Positions 1 through 39,484 of a stretch of 39,484 nt of DNA are shown one piece after another. Position numbers and translations under genes: made by a program. The stretch comes from Lachnospiraceae bacterium (lineage in GTDB: Bacteria; Bacillota; Clostridia; Lachnospirales; Lachnospiraceae). The stretch's first letter is position 1. Each line of letters opens with the position of its first letter. The stretch is taken from positions 1 to 39,484 of the forward strand of contig JAFZUW010000060.1 of assembly GCA_017618195.1 (NCBI GenBank). The letters run 5' to 3'. The notes under the pieces are model-generated. The model was not told the DNA's origin. It saw only the letters and a list, made by a program, of their open reading frames with translations, and searched no databases.

Positions 1-306
1 GTTCTTCACGGTTCCAGCTCTGTTCCGCAGGAATTCGTTAAGATGGTTAACCAGTACGGCGGCAATATGCCCGACGCTGTAGGTATTCCGGAAGAGCAGC
101 TTCGTAAGGCTGCACAGCTTGCCGTATGTAAGATCAATATTGACTCCGATATCCGTCTTGCTATGACCGGTAACATCCGTAAGTACTTCGCTGAGCATCC
201 GGATCACTTCGATCCCCGTCAGTACCTGAAGCCCGCTCGTCAGGCCGTTAAGGACATGGTAGCTCACAAGATTAAGTACGTACTTGGTTCCGATAACAAG
301 ATATGA
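1..306 (+). CDS. fba: Class II fructose-1,6-bisphosphate aldolase, C-terminal part (5' end outside window)
   Basis: Glycolytic and gluconeogenic enzyme of the cytoplasm that cleaves fructose-1,6-bisphosphate to dihydroxyacetone phosphate and glyceraldehyde-3-phosphate using a zinc ion. The frame is open from base 1, so only about the last 101 residues are present. The first visible residues are VLHGSSSVP, the conserved stretch with the third zinc-ligand histidine of class II aldolases. The later INIDSD corresponds to the substrate-phosphate and nucleophile loop (NVDTD in many homologues). The C-terminal YLKPAR and IKYVLGSDNK are typical of the bacterial class IIB form. The gene ends with TGA at 304-306 and is followed by a terminator at 356-394. 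Nothing looks broken in the visible part. Confidence 0.93.
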   Translation, partial: VLHGSSSVPQEFVKMVNQYGGNMPDAVGIPEEQLRKAAQLAVCKINIDSDIRLAMTGNIRKYFAEHPDHFDPRQYLKPARQAVKDMVAHKIKYVLGSDNKI

Positions 307-355
307 TCGAATAGCGAGTGCTGACGCACTCACCTGAAAGGTTTTTTACGAACAG

Positions 356-394
356 AAAGGCTCCTGAAAACTTTATGTTTTCAAGGAGCCTTTT
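356..394 (+). terminator. Rho-independent terminator of fba
   Basis: Arms AAAGGCTCCTGAAAAC (356-371) and GTTTTCAAGGAGCCTTT (377-393) pair with one bulged base around the loop TTTAT and run into a short T stretch. It lies 50 bases after the aldolase stop codon. Confidence 0.85.
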
Positions 395-410
395 ATGTTC
401 GTGAAAAAAC

Positions 411-637
411 GGTCGAAGACCGTTGTGCGTCAGCCGAACAAACGGCACCGAGCGGGCTTTGCACGCGAGGGGAGCGAAGTCCGCGGCTTCAGACGAAGTC
501 CGCGGTGCAAGGACCGAGCGAACGGACACCGAGCGGGCTCCGCACGCGAGGGGAGCGGATTTGCAGCTGCGGACGAAGTCCGTGCGCGTCAGCCGAGCGA
601 ACGGACACCGAGCGGGCTCCGCACGCGAGGGGAGCGC
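411..637. repeat. Three tandem copies of an 80-bp GC-rich repeat
   Basis: Unit 1 is 411-490, unit 2 is 491-570 and unit 3 is 571 to about 637 (incomplete). The period is exactly 80 bp. Each unit opens with a small dyad (GGTCGAAGACC, then GACGAAGTC, then GGACGAAGTCC), continues with CCGA-CGAACGG, and ends with GCACGCGAGGGGAGCG. Units 2 and 3 can also pair GCTCC with GGAGC across GCACGCGAGG. The period is not a multiple of three, so the reading frame is not kept and a coding role is unlikely. I do not recognise the repeat as a named family. Confidence 0.85.
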
Positions 638-682
638 CCCGGTAAGACCTACTTGTCAAATTACAAGTAAGTCTTACCGGGG
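637..682. repeat. 20-bp near-perfect inverted repeat (hairpin)
   Basis: Left arm 637-656 (CCCCGGTAAGACCTACTTGT) and right arm 663-682 (ACAAGTAAGTCTTACCGGGG) pair over 20 bp with one mismatch around the six-base loop CAAATT. No T tract follows on either strand, so it is not an ordinary terminator. It directly abuts the third 80-bp repeat and may be part of the same element. Confidence 0.8.
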
Positions 683-761
683 GCAGGTTCGCGAGCACCT
701 CCCATTTTCCCCCTCCGCATTTTCGCCAGTCCGCTGCCCCTCTTTTTGGGGAAAATGCGCA

Positions 762-791
762 TTGACTTCCCTTAAACCGATATGCTATGGT
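762..791 (+). promoter_or_regulatory. Putative promoter for a small RNA
   Basis: TTGACT (762-767), an 18-base spacer and TATGGT (786-791), preceded by TGC to form an extended -10. No protein gene follows within 190 bases. The next promoter and the surface-protein gene lie beyond a terminator-like hairpin. Confidence 0.4.
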
Positions 792-797
792 TAATCT

Positions 798-898
798 ACC
801 CAAGGGAGACGCAGCTCCCGTAGTTTCTGCGGCGGGGACGGAACACTCGATGTCCGCTCCGGTCCGCTTTCTTTCTCGGTCATTTCGACCGGTCTTTT
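798..898 (+). ncRNA. Candidate small non-coding RNA of about 100 nt
   Basis: This stretch follows a promoter-like sequence and can fold into three hairpins in order. The first is GGGAG/CTCCC (804-819). The second is a two-part stem with GCGG and GGAC on the left (829-839) and GTCC and CCGC on the right (852-867). The third is CGGTC/GACCG (877-891), followed by GTCTTTT, which resembles a weak terminator. I see no match to a riboswitch or other RNA family that I know. The call rests only on a promoter plus terminator bracket and predicted pairing. Confidence 0.3.
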
Positions 899-917
899 CA
901 CCCACTTGCATCGTACC

Positions 918-947
918 TTGACAACCGATTATCTGTTATTCTGTAAT
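918..947 (+). promoter_or_regulatory. Sigma-A type promoter of the surface-protein gene
   Basis: TTGACA (918-923), an 18-base spacer and TGTAAT (942-947) lie 37 bases before the ATG at 985. The ribosome binding site GAAAGGA is at 969-975. Confidence 0.6.
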
Positions 948-984
948 TCTATATTTTTCTATTATTCTGAAAGGAATCACCAGC

Positions 985-3207
985 ATGATATACAGACATA
1001 AACCGGCAACGGCGGCGATGCTGATACTGTGCCTTCTGCTATCCGTATTCAGCGGAGGATCGGTGTCGGCGGCACAGGGGACGATAACAGCGGGTACGGA
1101 GAAGACACCGGTATACTTTCTTCTGAAGGAAGAACCGGCAGGAAGATGGCTCGAAACATACAACTATATCCACACCATCAATATCAACGGGACTGTGTTC
1201 CCGGCGTATTGCGTGGAGTCCAGCAAACGGAGCCCGGCAAATGGGACGGCTTATTTTTCCATTGACGGATCGAAGATGCAGTACAGCGGGACGATGATGT
1301 CCGGCATGCGTGAGATCCTTCGGAACGGTTATCCGTACACAACCTGCATCTGCGGGATCGATTTCGGAACGGATACCGTAAAGGCGCAGGCCGCGACACA
1401 GGCCGCGGCGCGCATGTGGGCTTCTTACCGGAAGGAGCAGGAGAACGCGAATTACAACGTGTTCCTGTTCTGGAATCCCGAACCGAAGCGCGGCAGCGCA
1501 CTGGTAAAGGCAGGGACAGCGCCCGGAGCACAGGACGTTTATAATGCGGCCATCGCGCTGTTTCAGCTTGCAAAAAGCGGAAAGCAGACCGTGATCGAAG
1601 CGGCATGTGATTTCAGTGTGATAGAGTTCCCGAAGAAGCCGGAAAGCGGTGATTATCTGCTTGAATTTCAGGTGGGACTCACAAACTGCAGTTATGCGAA
1701 GCTGACCTTCGGGCTTGAAGCGGCGGAAATCGTCGAAGTGTCAAAGGGAACCGCAGACCGGATTGAAAACGGTGCGAAGGTGACTGTTCGCGTGCCCGGA
1801 ACGGTTGCAGGTTCGAGCATGTCGGTCATGGCGCACGGCTACAGCACGAAGACCGATCAGTCTCTTCAGTTTTATGCGGAACAGAGCGGACACATGCAGC
1901 GGCTTTTCGTCGGCAGAACGGACGTGTATGACGTGACAATCCGTGAATACAATATCACGGTGCCGGAGCCTCCTGAACCGCCCAAAGGTCCTGTTTCCAT
2001 CTCAAAAACAACTTTCTCCGGCAGTTCGTCCGGTTCCAAGAAGGAAGGCGATGAACAGCAGGAAGAACTGAAGGGAGCACGGCTGCAGATCCTCGATAAG
2101 GACCGAAACGTCATCTTTGAATGGGTGACGGACGGCAAAGCAAAAGAACTTGACGCAGTGCTGGAAGCAGGCGAGACTTATATTCTGCATGAGGTCTCGG
2201 CTCCGGCCGGTTATACGCTGGCGCCGGACCAGACATTTACCGTCCATGCCGACGGAACGCTCAGCAAAGTCGTCATGGAGGACCGCCCGACACACGTTGA
2301 GATCAGTAAGAAATCCGCATTGGACGGCTCGATGTTAAAGGGCGCGACCATGCAGATCCTGGACGGTCAGACGGTGGTTGCCGAGTGGGTAACGGACGGA
2401 AAGGTCCGGAGCTTCGTCGGGAAGCTGATCGCAGGCAAATCCTACACGCTCCATGAGGCGGAAGCGCCGAAGGGATATATAAAAGCGGAAGATGTGACAT
2501 TTACCGTCAGCAAAAACGGCGCCGTTGACAAAGTCGAAATGACCGACAACTACACACGGGTTCTGATCAGCAAGGTGAGTCTCGTGAACGGAGAGGAACT
2601 CGCCGGCGCGCAGATGACGCTTGAGGACAGCAAAGGGCAGGTAGTTGCCGATTGGGTGACCGACGGAACGGAGAAACGCATCGAAGCGGAATTGATTCCG
2701 GGAGAGCGGTATACGCTTCGCGAAGTGGCATCGCCGGACGGGTATCATATCGCGGAATCCGTACAGTTTCTTTATAATGCGGGAGAGACGAAGGTTGTGA
2801 TGAAGGACGCGCCGACCGTCTTGAAGACTTCGAAGCAGGACCGCGAGACGGGGCTTCCGCTTCCGGGCGCGCAGCTGCAGATTCTTGACGGCTCAGGCAA
2901 CGTGGTGGAGGAATGGATCAGCAACGGAACGATACACAACACGGTTGCGAAACTGACGGCAGGCGAGCGTTATGTCCTGCACGAGGTGAAGGCGCCGGAA
3001 GGGTATGTAAGAAGCGAGGACGTGGCATTTGTCGTGCCGAAGGAAGAACAGGAAGAGGAAATCGTCTTTTATAACGCAAAGATGGATCCGGGTATTCCGG
3101 GGACAGGCGACGGAACCGGACGATACGTGTTCTATGGGATCTTTTCCTTTCTGGCGGCAATCAACACGGGATATTTCAAACGAAGAAGCCGGAAGAAAAA
3201 AGAGTAG
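985..3207 (+). CDS. Cell-wall-anchored surface protein with thioester domain and four SpaA-type repeats
   Basis: Predicted surface adhesin of 740 residues, probably contacting host or neighbouring cells. Residues 1-30 form a signal peptide (hydrophobic core LILCLLLSVF). Next is a TQXA-type thioester domain: Cys76 in AYCVE and Gln139 in TQAAARMW are the expected partners of the internal thioester bond. Four SpaA/CnaB-like repeats of about 88 residues follow, starting near 335, 436, 524 and 612. Each has an early ISK-type lysine and a late YxLxE...AP.GY stretch, the places where isopeptide bonds form in this fold. The C-terminus has IPGTG (704-708), a hydrophobic segment and the tail KRRSRKKKE, a sortase sorting-signal layout with Ile in place of Leu. 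No sortase gene is in the window. GAAAGGA at 969-975 supports the start. The XRE gene begins 21 bases after the stop. Confidence 0.85.
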   Translation: MIYRHKPATAAMLILCLLLSVFSGGSVSAAQGTITAGTEKTPVYFLLKEEPAGRWLETYNYIHTININGTVFPAYCVESSKRSPANGTAYFSIDGSKMQYSGTMMSGMREILRNGYPYTTCICGIDFGTDTVKAQAATQAAARMWASYRKEQENANYNVFLFWNPEPKRGSALVKAGTAPGAQDVYNAAIALFQLAKSGKQTVIEAACDFSVIEFPKKPESGDYLLEFQVGLTNCSYAKLTFGLEAAEIVEVSKGTADRIENGAKVTVRVPGTVAGSSMSVMAHGYSTKTDQSLQFYAEQSGHMQRLFVGRTDVYDVTIREYNITVPEPPEPPKGPVSISKTTFSGSSSGSKKEGDEQQEELKGARLQILDKDRNVIFEWVTDGKAKELDAVLEAGETYILHEVSAPAGYTLAPDQTFTVHADGTLSKVVMEDRPTHVEISKKSALDGSMLKGATMQILDGQTVVAEWVTDGKVRSFVGKLIAGKSYTLHEAEAPKGYIKAEDVTFTVSKNGAVDKVEMTDNYTRVLISKVSLVNGEELAGAQMTLEDSKGQVVADWVTDGTEKRIEAELIPGERYTLREVASPDGYHIAESVQFLYNAGETKVVMKDAPTVLKTSKQDRETGLPLPGAQLQILDGSGNVVEEWISNGTIHNTVAKLTAGERYVLHEVKAPEGYVRSEDVAFVVPKEEQEEEIVFYNAKMDPGIPGTGDGTGRYVFYGIFSFLAAINTGYFKRRSRKKKE

Positions 3208-3228
3208 CCGGTTTCGGAAAGGAGCTTT

Positions 3229-3558
3229 ATGAGGCGCGAATCGTTTTTAGCGGACAGGATCACGGAACTGCGGATGCAGAAGGGAGTGACCGAGGCGAAG
3301 ATGAGCAAAGACCTCGGCCGGGGGACGGGGTACGTGAACCGGATCACAACCGGACGCGGATACCCGGGATACCGGGACCTGCTCCACATATGCAATTATC
3401 TCGGTGTTACTCCCGCAGTATTTTTCTGCACTTCGGAAGGTGAATGCCAAAAGAACGGACTCCCCGAAAAGATGAGGAAACTCACCCCGGAGGAACTCCG
3501 GATCATTGAAGATATCGTGGACTGCATCCTGAGAAGACGCAGGGATTCCGGAAAGTAA
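3229..3558 (+). CDS. Small XRE-family helix-turn-helix regulator
   Basis: A 109-residue DNA-binding protein. Residues 6-66 fit the XRE/Cro fold: ITELRMQKGVTEAKMSKDLG, a recognition helix around GYVNRITTGRGYPGYRDLLH, then ICNYLGVTPAVFF. The remaining 40 residues form a charged tail (LTPEELRIIEDIVDCILRRR). The start is supported by GGAAAGGAG eight bases or fewer upstream. The 21-base gap after the surface-protein gene suggests co-transcription, so it may regulate that gene, but no operator can be assigned. The GTG- and TTG-rich alternatives upstream lack a ribosome binding site. Its target is unknown. Confidence 0.8.
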   Translation: MRRESFLADRITELRMQKGVTEAKMSKDLGRGTGYVNRITTGRGYPGYRDLLHICNYLGVTPAVFFCTSEGECQKNGLPEKMRKLTPEELRIIEDIVDCILRRRRDSGK

Positions 3559-3605
3559 GAGATGTCTGAAGACACCGGCCGGCTGCAAAGCCCTACGGTC
3601 ATCTC
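3559..3605 (+). other. Possible three-way-junction RNA structure
   Basis: GAGATG (3559-3564) pairs with CATCTC (3600-3605). Inside lie TGTC-TGAA-GACA (3563-3574, sharing two bases with the outer stem) and a second arm, CCG...CGG closing GGCT-GCAA-AGCC (3581-3592) with a GNRA-type loop. It sits between the XRE stop codon and a terminator. Function unknown. Confidence 0.35.
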
Positions 3606-3650
3606 ATGAACCCGGAAGCCGGCAAGGATTCCGGAAGCAGAGCATACATA

Positions 3651-3682
3651 AAAAGCCGCCCCGTAAGGGACGGCTTTTCTGT
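3651..3682. terminator. Bidirectional terminator between the XRE gene and rubrerythrin
   Basis: AAAAGCCGCCCC (3651-3662) and GGGACGGCTTTT (3667-3678) pair with one mismatch around GTAA. T-rich flanks lie on both strands, so it can serve both the plus-strand XRE gene and the converging minus-strand rubrerythrin gene. Confidence 0.8.
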
Positions 3683-3714
3683 TCTGCAAGGCAGAATCGT
3701 GTATTTCCGTTACA

Positions 3715-4260
3715 TTATTTGCCGAAGTAGCGATCCAGAAGACCCTTCAGAGCCTTTCCGTGACGGGCTTCGTCTCTTGCCATCTCATGAACGGTGTCAT
3801 GGATTGCATCCAATCCGAGCTCTTTCGCACGCTTTGCAAGGTCGGTCTTGCCGGCGGTAGCGCCGTACTCGGCATCCACACGGAGCTCGAGGTTCTTCTT
3901 CGTGGAATCGGTAACTACTTCGCCGAGGAGTTCCGCAAACTTCGCAGCATGCTCAGCCTCTTCGAAAGCTGCCTTCTCCCAGTAAAGACCGATTTCCGGA
4001 TAACCCTCGCGGTGAGCAACTCTTGCCATTGCAAGATACATACCAACCTCACGGCACTCGCCTTCGTAGTTGGAGCGGAGGTCCTTCAGAATATCCTCGC
4101 GAACGCCTGCCGCGATACCTACAACATGCTCAGCAGCCCAGGCCATCTCGCCTTCCTGCTTCTTAAACTTAACGCCGGGAACGCCGCAAATGGGACACTT
4201 TTCCGGGGGCTCGTCGCCTTCATGAACATAACCGCAAACGGGACATACATACTTAGCCAT
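3715..4260 (-). CDS. Reverse-order rubrerythrin (N-terminal rubredoxin, C-terminal ferritin-like domain)
   Basis: Cytoplasmic non-heme iron protein of 181 residues that reduces hydrogen peroxide or oxygen in anaerobes. The rubredoxin domain comes first: [15 protein letters not shown] with the second pair in KCPICG, giving two CxxC iron ligands. The ferritin-like diiron domain follows, with NYEGE, EEAEH and DEARH supplying the Glu and His ligands. This order is the opposite of classical rubrerythrin and matches the reverse rubrerythrins of clostridia. I chose the ATG at 4260 because AGGAG lies eight bases upstream. An in-frame ATG six bases earlier is too close to that site, and further upstream ATG codons would fall within the promoter region. 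Confidence 0.9.
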
Positions 4261-4298
4261 AATCATTTCTCCTTTTCGTGAAATATGGGACTGCACAT

Positions 4299-4327
4299 AT
4301 TATCTCACATTTGTGTTGGGCAGTCAA
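4299..4327 (-). promoter_or_regulatory. Promoter of the rubrerythrin gene
   Basis: On the minus strand TTGACT (4327-4322), a 17-base spacer and GATAAT (4304-4299) point to the rubrerythrin gene. The predicted transcript starts about 30 bases before its ATG. Confidence 0.75.
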
Positions 4328-4390
4328 TGTACAGAAGGTTCTTTCCGGCGGAAAATGTGACGCCTCGGAACGGCGCACGGAGTTTTCATG

Positions 4391-4419
4391 TTGAAAAGTT
4401 CACATTTTCCCGATATAAT
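4391..4419 (+). promoter_or_regulatory. Promoter of the TPR lipoprotein gene
   Basis: TTGAAA (4391-4396), exactly 17 bases, then the perfect -10 TATAAT (4414-4419). It diverges from the rubrerythrin promoter 64 bases away. Confidence 0.8.
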
Positions 4420-4511
4420 CAGAGAAGATGCAAAAAACCGGTCCGGAAGGACCCGCCGGCGGTGCGGCAGACACGCGCCGATGCGAAGAAAAAATCTGCG
4501 GAAGGTTCGAT

Positions 4512-5696
4512 ATGAAGAGACGGCTGTTGCTGCTGATCGGACTTGTTCTGGCCGCCGTGCTTTGCGGCTGCGGCAAGGACAAGATGACGGTAGAAGGGGA
4601 GAATGACAAAGGACTCGGCTATTACAAATCCGGCGATTACGAGACGGCGCGGGAGTATTTTGAGCGCGCTTTGAAGCTGGATTCGAAGAATAAAGAGGTG
4701 CTGAACAACTACGGAATGGCTCTGATCCAGCTGAAGGAGAACGACCTTGCGCTCGAGCAGTTCGCCGCCGTGATCAACGAATCGGCAACCTCGCAAAAGG
4801 CGCTTAAGCTGAACAAGTTCGCTTACCGCGGACAGGGCATCGCTTACATGCAGAAGCTCGAGTTCGAGAAGGCGCTTGAAAGCTTTGTCGCCGCGCTGAC
4901 CATCAATACGGAAAGCAAATGGAACATCGATATCACGTATTATAAAGCCAACGCACTCGAGTGTCTCGGGCAGACCGATGCCGCGATCGACACATATACG
5001 GAAGTTCTTTCGATGGATGAGGACAACATCCCGGCGCTCTGCTCCCGCGGCAACCTGTACCGCGAGAAGGGCGAGATTGACAAGGCGATCCGTGATTACG
5101 ATCAGGTCATGTCCGCCGAGAAGGAGGAATATAAGGCGTACATCGGACTGTATTCCTGCTACCGCGACAAAGGCGACGCGGACAACGCCGCGAAGATCCT
5201 TGAGCGCGCCTGCCGGCTGAAGATCAGCGACAATGAGGACAAGTACCTGCTCGGCCAGGTGCACTTCTACCAGAAGAACTACACCTCCGCCAAGATCGAG
5301 ATGGAAAATGCAATCGAGAACGGTTTCACCGAAGCCAATTATTTCCTCGGAGAGATCTGCATGGAGGAGAAGGATTTCGAGAAAGCGGTCGAGTATTTCG
5401 AGAACTACCGCGCGAGCATCATTACGACCTCGCCGACGGTGTGCAATCAGGAAGCGGTCTGCTATCTTGAATTGTTTGATTATGATAAGGCGCAGCAGAT
5501 GATCGACCTCGGACTTTCCTTCGGGGCTTCCTCGGCGAGACAGCAGCTGCTCAGAAACCAGATTGCGGTGTACGAAGGAAGGTACGATTTTGTTTCCGCT
5601 TACATGGCGTTTCAGACGTATATCGTGGAGTTCCCGGACGACGCGACGGCAATCGAAGAATACAAATTCGTAAAGAAAAGGCTCGGCTATGAATAG
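4512..5696 (+). CDS. TPR-repeat lipoprotein
   Basis: A 394-residue exported protein of unknown partner. The N-terminus MKRRLLLLIGLVLAAVLCGC is a lipoprotein signal with Cys20 as the likely lipidated residue. Most of the rest is tetratricopeptide repeats, helical hairpins that bind other proteins. Clear examples are GYYKSGDYETAREYFERAL near residue 36, YKANALECLGQTDAAIDTY near 145 and ALCSRGNLYREKGEIDKAI near 175. The ATG at 4512 was chosen because it follows GGAAGG at 4500-4505 and begins the signal peptide. An in-frame ATG at 4428 lies almost at the predicted transcription start and would bury the signal. Homologues act as scaffolds on the outer face of the membrane, but no specific role can be assigned. 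Confidence 0.85.
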   Translation: MKRRLLLLIGLVLAAVLCGCGKDKMTVEGENDKGLGYYKSGDYETAREYFERALKLDSKNKEVLNNYGMALIQLKENDLALEQFAAVINESATSQKALKLNKFAYRGQGIAYMQKLEFEKALESFVAALTINTESKWNIDITYYKANALECLGQTDAAIDTYTEVLSMDEDNIPALCSRGNLYREKGEIDKAIRDYDQVMSAEKEEYKAYIGLYSCYRDKGDADNAAKILERACRLKISDNEDKYLLGQVHFYQKNYTSAKIEMENAIENGFTEANYFLGEICMEEKDFEKAVEYFENYRASIITTSPTVCNQEAVCYLELFDYDKAQQMIDLGLSFGASSARQQLLRNQIAVYEGRYDFVSAYMAFQTYIVEFPDDATAIEEYKFVKKRLGYE

Positions 5697-5708
5697 GGAA
5701 ACGGGAGT

Positions 5709-5735
5709 CCGTTCATGAACGGCGCCGCAGGGCGC
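5709..5735. repeat. Adjacent palindrome and small hairpin upstream of hflX
   Basis: The 14-bp palindrome CCGTTCATGAACGG (5709-5722) adjoins GCGCC-GCAG-GGCGC (5722-5735). No T tract follows. It lies in the 101-base gap between the TPR gene and hflX. Confidence 0.5.
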
Positions 5736-5797
5736 AGCCCCTTAACACGGGCGGCAGGAAGGAAATCCGCGTCACAGAGAGCCTACAGTGGGATAAT

Positions 5798-7039
5798 ATG
5801 ATAGAGAACAGAGAAGAACAGGAAAGAGTCATTCTCGTCGCAGTGGCGGGCAATGACGCAGACAATGATATCGATTCCGTCAGGGATTCACTGGCAGAGC
5901 TTCGCGAACTCGCGAAGACGGCAGGGGCGGAGACGGTCGGAACGCTGATCCAGAACCGTGAATCGGTTCACCCGGGTACCTATATCGGTAAAGGAAAGAT
6001 TGAAGAACTGTCGCAGATGCTCGCGGAAACCGGTGCGGACGGGATCGTAACCGACGACGAGCTGAGCCCCGCACAGATGAAGAATCTCGAGGACGCGCTC
6101 GGCTGCAAGGTTCTGGACCGCACCACGCTGATCCTTGACATTTTCGCTAAACATGCAACGACGAGCGAGGGCACCATTCAGGTGGAACTCGCTCAATTAA
6201 AATACCGTTCCACGAGGCTGATCGGCGCCGGCTCGGCAATGTCCAGGCTCGGCGGCGGTATCGGAACGAGAGGCCCGGGTGAGAAGAAGCTCGAAACGGA
6301 CCGCCGTGTGATCCGTACGAGGATTGCGCAATTAAACCGCGAACTCGAAGAGGTACGCAGAACCCGTGAAACGAAGCGGGCGAAGAGAGAGCAGTCGGCC
6401 GTTCCGACCGTTGCGATCGTCGGCTACACGAACGCCGGCAAATCCACGCTCTTAAACAAGCTGACCGGTTCGGAAGTACTCTCACAGGACATGCTTTTCG
6501 CGACGCTCGATCCGACGACCAGGCTCTGCCGTACGGAAGACGGCAGGGAAGTGCTTTTCACCGATACGGTCGGATTTATCCGCAAGCTTCCGCACCATCT
6601 TGTCGACGCGTTCCGCTCGACGCTTGAGGAAGCCAAATACGCCGATCTGATCCTTCATGTGGTCGATGCCGCGGGGCAGGAGCCGGACACCCAGATGGCA
6701 GTCGTTTACGATACGCTTCGAAATCTCGGCATTACGGACAAGCCGATCGTGACCGCGCTTAACAAGCAGGACATGATGCCTAAGATGACAATCAAGGATC
6801 TTCACGCGGACCGCGTCGTGAAGATTTCCGCAAAGACCGGAGACGGCCTTACCGAGCTGGTCGATGCCATCCTTTCGGTGCTCCGCGAGCAGAAGGTGTA
6901 CCTCGAAAAAGTAATCCCCTATTCGCAGGCCGGCAAGGTCGCCGACATCCGCCGTTTCGGTGAGCTGATCAGCGAGGAATACATAGCCGAGGGCATTCTT
7001 GTGAAAGCATACTTACCGAAGAATTTCCCGCAAATATAG
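5798..7039 (+). CDS. hflX: Ribosome-associated GTPase HflX
   Basis: Cytoplasmic GTPase that binds the 50S subunit and helps split or rescue stalled ribosomes after stress. The 413-residue protein has the HflX N-terminal domain (VHPGTYIGKGKIEEL near 58-72, LDRTTLILDIF near 106-116), the glycine-rich linker SRLGGGIGTRGPGEKKLETD (149-168) and a coiled coil near 175-198. The G domain has G1 GYTNAGKS (209-216), G3 DTVGF (256-260) and G4 NKQD (322-325). No clear Shine-Dalgarno sequence precedes this ATG; the best is a weak GTGGGA. No better in-frame start lies upstream, so translation may be weak or partly coupled to the TPR gene 101 bases before it. Confidence 0.95.
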   Translation: MIENREEQERVILVAVAGNDADNDIDSVRDSLAELRELAKTAGAETVGTLIQNRESVHPGTYIGKGKIEELSQMLAETGADGIVTDDELSPAQMKNLEDALGCKVLDRTTLILDIFAKHATTSEGTIQVELAQLKYRSTRLIGAGSAMSRLGGGIGTRGPGEKKLETDRRVIRTRIAQLNRELEEVRRTRETKRAKREQSAVPTVAIVGYTNAGKSTLLNKLTGSEVLSQDMLFATLDPTTRLCRTEDGREVLFTDTVGFIRKLPHHLVDAFRSTLEEAKYADLILHVVDAAGQEPDTQMAVVYDTLRNLGITDKPIVTALNKQDMMPKMTIKDLHADRVVKISAKTGDGLTELVDAILSVLREQKVYLEKVIPYSQAGKVADIRRFGELISEEYIAEGILVKAYLPKNFPQI

Positions 7040-7061
7040 GTAAAATAAGGACTTTCGTGCA

Positions 7062-7092
7062 ATTTTCCGGCTTGTTTTCGGAAATGTGTTTT
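7062..7092 (+). terminator. Possible terminator of hflX
   Basis: ATTTTCCG and CGGAAAT pair (with a bulge) around GCTTGTTTT and are followed by GTGTTTTA. GGTAAAA (7039-7045) and TTTTACC (7089-7095) could form an outer stem. This is a weak candidate. Confidence 0.35.
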
Positions 7093-7103
7093 ACCTGATA
7101 AAA

Positions 7104-7119
7104 CCACAATATATGGTAT
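7104..7119. promoter_or_regulatory. Putative NrdR box upstream of nrdD
   Basis: CCACAATATATGGTAT matches 13 of 16 positions of the NrdR consensus ACACWATATATWGTGT, including the central ATATAT. A degenerate second site (9 of 16) lies 31 bp downstream at 7135-7150 and overlaps the -35 of the nrdD promoter. Paired sites about three helical turns apart are usual for NrdR. Confidence 0.55.
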
Positions 7120-7147
7120 TTTCCGTCAAAAAAGCTAATAGATTTAG

Positions 7148-7176
7148 TTGACATCCCTAATCCGCTGTGCTATCAT
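7148..7176 (+). promoter_or_regulatory. Promoter of nrdD
   Basis: The perfect -35 TTGACA (7148-7153), a 17-base spacer and TATCAT (7171-7176). A small hairpin, GCTTCC/GGAAGC, follows in the leader. Confidence 0.8.
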
Positions 7177-7240
7177 GAGATTAGTCGCTTCCGATATGGA
7201 AGCATGCTGAAAAACAAGTATGAGCGGAAGGAGAATGGGA

Positions 7241-9643
7241 ATGATTCAAGTAGCAAAACGGGACGGGGAATTACGTGATTTTGACCTGCAGAAGATTTGC
7301 GGGGCTATAGAGAAGGCGTTTAAAGCAACGCAGAAAGAATATACCGATGACATCATCAATCTGCTTGCTCTCCGAGTTACCTCTGAATTCCAAAGCAAGG
7401 TAAAAGACGGCGTCGTTGAGGTCGAGGACATCCAGGACTGCGTAGAGCACGTTCTCGAGTCGACCGGTTACACCGATGTCGCTAAAGCATACATTCTGTA
7501 TCGTAAGAATCGTGAGAAGATGCGTAACATGAAGTCCACGATTCTTGATTATAAGGAAATCGTCAACAGTTACGTTCACGAGGAAGACTGGCGCGTTAAG
7601 GAGAACGCGACGGTTACCTATTCCGTGGGCGGTCTGATTCTTCATAACTCCGGCGCCATCACCGCCAACTACTGGCTGAGTGAGGTATACGATCCGGAAA
7701 TCGCCAACGCGCATAAGAACGCGGACATCCATATCCATGACCTCTCCATGCTGACCGGCTACTGCGCAGGATGGTCCTTAAAGCAGCTGATCAAGGAAGG
7801 CCTCGGCGGAATCCGCGGCAAGATGACCTCTTCCCCTGCAAGACATCTGTCGACGCTTGTTAACCAGATGGTTAACTTCCTCGGCATCATGCAGAACGAG
7901 TGGGCGGGCGCGCAGGCATTTTCCTCCTTCGACACCTACCTTGCTCCGTTCGTAAAAGTAGACAATCTTTCCTACAAAGAAGTAAAACAGTGCATCCAGA
8001 GCTTCGTATACGGCGTGAATACCCCGAGCCGTTGGGGTACGCAGGCTCCGTTCAGCAACATTACGCTTGACTGGACCGTACCGGCCGATATGGCGGAACT
8101 TCCGTGCCTGATCGGCGGCGAAGAGATGGATTTCTGCTACAAGGATTGTAAGAAAGAGATGGATATGGTCAACAAGGCCTTCATCGAGATCATGATCGAA
8201 GGTGATGCAAACGGCCGCGGCTTCCAGTATCCGATTCCGACTTACTCCATTACGAGAGACTTTGACTGGTCCGATAACGAGAACAACCGTCTGCTGTTCG
8301 AGATGACCGCGAAGTACGGTACGCCTTACTTCAGCAACTACATCAACAGCGACATGCAGCCGAGCGACGTGCGTTCGATGTGCTGCCGTCTCCGTCTCGA
8401 TCTCCGTGAGCTTCGTAAGAAGACCGGCGGTTTCTTCGGATCCGGCGAGAGCACCGGAAGTATCGGCGTTGTTACGATCAATATGCCGCGTCTTGCTTAT
8501 CTTGCAACCGACGAGGATGATTTCTATAAGCGCCTTGACCATATGATGGATATTGCGGCTCGTTCCCTGAAGGTAAAGAGAACCGTTATCACCCGTCTTA
8601 TGAACGAGGGCCTGTATCCGTACACGAAGCGTTACCTCGGAACGTTCGAGAACCATTTCTCGACGATCGGTCTGCTCGGTATGAACGAGGCAGGTCTTAA
8701 CGCCAAATGGATCGGCAAGGACATGACCACGCAGGAGTGCCAGGACTTCTCCGTACGCGTTCTGAATCACATGAGAGAGCGTCTCTCCGATTACCAGGAG
8801 CAGTACGGCGACCTTTACAACCTCGAGGCAACTCCCGCCGAGTCCACCAGCTACCGTCTTGCGAAGCACGACAAGAAGCATTATCCGGACATCATCACCG
8901 CAGGCAAGGACGGAGAGACTCCTTACTACACGAACAGCTCGCATCTGCCGGTAGGCTACACCGCAGACGTATTTGACGCTCTCGATATCCAGGATCGTCT
9001 CCAGACGCTTTACACGAGCGGTACCGTATTCCACTGCTTCCTCGGCGAGAAACTCCCGGATTGGCAGGCTGCAGCGAAGCTCGTTCGTACGATTGCCGAG
9101 AACTATCAGCTGCCTTACTATACGATGTCCCCGACCTACTCGATCTGTCAGACGCACGGTTACATCACCGGCGAAGTTGACAAGTGTCCAGAGTGCGGAG
9201 CACCGACCGAGATTTACAGCCGTATCACCGGTTACTACCGTGCGGTACAGAACTGGAACCCGGGCAAGCAGCAGGAGTTCAAGGAACGTCTTGAGTACGT
9301 GATCGACGACGGAAAGCTCAACCACGGCATCGAGTCCGCGGAAGAAGCTCAGGAAGTTGTTGAGCGCTCCATGCCGGAGCCGGAGCCCGCTCCCGAGATC
9401 CCGGTAGTGAATGAGAACGGCGAGCTCCTTCTCTTCACAACGAAGACCTGTCCGAACTGCAAACTGGCGAAGGAATTCCTCTCCGGTATGGACTATAAGG
9501 TTGTCGACGCAGAGGAAAATGCGAAGCTGACCATGAAGTACGGTGTAATGCAGGCACCCACGCTTGTTGTTCTGAAGGGTGAGAATGTCGAGAAATATAC
9601 GAATGCTTCCAACATCCGCCGTTTTGTAAACGAGAACAGATAA
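7241..9643 (+). CDS. nrdD: Anaerobic (class III) ribonucleoside-triphosphate reductase with fused C-terminal thioredoxin/glutaredoxin-like domain
   Basis: Reduces ribonucleoside triphosphates to deoxy forms under anaerobic conditions with a glycyl radical. Of 800 residues, about 1-95 form the ATP-cone, the allosteric activity switch. The catalytic barrel follows. The radical site is Gly664 in RITGYYR, preceded by zinc-site cysteines (CQTHGY and DKCPEC). After a Glu/Pro-rich linker near 705-722, residues 724-800 form a thioredoxin/glutaredoxin-like domain with the CPNC pair (Cys737, Cys740) and a cis-Pro stretch QAPTLVV. This domain could reduce the enzyme's own active-site cysteines. The ATG at 7241 was chosen because AAGGAG lies seven bases upstream; two earlier in-frame ATGs are too close or have no site. 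The activase gene nrdG is not in the window. A terminator follows. Confidence 0.95.
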   Translation: MIQVAKRDGELRDFDLQKICGAIEKAFKATQKEYTDDIINLLALRVTSEFQSKVKDGVVEVEDIQDCVEHVLESTGYTDVAKAYILYRKNREKMRNMKSTILDYKEIVNSYVHEEDWRVKENATVTYSVGGLILHNSGAITANYWLSEVYDPEIANAHKNADIHIHDLSMLTGYCAGWSLKQLIKEGLGGIRGKMTSSPARHLSTLVNQMVNFLGIMQNEWAGAQAFSSFDTYLAPFVKVDNLSYKEVKQCIQSFVYGVNTPSRWGTQAPFSNITLDWTVPADMAELPCLIGGEEMDFCYKDCKKEMDMVNKAFIEIMIEGDANGRGFQYPIPTYSITRDFDWSDNENNRLLFEMTAKYGTPYFSNYINSDMQPSDVRSMCCRLRLDLRELRKKTGGFFGSGESTGSIGVVTINMPRLAYLATDEDDFYKRLDHMMDIAARSLKVKRTVITRLMNEGLYPYTKRYLGTFENHFSTIGLLGMNEAGLNAKWIGKDMTTQECQDFSVRVLNHMRERLSDYQEQYGDLYNLEATPAESTSYRLAKHDKKHYPDIITAGKDGETPYYTNSSHLPVGYTADVFDALDIQDRLQTLYTSGTVFHCFLGEKLPDWQAAAKLVRTIAENYQLPYYTMSPTYSICQTHGYITGEVDKCPECGAPTEIYSRITGYYRAVQNWNPGKQQEFKERLEYVIDDGKLNHGIESAEEAQEVVERSMPEPEPAPEIPVVNENGELLLFTTKTCPNCKLAKEFLSGMDYKVVDAEENAKLTMKYGVMQAPTLVVLKGENVEKYTNASNIRRFVNENR

Positions 9644-9657
9644 GGCAGAAATACCGT

Positions 9658-9690
9658 GAGGAGTCATTCGAAAGAGTGGCTCCTCATTTT
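9658..9690 (+). terminator. Terminator of nrdD
   Basis: GAGGAGTCATTC and GAGTGGCTCCTC pair over 12 bp (two G-U pairs) around a GAAA tetraloop, followed by ATTTT. Confidence 0.85.
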
Positions 9691-9752
9691 CCGTATAAGG
9701 AGTAAGGGAGGCGGGGCAACCGCCGCAAAAACGAATAAGGGGGCAGGCAGCC

Positions 9753-10601
9753 ATGAGCTATGCTGATGAGGTATTTATCCGGATGTGCAGGGACGTTTTG
9801 GAGAACGGAACGAGCACGGAAGGCGAAGCGGTACGTCCGCATTGGGAAGACGGAGCCGCTGCATATACGATCAAAAAGTTCGGCGTTGTAAACCGGTACG
9901 ATCTCAGTAAGGAATTCCCGGCACAGACGCTTCGTAAGACGCCGATCAAGTCCGCAACGGACGAGCTTTTGTGGATCTGGCAGAAGAAGAGCAACAACGT
10001 TAACGATTTCGGGCAGCACATCTGGGATTCGTGGGCCGATGAGACCGGGTCTATCGGAAAGGCATACGGCTACCAGATGAGCGTGAAGCACCAATACAAA
10101 GAGGGCATGTTCGACCAGGTGGACCGCGTACTTTACGACCTTCAGCATACGCCGTACAGCCGCCGCATTCTGACGAACATTTACGTGCATCAGGATCTGC
10201 ATGAGATGCATCTGTATCCGTGCGCGTACAGCATGACCTTTAACGTGACGAAGCCGAAGGACGGCGGCAAGCTCGTGTTGAACACGATCCTCAACCAGCG
10301 CTCGCAGGACATCCTTGCGGCAAATGCGTGGAACGTCGCACAATATGCGGTTTTGACACACATGTTCGCGCAGGTTTGCGATATGCAGGTCGGCGAGTTC
10401 GTGCACGTCATCGCGGACGCCCATATTTACGATCGCCACATTCCGATCGTGAAGGAACTGATTGAGCGCCCGACCTTCCCGGCGCCGAAGTTCAAACTGA
10501 ATCCCGAGATCAAGAATTTCTACGATTTCACAAAGGACGACGTGGAGCTTACCGATTATCAATTCGGACCTCCGGTCGGAAAGATTCCGGTAGCGATTTA
10601 A
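9753..10601 (+). CDS. thyA: Thymidylate synthase (ThyA type)
   Basis: Converts dUMP to dTMP with methylenetetrahydrofolate and releases dihydrofolate, which FolA (encoded at 13978-14493) recycles. The 282 residues are close to the usual 264-316 of the family. Cys157 in LYPCAYS is the catalytic nucleophile. YSRRILTN near 131, QRSQD near 184 and DAHIYDRH near 225 are the conserved phosphate- and nucleotide-binding parts. AAGGGGG about 8 bases before the ATG supports the start. The gene follows nrdD after a terminator, so both are dNTP-supply genes, but I could not place a separate promoter with confidence. Confidence 0.93.
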   Translation: MSYADEVFIRMCRDVLENGTSTEGEAVRPHWEDGAAAYTIKKFGVVNRYDLSKEFPAQTLRKTPIKSATDELLWIWQKKSNNVNDFGQHIWDSWADETGSIGKAYGYQMSVKHQYKEGMFDQVDRVLYDLQHTPYSRRILTNIYVHQDLHEMHLYPCAYSMTFNVTKPKDGGKLVLNTILNQRSQDILAANAWNVAQYAVLTHMFAQVCDMQVGEFVHVIADAHIYDRHIPIVKELIERPTFPAPKFKLNPEIKNFYDFTKDDVELTDYQFGPPVGKIPVAI

Positions 10602-10620
10602 AAGGCTCGCGAGACGGGGC

Positions 10621-10648
10621 AAGCCGGACGGAACGCATTGTCCGGCTT
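10621..10648 (+). other. Hairpin after thyA without T tract
   Basis: AAGCCGGAC (10621-10629) and GTCCGGCTT (10640-10648) form a perfect 9-bp stem with a ten-base loop. The lack of a T run makes it an unlikely terminator; it may stabilise the 3' end. Confidence 0.5.
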
Positions 10649-10687
10649 ACATGAAAAGAGATTATTGTCCTTCCTTAATCAAAACAG

Positions 10688-10725
10688 AAAGACCGAAACT
10701 CATTCGATGGGTTTCGGTCTTTTTA
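10688..10725. terminator. Terminator between thyA and the converging plsC
   Basis: AAAGACCGAAAC (10688-10699) and GTTTCGGTCTTT (10711-10722) form a perfect 12-bp stem. TTT follows on the plus strand, and TTTCTGTTTT on the minus strand makes it usable from both sides. Confidence 0.85.
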
Positions 10726-10815
10726 CGCTTTGTCAGATTACCGGATGAAGCAGCGGGAGACGGCTTGAAAGACCATCCGCGCTGCGCCTGCGGTCTCAGG
10801 ACAGAGGATGGAGGC

Positions 10816-11541
10816 TCATTTGCCGAGAGCCTGTTTCATCTTTTGGTAAAGCTCTTCGCCGAGTTCAACGGAACGCTTTGCTTTGGCGTCCTCGGCAGAT
10901 ACGACTTCGAGGATACGGAGCGTTACATGCGTCTTTTTGGGGAAACGGTCACGGACAAGTTCGGTCCCCTCGATCGTAGCAACGACAATCGGAACGTTGG
11001 CCTTCTGCGCTATCTTCAATACACCGGCGTGGAACGGAAGCAGTTCATTCGAGAAGCTCCGCTTTCCTTCGGGATATACGCCGACCGAGCAGACATTGTT
11101 CTGAATGAGCTTGGCGGAATGGTTGATGATCTTCAGCGCATCCCGCGGATCGTCCCGCTCGAGGGGCATGTAGCAGACTCTTCTTACGATGCGTCCGAAG
11201 ACGGGCATAATCAGATTTTCCTTTTTCGAGATGAAGGAAAGCTGATATTTCCGCATTGCTTTGGCCGTAACGAGCGGATCGAAATTGGACCGGTGGTTGC
11301 AAATCAGAAGAAAACGTCCGGAAGGCATCTTCTCGTCGCCCTCGTAATGAATCTTCACGCGTGAGAAGAAAAGGCCGATCCGTACGAGCGTGTTGTAAAG
11401 CCAGCGGTAGAAAGCATTGTCGGTTTCGTAAAGCTTGTTCGGATTGACAAACCGTCCCGCAACGAAAGGTACGAATACGTAAAATGCAAACAGTGCTACG
11501 GGAATCAGAAGGATAATGCCGATGATCAAAAATGGGTTCAT
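10816..11541 (-). CDS. plsC: 1-acyl-sn-glycerol-3-phosphate acyltransferase (PlsC family)
   Basis: Membrane enzyme that adds the second acyl chain to lysophosphatidic acid to give phosphatidic acid. The 241-residue protein starts with a membrane segment (residues 4-26). The acyltransferase HX4D motif is His83 to Asp88 in NHRSNFD, and the glycerophosphate-binding motif is VYPEGKRS near 145. Its ATG overlaps the histidine-kinase stop codon (ATGA, 11538-11541), and GAGGAG lies just upstream. It is the last gene of the operon plsY - regulator - kinase - plsC. The upstream enzyme PlsY makes its substrate, so the two catalytic steps flank the two-component system. Confidence 0.9.
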   Translation of the reverse strand: MNPFLIIGIILLIPVALFAFYVFVPFVAGRFVNPNKLYETDNAFYRWLYNTLVRIGLFFSRVKIHYEGDEKMPSGRFLLICNHRSNFDPLVTAKAMRKYQLSFISKKENLIMPVFGRIVRRVCYMPLERDDPRDALKIINHSAKLIQNNVCSVGVYPEGKRSFSNELLPFHAGVLKIAQKANVPIVVATIEGTELVRDRFPKKTHVTLRILEVVSAEDAKAKRSVELGEELYQKMKQALGK

Positions 11542-12599
11542 AATGTCTCCTCTTCATACCGGTCCCGGGGAAGGACCACGCGGAATATGCTGCCGGTTCC
11601 GTCCGTGCGGTTGGAAGCAGTAACGAGCCCGCCGCTGAGACCGACAATCTTACGGACAAGCGAAAGCCCGAGACCGTTACCTTCGGTCTTGTGGGAGCTG
11701 TCCGCCTGGAAAAACCGTTCAAATATATGGGAAAGGGCGGCTTCATCGATGCCGGGCCCTTCGTCTTCAATTGTGAAAATGATCTGTCCGAGAGCCTCGT
11801 TCAGATTCAGCCGGAGCGAGACTCTGCCGCCGCGGGGGCTGAATTTGACGGCGTTGCCGATCAGGTTGCTCCATACGTGAGCCATCAGATTCTCGTAGCC
11901 GCGATATTCAATCTCATCCAGATCGACATCAAGGTCGATATCCTTCTCGGTCCATTTGTCCTCTAAAAGAACGAGTGAGAGACGGATCTGCTCGTCTAAG
12001 CGGTACGTTGTCACGGTACGCTCAAGCGAGGAGTTGTCAAGCTTCGAAAGAAGCAGTATGTTGCCGACCAGGTCGGAAAGACGCGAAGTGTTCAGAAGGA
12101 TCCGGTTCACGTATTCCGCTTCGGCTTCCGGAGACTGCTCGCCCTGCAGAAGGGTGGCGTAGCCCTGGATCGCATTAATCGGCGTTTTGAATTCGTGGGA
12201 AACGTTGGAAACAAAATCGGACTGGATGATCTCCGTTGCACCGAGTTCCTGTGTCATTGTGTTGAAGTCGCGGTACAGGTTCTGAATCTCGCGGATACGG
12301 ATGTCGGGGTCAAGCGTCGCGGAGAAGTCTCCTTTGGCGACTTTACGCATGGCAGTGCCGAGCCGCGTGATCGGGCGGAAGAAGAACCGGCTCAGGAATA
12401 TGTTTACGGAATATCCGATGAGCAGGCTGAAGAACAGCATCGTCAGAATCGCAATATAATCCAGACTGAAATGAAAACTCCGGCCGAGTGCTTTTGTAAG
12501 ACCTGCGGTCAGCAAAAGCATGCCGAAGACTTCAGCAAGAACGATAACGGTAAAATAGATTCGGAGATTGATATAGGCCTTCTTCTTGTCCGGTTTCAT
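11538..12599 (-). CDS. Membrane sensor histidine kinase
   Basis: Two-component sensor of 353 residues. Two membrane helices (about 12-33 and 47-70) are joined by only a short outside loop, so it probably senses the membrane or an internal signal rather than a large external ligand. A HAMP linker (about 70-122) follows. The H-box SNVSHEFKTP has the phosphorylated His135. The N-box is NLIGNAVKFSP, and the ATP lid motifs are DEGPGID and GNGLGLSLV. It starts four bases after the response regulator ends and overlaps plsC by four bases. The neighbours suggest that it governs, or responds to, phospholipid synthesis, but this is inferred only from context. Confidence 0.92.
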   Translation of the reverse strand: MKPDKKKAYINLRIYFTVIVLAEVFGMLLLTAGLTKALGRSFHFSLDYIAILTMLFFSLLIGYSVNIFLSRFFFRPITRLGTAMRKVAKGDFSATLDPDIRIREIQNLYRDFNTMTQELGATEIIQSDFVSNVSHEFKTPINAIQGYATLLQGEQSPEAEAEYVNRILLNTSRLSDLVGNILLLSKLDNSSLERTVTTYRLDEQIRLSLVLLEDKWTEKDIDLDVDLDEIEYRGYENLMAHVWSNLIGNAVKFSPRGGRVSLRLNLNEALGQIIFTIEDEGPGIDEAALSHIFERFFQADSSHKTEGNGLGLSLVRKIVGLSGGLVTASNRTDGTGSIFRVVLPRDRYEEETL

Positions 12600-12602
12600 G
12601 GG

Positions 12603-13274
12603 TTATTTCTTCACCACCTTATAACCTACGCCGCGGATGGTTATGATCGAGAAATCGCTGTTGTCGCGGAAACGCTCGCGGAGCCTTCCGATATGGACCT
12701 CTACGGTATGGGTATCGGCAAATCCGTCGTAGCCCCATACTTCATCCATCAGCTGCTTTCGAGTGAAAATCTTTCCGGTATAAGAAGCCATCTTATAGAG
12801 CAGCATGAATTCCTTCTGCGGGAGGATCGTCGTCGTGTCGCCGACGGTCACGGTCAGTGTGTCGCACTCAAGCGTCGTGCTGCCGATCACGAGACGCCGC
12901 TCGCTCTGAATGCGAGCGCGGCGCAGAAGGGCGTTAACGCGAAGTACCATCTCATTGATGTTGACCGGTTTTACCATATAGTCATCGACACCGGAGCGGA
13001 AGCCTTCCTCCATGTCGTCAAATCCGCCTTTGGCGGTGATCATCAGCACGGGAATGTTCTGTTCCGCTTCGCGAAGCGAGTGAACCAGTTCGTAACCGTT
13101 CATAACCGGCATCATAATGTCGGAGATCAACAGGTCAAAATACTCTCTGTGAAGCGCATCGAGAGCCTCGGCGCCGTTCTGCACTGCCGTAACCGAATAG
13201 CCGTTGCCGGTCAGTACGCAGGAGAAGAGCTGGGAAAGCTCGACGTCATCTTCCGCAATAAGAATCTTCTGCAT
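12603..13274 (-). CDS. OmpR/PhoB-family response regulator
   Basis: DNA-binding partner of the adjoining kinase, 223 residues. The receiver domain has the acidic pair in AEDD (8-10), the phosphorylated Asp52 in ISDIMMP, and the conserved Lys in VKPVN. The C-terminal winged-helix domain is seen in KEFMLLYKMASYTGKIFTRKQL and ends IRGVGYKVVKK, typical of OmpR/PhoB members. Only three bases separate it from plsY before it and from the kinase after it. Target promoters are not visible; the plsY promoter at 13943-13971 is the obvious place to look. Confidence 0.93.
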   Translation of the reverse strand: MQKILIAEDDVELSQLFSCVLTGNGYSVTAVQNGAEALDALHREYFDLLISDIMMPVMNGYELVHSLREAEQNIPVLMITAKGGFDDMEEGFRSGVDDYMVKPVNINEMVLRVNALLRRARIQSERRLVIGSTTLECDTLTVTVGDTTTILPQKEFMLLYKMASYTGKIFTRKQLMDEVWGYDGFADTHTVEVHIGRLRERFRDNSDFSIITIRGVGYKVVKK

Positions 13275-13277
13275 GAA

Positions 13278-13916
13278 TTAAATGCCTTCCTTCCTCTGGA
13301 CGCGTTCGATCTCCTCATCTCGGCGCCAGATGAAACTGAAATGCGCTTCGGTTCCGTTCATGATCCGGATAAAGTTGTTCCGGTGCTTGTATATCATGAT
13401 GAGTCCTGTGATCGTAAAGATGACCCATCCGATCCGGTCGCCGGTAAGAAGTCCGTAAACGACGGGAGCGTAAAGCGCAACCGAAGTCGGAACGAAGCAG
13501 ATATAGTCCGTTACAAGGACGAGGATAAGGCTTATGGCAAGGAACAGGCAGAACAGTCTGGCACTGTACGCAAGTACGGTGCCTCCCGTGCAGGCGAGTC
13601 CTTTGCCGCCGCTGAATTTCATAAAAACAGGGAAAATGTGACCCAGAATGCAGGCGGATCCTGCACAAACCTTGGAAAGAGGAACATCCGGGAACAGGAT
13701 TCCCGCGAGCCGTACAACCAGATAGGCCTTCAGAATGTCCAGAATGGCACAGATTGCCCCGGCTTTCTTCCCGTAGTGGATCAAAGCATTCGAAGCTCCC
13801 GCGTTATGCGAACCGGACTTCCGGATGTCTTCTCCCTTCAATAGTCCGAGCAAATAAGCAGGATTGATTGAACCGATTAAATAACTGCCGATAGTAGAAA
13901 TAATAATCGCTTCCAT
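13278..13916 (-). CDS. plsY: Acyl-phosphate:glycerol-3-phosphate acyltransferase PlsY
   Basis: Membrane enzyme that transfers an acyl chain from acyl-phosphate to glycerol-3-phosphate, the first step of phospholipid synthesis in most Gram-positive bacteria. The 212-residue protein has about five membrane segments. The three known motifs are visible: GSHNAGASN (near 35-43), the glycine-rich loop FSGGKGLA (near 101-108), and the last one around IYKHRNNFIRIMNG. AAGGGGG lies about ten bases before the ATG and is also the distal arm of the hairpin at 13927-13962. It is the first gene of the operon with the two-component system and plsC. Confidence 0.93.
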   Translation of the reverse strand: MEAIIISTIGSYLIGSINPAYLLGLLKGEDIRKSGSHNAGASNALIHYGKKAGAICAILDILKAYLVVRLAGILFPDVPLSKVCAGSACILGHIFPVFMKFSGGKGLACTGGTVLAYSARLFCLFLAISLILVLVTDYICFVPTSVALYAPVVYGLLTGDRIGWVIFTITGLIMIYKHRNNFIRIMNGTEAHFSFIWRRDEEIERVQRKEGI

Positions 13917-13926
13917 AAATGTAAAA

Positions 13927-13962
13927 CCCCCTTCAGTATATTATTATATACTGAAAAGGGGG
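13927..13962 (-). terminator. Terminator of folA that also contains the plsY promoter -10 and ribosome binding site
   Basis: Read on the minus strand, CCCCC, TT (bulge), TTCAGTATAT, a loop of four, ATATACTGAA, GGGGG and TTTT form a 15-bp stem followed by a T run. It ends folA transcription. The -10 TATAAT of plsY lies across its loop, and the AAGGGGG of the descending arm is the plsY ribosome binding site. Confidence 0.75.
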
Positions 13963-13971
13963 CTTTGCCAA
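13943..13971 (-). promoter_or_regulatory. Promoter of the plsY - two-component - plsC operon
   Basis: On the minus strand TTGGCA (13971-13966), a 17-base spacer and a perfect TATAAT (13948-13943). The transcript would begin near 13936, just before the ribosome binding site, giving a leader of about 20 bases without the full hairpin. Confidence 0.7.
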
Positions 13972-13977
13972 CTACAA

Positions 13978-14493
13978 TTATTGTTGAGATTCATCCTCGG
14001 GAGCGTCTTTGCGGACATACTTCGTGAACGAATAGACGATGTCATAATAGGTCTGTTCCTCGCTCTCTTCGACACACTCCCACATCGGGTCGGAATCGAG
14101 GTCAGGGAAGAAGGTATCCGCGTCGTAGCGGTAATCAATCTTGGTCACGTAAGCGGTGTCGCAGTACGGCAGCAACTGGCGGTAGATGCTTGCGCCGCCG
14201 ATGACGTAAACGTTCTCATCGGGATCTTTAAGTGCGGCATCGATCGCATCTTCCACACTGTGCACGATCTCGGCACCCGGAACGTGGTAATTAGGGTCTC
14301 TCGTGATCACGATGTTGCGGCGGTTCTTAAGAGGCATTCCGCCCGGAAAACTCTCCAGTGTCGTGCGGCCCATGATGACGGTCTTGCCCGCGGTCTCGGT
14401 GCGGAAGAACCGCATATCGGCGGGAATGCTTACAAGAAGCTTGTTCTTGAAACCGATTCCCCAGTGGTTATCTACGGCAACGATACATTTCAT
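13978..14493 (-). CDS. folA: Dihydrofolate reductase
   Basis: Reduces dihydrofolate to tetrahydrofolate with NADPH, which is needed after each ThyA reaction. The 171 residues begin MKCIVAVDNHWGIG, the usual DHFR N-terminus with the Met20-type loop. PADMRFFRTET carries the acidic substrate-binding residue. TVIMGRTTLES, RRNIVITRD and VYVIGGASIYRQLLP are the NADPH-binding parts. The ATG at 14493 follows AAGGAAAG. A longer frame upstream has no ribosome binding site and would run into a structured intergenic repeat. The acidic C-terminal tail (KDAPEDESQQ) is a small extension. A terminator at 13962-13927 separates it from plsY. Confidence 0.93.
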   Translation of the reverse strand: MKCIVAVDNHWGIGFKNKLLVSIPADMRFFRTETAGKTVIMGRTTLESFPGGMPLKNRRNIVITRDPNYHVPGAEIVHSVEDAIDAALKDPDENVYVIGGASIYRQLLPYCDTAYVTKIDYRYDADTFFPDLDSDPMWECVEESEEQTYYDIVYSFTKYVRKDAPEDESQQ

Positions 14494-14529
14494 AATTCTT
14501 TCCTTTCGGATGATGTTTATATGACAGAT

Positions 14530-14608
14530 GGTCAGGGCGCGTCCGGAAGGAGGATGCAAGAGGATTCAGCTCCTCGTCGCGTGTACTCCTTCCGAGGCGG
14601 CCCGTACC
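14530..14608. repeat. Structured intergenic repeat, copy 1
   Basis: Read on the plus strand: GGTCAGGGC, GCGTC, the stem CGGAAGGAG (14544-14552), ATGCAA, the hairpin AGGATTCAGCTCCT (14561-14574), CTCCTTCCG (14586-14594), AGGCG and GCCCGTACC (14600-14608). The same architecture with different but paired stem bases is at 20094-20167. It lies between the ilvE terminator and folA. Both genes are on the minus strand, so this copy is inverted relative to its downstream gene. Confidence 0.65.
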
Positions 14609-14621
14609 GGTTTGTTCAGAA

Positions 14622-14653
14622 AAAATGCCCTCTCTCCGAAAGGAAAGAGGGCA
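14622..14653 (-). terminator. Terminator of ilvE
   Basis: On the minus strand ATGCCCTCTTTCC and GGAGAGAGGGCAT pair over 13 bp (one G-U pair) around TTTC, followed by TTTTT. It starts within seven bases of the ilvE stop codon. Confidence 0.88.
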
Positions 14654-14659
14654 TCGGTA

Positions 14660-15682
14660 TTATTTGATTTCTACTACCCAACCTTCAGGAGCTTCGATCT
14701 CACCCATCTGGATTCCGGTAAGCGTCTCACGAAGCTTCGTGCAGACCGGACCCATCTCGGTCATGCCGCTCGGCAGGAAAATCTCATCGCCGTGGTTGTC
14801 AATGCAGCCAACCGGGGAGATAACCGCTGCGGTACCGCAGAGACCGCACTCTGCGAAATCCTTAAGTTCGTCAACGAATACCTCGCGCTCCTCAACCTGC
14901 ATTCCGAGATAGTGCTCTGCAACATAGCAGAGGGAACGGCGGGTAATGGAAGGAAGAATCGTGGAGGATTTCGGAGTTACGAGCTTGTTGTCCTTCGTGA
15001 TGAAGATGAAGTTCGCACCGCCGGTCTCCTCAACCTTCGTTCTGGTAGCGGCATCGAGGTACATGTTCTCGGCATATCCGAGCTCGTGTGCTTCAACGAT
15101 TGCGTACAGGCTCATCGCGTAGTTCAGACCTGCCTTGATGTGGCCGGTTCCGTGAGGAGCCGCACGGTCGTAGTCACATACGCGGATGCGGATCGGCTTT
15201 ACGCCGCCCTTGAAGTAAGGGCCGACCGGCGTAACCAGGATACGGAACTGATACTCGTCCGCGGGCTTAACACCGATAACCGGGTTCGTACCCATCATGT
15301 AAGGACGAATGTAAAGGGTAGCGCCGCTTCCGAACGGCGGAACATAATCGATATTGGCTTTAACGACTGCCTTCACAGCCTCGATGAACTTCTGCTCATC
15401 GTACGGCGGAATGCGGAGTCTTCTTGCGGAATCCGCAAGACGGGAAGCGTTCAGGTCAGGACGGAAGGTAACGACACGGCCGTCCTTCGTATGATATGCC
15501 TTGAGACCTTCGAAAACGGTCTGTGCGTACTGGAATACGCCGGCACACTCATTCAATACTACGTTGGGATCGGTAACAAGCTTACCTTCCTCCCAAGCAC
15601 CGTTTTTGTAGTTAGCCACATAGCGGTAATCGGTTTCCATATAGCCGAATCCGAGGCTTGACCAGTCAATGTTCTTGCTCAT
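14660..15682 (-). CDS. ilvE: Branched-chain amino acid aminotransferase
   Basis: PLP enzyme that interconverts leucine, isoleucine and valine with their 2-oxo acids. The 340-residue protein is of the fold-type IV BCAT2 class (typical length 340-360). Visible parts are ALQ-like VFQYAQTVFEGLKAY near 50-64, FRPDLNASRL near 74-83, LYIRPYMMGT near 126-135, the PLP lysine in GHIKAGLNYA, and the PLP-phosphate regions EETGGANFIF and RRSLCYVAEHYLGMQVEER. The ATG at 15682 has GAGAGG eight bases upstream; an in-frame GTG nine bases earlier would overlap that site. It appears monocistronic, with its own promoter and terminator. Confidence 0.94.
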   Translation of the reverse strand: MSKNIDWSSLGFGYMETDYRYVANYKNGAWEEGKLVTDPNVVLNECAGVFQYAQTVFEGLKAYHTKDGRVVTFRPDLNASRLADSARRLRIPPYDEQKFIEAVKAVVKANIDYVPPFGSGATLYIRPYMMGTNPVIGVKPADEYQFRILVTPVGPYFKGGVKPIRIRVCDYDRAAPHGTGHIKAGLNYAMSLYAIVEAHELGYAENMYLDAATRTKVEETGGANFIFITKDNKLVTPKSSTILPSITRRSLCYVAEHYLGMQVEEREVFVDELKDFAECGLCGTAAVISPVGCIDNHGDEIFLPSGMTEMGPVCTKLRETLTGIQMGEIEAPEGWVVEIK

Positions 15683-15730
15683 ATGCTTCACCTCTCAGAT
15701 TAACGTCTTCTGACGAAATAACTTGCACAA

Positions 15731-15759
15731 ATTGTAACGCAACTTACTTGGTATTTCAA
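15731..15759 (-). promoter_or_regulatory. Promoter of ilvE
   Basis: On the minus strand TTGAAA (15759-15754), a 17-base spacer and TACAAT (15736-15731), about 50 bases before the ATG. Confidence 0.7.
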
Positions 15760-15784
15760 GACTTTTCTGAAAGAAAGATTTTTC

Positions 15785-15813
15785 TTGCAAAGATGGAAAA
15801 GAGATGATATAAT
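15785..15813 (+). promoter_or_regulatory. Promoter of the zinc-ribbon protein gene
   Basis: TTGCAA (15785-15790), a 17-base spacer and a perfect TATAAT (15808-15813). In the leader ATGACATTT (15828-15836) and AAATGTCAT (15863-15871) can form a 9-bp hairpin that ends four bases before the ribosome binding site. Confidence 0.7.
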
Positions 15814-15885
15814 GACTGAAAAGGTAAATGACATTTAACAGTCCGGAACGTGTGAAGCGGTAAAATGTCATAAAGGTGGAGGACA

Positions 15886-17187
15886 ATGACGAATCAGATC
15901 AAATGCCCGGGATGCGGGTGGACACTTGAATATGATCCCGCTCTCAAGAAATTCTGCTGTATTTTCTGTGATACGGCCTATTCGATTGCCGAACTGCGGA
16001 GCATGCGCGGCGAAGAACCCGTGAACACGGCATTTGCCGGCAAGGCAGACGGTGAAGGCAGGACGGACGCTCCCGCGGCCGGCGCGGCGGGAACAACGCC
16101 TGCCCGAAACATACAAAGAGACCGCATGGCCATGCCCGAGGAAGGCATCAGAAAAGTGCGCGGAACCATTCCGATGAACGTTCTGACCTGCCGTTCGTGC
16201 GGTGCGGAACTGTTGATGAACCATGTGGAGGCATCCTCGTTCTGCGCTTATTGCGGACAGGCAACAATCGCTTCGGAACGGATCGAAGACTGGCTTGAGC
16301 CGGATACCATTATCCCCTTCGAAGTGACAAAGGACGAGGCGGAGCGCATTATCCGTGACCGTCTTAACGAGGGATACTTCATTCCCGAAGGAATCAAGAA
16401 CTTCAAGACGGACCGTCTCCGCGGAATCTATATTCCGTATTGGCTGTTCGACATCTATTGCGCGGATAACCAGGGCTGGTATTATAAATCCGGCAAATAC
16501 GCCTATTACGCACACCGCGTCGCGGACTGCGAACTGAGGAATTTCACAACGGAAGCGTCGGCTCGTTTTAATGACGAGTATTCGATCAAGCTTGAGCCGT
16601 TTAATACTTCGAGAAGGGTTAAGTTTCACGAAGCATATCTTTCGGGCTTCTATTCGGACCGTTTTGACGTGAACGATAAAGAAGCGGAAGCCATTGCCGT
16701 CAATCGGGCAGAGAAACTGTTCAACGATGAGGTCGGGGCTACGGTCCCCGGATCCCGTCATAAACTGAAATATTCCGGCTTGAAGCCCGAGATCCTTCAT
16801 GAAGAGTACTCGATGCTTCCGGTCTGGTTCCTGACCTTCCGTTACGAAGACAGTCCGTATACGATTCTCGTAAACGGCCAGACACGGAAAATGGTCGGAG
16901 CCGTCCCGTATGTAAAGAAGAAGGCGGCGTCGCTGTTTGCGATAATGGCGGCGGTCTTCTGTCCGATATTGGCAGTCGTATTTTCCTATCTGAATTACCT
17001 TATGGGACGAATATGGGCCATGAATGATGATTCCGATATACCTGCATATTATATCGCCATCATTGTACTTCTCTTCGGATGGACGTGGGTCGCGGCAATC
17101 CGGAAATACAAACAAATGAAAAAGAGTATCGGACTCACATGTGCAACATCAACTAACCGTTTTGTAAAAGAAAGGCAGGATCATTAA
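15886..17187 (+). CDS. Zinc-ribbon membrane protein of unknown function
   Basis: A 433-residue protein with two N-terminal zinc-ribbon knuckle sets. The first is CPGCGWTLEY with CCIFC (residues 7-29). The second is CRSCGAELL with FCAYCG (near 103-126), a TFIIB-like arrangement. A Gly/Ala-rich linker of about 60 residues separates them. The middle region is soluble and aromatic-rich (RGIYIPYWLFDIYC). Two membrane helices lie near the C-terminus, about 348-372 and 388-408. The ATG follows GGTGGAGG. Similar zinc-ribbon proteins are common in clostridia, but their function is not established to my knowledge. The stop codon overlaps the start of the next small membrane-protein gene (TAATG), so the two probably act together. 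Confidence 0.8.
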   Translation: MTNQIKCPGCGWTLEYDPALKKFCCIFCDTAYSIAELRSMRGEEPVNTAFAGKADGEGRTDAPAAGAAGTTPARNIQRDRMAMPEEGIRKVRGTIPMNVLTCRSCGAELLMNHVEASSFCAYCGQATIASERIEDWLEPDTIIPFEVTKDEAERIIRDRLNEGYFIPEGIKNFKTDRLRGIYIPYWLFDIYCADNQGWYYKSGKYAYYAHRVADCELRNFTTEASARFNDEYSIKLEPFNTSRRVKFHEAYLSGFYSDRFDVNDKEAEAIAVNRAEKLFNDEVGATVPGSRHKLKYSGLKPEILHEEYSMLPVWFLTFRYEDSPYTILVNGQTRKMVGAVPYVKKKAASLFAIMAAVFCPILAVVFSYLNYLMGRIWAMNDDSDIPAYYIAIIVLLFGWTWVAAIRKYKQMKKSIGLTCATSTNRFVKERQDH

Positions 17188-17450
17188 TGGGAGCATTTTA
17201 CTGGATTACAGGCATTCTTCTCGGGATTGCGATCGGTCTCGGACTGGCGCTCAGGATCATCGTAACGCTCGTCATGAAGTCCAATGACATCGGTGATTCC
17301 TGCGGAACAAGCACGGACTTCGGCCGCGGCGTTACAATCCTTGAAAAGAAGAACGGCATAAGCAGCACCAAAAAACTCGAGAAACAGCTCGATTCCGGCC
17401 GCGCGCTGCTGAACATACGCCGCGACACAGTCGGCCTCCCGAGGAAATAA
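17187..17450 (+). CDS. Small membrane protein, partner of the zinc-ribbon protein
   Basis: An 87-residue protein with one N-terminal membrane helix (about residues 5-29, rich in Gly, Ile and Leu) and a charged cytoplasmic tail (LEKKNGISSTKKLEKQLDSGR). I do not recognise the family. Its ATG overlaps the stop codon of the preceding gene by one base (TAATG), with AGGCAGGA upstream, which indicates translational coupling. A strong terminator at 17482 ends this two-gene operon. Confidence 0.75.
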   Translation: MGAFYWITGILLGIAIGLGLALRIIVTLVMKSNDIGDSCGTSTDFGRGVTILEKKNGISSTKKLEKQLDSGRALLNIRRDTVGLPRK

Positions 17451-17481
17451 CGGCGGACAATGACATTAAGGAAAACTTCAG

Positions 17482-17516
17482 GCTGCGAAGGCGGAAAACC
17501 TTCGCAGCTTTTTTTT
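17482..17516 (+). terminator. Strong terminator of the zinc-ribbon operon
   Basis: GCTGCGAAGG (17482-17491) and CCTTCGCAGC (17499-17508) form a perfect 10-bp stem with the loop CGGAAAA, followed by eight T. Confidence 0.95.
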
Positions 17517-17639
17517 GCTGCATTTTCCGCTATATTCAGAATAAGAATCCAATCATTTAAGAAATCCGCCTTTCAAAAGGGAACTATATTTGTGAAAGCG
17601 GTTGAAAGAAACAATTATCGCCGAAAGGAGGTCGCGTCC

Positions 17640-18203
17640 GTGGAGGATGTTTTAACTGACAATCAGATTGTGGAACTGTTTCAGAGCGGTTCAGACAGCG
17701 CGCTTAATGAACTGCGTAAGAAGTACGGTGCACAGATGCAGAGAATTGCCGAAAGCATTCTTGCGGACAAGAGAGATGCGGAAGAGTGTCTGAACGATGC
17801 CTATCTTGGCGCGTGGAAGAATATCTCTGCCGCCGCCCCGGACAATCTGAAGGCATATCTGTTTCGCATGACCCGGTATTGCGCCTTTAAGCGTTTACGG
17901 ACCAATCTGGCGCAAAAACGCGGAGGGCATGTTCTGACGACATCATATGAGGAACTGTCCGAGTGCATTCCGGAATATCGTATGAACGAGACAGAACAGG
18001 ATTCAAAACTGAAAGAACAGATTGAGGAGTATCTACGGGATCTGTCGAAAGAAAAACGTGCTATCTTCCTCGGAAGGTTCTGGTTCATGTACTCTGTTGC
18101 GGAGATTGCGGAGCGATTGGGCAGAGATGAAAAGTATGTCAGCAACCAGTTGTATAACCTGAAAAAACAATTCAAGAAGCATCTTGGAAGAAAGGAAGGA
18201 TAA
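17640..18203 (+). CDS. ECF-type RNA polymerase sigma factor
   Basis: A 187-residue alternative sigma factor. Region 2 is seen in LFQSGSDSALNELRKKYGAQ and DKRDAEECLNDAYLGAWKNI. The region 2.4-like part is PDNLKAYLFRMTRYCAFKRLR. Region 4 is LSKEKRAIFLGRFWFMYSVA followed by the helix-turn-helix EIAERLGRDEKYVSNQLYNL. The start is GTG at 17640, because a perfect AAAGGAGG lies eight bases before it. The same frame stays open upstream, but that part runs through the terminator of the preceding operon and has no ribosome binding site. The next gene starts one base after its stop and encodes a probable membrane anti-sigma factor. Confidence 0.9.
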   Translation: MEDVLTDNQIVELFQSGSDSALNELRKKYGAQMQRIAESILADKRDAEECLNDAYLGAWKNISAAAPDNLKAYLFRMTRYCAFKRLRTNLAQKRGGHVLTTSYEELSECIPEYRMNETEQDSKLKEQIEEYLRDLSKEKRAIFLGRFWFMYSVAEIAERLGRDEKYVSNQLYNLKKQFKKHLGRKEG

Positions 18204-18204
18204 A

Positions 18205-19209
18205 ATGAAAGGATTGGATTTACATAATGCGATGACCGAAATTGATGAGTCTTTCATCAAAGAGGCCGATCAGATTCTTACGAATTCCCGCGTATGTGAG
18301 ATGACAAATGCAACGCAGGAATTCGGAGGCAGAAAAAACCGCAGGAAATCATTCCGCATCGCGTTGATTGCGGCATGTCTCACAGCGCTGTTGGCAGGCA
18401 CGGTTGTGGCGGGAGCCAAGGCACTGAAGGAAAGCCGATTCCTGGAACTGTTCGGGACCAAAGAACACGCGCGGGAACTGGAAGAGGCTGTAATAACGAA
18501 AGATCTTACCGCAAAACTCGGGAATGTGACGATTGCTGTGGAAGACATCGTAGTCGACAAACATATCATTTATGCGGAGATCAGTACAGACTATGCGCTG
18601 GACGAACCTGACGGATGGCTTCATGAAGCCTGTGAATATTCTCTGGAAATTACCGGCGAGGCGGTGTTTGCCGTTGATGAGAAATATGCATGTTTCAGAG
18701 GTGCTTCACCGTTCTGCAGAGATGGAAAACTGTGGTATTTATATGTAATCGAGTATGTGGACGGAATCGACCTGGGACATGAAAAAATGCAGCTTACCGT
18801 CGAGGATGCCGAGAATCACAAGGCCAAATTTGAGTGGGTCAACAATTACACGGCCAAGAGCGAAGTGATCACGGTCAACCACGAGGTGGACGGGATCACC
18901 GTGACTGATATTCGGTTCTCGCTGACGGAGATGGTGATTTATGCGAAGGCGGAGCAGGAGTTTACACTGCGTTTTGATTACATCAGGCTGGACGATGGAA
19001 CGGTTCTGTATTACGATGAAAACAACGGTATGCTGAGCAGAATGGGAGGCTCCCTTAAAGGCAGTGACGTAGGCGAAGGATGGGAAGCAAGAAAATTCTT
19101 CACGCTGCTTTCCGGATTCGCAGAGAAGGACAGCAGGGAATGGCAGTTTGTGCCTTATGAACGGATCCAGAGCATATGCATTAACGGCGAGGAAATCCGG
19201 ATTCGATAA
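18205..19209 (+). CDS. Probable membrane-bound anti-sigma factor
   Basis: A 334-residue single-pass membrane protein. Residues 1-50 are cytoplasmic and would hold the sigma factor (NAMTEIDESFIKEADQIL). The membrane helix is 51-72, preceded by GGRKNRRKSFR. About 260 residues lie outside, with a beta-rich domain like the DUF4179-type proteins that often follow clostridial ECF sigma genes. Its start is one base after the sigma stop, and AAAGGAAGGA lies upstream. The anti-sigma role is inferred from topology and position; no zinc-type HxxxCxxC motif of the ZAS class is present. The signal sensed is unknown. A terminator follows at 19229. Confidence 0.7.
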   Translation: MKGLDLHNAMTEIDESFIKEADQILTNSRVCEMTNATQEFGGRKNRRKSFRIALIAACLTALLAGTVVAGAKALKESRFLELFGTKEHARELEEAVITKDLTAKLGNVTIAVEDIVVDKHIIYAEISTDYALDEPDGWLHEACEYSLEITGEAVFAVDEKYACFRGASPFCRDGKLWYLYVIEYVDGIDLGHEKMQLTVEDAENHKAKFEWVNNYTAKSEVITVNHEVDGITVTDIRFSLTEMVIYAKAEQEFTLRFDYIRLDDGTVLYYDENNGMLSRMGGSLKGSDVGEGWEARKFFTLLSGFAEKDSREWQFVPYERIQSICINGEEIRIR

Positions 19210-19228
19210 AACTTAATGATAAGACGGG

Positions 19229-19266
19229 ATATCCCCGGCAGTACAGACGACTGCCGGGGATATTTT
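19229..19266 (+). terminator. Terminator of the ECF sigma operon
   Basis: ATATCCCCGGCAGT (19229-19242) and ACTGCCGGGGATAT (19250-19263) form a perfect 14-bp stem around ACAGACG, followed by TTTA. Confidence 0.88.
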
Positions 19267-19269
19267 ATG

Positions 19270-19298
19270 TTGTAGAAAAACGGAATTAGTGCTATAAT
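19270..19298 (+). promoter_or_regulatory. Extended -10 promoter of apt
   Basis: TGCTATAAT (TATAAT at 19293-19298) is a perfect extended -10. The -35 TTGTAG (19270-19275) at 17 bases is weak. The leader of about 80 bases can form a hairpin GTGTGAAA/TTTCGCAC. Confidence 0.65.
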
Positions 19299-19383
19299 CA
19301 TATTTTTAGAATGGGTGCTTGTGTGAAATGGGATTTTTCGCACGGGAAAGCCCATGAAAATGGGAAAAAAGAGGGTTTACGCC

Positions 19384-19911
19384 ATGAAAAAGAAGATTGA
19401 AGATTATGTACGGACCATTCCGGATTTTCCGGAGCCGGGAATCATGTTTCGTGATGTAACGAGTGTCATCCAGGATCCCGACGGACTGAAGCTTGCTATC
19501 GACAGCATGCAGAAGCTTCTGAAGAACACGGAGTTTGATGTTGCGGTAGGCGCAGAGTCTCGCGGCTTCATCTTCGGTGCGCCGATCGCATATAACCTGC
19601 ACAAGTCCTTCGTGCTTGCCCGTAAGAAAGGCAAACTTCCCTGCGAAACCATCGAGCAGTCCTACGAGCTTGAATACGGCACCGCGACCGTAGAGATGCA
19701 TAAGGACGCAATTAAGCCCGGCGACCGCGTTGTCATCGTTGACGACCTCATCGCAACCGGCGGCACAATCGAAGCCATCATCAAAATGGTAGAACGCCTC
19801 GGCGGTACCGTCGTAAAGATCATCTTCCTGATGGAACTCGAAGGACTCGAAGGCCGTAAGCGCCTGAAGAACTACGACGTTGAGTCGGTAATTAAGTATC
19901 CCGGGAAGTAG
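19384..19911 (+). CDS. apt: Adenine phosphoribosyltransferase
   Basis: Purine-salvage enzyme that joins adenine and PRPP to make AMP and pyrophosphate in the cytoplasm. The 175-residue protein begins MKKKIEDYVRTIPDFPEPGI, a typical Apt N-terminus, and carries GAESRGFIFGAPIA near 56-69. The PRPP-binding motif VVIVDDLIATGGT is near 116-128. The ATG at 19384 is eight bases after GAGGG; an in-frame ATG 30 bases earlier would add an atypical extension (MKMGKKRVYA). It precedes rsh, the common order in Firmicutes. Because (p)ppGpp and purine nucleotide pools are linked, this pairing is functionally sensible. Confidence 0.95.
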   Translation: MKKKIEDYVRTIPDFPEPGIMFRDVTSVIQDPDGLKLAIDSMQKLLKNTEFDVAVGAESRGFIFGAPIAYNLHKSFVLARKKGKLPCETIEQSYELEYGTATVEMHKDAIKPGDRVVIVDDLIATGGTIEAIIKMVERLGGTVVKIIFLMELEGLEGRKRLKNYDVESVIKYPGK

Positions 19912-19983
19912 CCCCACGGATGCCCCTTGCTTTTTGAAAACGACCACACGTCGTATCCCGAGCGGGGAGGAAACATATACCCT

Positions 19984-20017
19984 GTTCGTATCGTCACTCA
20001 TACCGGAGGATACGAAC
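19984..20017. repeat. 9-bp perfect hairpin downstream of apt
   Basis: GTTCGTATC (19984-19992) and GATACGAAC (20009-20017) with a 16-base loop. It is the first element of the 345-base structured gap between apt and rsh (19912-20256). No promoter or protein gene was found in that gap. Confidence 0.6.
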
Positions 20018-20093
20018 GAAGACGCGACTGCCGGGCAGTTGCGGGTAGAAGAATAGAATAGTGCGGTCCCGCTGAGCAGAGAGCGCTTTTTGA

Positions 20094-20167
20094 GTATGGG
20101 CGCGTCAGGCGGGAGACATGCGAAGGATTCAGCTCCTGAGGCTGTCTCCCGCCTAGACAGCCCATAC
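20094..20167. repeat. Structured intergenic repeat, copy 2
   Basis: GTATGGGC (20094-20101) pairs with GCCCATAC (20160-20167). After GCGTC, AGGCGGGAGACA (20107-20118) pairs perfectly with TGTCTCCCGCCT (20143-20154). The hairpin AGGATTCAGCTCCT (20124-20137) is identical to the one at 14561-14574, and its distance from GGGCGCGTC (20098-20106) is also identical. Two more stems cross around it: CGGGCAGTT/AACTGCCCG (20032-20040, 20172-20180) and TGCGGTCC/GGACCGCA (20062-20069, 20190-20197). Confidence 0.7.
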
Positions 20168-20256
20168 CGATAACTGCCCGCCGCCCGGCGGACCGCAAAT
20201 GCAATACAGAGGCCGCAGCTGCCGAGCAGCCTGCGTCCCGGAAAGGAGGATTCAGT

Positions 20257-22527
20257 ATGAGTGACGATACGAAAGACGTCGGACGCGTCGGTATGACTAC
20301 CGATTTTACCGACCCTGAGATTCTGCACCAGAAGCTTCTTGCCACAATCCGGAAGTACCGTCCGAATACGGATCTTTCTTCCGTTGAAAAGGCATATGAA
20401 CTTGCCAAAAAGGCCCACGGCGACCAGCGCCGTAAGAGCGGCGAGCCTTACATTATCCATCCGCTTTCGGTGGCGATCATCCTCGCCGAGCTGGAGATGG
20501 ATAAGGAAACGATTATCGCGGGAATCCTCCACGACGTTGTCGAGGATACCGATGTAACCGAGGAGCAGATTGTTGAGCAGTTCGGCAAGGAAGTTGCGCT
20601 TCTCGTCGGCGGCGTTACCAAGCTGACACAGATCAATTATTCGCAGGATAAGATCGAAGTCCAGGCGGAGAACCTCCGTAAGATGTTCATCGCGATGGCA
20701 AAGGATATCCGTGTCGTTGTTATCAAGCTTGCCGACCGTCTGCACAACCAGCGGACCATGCAGTATCAGTCGCCCGAAAAGCAGATCGAGAAGTCGCGTG
20801 AGACGCTGGACATTTATTCGCCTCTTGCGCAGCGTCTCGGTATCAGCAAGATCAAGACCGAGCTCGATGATCTCGCACTTAAGTATCTTGAGCCCGAAGT
20901 GTATAAGGAACTGTCCGAAGGCATCAAAGCGACGCGTGCGGAGCGCGAAGCCTTCATCAGCGGCATTACGAGCGAGGTGGAGAAGCACCTGAAGGAAGCC
21001 GGTATCGAAGCGGAGATCAGCGGACGAGCGAAGCATTTCTTCAGCATTTACCGGAAAATGGTAAATCAGAACAAGACGCTTGACCAGATCTATGACCTTT
21101 TCGCCATCCGTATTATCGTGGATTCCGTAAAGGACTGCTATGCCGCGCTCGGCGTTATCCATGAGATTTACAAGCCCATCCCCGGGCGTTTTAAAGACTA
21201 TATCGCGATGCCGAAGCCCAATATGTACCAGTCGCTTCATACATCGCTGATCGCTCCGAACGGAACACCGTTTGAGATTCAGATCCGTACGAAGGAAATG
21301 CACCGTATCGCCGAATACGGTATCGCGGCGCATTGGAAATACAAAGAGGCGCAGGAAGGCCGTACGAGCAAGGAAAGCGAAGCCGAGAAGATGAACTGGC
21401 TCCGCGAAGTACTCGAGTGGCAGCGCGACATGTCGGACAACAAGGAGTTCCTTGACTCTTTGAAGAACGACTTCGACCTCTTTAACGAAAGCGTATACTG
21501 CTTTACGCCTACCGGCGACGTGAAGACGCTTCCGGTCGGCAGCAACCCGGTCGACTTTGCTTACAGCATACACAGCGCGGTCGGCAACAAGATGATCGGC
21601 GCCAAGGTTAACGGCAAATTAGTCACGATCGATTATGAGATCCAGAACGGCGACCAGATTGAGATTCTTACTTCCGCGAACTCCCGCGGTCCGAGCCTTG
21701 ACTGGCTTAAGATCGTTAAGAGCTCACAGGCGAAGAACAAGATCAGCCAGTGGTTCAAGGCAGAGCTGAAAGAGGACAACATCCAGCACGGACGAAACCT
21801 CGTTACCGAATACGCGAAGAACAAAGGCTATAAGCTTTCCGACCTGTTAAAGCCGGAATACCAGGAAGTGTGTCTCCGCAAATACGGTTTCCGCGACTGG
21901 GATTCGCTGCTTGCGGCAATCGGTCACGGCAGTCTTAAGGAAGGCCAGATCGTCAACCGGCTGCAGGAGGAATGGAAGAAGGCGCAGGGACGCATCCTTA
22001 CGGACGACCAGGTGCTTGCGAACGTTTCCGACCATGTCGGCGAGCGTACGCGTTCCGTCCATCATAAGGGAAGCATTATCGTACAGGGAATGGACGATGT
22101 CGCGGTGCATTTTTCCAAGTGCTGCGCACCGGTTCCCGGAGACGAGATTATCGGATATGTAACAAGAGGGCGCGGCGTGACGATCCATCGTACCGACTGC
22201 GTGAACATGATCCATCTGCCGGAATCGGATAAGGTTCGTCTGATCGACGCGGAATGGAACGTGGAGCCGGGCGGCAAAGAAGACCGCATCTACAATGCTG
22301 AGATCCGTATCTTTGCGAGAAACAACCCCGGCGTGCTGCTCGGCGTCATGAAGATCCTGAGCGAAGACAAAGTGAATATCAACTCCGTATCCGCGAGACC
22401 CGGCAAGAACGACGTCAGCACGATCAATGTCTCATTTGCCATCCACGGAAAGGAACAGCTGAATGCAATCATCAACCGGATTTCCGCGGAACCCAATGTT
22501 ATCGACATTGAGCGGACGACCGGGTGA
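20257..22527 (+). CDS. rsh: Bifunctional (p)ppGpp synthetase/hydrolase (RelA/SpoT homologue, Rel)
   Basis: Makes and degrades the stringent-response alarmone (p)ppGpp. The 756-residue protein has the full long-RSH layout. The HD hydrolase domain comes first, with His70 in IIHPL and HDVVEDT near 92-98, intact metal ligands that imply active hydrolysis. The synthetase domain has PIPGRFKDYIAMPKPNMYQS near 307-326. The TGS domain is VYCFTPTGDVKTLPVGSNP near 411-429. The zinc-finger region has SKCCAPVPGDEIIGY, and the C-terminal ACT domain is FARNNPGVLLGVMKILSEDK. GGAAAGGAGG before the ATG is a strong ribosome binding site. It lies in the conserved apt - rsh - MBL - hemZ order, with an unusually structured 345-base gap in front. 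Confidence 0.95.
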   Translation: MSDDTKDVGRVGMTTDFTDPEILHQKLLATIRKYRPNTDLSSVEKAYELAKKAHGDQRRKSGEPYIIHPLSVAIILAELEMDKETIIAGILHDVVEDTDVTEEQIVEQFGKEVALLVGGVTKLTQINYSQDKIEVQAENLRKMFIAMAKDIRVVVIKLADRLHNQRTMQYQSPEKQIEKSRETLDIYSPLAQRLGISKIKTELDDLALKYLEPEVYKELSEGIKATRAEREAFISGITSEVEKHLKEAGIEAEISGRAKHFFSIYRKMVNQNKTLDQIYDLFAIRIIVDSVKDCYAALGVIHEIYKPIPGRFKDYIAMPKPNMYQSLHTSLIAPNGTPFEIQIRTKEMHRIAEYGIAAHWKYKEAQEGRTSKESEAEKMNWLREVLEWQRDMSDNKEFLDSLKNDFDLFNESVYCFTPTGDVKTLPVGSNPVDFAYSIHSAVGNKMIGAKVNGKLVTIDYEIQNGDQIEILTSANSRGPSLDWLKIVKSSQAKNKISQWFKAELKEDNIQHGRNLVTEYAKNKGYKLSDLLKPEYQEVCLRKYGFRDWDSLLAAIGHGSLKEGQIVNRLQEEWKKAQGRILTDDQVLANVSDHVGERTRSVHHKGSIIVQGMDDVAVHFSKCCAPVPGDEIIGYVTRGRGVTIHRTDCVNMIHLPESDKVRLIDAEWNVEPGGKEDRIYNAEIRIFARNNPGVLLGVMKILSEDKVNINSVSARPGKNDVSTINVSFAIHGKEQLNAIINRISAEPNVIDIERTTG

Positions 22528-22538
22528 AAGGATACGCG

Positions 22539-23192
22539 ATGCATAAAGTAAAGACTGTTGCGGTCGGACCGCTTATGACGAACTGCTATCTGGTCGGCAA
22601 TCCGGAGACGGATGAGCTTTTGATCTTCGATCCCGGCGCGGATGCGCAGGCGATCAAGGACGCCGTCCGGGATATGGGCATGAAGCCTGTTGCGATTCTG
22701 CTGACACACGGGCATTTTGATCATATCGCAGCCGTTCGCAACCTGAAGACGGAATATGGGATACCGGTGATCGCAGGCGAGGAGGAGAAGGATTTTCTGG
22801 CCGATACGGATTGTGTTCTTCCGCCGATGTTCCGAGAGGAATATCCGCATCCCGACGCGCTCCGGGTCGAACCGGACCGATATGTTACGGACGGCGAACT
22901 GACCGAACTTGCCGGCATGTACGTAACGTGCCTTCATACGCCCGGACATACTGCGGGAAGCTACAGCTACTTCTTCCCGGCCGAGAATATGGTTGTTTCG
23001 GGCGATACGCTCTTTATGGAAAGCGTCGGGCGGACCGATTTTCCGACCGGCAGCAACGAAGAGCTTTTGAAGGCGATCACGGAAGTGCTTTATGAGCTTC
23101 CGGAGGAGACGGTCGTGCTTCCCGGACACGGTCCCGCAACCAATATCGGTTACGAGAAGCGCTACAATCTGTATACTTGGAAGAAGAAATAA
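22539..23192 (+). CDS. Metallo-beta-lactamase-fold hydrolase (glyoxalase II-like)
   Basis: A 217-residue cytoplasmic hydrolase with two metal ions. The HxHxDH motif is THGHFDH (His57, His59, Asp61, His62). Further ligands are in CLHTPGHTAGS (near 128-138), VVSGDTLFMESVGRTD and LPGHGPATNIG. The family includes hydroxyacylglutathione hydrolase-like thioesterases, and the true substrate is unknown. The ATG at 22539 has AAAGGA six bases upstream and lies 11 bases after the rsh stop. A GTG that overlaps the rsh stop is in frame but has no better site. The position between rsh and hemZ is common in Clostridia. Confidence 0.88.
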   Translation: MHKVKTVAVGPLMTNCYLVGNPETDELLIFDPGADAQAIKDAVRDMGMKPVAILLTHGHFDHIAAVRNLKTEYGIPVIAGEEEKDFLADTDCVLPPMFREEYPHPDALRVEPDRYVTDGELTELAGMYVTCLHTPGHTAGSYSYFFPAENMVVSGDTLFMESVGRTDFPTGSNEELLKAITEVLYELPEETVVLPGHGPATNIGYEKRYNLYTWKKK

Positions 23193-23199
23193 GGAAAAT

Positions 23200-24723
23200 A
23201 TGAATACATTGGTGGAACTCAATCTATTCGGCAGGGACTATGAGCAGGAAATGCGCCCGCTGATCCGCGCATTCTTACCTGGCGCGGACTTTGAGGTTAC
23301 CCACTATGAGGCGGAAGATGAGCCGATGAGGCTCGTGTTCGAAAAGGACAGGGACCCGCTGATCCTTTCGTGTAATGCCGCCAACGACTATTCGTTCTGC
23401 ATGCTGCTGATGGAAGACTGGTTCCGTATCCGCATTTACAAAAGCGGGGAACTGATCGGACGTGCCGATGCGGACAATGTCAATCCCGAGCGGAAAGCGT
23501 TCCGGAACCGGGTCGCGAGAGAAGTTTACAAGGTGCTTGAGAAGGATACCGGGCACGGGCTTCCGTGGGGAATCCTGACCGGCGTAAGACCGACCAAACT
23601 TGTTTATGAAGCCATCACGGAAGGGCAGAGCGAGGACGCGATAAGGACGCATCTGTCCGAAGAGTACTGCTGCAGCGAAGAGAAGATCGAGACGAGCATT
23701 ACGATCGCGAAGCGCGAGCACGAGATCCTTTCGGAGATGGATTATCAAAACGGATACAGCATCTATATCGGTATTCCGTTCTGCCCGACAACGTGTGCTT
23801 ACTGCTCGTTCACATCGTATCCTTTGTCGAAGTTCGGCGGAATGGCGGACGACTATCTGGACTCGCTCGAAAAGGAGATTCAGTTCCTCGGCACATGCCG
23901 TCCGAAGAAGCGTCTGTCGACCGTATATATCGGCGGAGGCACGCCGACCGCGCTGAACGAAGCGCAGCTGGAGAGACTTCTTATCATGGTAAAGAAGTAC
24001 CTGCCGATGGACGAGGTGCTTGAATATACGGTGGAGGCGGGACGTCCCGACAGCGTGACCGAAGGGAAGATGCGTCTTTTAAAGGAATACGGCGTGAGCC
24101 GCATCAGCATCAACCCGCAGTCGATGCGCCAGAAGACGCTCGACGTGATCGGCCGGCGCCACACGGCGGAACAGATCAAAGACGCATTTGCCATGGCACG
24201 CGCATGCGGCCACGACAACATCAATATGGATATCATCATCGGACTGACCGGAGAAAATCCGGACGATGTGAGTTATACGCTTTCCGAGATTGAGAAACTC
24301 GATCCCGAGAACCTGACGGTCCATACGCTTGCCTTAAAGCGTGCGGCGCGGCTTACGACCGAGAAGGACCGCTACGAGGGGATGGAGGCGACCGGTGTTT
24401 CGGAGATGCTTGACCGTACCATCCGCTACGCGGCAGAGCATGGATATAAGCCGTATTACCTTTACCGCCAGAAGAACATGGCGGAGAACCTCGAAAACGT
24501 CGGCTATGCGCGCCCCGGCAGGGAAGGCATCTACAACATCCTCATCATGGAGGAGAAACAGACGATTCTGGCAGCAGGCGCAGGTGCGATGAGCAAGTTC
24601 GTATTCTACGGCGAGGACCGCATCGAGCGTGTGGAAAATGTGAAAAGCCTGACCGATTATATCGGCAGGATTGACGAGATGATCGAGCGGAAACGCGAGT
24701 TTTTGGCAAATAATGAATTGTAA
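23200..24723 (+). CDS. hemZ: Radical SAM coproporphyrinogen dehydrogenase-like protein HemZ
   Basis: Oxygen-independent coproporphyrinogen III oxidase-like radical SAM enzyme of 507 residues, near the 500 of Bacillus HemZ. The [4Fe-4S] cluster motif is CX3CX2C in GIPFCPTTCAYCSF (Cys195, Cys199, Cys202). YIGGGTPTALNEAQL near 235 and the SAM-binding parts ISINPQSMRQKTLDVIGRRH near 286-305 and NINMDIIIGL follow. About 180 residues with no cysteine motif come first, as in HemZ but not HemN. AAGGAA lies three to four bases before the ATG and the MBL stop is seven bases upstream, so they are co-transcribed. Its role in haem synthesis in this organism is not certain, as no other hem gene is in the window. 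Confidence 0.9.
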   Translation: MNTLVELNLFGRDYEQEMRPLIRAFLPGADFEVTHYEAEDEPMRLVFEKDRDPLILSCNAANDYSFCMLLMEDWFRIRIYKSGELIGRADADNVNPERKAFRNRVAREVYKVLEKDTGHGLPWGILTGVRPTKLVYEAITEGQSEDAIRTHLSEEYCCSEEKIETSITIAKREHEILSEMDYQNGYSIYIGIPFCPTTCAYCSFTSYPLSKFGGMADDYLDSLEKEIQFLGTCRPKKRLSTVYIGGGTPTALNEAQLERLLIMVKKYLPMDEVLEYTVEAGRPDSVTEGKMRLLKEYGVSRISINPQSMRQKTLDVIGRRHTAEQIKDAFAMARACGHDNINMDIIIGLTGENPDDVSYTLSEIEKLDPENLTVHTLALKRAARLTTEKDRYEGMEATGVSEMLDRTIRYAAEHGYKPYYLYRQKNMAENLENVGYARPGREGIYNILIMEEKQTILAAGAGAMSKFVFYGEDRIERVENVKSLTDYIGRIDEMIERKREFLANNEL

Positions 24724-24742
24724 TCCGGCGTATTGTCCGCCG
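24724..24742. repeat. Small hairpin between hemZ and the HD-GYP gene
   Basis: ATCCGGCG and CGCCGGAT pair over 8 bp with a short loop. There is no T tract, so it is not a clear terminator. The rest of the 81-base gap shows nothing else. Confidence 0.5.
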
Positions 24743-24804
24743 GATGATAATAGGCCGGCGGCAGAATTTCAGGCCGCGAACAGAACATATTCCGGAGAGA
24801 GACC

Positions 24805-25470
24805 ATGGAATTTTCGAGAGAAATCGAACTGATCCGAAGAGTCGCGAATGACATCCCCCGCGAAAGCGACATGCAGGGATTCCTTTCGCATGCCCGCGTA
24901 GTCAGCATGCTTTCCGGACTTGTTGCCGAAGAACTCGGGCTGCCCGAGGAAGAGTGCGACGACATCCGGATCGCCGGAATGCTCCACGATATCGGCAAAC
25001 TGACGCTTTCGGAACAGCTGTACGGCCATGACGAAGAAATGCTCGGCGTTGAGCATACGAAATATGTGCGGATGCATCCGGCGATGGGCAACGAACTGCT
25101 CCGTCAGGAAGGCATCTATTCCGAGAAGATCATATCCTATATCGCCTGCCACCACGAGAACTACGACGGTTCGGGTTATCCGAATCATCTTGAGGGCGAG
25201 GAGATTCCGTTCGGAGCGCGGATCCTCCGTGTGTGCGACGTTTTCTCGGCGCTTGTAAGCAACCGTTCGTACCGCGCCGCATTCGGCGTAGACGCGGCAA
25301 TTGAAATGATGATCGAAGATGTGCGGGAGTATGACATGAAGGTATTTCTTGCATTTCTCTCCGTTGTCCACCGGCCCGAGTTTGCGCAGGTCAAAACATT
25401 GATCGACATGGAGCAGCAGCTCGGGTTATATAACCAGGAAAAGCTAAGGAGGAAGGCTAATGAGCAATAA
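24805..25470 (+). CDS. HD-GYP-type phosphohydrolase
   Basis: A 221-residue single-domain protein of the HD superfamily, HD-GYP subgroup. HDIGK is at residues 61-65. The HHxxxDGxGYP signature is HHENYDGSGYP (116-126), followed by GEEIPFGARILRVCDVFSAL (near 131-150). HD-GYP proteins usually hydrolyse cyclic di-GMP or related dinucleotides, but many carry a receiver or sensor domain; here there is none. The conserved Asp that often follows DVF is Ser. GGAGAGAGA precedes the ATG. The last 11 bases overlap the start of hisS, so translation of hisS is coupled to it. Substrate is not known. Confidence 0.8.
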   Translation: MEFSREIELIRRVANDIPRESDMQGFLSHARVVSMLSGLVAEELGLPEEECDDIRIAGMLHDIGKLTLSEQLYGHDEEMLGVEHTKYVRMHPAMGNELLRQEGIYSEKIISYIACHHENYDGSGYPNHLEGEEIPFGARILRVCDVFSALVSNRSYRAAFGVDAAIEMMIEDVREYDMKVFLAFLSVVHRPEFAQVKTLIDMEQQLGLYNQEKLRRKANEQ

Positions 25471-26773
25471 GACACAGCCCAGAATTTTACCGGGATTTAT
25501 GGAACTGCTTCCGGAAGACCAGATCCAGTTCAACCGGATGTATGATACGATTCGCAGAGTTTACGAGAGATACGGTTTCCTGCCGCTTGACACGCCGACG
25601 ATCGAGCTGTCGGAGGTGCTTCTTGCAAAGGCGGGCGGCGAGACCGAGAAGCAGATTTACCGTTTTGAAAAGGGAGACAGCGACCTGTCGCTCCGGTTTG
25701 ACCTGACGGTTCCGCTTGCGAGATATGTGGCGCAGCATTTTCCGGACCTTGCGTTTCCGTTCAAGCGCTACCAGATGAGCAAGGTGTTCCGCGGCGAGCG
25801 TCCGCAGAAGGGACGTTTCCGTGAGTTCTACCAGTGCGATATCGACGTGATCGGATCGGAGTCTCTTGACCTCGTTTATGACGCCGAAATGCCGGCAATC
25901 ATTTACGAAGTGTTCCGTGAGCTGGATTTCGGCGCGTTTACGATCCGCATGAACAACCGTAAGGTTTTGAACGGATTCTTCGCGGAACTCGGTTATTCCG
26001 ATAAGATCGGCGATATCCTTCGTACGATCGACAAGCTCGAAAAGGTCGGCAGCGATGCCGTTAAAGCGGAGCTTGCGGAGTTCGGCGTTTCGGAGGAGGA
26101 TTCACTGAAGATCCTTTCCTTTATCGCGATCAAGGGAGACAACGACGAAGTCCTTGCGGCGCTTGAGGCGCAGGAGATTGCCAACGAACAGTATCGTGAA
26201 GGCGTTTCCGAACTGAAGTCGGTGATCGGCTACCTTCGCCGGTTTGGTGTTGCGGAAGAGGCGTTCCGCATTGATCTTACGATCGCAAGAGGACTTGATT
26301 ACTATACCGGAACCGTTTATGAGACGATGCTGAATGATTATCCGAGCATGGGCAGCGTCTGCTCGGGCGGACGTTACGATAACCTGACCGAATACTACAC
26401 AGACCAGAAGCTTCCGGGCATCGGCATCAGCATCGGTCTGACCCGTCTGTTCTACCAGCTTCGCGAGAACGGCATCGTTAAGAGCGGTTCATCAAGCATC
26501 GCCAGATGCATCGTCATCCCGATGGGAGAGGACGACATGAACAGCGCGATCGCTGCAGCGGCAGTGCTTCGCGGCGAGGGCATTCCCGCGGACGTATATT
26601 ACCAGCAGAAGGGCATGAAGCAGAAGATGAAGTACGCGGCGCGTCTCGGCGTTCCGTACGCGGCAATCATCGGCGAGTCCGAGCGTGAATCCGGCAGCGT
26701 AATGCTTAAGAACATGGAAACCGGCGAGCAGGAATCGGTTCCGGTAAGCGGACTTGCGGCGAAGGTCCGGTAA
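25460..26773 (+). CDS. hisS: Histidyl-tRNA synthetase
   Basis: Class II aminoacyl-tRNA synthetase that charges tRNA-His. The 437-residue protein has motif 1 near TPTIELSEVLLAKAGGET, motif 2 in FKRYQMSKVFRGERPQKGRF (near 97-116), and the histidine-binding signature ARGLDYYTGTVYE (near 277-289). Motif 3 lies around LPGIGISIGLTRLFYQL. The C-terminal anticodon-binding domain begins near 350 (RCIVIPMGEDDM). AAGGAGGAAGG lies upstream of the ATG. It overlaps the HD-GYP gene by 11 bases and precedes aspS by 48 bases; the hisS - aspS pair is standard in Firmicutes. Confidence 0.95.
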   Translation: MSNKTQPRILPGFMELLPEDQIQFNRMYDTIRRVYERYGFLPLDTPTIELSEVLLAKAGGETEKQIYRFEKGDSDLSLRFDLTVPLARYVAQHFPDLAFPFKRYQMSKVFRGERPQKGRFREFYQCDIDVIGSESLDLVYDAEMPAIIYEVFRELDFGAFTIRMNNRKVLNGFFAELGYSDKIGDILRTIDKLEKVGSDAVKAELAEFGVSEEDSLKILSFIAIKGDNDEVLAALEAQEIANEQYREGVSELKSVIGYLRRFGVAEEAFRIDLTIARGLDYYTGTVYETMLNDYPSMGSVCSGGRYDNLTEYYTDQKLPGIGISIGLTRLFYQLRENGIVKSGSSSIARCIVIPMGEDDMNSAIAAAAVLRGEGIPADVYYQQKGMKQKMKYAARLGVPYAAIIGESERESGSVMLKNMETGEQESVPVSGLAAKVR

Positions 26774-26787
26774 AAAGATGTGAGATT

Positions 26788-26806
26788 TCGGCGGAGTTCC
26801 GCCGTT
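26788..26806. repeat. Small hairpin between hisS and aspS
   Basis: CGGCGGA-GTT-CCGCCG pairs over 6-7 bp and is followed by only three T and then the aspS ribosome binding site AAGGAG. It is likely a translational or processing element, not a full terminator. Confidence 0.4.
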
Positions 26807-26821
26807 TAAGGAGATAGGAAA

Positions 26822-28183
26822 ATGGACAGAATTCAGATCAAAGACGTAAAGAATTATGCCGGTCAGGAAGTCCTTGTAAAAGGATTTGCCGAGAACTGGC
26901 GTGACGGAAAGTCGATGGCGTTCCTTGTATTGAAGGACATCACCGGTAAAGTTCAGGTAACGATTGAGAAGGAGCTTCATCCCGACTGGGCGGACGAGCT
27001 TGCGAAGATTACGCTTGATTCGGTCGTATTTGTCACCGGTACGGTGCAGCTGAGCGATTTCGTAAAGCTGAACGGCGTGGAGATCATCCCGACCTCGATC
27101 AAGGTGGATTCGATCGCGGCTCCGCTTCCGATTGCGAGAGAATACATTCCCGCGACCAAGAAGAAGGCTGCCGTTGAGAAATCCTCGATCGACCAGCGTA
27201 TCGACTACCGCTGGATCGACCTTCGTACCGATGCGAACCAGCTGATGTTCAAGGCGCAGACCGCACTCGTAAGAGCGCTCCGCGACTTCGCGCTTGACCG
27301 CGACTTCATCGAGGTACACACCCCGAAGCTGATCGGTGCGGCTTCCGAGTCCGGCGCGGACGTATTCCGTCTGGATTATTTCCCGAGCTACAACCTGCCG
27401 AACGCATATCTTGCGCAAAGCCCGCAGTTCTATAAGCAGATGGCGATGGCAAGCGGATTTGAGCGTTATTTCGAAGTGGGACCGGTATTCCGTGCGGAGA
27501 AATCCTTCACGAGCAAGCATGCAACCGAGTTCACCTGCTTCGATATCGAGTTCAGTTACATCGAGTCGTTTGAGGACGTTATGAAGTTTGAGGAAGAGCT
27601 TCTTACGAACGCCCTTAAGAAGGTAAAGGAACAGTACGGCGAGCAGATCAAAGAGACGTTCTCCACCGAGGAGTTCAATGCGGAGATCATCGTTCCGACG
27701 ACTCCTTTTCCGCGCGTGAAGCTTGCGGATCTTTATGATGCTCTTGAAAAGGAATACGGCTACACCGTTCCCGAAGAGGAGAAGGGCGACCTGACGACCG
27801 AAGCGGAGCACTTGAGCTACGAGTGGGTTAAGAAGCATTACAATCACGAATTCCTGTTCATTACCGATTACAGCGCGGAGAAGAGAGCATTCTATCACAT
27901 GCGCGACGAGAACGGTGTTCCGCAGGGCTACGACCTCATATGGCGTGGCGTTGAGATCACGACCGGCGCACAGCGTGAGCACCGCTATGAAGTACTTAAG
28001 AAGCAGGCCGATGAGAAAGGACTCGGAAACGACGTTCAGTTCTATCTGGAGTTCTTCAAATACGGCTGCCCGCCGCACGGCGGATTCGGTATCGGCGTAG
28101 ACCGCCTTACCATGCTGCTTCTCGGATTACCGATCAAGGAGGCTATGTTCCTGTTCCGCGGACCCGCAAGACTGACGCCTTAA
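26822..28183 (+). CDS. aspS: Aspartyl-tRNA synthetase, short archaeal/eukaryal type
   Basis: Class II synthetase that charges tRNA-Asp. At 453 residues it is far shorter than the usual bacterial AspRS (about 590), because it lacks the large bacterial insertion domain. It has the N-terminal OB-fold (VKGFAENWRDGKSMAFLVLK near 18-37). Then come motif 1 near RDFIEVHTPKL, the flipping-type SPQFYKQMAMASGFERYFEV (near 199-218), motif 2 PVFRAEKSFTSKHATEF, and motif 3 GCPPHGGFGIGVDRLTML near 417-434, all in the archaeal style. Such enzymes are often non-discriminating and also make Asp-tRNA-Asn, which needs GatCAB. I cannot decide this from the sequence alone; the gat genes are not in the window. Confidence 0.9.
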   Translation: MDRIQIKDVKNYAGQEVLVKGFAENWRDGKSMAFLVLKDITGKVQVTIEKELHPDWADELAKITLDSVVFVTGTVQLSDFVKLNGVEIIPTSIKVDSIAAPLPIAREYIPATKKKAAVEKSSIDQRIDYRWIDLRTDANQLMFKAQTALVRALRDFALDRDFIEVHTPKLIGAASESGADVFRLDYFPSYNLPNAYLAQSPQFYKQMAMASGFERYFEVGPVFRAEKSFTSKHATEFTCFDIEFSYIESFEDVMKFEEELLTNALKKVKEQYGEQIKETFSTEEFNAEIIVPTTPFPRVKLADLYDALEKEYGYTVPEEEKGDLTTEAEHLSYEWVKKHYNHEFLFITDYSAEKRAFYHMRDENGVPQGYDLIWRGVEITTGAQREHRYEVLKKQADEKGLGNDVQFYLEFFKYGCPPHGGFGIGVDRLTMLLLGLPIKEAMFLFRGPARLTP

Positions 28184-28221
28184 CCGGGACATGAACGCTG
28201 AAGCCCCGGACTGGAGGGAAA

Positions 28222-28611
28222 ATGGCAGACAACTATATCAGGATTCTCGGAATCGTGATGGCTTTTCTGGTTTTCTTCTGCCTTGCGGACATCATTTCCT
28301 TTGCGCTTTTCGCTTTGGATAAGAAGAGGACGGTGCTCGGCATGCCGCATATCCCTGCGGTTCTGCTTCTTTTATCGAGCGTATTGGGCGGAATCGGCGG
28401 ATTGATCGGAATGTGGACGTGCGAGGAGAGAAGCGGCAAGCGGATATTCCGCATATGGGTCGGATTGTTTGCGTTTCTTCAGGTACTGCTGATTCTGTAT
28501 GTGATAGTCGGTTACGTGCTTCTTCTTTTGGAAGTCGGAGGCTGGCTGATGGATGTTTTCGCCAAAGCCGTTAAAGTGATTATGGATTCGGCTGTCGGCG
28601 ACCTGCAGTAA
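28222..28611 (+). CDS. Small membrane protein, DUF1294-like, copy 1
   Basis: A 129-residue protein with three to four membrane segments (about 7-27, 45-64, 78-100). ALDKKRTVLGMPHIPAVLLLLS, then GGIGGLIGMWTC, then KRIFRIWVGLF follow the DUF1294 pattern of a charged YxxxKxxA region, an IPE-like turn and a GGxxGAxxGM loop. The match is looser than in the next gene. GGAGGG is upstream of the ATG. No function is known for DUF1294 proteins. It is nine bases from the next gene, its probable paralogue. Confidence 0.6.
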   Translation: MADNYIRILGIVMAFLVFFCLADIISFALFALDKKRTVLGMPHIPAVLLLLSSVLGGIGGLIGMWTCEERSGKRIFRIWVGLFAFLQVLLILYVIVGYVLLLLEVGGWLMDVFAKAVKVIMDSAVGDLQ

Positions 28612-28620
28612 GGAGGCAAT

Positions 28621-28962
28621 ATGATTATATTGGTTCTTGCAGCCGGTTTATGGTTCCTGATGAATTCCGTTGCGTTCTATCTGTATTATTCGGATAAGAA
28701 AAAGGCGATTCATCATGAATGGCGCATCCCGGAATGGGTGCTTCTTCTGATAGCAGTACCGGGACCGTTCGGTGCGCTCCTCGGGATGCTGTCGTTTCAC
28801 CACAAAACGAAGAAATGGTATTTCTGTTTTTGGGTCGGATTGTGGATCGTTTTGCAGATTCTGTTTGTTGTATTCGTGATACTGGCCATGAAGGCGTTTG
28901 CGGATTCACTCGCAGACGGAATAGCGAATTTCTTTAAATCATTTAAAAACATGCCCGGCTGA
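28621..28962 (+). CDS. DUF1294 family membrane protein, copy 2
   Basis: A 113-residue membrane protein with about three helices. The family signature is clear: YYSDKKKAIHHEWRIPEWVL followed by GPFGALLGMLSFHHKTKKWY, close to the usual Y..DK..A....WRIPE......GG..GA..GM...HHKT. Function is not known for this family. AGGAGG lies just before the ATG. Together with the gene before it, it looks like a tandem duplication that has diverged. It precedes galM by 23 bases. Confidence 0.8.
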   Translation: MIILVLAAGLWFLMNSVAFYLYYSDKKKAIHHEWRIPEWVLLLIAVPGPFGALLGMLSFHHKTKKWYFCFWVGLWIVLQILFVVFVILAMKAFADSLADGIANFFKSFKNMPG

Positions 28963-28985
28963 GAGTCGGAGAAAGGGGTTTCATT

Positions 28986-30050
28986 ATGAGTATTGTGAAG
29001 CAGAGCTTCGGAAAGACCAAGGAGGGACAGAAGGCCACTCTTTACACCATCGAGAACAAGAACGGTATGAAGGTTTCCTTCTGTGATTACGGCGCACTGA
29101 TCGTCGGCATTTATGTGCCCGACCGCAACGGCAAGATCGAGGATATTGCTCTCGGATATGACGATGTAAGCGGTTATGAGGACAACGGCTGCGGTTTCGG
29201 TTCCTTTATCGGACGTCACGCAAACCGTATCGGCGGCGCAAAGTTTACAATCGACGGCAAGACTTATGAACTTGCGAAAAATGACAACGGTATCAACAAC
29301 CTGCACAGCGGCCCCGTAGGTTACAATCATATGATGTATGACGTGGAAGTATTTACCGACGAGGACAGCACGAGCATCGCATTCTCGAGAATGAGTCCCG
29401 ACGGCGAGCAGGGCTTCCCGGGCGACCTCGACGTGACCGTTACCTATACCGTAACCGATGACAACGAGCTTGCAATCGAGTACTTCGCGGTAAGCGACAA
29501 GAAGACTGTTATCAACCTTACGAACCACACCTACTTCAACCTTGCCGGACAGGCAAGCGGAGATATCCTTGACCAGGAAGTATGGGTTAAGAGCGACAAA
29601 ATCACTCCTACCGACCGTTTCCTGATCCCTACCGGCGAGTTCATGGATGTTACCGGAACGCCTATGGATTTCCGTACCCCCAAGAAGGTCGGCAAGGATA
29701 TCAACGCCGATTTCGAGCCTTTGAAGCTGGCAGGCGGATACGATCACAACTATGTGCTCAACCTCGATATCGAAGAGGATGAGATGGATCTTGTTGCAAG
29801 CCTTTACGATGAGAAGAGCGGCCGTTACATGGAAGTTTACACCGATCTTCCGGGCATGCAGCTGTATTCCGGAAACTTCATGAGAAAGGAAACCGGCAAG
29901 GACGGAGCTCAGTATGACCGCCGTCACGGTATCTGCTTCGAGACGCAGTTCTTCCCGAACGCATGCAACACGCCTGCATTTGAGTCGAGCGTTTTTGATG
30001 CGGATGTTCCGTTTGACTATTGCACGGTTTACGCATTTTCGGTAAAATAG
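28986..30050 (+). CDS. galM: Aldose 1-epimerase (mutarotase)
   Basis: Interconverts the alpha and beta anomers of glucose or galactose in the cytoplasm. The 354-residue protein has GRHANRIGGAKF (near 77-88), the catalytic His in LTNHTYFNLAG (near 177-187), the sugar-binding GGYDHNYVL (near 250-258), the turn MQLYSGNF, and the catalytic Glu in GICFETQFFPNACN (near 316-329). The ribosome binding site GAAAGGGG lies ahead of the ATG. It follows the two small membrane proteins with close spacing. No Leloir genes (galK, galT, galE) are in the window. Confidence 0.93.
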   Translation: MSIVKQSFGKTKEGQKATLYTIENKNGMKVSFCDYGALIVGIYVPDRNGKIEDIALGYDDVSGYEDNGCGFGSFIGRHANRIGGAKFTIDGKTYELAKNDNGINNLHSGPVGYNHMMYDVEVFTDEDSTSIAFSRMSPDGEQGFPGDLDVTVTYTVTDDNELAIEYFAVSDKKTVINLTNHTYFNLAGQASGDILDQEVWVKSDKITPTDRFLIPTGEFMDVTGTPMDFRTPKKVGKDINADFEPLKLAGGYDHNYVLNLDIEEDEMDLVASLYDEKSGRYMEVYTDLPGMQLYSGNFMRKETGKDGAQYDRRHGICFETQFFPNACNTPAFESSVFDADVPFDYCTVYAFSVK

Positions 30051-30056
30051 TATAAA
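30028..30056 (+). promoter_or_regulatory. Putative promoter of the duplicated membrane-protein operon
   Basis: TTTACG (30028-30033), a 17-base spacer and TATAAA (30051-30056). It overlaps the galM stop codon. The hairpin TGCAGG-GAAG-CCTGCA at 30062-30077 follows. Confidence 0.5.
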
Positions 30057-30094
30057 GTACTTGCAGGGAAGCCTGCATGAAACGGAGGAAAACC

Positions 30095-30181
30095 ATGCCG
30101 GAGAGTCTGACAAGCTTTGCATTGATTCAGTCTTGTACGGCATGGTTTTTGGCATTCAAATGGGCAGAAAAACAGTTATAG
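30095..30181 (+). CDS. 28-residue leader ORF ahead of the A-B-C membrane operon
   Basis: ATG at 30095 follows an excellent ribosome binding site (GGAGGA, five bases upstream). The frame encodes 28 residues (starting MPESLTSFALIQSCTAWFLA, ending FKWAEKQL) and stops with TAG at 30179-30181. It covers the start of the first transporter gene, which begins at 30160 in another frame without a clear ribosome binding site, so translation of that gene is probably coupled to this ORF. The peptide is hydrophobic with a positive C-terminus and might also be a small membrane protein. No family is recognised. Confidence 0.5.
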   Translation: MPESLTSFALIQSCTAWFLAFKWAEKQL

Positions 30182-31221
30182 TCGGAACACACAGTGTTAT
30201 GCATGCAGTAGTGGATTTCGGCTGCGCCGCGCTTGTCATGGGAATTGCCAGGGAAGTGGGACTCAGTCTGCCGCTTGCTGTTACCGTTATCGTTCTGTAT
30301 GATTTCTGTGCATTCGCGTTGCAGTTTCCGGTCGGTATCCTGACAGACCGTTTGAACTGCAATTCGCTCATTGCCGCGATTGGTTGTGTCCTCGTGGCGC
30401 TCGGTTTTCTCCTTCGGCCGTGGGCAGTCACGGCATGCGTGATTGCGGGAATCGGAAATGCATTATATCATGTCGGGGGCGGCGTGGATGTTCTGAATCT
30501 TTCCGACCGAAAAGCGGCATTGTCCGGTATCTTTGTGTCGACCGGTGATTTGGGACTGTTCCTCGGAGTGAACGCAAACCGCCTGCCGATTAGGGCAACG
30601 GTCATGTTTATTCTGTTACTGGTATCGGCGGCAATTCTTTTGGGGCTATACTATCTGATTAAATGCCGTTACCGGATTGAAAATGTTCCCTGCAAACGTC
30701 TCATCGAGCCGGTTTCCCTATCCGACAGGCAGAAGCTGATTCTGGTTTGCATGATGAGTACGGTGTATCTGCGGAGCTGCTTCGGGGTATGCATGTCATT
30801 TTCCTGGAGGAGTGCTTTCACCGGCGGTCTCATTGCTGCCTCGGCCATTATGCTCGGGAAAATGTTAGGCGGAATCGTCGGGGACCGGCTCGGGTGGATG
30901 AAAACATCTGTATCCTCGCTTCTTCTTGCGGCGGTACTGTTCGTGTTCGCAGAGAAAAGCATGGTCTGCGGACTGGCGGCGCTGCTGTTGTTTAATATGA
31001 CGATGCCGATTACGCTTTGTGTCACGGTTGATTTGTTCCGAAACCGCAAAGGGGCGGCGTTCGGACTGACATCCGCCATGCTGTTCTTCGGACTGATTCC
31101 TGCATTTGACAGGACGGCGGAGCTTCTGAAGAAGATTTCCTCCATTGTGGCGGGCGCCGTTGTTTCCGCTGCTTTGCTGTTAATTGGGTTAATCGCATAC
31201 CGGAAATGGAGGACCGAATGA
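30160..31221 (+). CDS. MFS-like membrane transporter, copy A1
   Basis: A 353-residue membrane protein with about ten to twelve helices. The N-terminal THSVMHAVVDFGCAALVMGI and the inter-helix loop FPVGILTDRLN fit the major facilitator fold. GIGNALYHVGGGVDVLNLS (near 96-114) and GGIVGDRLGWMKTSV are shared with the A2 gene at 33944. I chose ATG 30160 because it aligns with the A2 start; no ribosome binding site is seen, so coupling to the short ORF before it is likely. The frame stays open further upstream without a good start. It overlaps B1 by four bases (ATGA). The substrate is unknown. Confidence 0.75.
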   Translation: MGRKTVIVGTHSVMHAVVDFGCAALVMGIAREVGLSLPLAVTVIVLYDFCAFALQFPVGILTDRLNCNSLIAAIGCVLVALGFLLRPWAVTACVIAGIGNALYHVGGGVDVLNLSDRKAALSGIFVSTGDLGLFLGVNANRLPIRATVMFILLLVSAAILLGLYYLIKCRYRIENVPCKRLIEPVSLSDRQKLILVCMMSTVYLRSCFGVCMSFSWRSAFTGGLIAASAIMLGKMLGGIVGDRLGWMKTSVSSLLLAAVLFVFAEKSMVCGLAALLLFNMTMPITLCVTVDLFRNRKGAAFGLTSAMLFFGLIPAFDRTAELLKKISSIVAGAVVSAALLLIGLIAYRKWRTE

Positions 31222-31568
31222 ATCTGTTGCCGGAATATTTTAACATGGTTTCCTTTAATCTGTTTCTGACGCTGATCGTCGAGGTGCCGGTTGCTTTTTT
31301 GCTTGGCGTACGGAAGTCTGAGGATTTGGAAACGGTAGTGTTTACGAATGCAGTGTCCAATCCGGTTTTGATTACGGTGGTGTTTCTGCTGCTTCGCCTT
31401 AACATAATCCTCGGAACCGTGAACGTCGTTATCCTTTTGATGGAAATCATCGTGGTTTTCGCCGAGGGAGCCGTCTATCGCAGATTTCTGCGGGGAGGGA
31501 AAATAAACCCGTTCCTGCTTTCGTTCCTTGCAAATGTCTGTTCGTTCGCCGTCGGTGCGATATTATAA
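31218..31568 (+). CDS. Small membrane protein of unknown family, copy B1
   Basis: A 116-residue protein with three to four membrane helices. The ATG overlaps the A1 stop (ATGA), with TGGAGGA upstream. Positions shared with B2 at 32633 include NLFxTL..E(V/I)P in helix 1, LGVR, a conserved N....NP between helices 1 and 2, LL.R, and ME..VV.AEG..Y.R before NPF.LS near the C-terminus. Conserved Glu and Asn residues inside helices suggest more than a structural role. I recognise no named family. It is an integral part of the six-gene operon. Confidence 0.7.
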   Translation: MNLLPEYFNMVSFNLFLTLIVEVPVAFLLGVRKSEDLETVVFTNAVSNPVLITVVFLLLRLNIILGTVNVVILLMEIIVVFAEGAVYRRFLRGGKINPFLLSFLANVCSFAVGAIL

Positions 31569-31620
31569 CGTTTATCGGAAAGAATCTTGTAATCCGTCAG
31601 TTTGAAAGGGGGACAGTATC

Positions 31621-32655
31621 ATGCTGCATAAGGGAAGAAAAGCGTTGAGAAAGCGTATGGCCGGGGCGGCTTTCTTAACATGGATTGTATTGTTGGGAAT
31701 GAGAGGAATCTGTTTTGCCAATCCGATTGCTCCGTCAGCGCCCTATTACGGAAGCGTGCGGCTGTTTGCGGTATATGCGGCGGCAAGTCTGAGCGTGTTG
31801 ATGTTTCCGACCGGATTGTATCTGCTGCTGTGGAGACTCGTGACATTTTCCGCAAAGCGAGAAAAATCGATCAAGGACCATGTGCTTATTATATCCTATG
31901 TGATTATCGGACTCCTCTTGGGGCAGTATTATATCGGATTCGTCTTTCTGGGAGTCGGCTTGATAAAAGGAACAAAGGCGTTCTTTGCGGATGTGCGGCC
32001 GGAGAAAGGAAGACTTACCGGAATACGGACAGCCGTATGTGTATGGTGTTACAATGCCGTACTGATTGCGGTGTGGAGACCGTTCAGTTATTTTTTGGCA
32101 GGCCTTGACGGATTCGGCGGATACGCTTATGAAACCACCGCTTTTTCGGGGGTTCAGAACTATTTATCTTTCGTGCATTGGTATCCTTCCTACGATCTTA
32201 TCATCTTCCTCGTACTTTGCGCAGTGTGGATATTTACCATCCTGGTATATTGGGATAAAAAAGGAGGAGAGGAATTCGTTAAGATAATCCCGGATATCAT
32301 TACGGTGTTCGGAATGCTGTTTACGGGATACTGGTTCTGGTATTTCGGGGGAATCATATTCTATTTTCTGGCATTGGGATTTGCGATGTGCTTTCTGTCC
32401 GGTTTTCCGGCGTATTACCGGGAACTGTTCCTTCCCGGACATCCGAAAGAAGAGAAAGCCGTGGAACAGGATGTGGCGGAGATGGATGCCGCGGAAATCA
32501 TAAAGGAGCTGGAGGATTCCGGGGAGAGTGCAGACAGAACGCTTTCTCTTAGAAAACTGCGGAAACAGCTGGTGAGAAAAAGGCTTAGCAGCAATATCGG
32601 GGAAGAAAAGCAAGCGGACAGGGAGATGAAAGATGGATATTCTGACGGACAATGA
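31621..32655 (+). CDS. Polytopic membrane protein with signal peptide, copy C1
   Basis: A 344-residue protein. An N-terminal signal-like helix ends at FANPIAPSAP, near residue 33, with an exposed NP.AP stretch. About six membrane helices follow. The loop GLYLLLWRLVTFSAKREKSI (near 66-85), DHVLII, and FYFLALGF near 254 correspond to GLYLLVWRL, DHIDIV and FYYLAWRL in C2. The last 75 residues form a charged cytoplasmic tail with a coiled-coil look (AEMDAAEIIKELEDSGESAD). The ribosome binding site AAGGGGGA is upstream. Its stop lies 23 bases inside B2. Function unknown. Confidence 0.7.
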   Translation: MLHKGRKALRKRMAGAAFLTWIVLLGMRGICFANPIAPSAPYYGSVRLFAVYAAASLSVLMFPTGLYLLLWRLVTFSAKREKSIKDHVLIISYVIIGLLLGQYYIGFVFLGVGLIKGTKAFFADVRPEKGRLTGIRTAVCVWCYNAVLIAVWRPFSYFLAGLDGFGGYAYETTAFSGVQNYLSFVHWYPSYDLIIFLVLCAVWIFTILVYWDKKGGEEFVKIIPDIITVFGMLFTGYWFWYFGGIIFYFLALGFAMCFLSGFPAYYRELFLPGHPKEEKAVEQDVAEMDAAEIIKELEDSGESADRTLSLRKLRKQLVRKRLSSNIGEEKQADREMKDGYSDGQ

Positions 32656-33019
32656 GCTGCTGCGTACCTATATCGGAACTCTTTCATACAATCTCTTCGG
32701 AACGCTGGCAATCGAAATACCGCTTGCGTTGGCCCTCGGGGTACGCGGCAGGAAGAATGCATGGACAGTCTTTGAGGTAAATGTGCTGACCAACCCGATT
32801 GTCGTAACGATTCTGTTCCTGCTTGTAAGGACGCAGCTTTGCATGCCTGCCGTGCGTGGAATCCTGTTCCTGATGGAGTGTGTCGTAGTTCCGGCGGAAG
32901 GAATGCTCTATAAACGAAGGCTGACGGAGACTCCGATGAATCCGTTTAAGCTGTCGCTTATCCTGAATGCGGTTTCCTACGGAACCGGCGTGATTCTCGA
33001 ATTGATATCGGTACTGTAA
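32633..33019 (+). CDS. Small membrane protein of unknown family, copy B2
   Basis: Paralogue of B1 with 128 residues and three to four helices. It shares the same positions as B1, for example YNLFGTLAIEIPLALALGVR and MECVVVPAEGMLYKRR before NPFKLSLILN. It begins 23 bases inside the C1 gene with GGGAG upstream, which indicates translational coupling. It has an N-terminal extension of seven to eight residues and a longer C-terminus (LELISVL) than B1. No function can be assigned. Confidence 0.7.
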   Translation: MDILTDNELLRTYIGTLSYNLFGTLAIEIPLALALGVRGRKNAWTVFEVNVLTNPIVVTILFLLVRTQLCMPAVRGILFLMECVVVPAEGMLYKRRLTETPMNPFKLSLILNAVSYGTGVILELISVL

Positions 33020-33042
33020 TGCTTTGGCGAGGGAGGATTATT

Positions 33043-33951
33043 ATGAGAGCAAAAAACAGAGGACGTATCATAATCGCAGTTCTTGCGGGCCTTCTTTCGG
33101 TTATGACCGGAGTGTGCTATGCGGACATGGGAAATCCGGCAGGTCTGCTGATTCTTGTTCCGTTCATGCTGATACTTTTTATCTATGCGCTTACCGCTAT
33201 TGTAACAATTCTATTTGTTGTAATCGGTCTATATCTCCTTGTGTGGAGGCTGATTCATCGGAAAGCAAAGCGCAAGCATCGTCTGGTTGATCATATTGAT
33301 ATTGTTATTTCCGTACTCGGAGGGTTTCTCTGCAGCGGAGTCATTATCGGGTTTCCGATGTATTTTAAAGCATTGCGGAAGGCAGCACAGTATTTCTTCG
33401 ATGATGTGGCGGCAAATGATACGGAACGCCCGAATTGGAACGTGTTTTGTTGTGTTGCCGGTGAGATCGTTTATTCCGCTTTGCTCTGGATCCTTGTGTT
33501 GATTCCCTTAGACGGACGGATTTACCGGGCTCGGTTTTTCGGTTCTTATTTCAGGACAATGATGTGTGACTCGATTTATGTGACGGTATACAGGACCCCG
33601 GTCTGGATAGTTTGTTTCGGCGGCGCATTGATTCTTTTGTGGAGCGGGATACTGATCGTTTACCATATCCGGTGCCGGAAAGAACCGGAGCGATTGAAGA
33701 AAAGGATTCCGGACGAACTGGCCGTGTACGGATTTTTGATTCTGGGGTTTATATGGCTGCACTTCGGAGGAATCGCCTTTTACTATTTGGCATGGCGGCT
33801 CGGAAAGAGTGTTTGGACGGGAGAGCCGGTGCAGATCATAAAGAAAGATGTTTCCGAAACGGAGGAGACAGCCGAGACGCAGGAGGCGCTTCGGAAAATG
33901 CAATCACTTGACGGAATTATCAAAAAGGACGGACAGTCTGAGGATGAATAA
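33043..33951 (+). CDS. Polytopic membrane protein with signal peptide, copy C2
   Basis: Paralogue of C1, 302 residues. The signal helix ends at CYADMGNPAG near residue 25-30, and the exposed NPAG corresponds to the ANPIAP of C1. GLYLLVWRLIHRKAKRKHRL (near 66-85), LVDHIDIV and FYYLAWRL match C1. About seven helices are visible. A shorter charged C-terminal tail follows (SETEETAETQEALRKMQ). The ATG at 33043 was chosen because GGGAGG lies six bases upstream; an in-frame ATG at 33019 overlaps the B2 stop and has no site. It overlaps A2 by eight bases. Function unknown. Confidence 0.7.
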   Translation: MRAKNRGRIIIAVLAGLLSVMTGVCYADMGNPAGLLILVPFMLILFIYALTAIVTILFVVIGLYLLVWRLIHRKAKRKHRLVDHIDIVISVLGGFLCSGVIIGFPMYFKALRKAAQYFFDDVAANDTERPNWNVFCCVAGEIVYSALLWILVLIPLDGRIYRARFFGSYFRTMMCDSIYVTVYRTPVWIVCFGGALILLWSGILIVYHIRCRKEPERLKKRIPDELAVYGFLILGFIWLHFGGIAFYYLAWRLGKSVWTGEPVQIIKKDVSETEETAETQEALRKMQSLDGIIKKDGQSEDE

Positions 33952-35014
33952 AAAGCTTACAATTACCGGCGTATACAGTCTGATGCACGCTCTTGTTGAC
34001 ATGTCCTGCGCGGTATTGTTTACGGGTGTATTGACGAACTCCGGTTATGCTGCGGGATACGGGGCGTTTGCGGTGCTTGCGTACGATTTCTTTGCATTTG
34101 TCCTGCAGTTTCCGTTCGGGATGATCGCGGACAGGCTGAATCGGAATGCGCTCGTTTCCGCGCTCGGATGCGTGCTGGTGGGCGCAGCATTTGCTTTTCG
34201 GATGTGTGCTTTCCCGGCGTGTATTGTCGCGGGGATCGGGAACGCGCTGTTCCATGTCGGCGGAGGCGTCGACGTGCTGAACGTTTCGGAAGGAAAAGCA
34301 TCCCTCTCGGGCGTTTATGTTTCCACGGGCGCGATGGGACTGTATCTCGGAATTCAATGGTATCATAAAGCGTATCTGATCCCGTGTCTTGCCGGGGCGC
34401 TTGCAGCCGGGACGGTCCTTCTTGTGTGGCTGTTCCGGAAGATCCGGCGCGATTATCAGGTAAAAAATGCCGCTTGTGAACGCATTTTCGAACTGCCGGA
34501 GCTTACGAGCGAGCAGCATTTGATCGTAGTCTGTCTGCTGCTTACGGTGTGTGTACGGAGCTGTCTCGGAATGGTTATGGGGTTTACCTGGAAGAGCGGC
34601 TTTTATACCGGGCTTGCGGCGGTGGCAGCAGTCGTGCTCGGAAAGGCTTGCGGCGGCATTATCGGAGACCGGCTCGGGTGGAAGAAGACTTCGGTCACTT
34701 CGCTTGTGATCGCAGCGGTGCTTTTCTACCCGGCATTTGACAATATGATCTGCGGACTGTTTGCTCTGTTCTTCTTTAATATGACGATGCCGATCACGCT
34801 GACGGCGATGGCCAATCTGTTTCCGAAACGGATGGGCGCGGCTTTCGGTGTGACAAGCGCGGCGCTTTTCGTCGGAGCGGTGCCGGTATTCCTCGGATAC
34901 GGCGGAATGATATTCCAAAGACCGGTACTGATCGGAACAACGCTTGCATCGGCTGCGGTTCTGTTCTGCGGATTGTGGTATTACGGGAAGATAAAGGCAA
35001 TAACTGAGGAGTAA
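33944..35014 (+). CDS. MFS-like membrane transporter, copy A2
   Basis: Paralogue of A1, 356 residues, with about twelve helices. Shared blocks are YSLMHALVDMSCAVLFTGV near the start, AYDFFAFVLQFPFGMIADRL, GIGNALFHVGGGVDVLNVSE, GGIIGDRLGWKKTSVTSL and FFNMTMPITL. These fit an MFS transporter with no known substrate. The start overlaps C2 by eight bases and the gene ends the operon; a terminator follows at 35134. A1 and A2 bracket the B and C genes, so a duplication of the set followed by rearrangement is likely. Confidence 0.78.
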   Translation: MNKKLTITGVYSLMHALVDMSCAVLFTGVLTNSGYAAGYGAFAVLAYDFFAFVLQFPFGMIADRLNRNALVSALGCVLVGAAFAFRMCAFPACIVAGIGNALFHVGGGVDVLNVSEGKASLSGVYVSTGAMGLYLGIQWYHKAYLIPCLAGALAAGTVLLVWLFRKIRRDYQVKNAACERIFELPELTSEQHLIVVCLLLTVCVRSCLGMVMGFTWKSGFYTGLAAVAAVVLGKACGGIIGDRLGWKKTSVTSLVIAAVLFYPAFDNMICGLFALFFFNMTMPITLTAMANLFPKRMGAAFGVTSAALFVGAVPVFLGYGGMIFQRPVLIGTTLASAAVLFCGLWYYGKIKAITEE

Positions 35015-35133
35015 TCGGGACAGAGCGACGAAACGGACGGAGAGTAATTAAATCCGTACACAGGATTCACCGAAGCCATCCGAAAGGAATATATCGAACG
35101 GCTTAAGCCGCTCATCCCTCTGCCAGAATACAG

Positions 35134-35159
35134 GGGCTGCATTTTCTGCAGCCCTTTTT
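35134..35159 (+). terminator. Terminator of the duplicated membrane operon
   Basis: GGGCTGCA (35134-35141) and TGCAGCCC (35147-35154) pair perfectly around TTTTC, followed by five T. It lies 120 bases after the A2 stop codon, within the 224-base gap to the response regulator. Confidence 0.85.
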
Positions 35160-35238
35160 CAAAGTGACATACGGAGTACACATCCGCATGCTATTTTAAC
35201 ATCACAAAGGAACGAAACGACCCGGAAAGGAGACGCCG

Positions 35239-35907
35239 ATGTGCAGAATTCTGCTGGCTGAGGACAATGAAAATTTACGCGAGGTCATGACCGATTACCT
35301 CGAGGACAACGGATTTCAGGTCACGGCGGTTCCGAACGGAGCGGAGGCGTGGGAAACATTCTGCGAGCAGGAATTCCGGCTTGTGCTTCTTGATGTGATG
35401 ATGCCTAAGATGAACGGTTTTGAAGTGTGCCGGCGCATCCGAGCGAAGGAGGATGTGCCGATCTTATTCCTCACAGCGCGCGTACAGGAAGAGGATCAGC
35501 TCAGAGGCTACGCGCTCGGCGCGGACGAGTATATCGTGAAGCCGTTCTCCCTGCCGGTTCTTGTGGCCAAATGCAAAGCCATTTTAGAGCGGGCAGGCGG
35601 ACGTGCAATGACGGAAGCGGTCATAACCGCACCGGGCCTCAGTGTCAACACGCTGACCGGCAAGGTTACGGCAGACGGCGGGGAGATTGACTTGCCGGCG
35701 TTGGACCTCAAACTGCTCCGTTATTTCATGGCGAATCAGGGACGCATCCTTACGAGAGAGCAGATACTTGACCGGATCTGGGGCATGGATTACGACGGCA
35801 GCGACCGCGTTGTCGATACGCACATCAAAAAGCTCCGTAAGGCGCTCGGAAAGCAGGGCTCCCACATTGAGACGGTTATCAAGGAAGGGTATCGCTTTGT
35901 TCCGTAA
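35239..35907 (+). CDS. OmpR/PhoB-family response regulator
   Basis: A 222-residue two-component regulator. The receiver domain has the acidic pair in AEDN, the phosphorylated Asp52 in LLDVMMPKMNG, Thr in LTARV and Lys in VKPFS. The winged-helix output domain (near 124-222) contains DLKLLRYFMANQGRILTREQ and ends VIKEGYRFVP. AAAGGAGA lies upstream of the ATG. It is 25 bases from the kinase gene, so the pair is an operon. It lies just after the six-gene membrane operon, which it might control, but no operator can be assigned. Confidence 0.93.
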   Translation: MCRILLAEDNENLREVMTDYLEDNGFQVTAVPNGAEAWETFCEQEFRLVLLDVMMPKMNGFEVCRRIRAKEDVPILFLTARVQEEDQLRGYALGADEYIVKPFSLPVLVAKCKAILERAGGRAMTEAVITAPGLSVNTLTGKVTADGGEIDLPALDLKLLRYFMANQGRILTREQILDRIWGMDYDGSDRVVDTHIKKLRKALGKQGSHIETVIKEGYRFVP

Positions 35908-35932
35908 ATCGCAGTGAGAGTGGGGAATGTTA

Positions 35933-37969
35933 ATGAAACGAAAGAAAAAAATCAGTAATATTGTAAAAACCTGTATTATCATCGAACTGATCGCGGTTCT
36001 GGCTGTTGCTGCGGTGTGTTACTTCTTATACCAAAGCAAGCAGTCGATGGTTCAGACTGAAGTTGAAAAGTACAGGACGCAGCTGGCAGAGTATGTCAGA
36101 GGGATGGAATGGCAGTCGCAGAACTTTCGCGGACTTCCGACCTATGTCGAAATACTGTACAGCTGGTATGAGACCGTTTCGGAAGATCCGGATTATGAGA
36201 ATGAATTTGCCGCGGCAGTATTCGGCGAGGACGGAGACTCCTGCATGTATCTGAAGGGAGACATTGCGCTTCTCTATCGGCAGAAGTGCACGGATATTTC
36301 CAAAAAGGAATATCAGGAGACGGTCTGGGATCTTACGGAATACATGACGGAGGGGAGTATACGGGAACTGTTGGACAGTCTGGAGAGTGACCGGAAACTG
36401 ACAATCCGCGTATTGCCGACAGTCAGAGAATTCCGCGGACGGATCTCGGAAGACGGAACGATCACCCCGACACAGGTAAGCCTTTATTATATCGGCGGGT
36501 ACGCCGTTTTCTCTGACAGCAGGAAACGTATGGAATTGACCGATAAAAAAGTTGTTCTGCAGTCGGCGGATTATAAAGAAGACGACAATTTTACATGGAC
36601 ATGGCCGGAATCAACCCCGGACGATTATAAAGACGTAAATGCGGACGGAGTCCAGATCGAGTGGGTAGACGATGAGACTCATATAGTGGCTTTCCGCCAA
36701 AGTCCGAGACTCAGCGGACTGATGGAGTACTGGCCGGAGTTAGAGCGTAAGCCGCGTTACGCGGCATATATTGTGAGCTTCGGCTCTGAAGAAGTATGGG
36801 TGACGGTTCCCGATAAAGATGTTTCCGCGGACAGGACCGTATCCGCAGTCAGAACGCTTACCCCCGGCAGCACCGGAGGAGCAAAGGGCGGCATATTCCT
36901 CCTGTTCGATGTGAACCGGATCACGTGGAACAAGGCAAAGCCGATGATCCTGGTGCTCATCGCGTTCGGTCAGGCATTGGCCTTCATGGCAATGATTCTC
37001 TGGTTTGAAGCAAAGCGGAGAAGTTCTCAGACGCGCCGGATCAGAAATACGTTTATCAACGCGATGGCTCATGAACTGAAGACGCCGGTGGCAGTCGTAC
37101 GCAACACGGCGGAATACCTTGCAACAGGCTGCAAGCCGGAGAAGCAGGAACACTATCTCGGAGTTCTGACACGTGAGAGCGAGTCAATGAACGAGCTTTT
37201 GAACAGGATGCTCACGTACACGCGCGTAATAGATGATAAGGTAACGCTTAACCGAAGTGAAGTAAACCTGATCGAGATTGCCGAAAAGGTTCTTGATTCT
37301 TATTCGGACATGATGGCGGCAAGAGGGATGAATGTTGTGTTTTGCAATAAAATGCCGCTTGTCGTGAATTGTGACGCTGCCTTGATGGAGATGGTAATCG
37401 ACAATCTTATTGCAAACGCTGTCCGTCACGGCGAACCGGACAGCACAATCGTAATCGATAAGGAAGAGATGCGGTTCTCCGTCTGGAACAAGACCGAACC
37501 GCTCAGCAAATCGGAGCTTTCCGAAATCTGGACTCCGATGTTCCAGACCGACCGCCGGACTGAACAGTCCGAGACGGGAGGCATGGGGCTTGCGCTTTGC
37601 GCCGGTATTCTGAATACGCACGGAGTCATGTACGGGGCGTACAATGAAAGGAAGACGATTGAGCGGGACGGCGTATCCCGCGAGGAGGACGGGCTTGAGT
37701 TCTTCTTTGACTTTGCCCGCGTACCGGTTACGGAGAAGGGCCGCAGGTTTGCGTTTATCAATCTCATCACGGTCGGGATCAGTTTACTCAATGCTTTAAT
37801 ATGGTCTTTCCAGTATGTCAGCCAGTTGAAAATGAGGGGGCTCAGGTTCGGAATCGTGATCCTTTGGCTTATCGCTGCGGTAATCAACCTGTTGGCGTAT
37901 GTATGCTCAAAGCGCGGTCCCGGAGCAATCCGAAAGAAGAAAAAGCTGAAACCGCTCGGAACCATGTAA
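35933..37969 (+). CDS. Sensor histidine kinase with large external domain and two extra C-terminal membrane helices
   Basis: A 678-residue kinase. TM1 (about 13-33) and TM2 (about 334-357) enclose a 300-residue external sensor region. The H-box is NAMAHELKTP (His380) and the N-box is NLIANAVRHGE. The classical DxGxG loop is replaced by VWNKTEPLSKSE, a variant seen in some Gram-positive kinases; GGMGLALCAG follows. After the catalytic domain the protein does not end: two more membrane helices (about 606-628 and 640-660) and a basic tail, KRGPGAIRKKKKLKPLG, are added. That ending is unusual for a kinase. The ATG at 35933 is six bases after GGGGA, better than the ATG at 35927. The ligand is unknown. 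Confidence 0.88.
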   Translation: MKRKKKISNIVKTCIIIELIAVLAVAAVCYFLYQSKQSMVQTEVEKYRTQLAEYVRGMEWQSQNFRGLPTYVEILYSWYETVSEDPDYENEFAAAVFGEDGDSCMYLKGDIALLYRQKCTDISKKEYQETVWDLTEYMTEGSIRELLDSLESDRKLTIRVLPTVREFRGRISEDGTITPTQVSLYYIGGYAVFSDSRKRMELTDKKVVLQSADYKEDDNFTWTWPESTPDDYKDVNADGVQIEWVDDETHIVAFRQSPRLSGLMEYWPELERKPRYAAYIVSFGSEEVWVTVPDKDVSADRTVSAVRTLTPGSTGGAKGGIFLLFDVNRITWNKAKPMILVLIAFGQALAFMAMILWFEAKRRSSQTRRIRNTFINAMAHELKTPVAVVRNTAEYLATGCKPEKQEHYLGVLTRESESMNELLNRMLTYTRVIDDKVTLNRSEVNLIEIAEKVLDSYSDMMAARGMNVVFCNKMPLVVNCDAALMEMVIDNLIANAVRHGEPDSTIVIDKEEMRFSVWNKTEPLSKSELSEIWTPMFQTDRRTEQSETGGMGLALCAGILNTHGVMYGAYNERKTIERDGVSREEDGLEFFFDFARVPVTEKGRRFAFINLITVGISLLNALIWSFQYVSQLKMRGLRFGIVILWLIAAVINLLAYVCSKRGPGAIRKKKKLKPLGTM

Positions 37970-38025
37970 GGGGACTCATAGCGGCTAAACCCTGCAAACA
38001 ACGGCAGTATATGACTTTGTTAACG

Positions 38026-38067
38026 AAAATGTGAACGAGAAAAATAATCGTTCACATTTTTCTTTTT
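38026..38067 (+). terminator. Terminator of the second two-component operon
   Basis: AAAATGTGAACG (38026-38037) and CGTTCACATTTT (38049-38060) form a perfect 12-bp stem, followed by TCTTTTT. Confidence 0.9.
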
Positions 38068-38103
38068 GAAAAAACCGGAAAAAGGCTCATTATTCACATT
38101 TTA

Positions 38104-38132
38104 TTTACAAAGCCGAAATACTATCCTAAAAT
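38104..38132 (+). promoter_or_regulatory. Promoter upstream of the aldo/keto reductase
   Basis: TTTACA (38104-38109), a 17-base spacer and TAAAAT (38127-38132). A transcript would start near 38139 and run through about 130 bases of leader before the ATG at 38291. A second -10-like TATAAT at 38206 has no good -35. Confidence 0.5.
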
Positions 38133-38214
38133 ATGTCCGCTATAATAAGGCTCAGAAAGAAACAAACAACATTCCTCAATAAGACATTTCCAAATGATTT
38201 TTTCATATAATATT

Positions 38215-38264
38215 AGCCCGGCGGTCAACGCTCGGGCTACTCCTCTTTCTAGGGGAGTTTTTTT
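38215..38264 (+). terminator. Leader hairpin plus terminator ahead of the aldo/keto reductase
   Basis: AGCCCG-GCG-GTCAA-CGC-T-CGGGCT (38215-38238) is a 9-bp stem with one bulged T. It is followed directly by ACTCCTC-TTTCTA-GGGGAGT (38239-38258) and a run of seven T, a strong terminator. It lies 27 bases before the gene's start codon and downstream of the promoter, so transcription could be attenuated here, or the leader may be a separate small RNA. Confidence 0.65.
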
Positions 38265-38290
38265 ATATCCGGACATAAGGAGGAACTGCC

Positions 38291-39316
38291 ATGGCTGCTT
38301 CAATCACATTGGGAAAGACCGGCATTACCGTACCGCAGAACGCATTCGGCGCGCTTCCGATCCAACGGATTGATACCGACAGCGCGGTCGGGCTTCTGCA
38401 GGGGGCATATGAAGGCGGCATGCGTTTCTTCGATACGGCGCGGGCGTACACGGACAGTGAGAAGAAGGTCGGCATCGCATTTGCCGGCATGAGGGATAAG
38501 GTATTCATCTCAACGAAGACGCAGGCGTCGGACCCGGACCGGTTCCGGACCGACCTTGAAGCAAGCTTGAAGGCGCTTCAGACCGATTACATCGACATCT
38601 ATCAATTCCATTGCGTTCCGAAGTGCTACGCGCCCGAAGACGGGACGGGACTCTATGAAGCGATGCTCAGCGCGAAACGGCAGGGCATGATCCGACACAT
38701 CGGGATCACGGCGCATAAGATCGGCGTGGCGGAAGATATCGTAAAAAGCGGACTCTATGAGACGCTTCAGTTTCCGTTCTCATATCTCGCTTCGGACCGC
38801 GATATCGCGCTTGTCAAGGCGACTGAGGCGGCGGGGATGGGATTTATCGCCATGAAGGGCCTCTCGGGAGGACTCCTGACCGACTCGCGGGCGTGCATGG
38901 CGTTCATGTCGCAGTATCCGGTGCTTCCGATCTGGGGGATCCAGCGCGAGAGCGAGCTGAAGGAATGGCTGCGCTTCTTTACGGAGGACGTTTCGATGAC
39001 CGACGAACTCCGGGCCGTGATTGAGCGCGACCGCGCGGAGCTTCTCGGAGAATTCTGCCGCGGCTGCGGGTACTGCTCGCCGTGTACCGTCGGCATCGTC
39101 ATCAACCAGTGCGCAAGAATGTCCCAGATGATCCGAAGGGCCCCCTCCGAAGCGTGGCTGTCGGATTACTGGAAAGCGGAGATGGCCCGCATCGATGAGT
39201 GCGTGGACTGCGGCATCTGCAAGACGAGATGTCCGTACGAGCTCGACATCCCGAGACTTCTTCGGAAGAATCTGGATGACTACAACGACATTCTTTCGGG
39301 AAAAGTAAAAGTGTGA
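38291..39316 (+). CDS. Aldo/keto reductase with C-terminal [4Fe-4S] ferredoxin-like domain
   Basis: A 341-residue oxidoreductase. The AKR domain (about 1-250) has the full catalytic tetrad: Asp48, Tyr53, Lys76 and His107 in FDTARAYTDS, STKT and QFHC. The C-terminal part holds two cysteine clusters. The first is CRGCGYCSPC (Cys256, 259, 262, 265). The second is CVDCGICKTRCPYELDIP (Cys304, 307, 310, 314), a CX2CX2CX3CP [4Fe-4S] site. This fused family is common in Clostridia, where it probably takes electrons from ferredoxin instead of, or together with, NADPH; the substrate is unknown. TAAGGAGGA precedes the ATG. A terminator follows at 39391. Confidence 0.9.
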   Translation: MAASITLGKTGITVPQNAFGALPIQRIDTDSAVGLLQGAYEGGMRFFDTARAYTDSEKKVGIAFAGMRDKVFISTKTQASDPDRFRTDLEASLKALQTDYIDIYQFHCVPKCYAPEDGTGLYEAMLSAKRQGMIRHIGITAHKIGVAEDIVKSGLYETLQFPFSYLASDRDIALVKATEAAGMGFIAMKGLSGGLLTDSRACMAFMSQYPVLPIWGIQRESELKEWLRFFTEDVSMTDELRAVIERDRAELLGEFCRGCGYCSPCTVGIVINQCARMSQMIRRAPSEAWLSDYWKAEMARIDECVDCGICKTRCPYELDIPRLLRKNLDDYNDILSGKVKV

Positions 39317-39390
39317 AACATTTGAAAGGCCGCCCTGATCCGGGCAATGTCATTAAGATAACGACATTGAAATAGCAAGAGTTTATGAAC

Positions 39391-39435
39391 ACGGGACGAA
39401 AGAGGTCATTTTCTTTCGCCCCGTTGCTTTTTTAT
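39391..39435 (+). terminator. Terminator of the aldo/keto reductase gene
   Basis: ACGGGACGAAAGA (39391-39403) and TCTTTCGCCCCGT (39412-39424) pair over 13 bp with one mismatch, followed by TGCTTTTTT. A smaller hairpin, CAATGTC/GACATTG, lies ahead at about 39343-39367. Confidence 0.85.
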
Positions 39436-39484
39436 GCACCATTAATAAGCAGAGACAGTTCCTCTGCTCAAAATTCTTTCCCCA

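Follow-up and report, generated by a model that had tools for sequence, protein, structure and literature searches.

The gene order A1-B1-C1-B2-C2-A2, in which three families of predicted membrane proteins each occur twice, raises the question of what these proteins do together and why one chromosome should carry the set in duplicate. The six genes lie between positions 30160 and 35014 of the window, the 39,484-nt stretch of Lachnospiraceae DNA analyzed here, and on the basis of open reading frames and sequence form one apparent operon bounded by two terminators, all features described below being on the forward strand. Unit I comprises A1 (30160..31221), B1 (31218..31568) and C1 (31621..32655, alternative start 31657), while unit II comprises B2 (32633..33019), C2 (33043..33951, alternative start 33019) and A2 (33944..35014). 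A1 and A2 encode predicted 12-transmembrane (TM) Fsr-like carriers of the major facilitator superfamily (MFS), B1 and B2 four-helix membrane proteins of 116 and 128 residues, respectively, from an undescribed family, and C1 and C2 larger proteins with a signal-peptide-like N-terminus and several hydrophobic segments by hydropathy. The preliminary description of this DNA had placed three membrane families, each twice, in a single operon with overlapping stop and start codons, and this is confirmed with pair identities far beyond chance (A1 and A2, 47% over 350 residues; B1 and B2, 42%, E 4e-30; C1 and C2, 30%, E 9e-20), every motif that it had quoted for the pairs being present. The overlaps measure 4 nt at A1/B1, 23 nt at C1/B2 and 8 nt at C2/A2, with B1 and C1 separated by a 52-nt gap.

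Upstream of the operon is an aldose-1-epimerase-like gene (28986..30050, named by eye) that marks a conserved chromosomal site, being 99% identical at the matching site in genome G008 and 95% in G001, with contig G018:C110 opening with its final 48 residues (92%). The intrinsic terminator of this gene (30095..30150; hairpin of -26.9 kcal/mol, z -5.1, then a T run) lies directly 5′ of A1, and the hairpin is also present in G018. A candidate 28-codon leader peptide 5′ of A1 was rejected, being this same hairpin. The range initially assigned to the operon, 30028-35159, begins inside the C-terminus of the epimerase-like gene and stops just past a second intrinsic terminator (35134..35154, a hairpin followed by TTTTT) that closes the operon. 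The two-component system said to follow the operon does so at 35239-37969, beyond this terminator, and is therefore probably on a separate transcript. It consists of an OmpR-type response regulator (35239..35907; Pfam Response_reg and Trans_reg_C) and a 680-residue sensor histidine kinase (35927..37969; Pfam HisKA and HATPase_c), in which hydropathy shows two more hydrophobic segments C-terminal to the ATPase domain.

The history of the two units can be followed through sister species, which have a single unit apiece at this site, G018 having unit I with A and C and no B between them and G008 having unit II. In phylogenetic trees, A1 groups with G018 and A2 with G008, and likewise C1 groups with C of G018 (support 97/99) and C2 with C of G008 (99/100). 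The B tree is less well supported than the A and C trees, with B2 joining B of G008 only at 82/26, B1 joining B of loci L054, L055, L057 and L058 at 89/84, and long branches flagged among the outgroups. The grouping of A and C, together with the single units in the sister species, indicates that the two units are old paralogues rather than products of a recent local duplication. The earlier proposal that a functional unit had been duplicated is thus only half borne out, the units standing together as anciently diverged paralogues and not as a recent tandem duplication. It is also conceivable that the doubling is an evolutionary accident, a second unit having arrived next to an existing one, with unit I now on its way to loss. 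In keeping with this, the sister species retain a single unit, and A1 lacks 83 nt of leader, including a likely Shine-Dalgarno sequence, that are present in its G018 orthologue, starting about 10 nt past the terminator, so that one unit may be poorly expressed. However, the reading frames of A1, B1 and C1 are intact, A1 is under purifying selection relative to its G018 orthologue (dN/dS 0.16), and A1 and B1 keep 34/34 and 11/11 of the family-conserved positions selected for checking. An accidental doubling is considered rather unlikely, and bears on the doubling alone and not on the unit formed by A and B.

By predicted fold A is a 12-helix MFS carrier, in agreement with its first designation as an MFS-like transporter. 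The AlphaFold2 model of A2 (mean pLDDT 95.5) has 12 helices, kinked ones counted as one, and its fold matches 306 PDB chains at E<=0.001, with MFS structures at E 3.6e-8 and DgoT, VMAT and FLVCR among the top carriers. Pfam MFS_1 is matched by 24/57 members of the A family at E<=0.01 (best 8.8e-12), with A1 and A2 themselves giving no match at E<=1. Among six E. coli MFS proteins, compared as single sequences with the A profile, the closest to A is Fsr (probability 96.6, score 75.5, 293 columns), with AraJ, YajR, MdfA, EmrD and AmpG scoring 15-41; a role as an AmpG-type muropeptide permease was rejected (profile probability 0.2, 25 columns). Within the 293-column alignment A has in common with Fsr an H..nD motif in TM1, a G.G...FH motif in TM4 and a G-rich TM5, while differing in the missing PE of the FHPE motif, in being about 50 residues shorter than the 406-residue E. 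coli protein and in coming with B, the annotated neighbors of E. coli fsr being ybaL and ushA. Near-invariant residues of A are H15 and D19 (TM1), H104 (TM4), R205 (TM7) and K234 (TM8). A2 is 90% identical to A of G008, and a search with A2 of plasmids gave no match.

B belongs to a family of four-helix membrane proteins that has no name and no convincing relative in Pfam. The AlphaFold2 model of B2 (mean pLDDT 93.6) has helices at 2-34, 40-65, 71-96 and 104-127, and six residues (E28, N50, E82, E89, N112 and G119) are invariant in 60/60 B sequences, an alignment drawn from 62 hits with one duplicate and one partial sequence excluded; the three glutamates and two asparagines among them sit inside helices. 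(Three other alignments, labeled A2, A3 and A4 without reference to the genes, comprise 57/58, 17/19 and 16/19 entries.) Neither B1 nor B2 has a significant match in Pfam, NCBIfam or PADLOC, and across the 60 members the most frequent Pfam match is DUF2062 (4 members, best 0.0063), while the lowest E-value belongs to ArsP_1 (0.00037, 2 members), both of which are read as chance. A Foldseek search of the PDB at E<=0.001 found no relative, the best E-value being 1.1. VanZ-like proteins are small, with several TM helices and conserved polar residues. In these respects they resemble B, and residue spacing had suggested a relationship, which was rejected when 14 VanZ-domain stretches from relatives gave a profile probability of just 0.2 (E 0.28). 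Like B, C has no convincing match to a described family, and the outcome named beforehand as refuting, a match of either protein to a well-characterized family with a known role, did not arise.

In a sample of 291 Clostridia genomes, all 16 with a strong A (E<1e-50), that of the window included, have B adjoining A or one gene away on the same contig and strand; in a phylum sample of 299 genomes the same holds in 5/5 genomes with A, two of which are shared with the class sample, with B of G417 cut by the contig end and A of G549 in two pieces plus a second partial copy at the contig edge. Weak matches to A in nine further class genomes (E 6e-11 to 1e-3), all but one partial, are read as ordinary MFS proteins. 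Across the assembled loci, from which L063 was dropped as apparently the same contig as L046 (G008), 70/73 distinct A genes have a B encoded no more than 1.5 kb away in the same orientation. Of the three others, L083 ends at a contig edge, L074 has B on the opposite strand at a distance of 1.8 kb and L036 lacks B. B is downstream in 57 of 67 A-B pairs, 43 of these overlapping or being no more than 30 nt apart, and both genes are under purifying selection (dN/dS 0.10-0.16). The A-B records come from Clostridia and Erysipelotrichaceae, mostly of gut and rumen as judged by title. B and C occur without A at two loci of the same genus (L054 and L057) and at a third, L050, cut by the contig end. The conserved core is A-B and not A-B-C: the conservation of the neighborhood first proposed is real and favors a functional unit, homologues of B and C being found together with A, but B is tied to A whereas C is essentially limited to one genus.

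The linkage would also follow from a shared pathway. B could be an independent membrane enzyme or sensor that works in the same pathway as A and forms no complex with it. The B domain is found in 44/291 of the Clostridia genomes (about 15%), and at 25 loci it forms the C-terminal end of a protein with a secreted-type ectodomain. No A lies within 1.5 kb of these fused genes, whose B helices carry the same acidic residues, suggesting that B can act without A and has an activity of its own. These loci were recognized by eye from the signal peptide and the start of the ectodomain, L054 being excluded as not of that kind, with 23/25 aligned (L165 and L171 left out) and the fused form, too, unnamed in Pfam. 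It accounts for most B-bearing genomes without a strong A, being carried by 23 of the 24 genomes fetched from a total of 28. Long-frame B hits beside A (L068, L071, L084, L096 and L151) are frames overlapping A and not fusions, while L172 and one 175-residue frame in L177 are unclassified. Nonetheless, stand-alone B nearly always adjoins A and the fused form never does, which makes the two forms look like alternative contexts in each of which B requires a partner, and an independent B is considered improbable. In Pfam scans of 65/84 candidate A-B neighbors, and of 45/70 long-B neighbors plus 10 more, no recurring pathway was seen among the matches listed (25 of 83 and 25 of 62 families, respectively).

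C, by comparison, is fast-evolving and essentially confined to one genus. A clear C was found in 1/291 class genomes, that of the window, with one weak match elsewhere (E 9e-4) containing two internal stops; between the same two species identity drops from 90% for A and 79% for B to 50% for C, and C2 shows the lowest conservation among the five genes compared. At other loci unrelated exported proteins take the place of C, or no gene does, with C or one of two other recurring third genes (c3 and c5) within 2 kb of 37/73 A genes and none of the three at 36/73, about half. Relationships of C to the SH3-type third gene and to the signal-peptide protein 3′ of A-B in L150 were not supported.

The rapid divergence of C, the patchy distribution of the system with its cargo changing at one site, and the likeness of A to an efflux pump would all fit self-protection, in which A-B-C would pump out or block a gut antimicrobial, peptide or drug, sensed by the adjacent two-component system. 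The kinase shows a similar arms-race-like contrast, its outer domain being 62% identical and its core 85%. Outside the genus, however, response regulators of the same blast cluster are near A-B at three loci only (L066, L067 and L087), and since OmpR-type regulators are common no enrichment is claimed. In addition, the six window proteins match no known resistance or defense families, and Pfam scans of the neighbors gave no bacteriocin family among the matches listed (25 families each), leaving self-protection a doubtful explanation.

It is quite improbable that A-B handles the cell envelope, translocating a lipid or cell-wall fragment for an SH3-type or C partner that hands it on to the wall or binds the wall. 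The idea draws on the bacterial SH3 domains that Pfam finds in 8/10 c5 members, on an LD-carboxypeptidase adjoining A-B-c3 in one related pair of loci (L066 and L067) and on mycobacterial lipid export by Rv1410-LprG, in which an MFS carrier has an outward-facing partner (PMC10576003). Against this, A is not AmpG-like, C and c3 show no homology and Pfam names SH3 domains in c5 only, with no match in c3. LprG is a lipoprotein, a difference from C and c3, in which no canonical lipobox is visible by eye, and from B, the four-helix membrane protein that is the core partner of A. Anti-phage defense and a phage origin were both rejected, as the six proteins matched no PADLOC family at E<=0.1, none of the 60 B members matched a PHROG and B2 had no match in phages.

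The reading preferred here, held at about even odds (roughly 0.5), is that A and B are the two subunits of a secondary transporter, which has a third, outward-facing partner that varies between loci and is encoded beside a two-component system. A would be the Fsr-type 12-helix carrier, presumably proton-driven, and B its dedicated four-helix partner, whose intrahelical glutamates and asparagines may pack against A or join the transport path. The third protein, exported or membrane-anchored (C here, SH3-type or others elsewhere), would face outward as an adaptor or substrate contact, while the two-component system probably senses an envelope signal and may regulate the operon. A 95% identical response regulator neighbors unit I in G018 and unit II in G008; within the genus the regulator adjoins the units in three species, as does the kinase wherever the contig is long enough to show it (two species), with neither found at the site in a fourth species having only a short C. 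Export is the favored direction, by the likeness to Fsr only. Among known systems NRT2, the carrier of plant nitrate transport, is likewise an MFS protein. It needs a dedicated partner protein, NAR2 (PMC4232926), and the likeness to what is proposed for A-B is one of arrangement, the plant system differing in being eukaryotic and in having nitrate as substrate. In line with the earlier statement that no described system has such a gene set, no A-B-like system was found in the portions of the literature that a search covered.

MFS carriers are usually regarded as single-protein pumps. More tentatively, and at somewhat less than even odds, A-B may represent an undescribed class of heteromeric bacterial MFS transporter, in which an Fsr-type carrier depends on its four-helix partner for activity and the intramembrane glutamates of the partner contribute to coupling or bind the substrate. 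The partner domain, fused to secreted-type ectodomains, would then serve elsewhere in a distinct role, as sensor or in transport. A B family that accompanies a single MFS lineage and has fixed intrahelical acids would offer a test case for pumps that need a membrane subunit, and B itself is an undescribed membrane domain present in about 15% of the sampled Clostridia genomes.

The MFS-type carrier A and the small membrane protein B belong together. Among 291 evenly sampled Clostridia genomes A was detected at E<1e-50 in 16, the source genome included, and in 16/16 of these B lay on the contig and strand of A, adjoining it or with one gene between. In a phylum sample of 299 genomes A was present in five with B alongside in 5/5, two of the five being common to the class sample. 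Among the fetched loci a same-strand B lies within 1.5 kb of 70 of the 73 distinct A genes, disposing of the earlier possibility that B homologues never occur with A. B is downstream of A in 60/70 and upstream in 10/70, with 10/10 of the upstream arrangements coming from the window's genus. Spacing was measured in 67 pairs, and of the 57 with B downstream, the two genes overlap in 32, most commonly by 4 nt, and are overlapping or at most 30 nt apart in 43. Two loci of the window's genus (L054 and L057) carry B and the signal-peptide-like membrane protein C with no A nearby, and a third such locus (L050) is truncated where its contig stops.

The third gene beside A-B varies. Within 2 kb on the same strand, c3 (a signal-peptide-like start, ectodomain and C-terminal helix) accompanies 16/73 distinct A genes, C 12/73 and c5, with bacterial SH3 domains (SH3_3 in 8/10 members), 9/73, with none of the three near 36/73. 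C was found in 9/61 relatives and 1/40 genera, and across the 291 Clostridia genomes in the source genome, the one other match being weak (E 9e-4) and interrupted by stops. Being all but restricted to this genus, C would be a local form of an accessory protein that faces outward and lies outside the core; of the A-B-C unit first proposed, A-B stands as the core and C would not belong to it. No common pathway was seen among the Pfam families listed for the flanking genes. In two related MAGs (L066/L067, about 10251-11294) an LD-carboxypeptidase (Peptidase_S66) gene lies between an A-B-c3 set and a response regulator-kinase pair.

In the window (contig C20 of a 2.75-Mb, 82-contig assembly) the six genes A1-B1-C1-B2-C2-A2 occupy 30160 to 35014 on the + strand as overlapping or closely spaced open frames, with a terminator hairpin on either side: one at 30095-30150 (z -5.1), 3′ of the epimerase-like gene upstream, and one at 35134-35154 (z -3.0), 3′ of A2. 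Each family is present twice, as originally described, with identities of 47% over 350 residues (A), 42% (B, E 4e-30) and 30% (C, E 9e-20), and a search of the source genome revealed no further copies of A or B. In trees of 19 A, 22 B and 19 C rows, A1 and C1 pair with the A and C of one contig of a congener (G018:C110; support 100/98 and 97/99); A2 and C2 group with their counterparts in a second congener, G008 (100/100 and 99/100), the B tree being weaker (B2 with G008 B at 82/26). At the site that follows the epimerase-like gene, four species differ in cargo: G001 has nothing but a short C, and its 16-kb stretch yielded neither two-component gene; in G018 the order A-C-regulator runs to the contig end; G008 has B-C-A-regulator-kinase; and the window has both units. 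The window's regulator shows 95% identity to its counterpart in G018 and likewise 95% to the one in G008. Since the A and C copies tree with different species and the cargo varies, the sequences indicate one site shared by two old units and exclude a recent tandem copy; the duplicated unit suggested earlier thus holds as to the paired copies, but not as a recent local duplication.

Elsewhere in the window a 740-aa protein (985-3207) looks like a surface protein anchored to the wall: LHEVxAPxGY-like blocks recur in it, SpaA-like by eye, and it has a YCVESS stretch similar to that of thioester adhesins. A tandem pair of DUF1294 membrane proteins lies at 28222-28962 (E 2.9e-5, at 24.7 bits against a cut-off of 25, and 6.2e-21).

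Compared with the terminator-to-A spacer of G018, 83 nt in all are missing before A1 (window 30090-30165), including the likely ribosome-binding site GGAGAGGG, and because of this loss the expression of A1 is in doubt. Despite the missing leader, A1 remains conserved as a coding sequence (dN/dS 0.16). When the window is compared with G008, identity falls from the regulator (95%) through A (90%), B (79%) and the kinase (71%) to C (50%), with dN/dS of 0.05, 0.10, 0.15, 0.18 and 0.32, respectively. The outer domain of the kinase is 62% identical and the kinase core 85%, and the fastest-changing parts are those facing outward, which fits surface contact with a changing environment, although weakly constrained regions behave likewise. 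The kinase (35927-37969) has an unusual architecture, with two hydrophobic segments past the ATPase domain (residues 608-659), and G008 shares this part at 63% identity.

Neither A1 nor A2 reached any Pfam model at E<=1, while MFS_1 was matched by 24/57 A relatives at E<=0.01. AlphaFold2 modelling of A2 (alignment of 57 rows) gave 12 helices (pLDDT 95.5, pTM 0.92), and solved MFS carriers match the model with a best E of 3.6e-8, so that the MFS-like assignment of A made from the sequence is upheld by predicted fold. Among six E. coli MFS proteins compared with the A profile Fsr scored highest (75.5 over 293 columns), ahead of AraJ (41), YajR (34), MdfA (28), EmrD (27) and AmpG (15), making A Fsr-like by sequence. 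The near-invariant helix residues H15 and D19 (TM1), D63 (motif A), H104 (TM4), R205 (TM7) and K234 (TM8) suggest an ion-coupled carrier.

A high-confidence prediction (pLDDT 93.6) gives B four helices, which on composition read as membrane helices. E28, N50, E82, E89, N112 and G119 are identical in 60/60 relatives, with T24, N54, P55, Y93 and S115 kept in at least 90% of the 60. B1 and B2 matched nothing in NCBIfam or PADLOC, PHROGs were matched by 0/60 members, no PDB sequence matched, the best PDB fold reached only E 1.1 and Pfam gave weak, scattered matches. B therefore lies outside every described family that we could find in these five resources. A fused form, carrying no name in Pfam, has the B domain as the C-terminal end of proteins of about 220-325 aa whose N-terminus resembles a signal peptide and leads into a GPKPS- or NSAEPPS-type ectodomain (for example, L047 2174-3046, L062 8131-9066 and L163-L186). 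Profiles of stand-alone and fused B match at E 2e-22, a partly circular comparison as two fused rows are common to both alignments. No A lies within 1.5 kb of fused B in the 25 loci fetched (0/25). In the fused form TNP is replaced by TQ.

No description of an A-B-like system was found in the literature searched, which takes in little of the subscription literature. NRT2-NAR2 (PMC4232926) and Rv1410-LprG (PMC10576003) are carriers reported to work with a partner, as is proposed for A-B, though B has no demonstrated kinship with either NAR2 or LprG. Less likely alternatives are a self-protection pump, envelope handling, and B acting as an enzyme or sensor in its own right. The likeness to Fsr weakly favours export. 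Most likely, A and B would make up one two-subunit carrier with the variable third protein serving as its outer partner, an arrangement that would explain why A and B are so strictly linked, why polar residues of B are fixed and why the third gene is exchanged.
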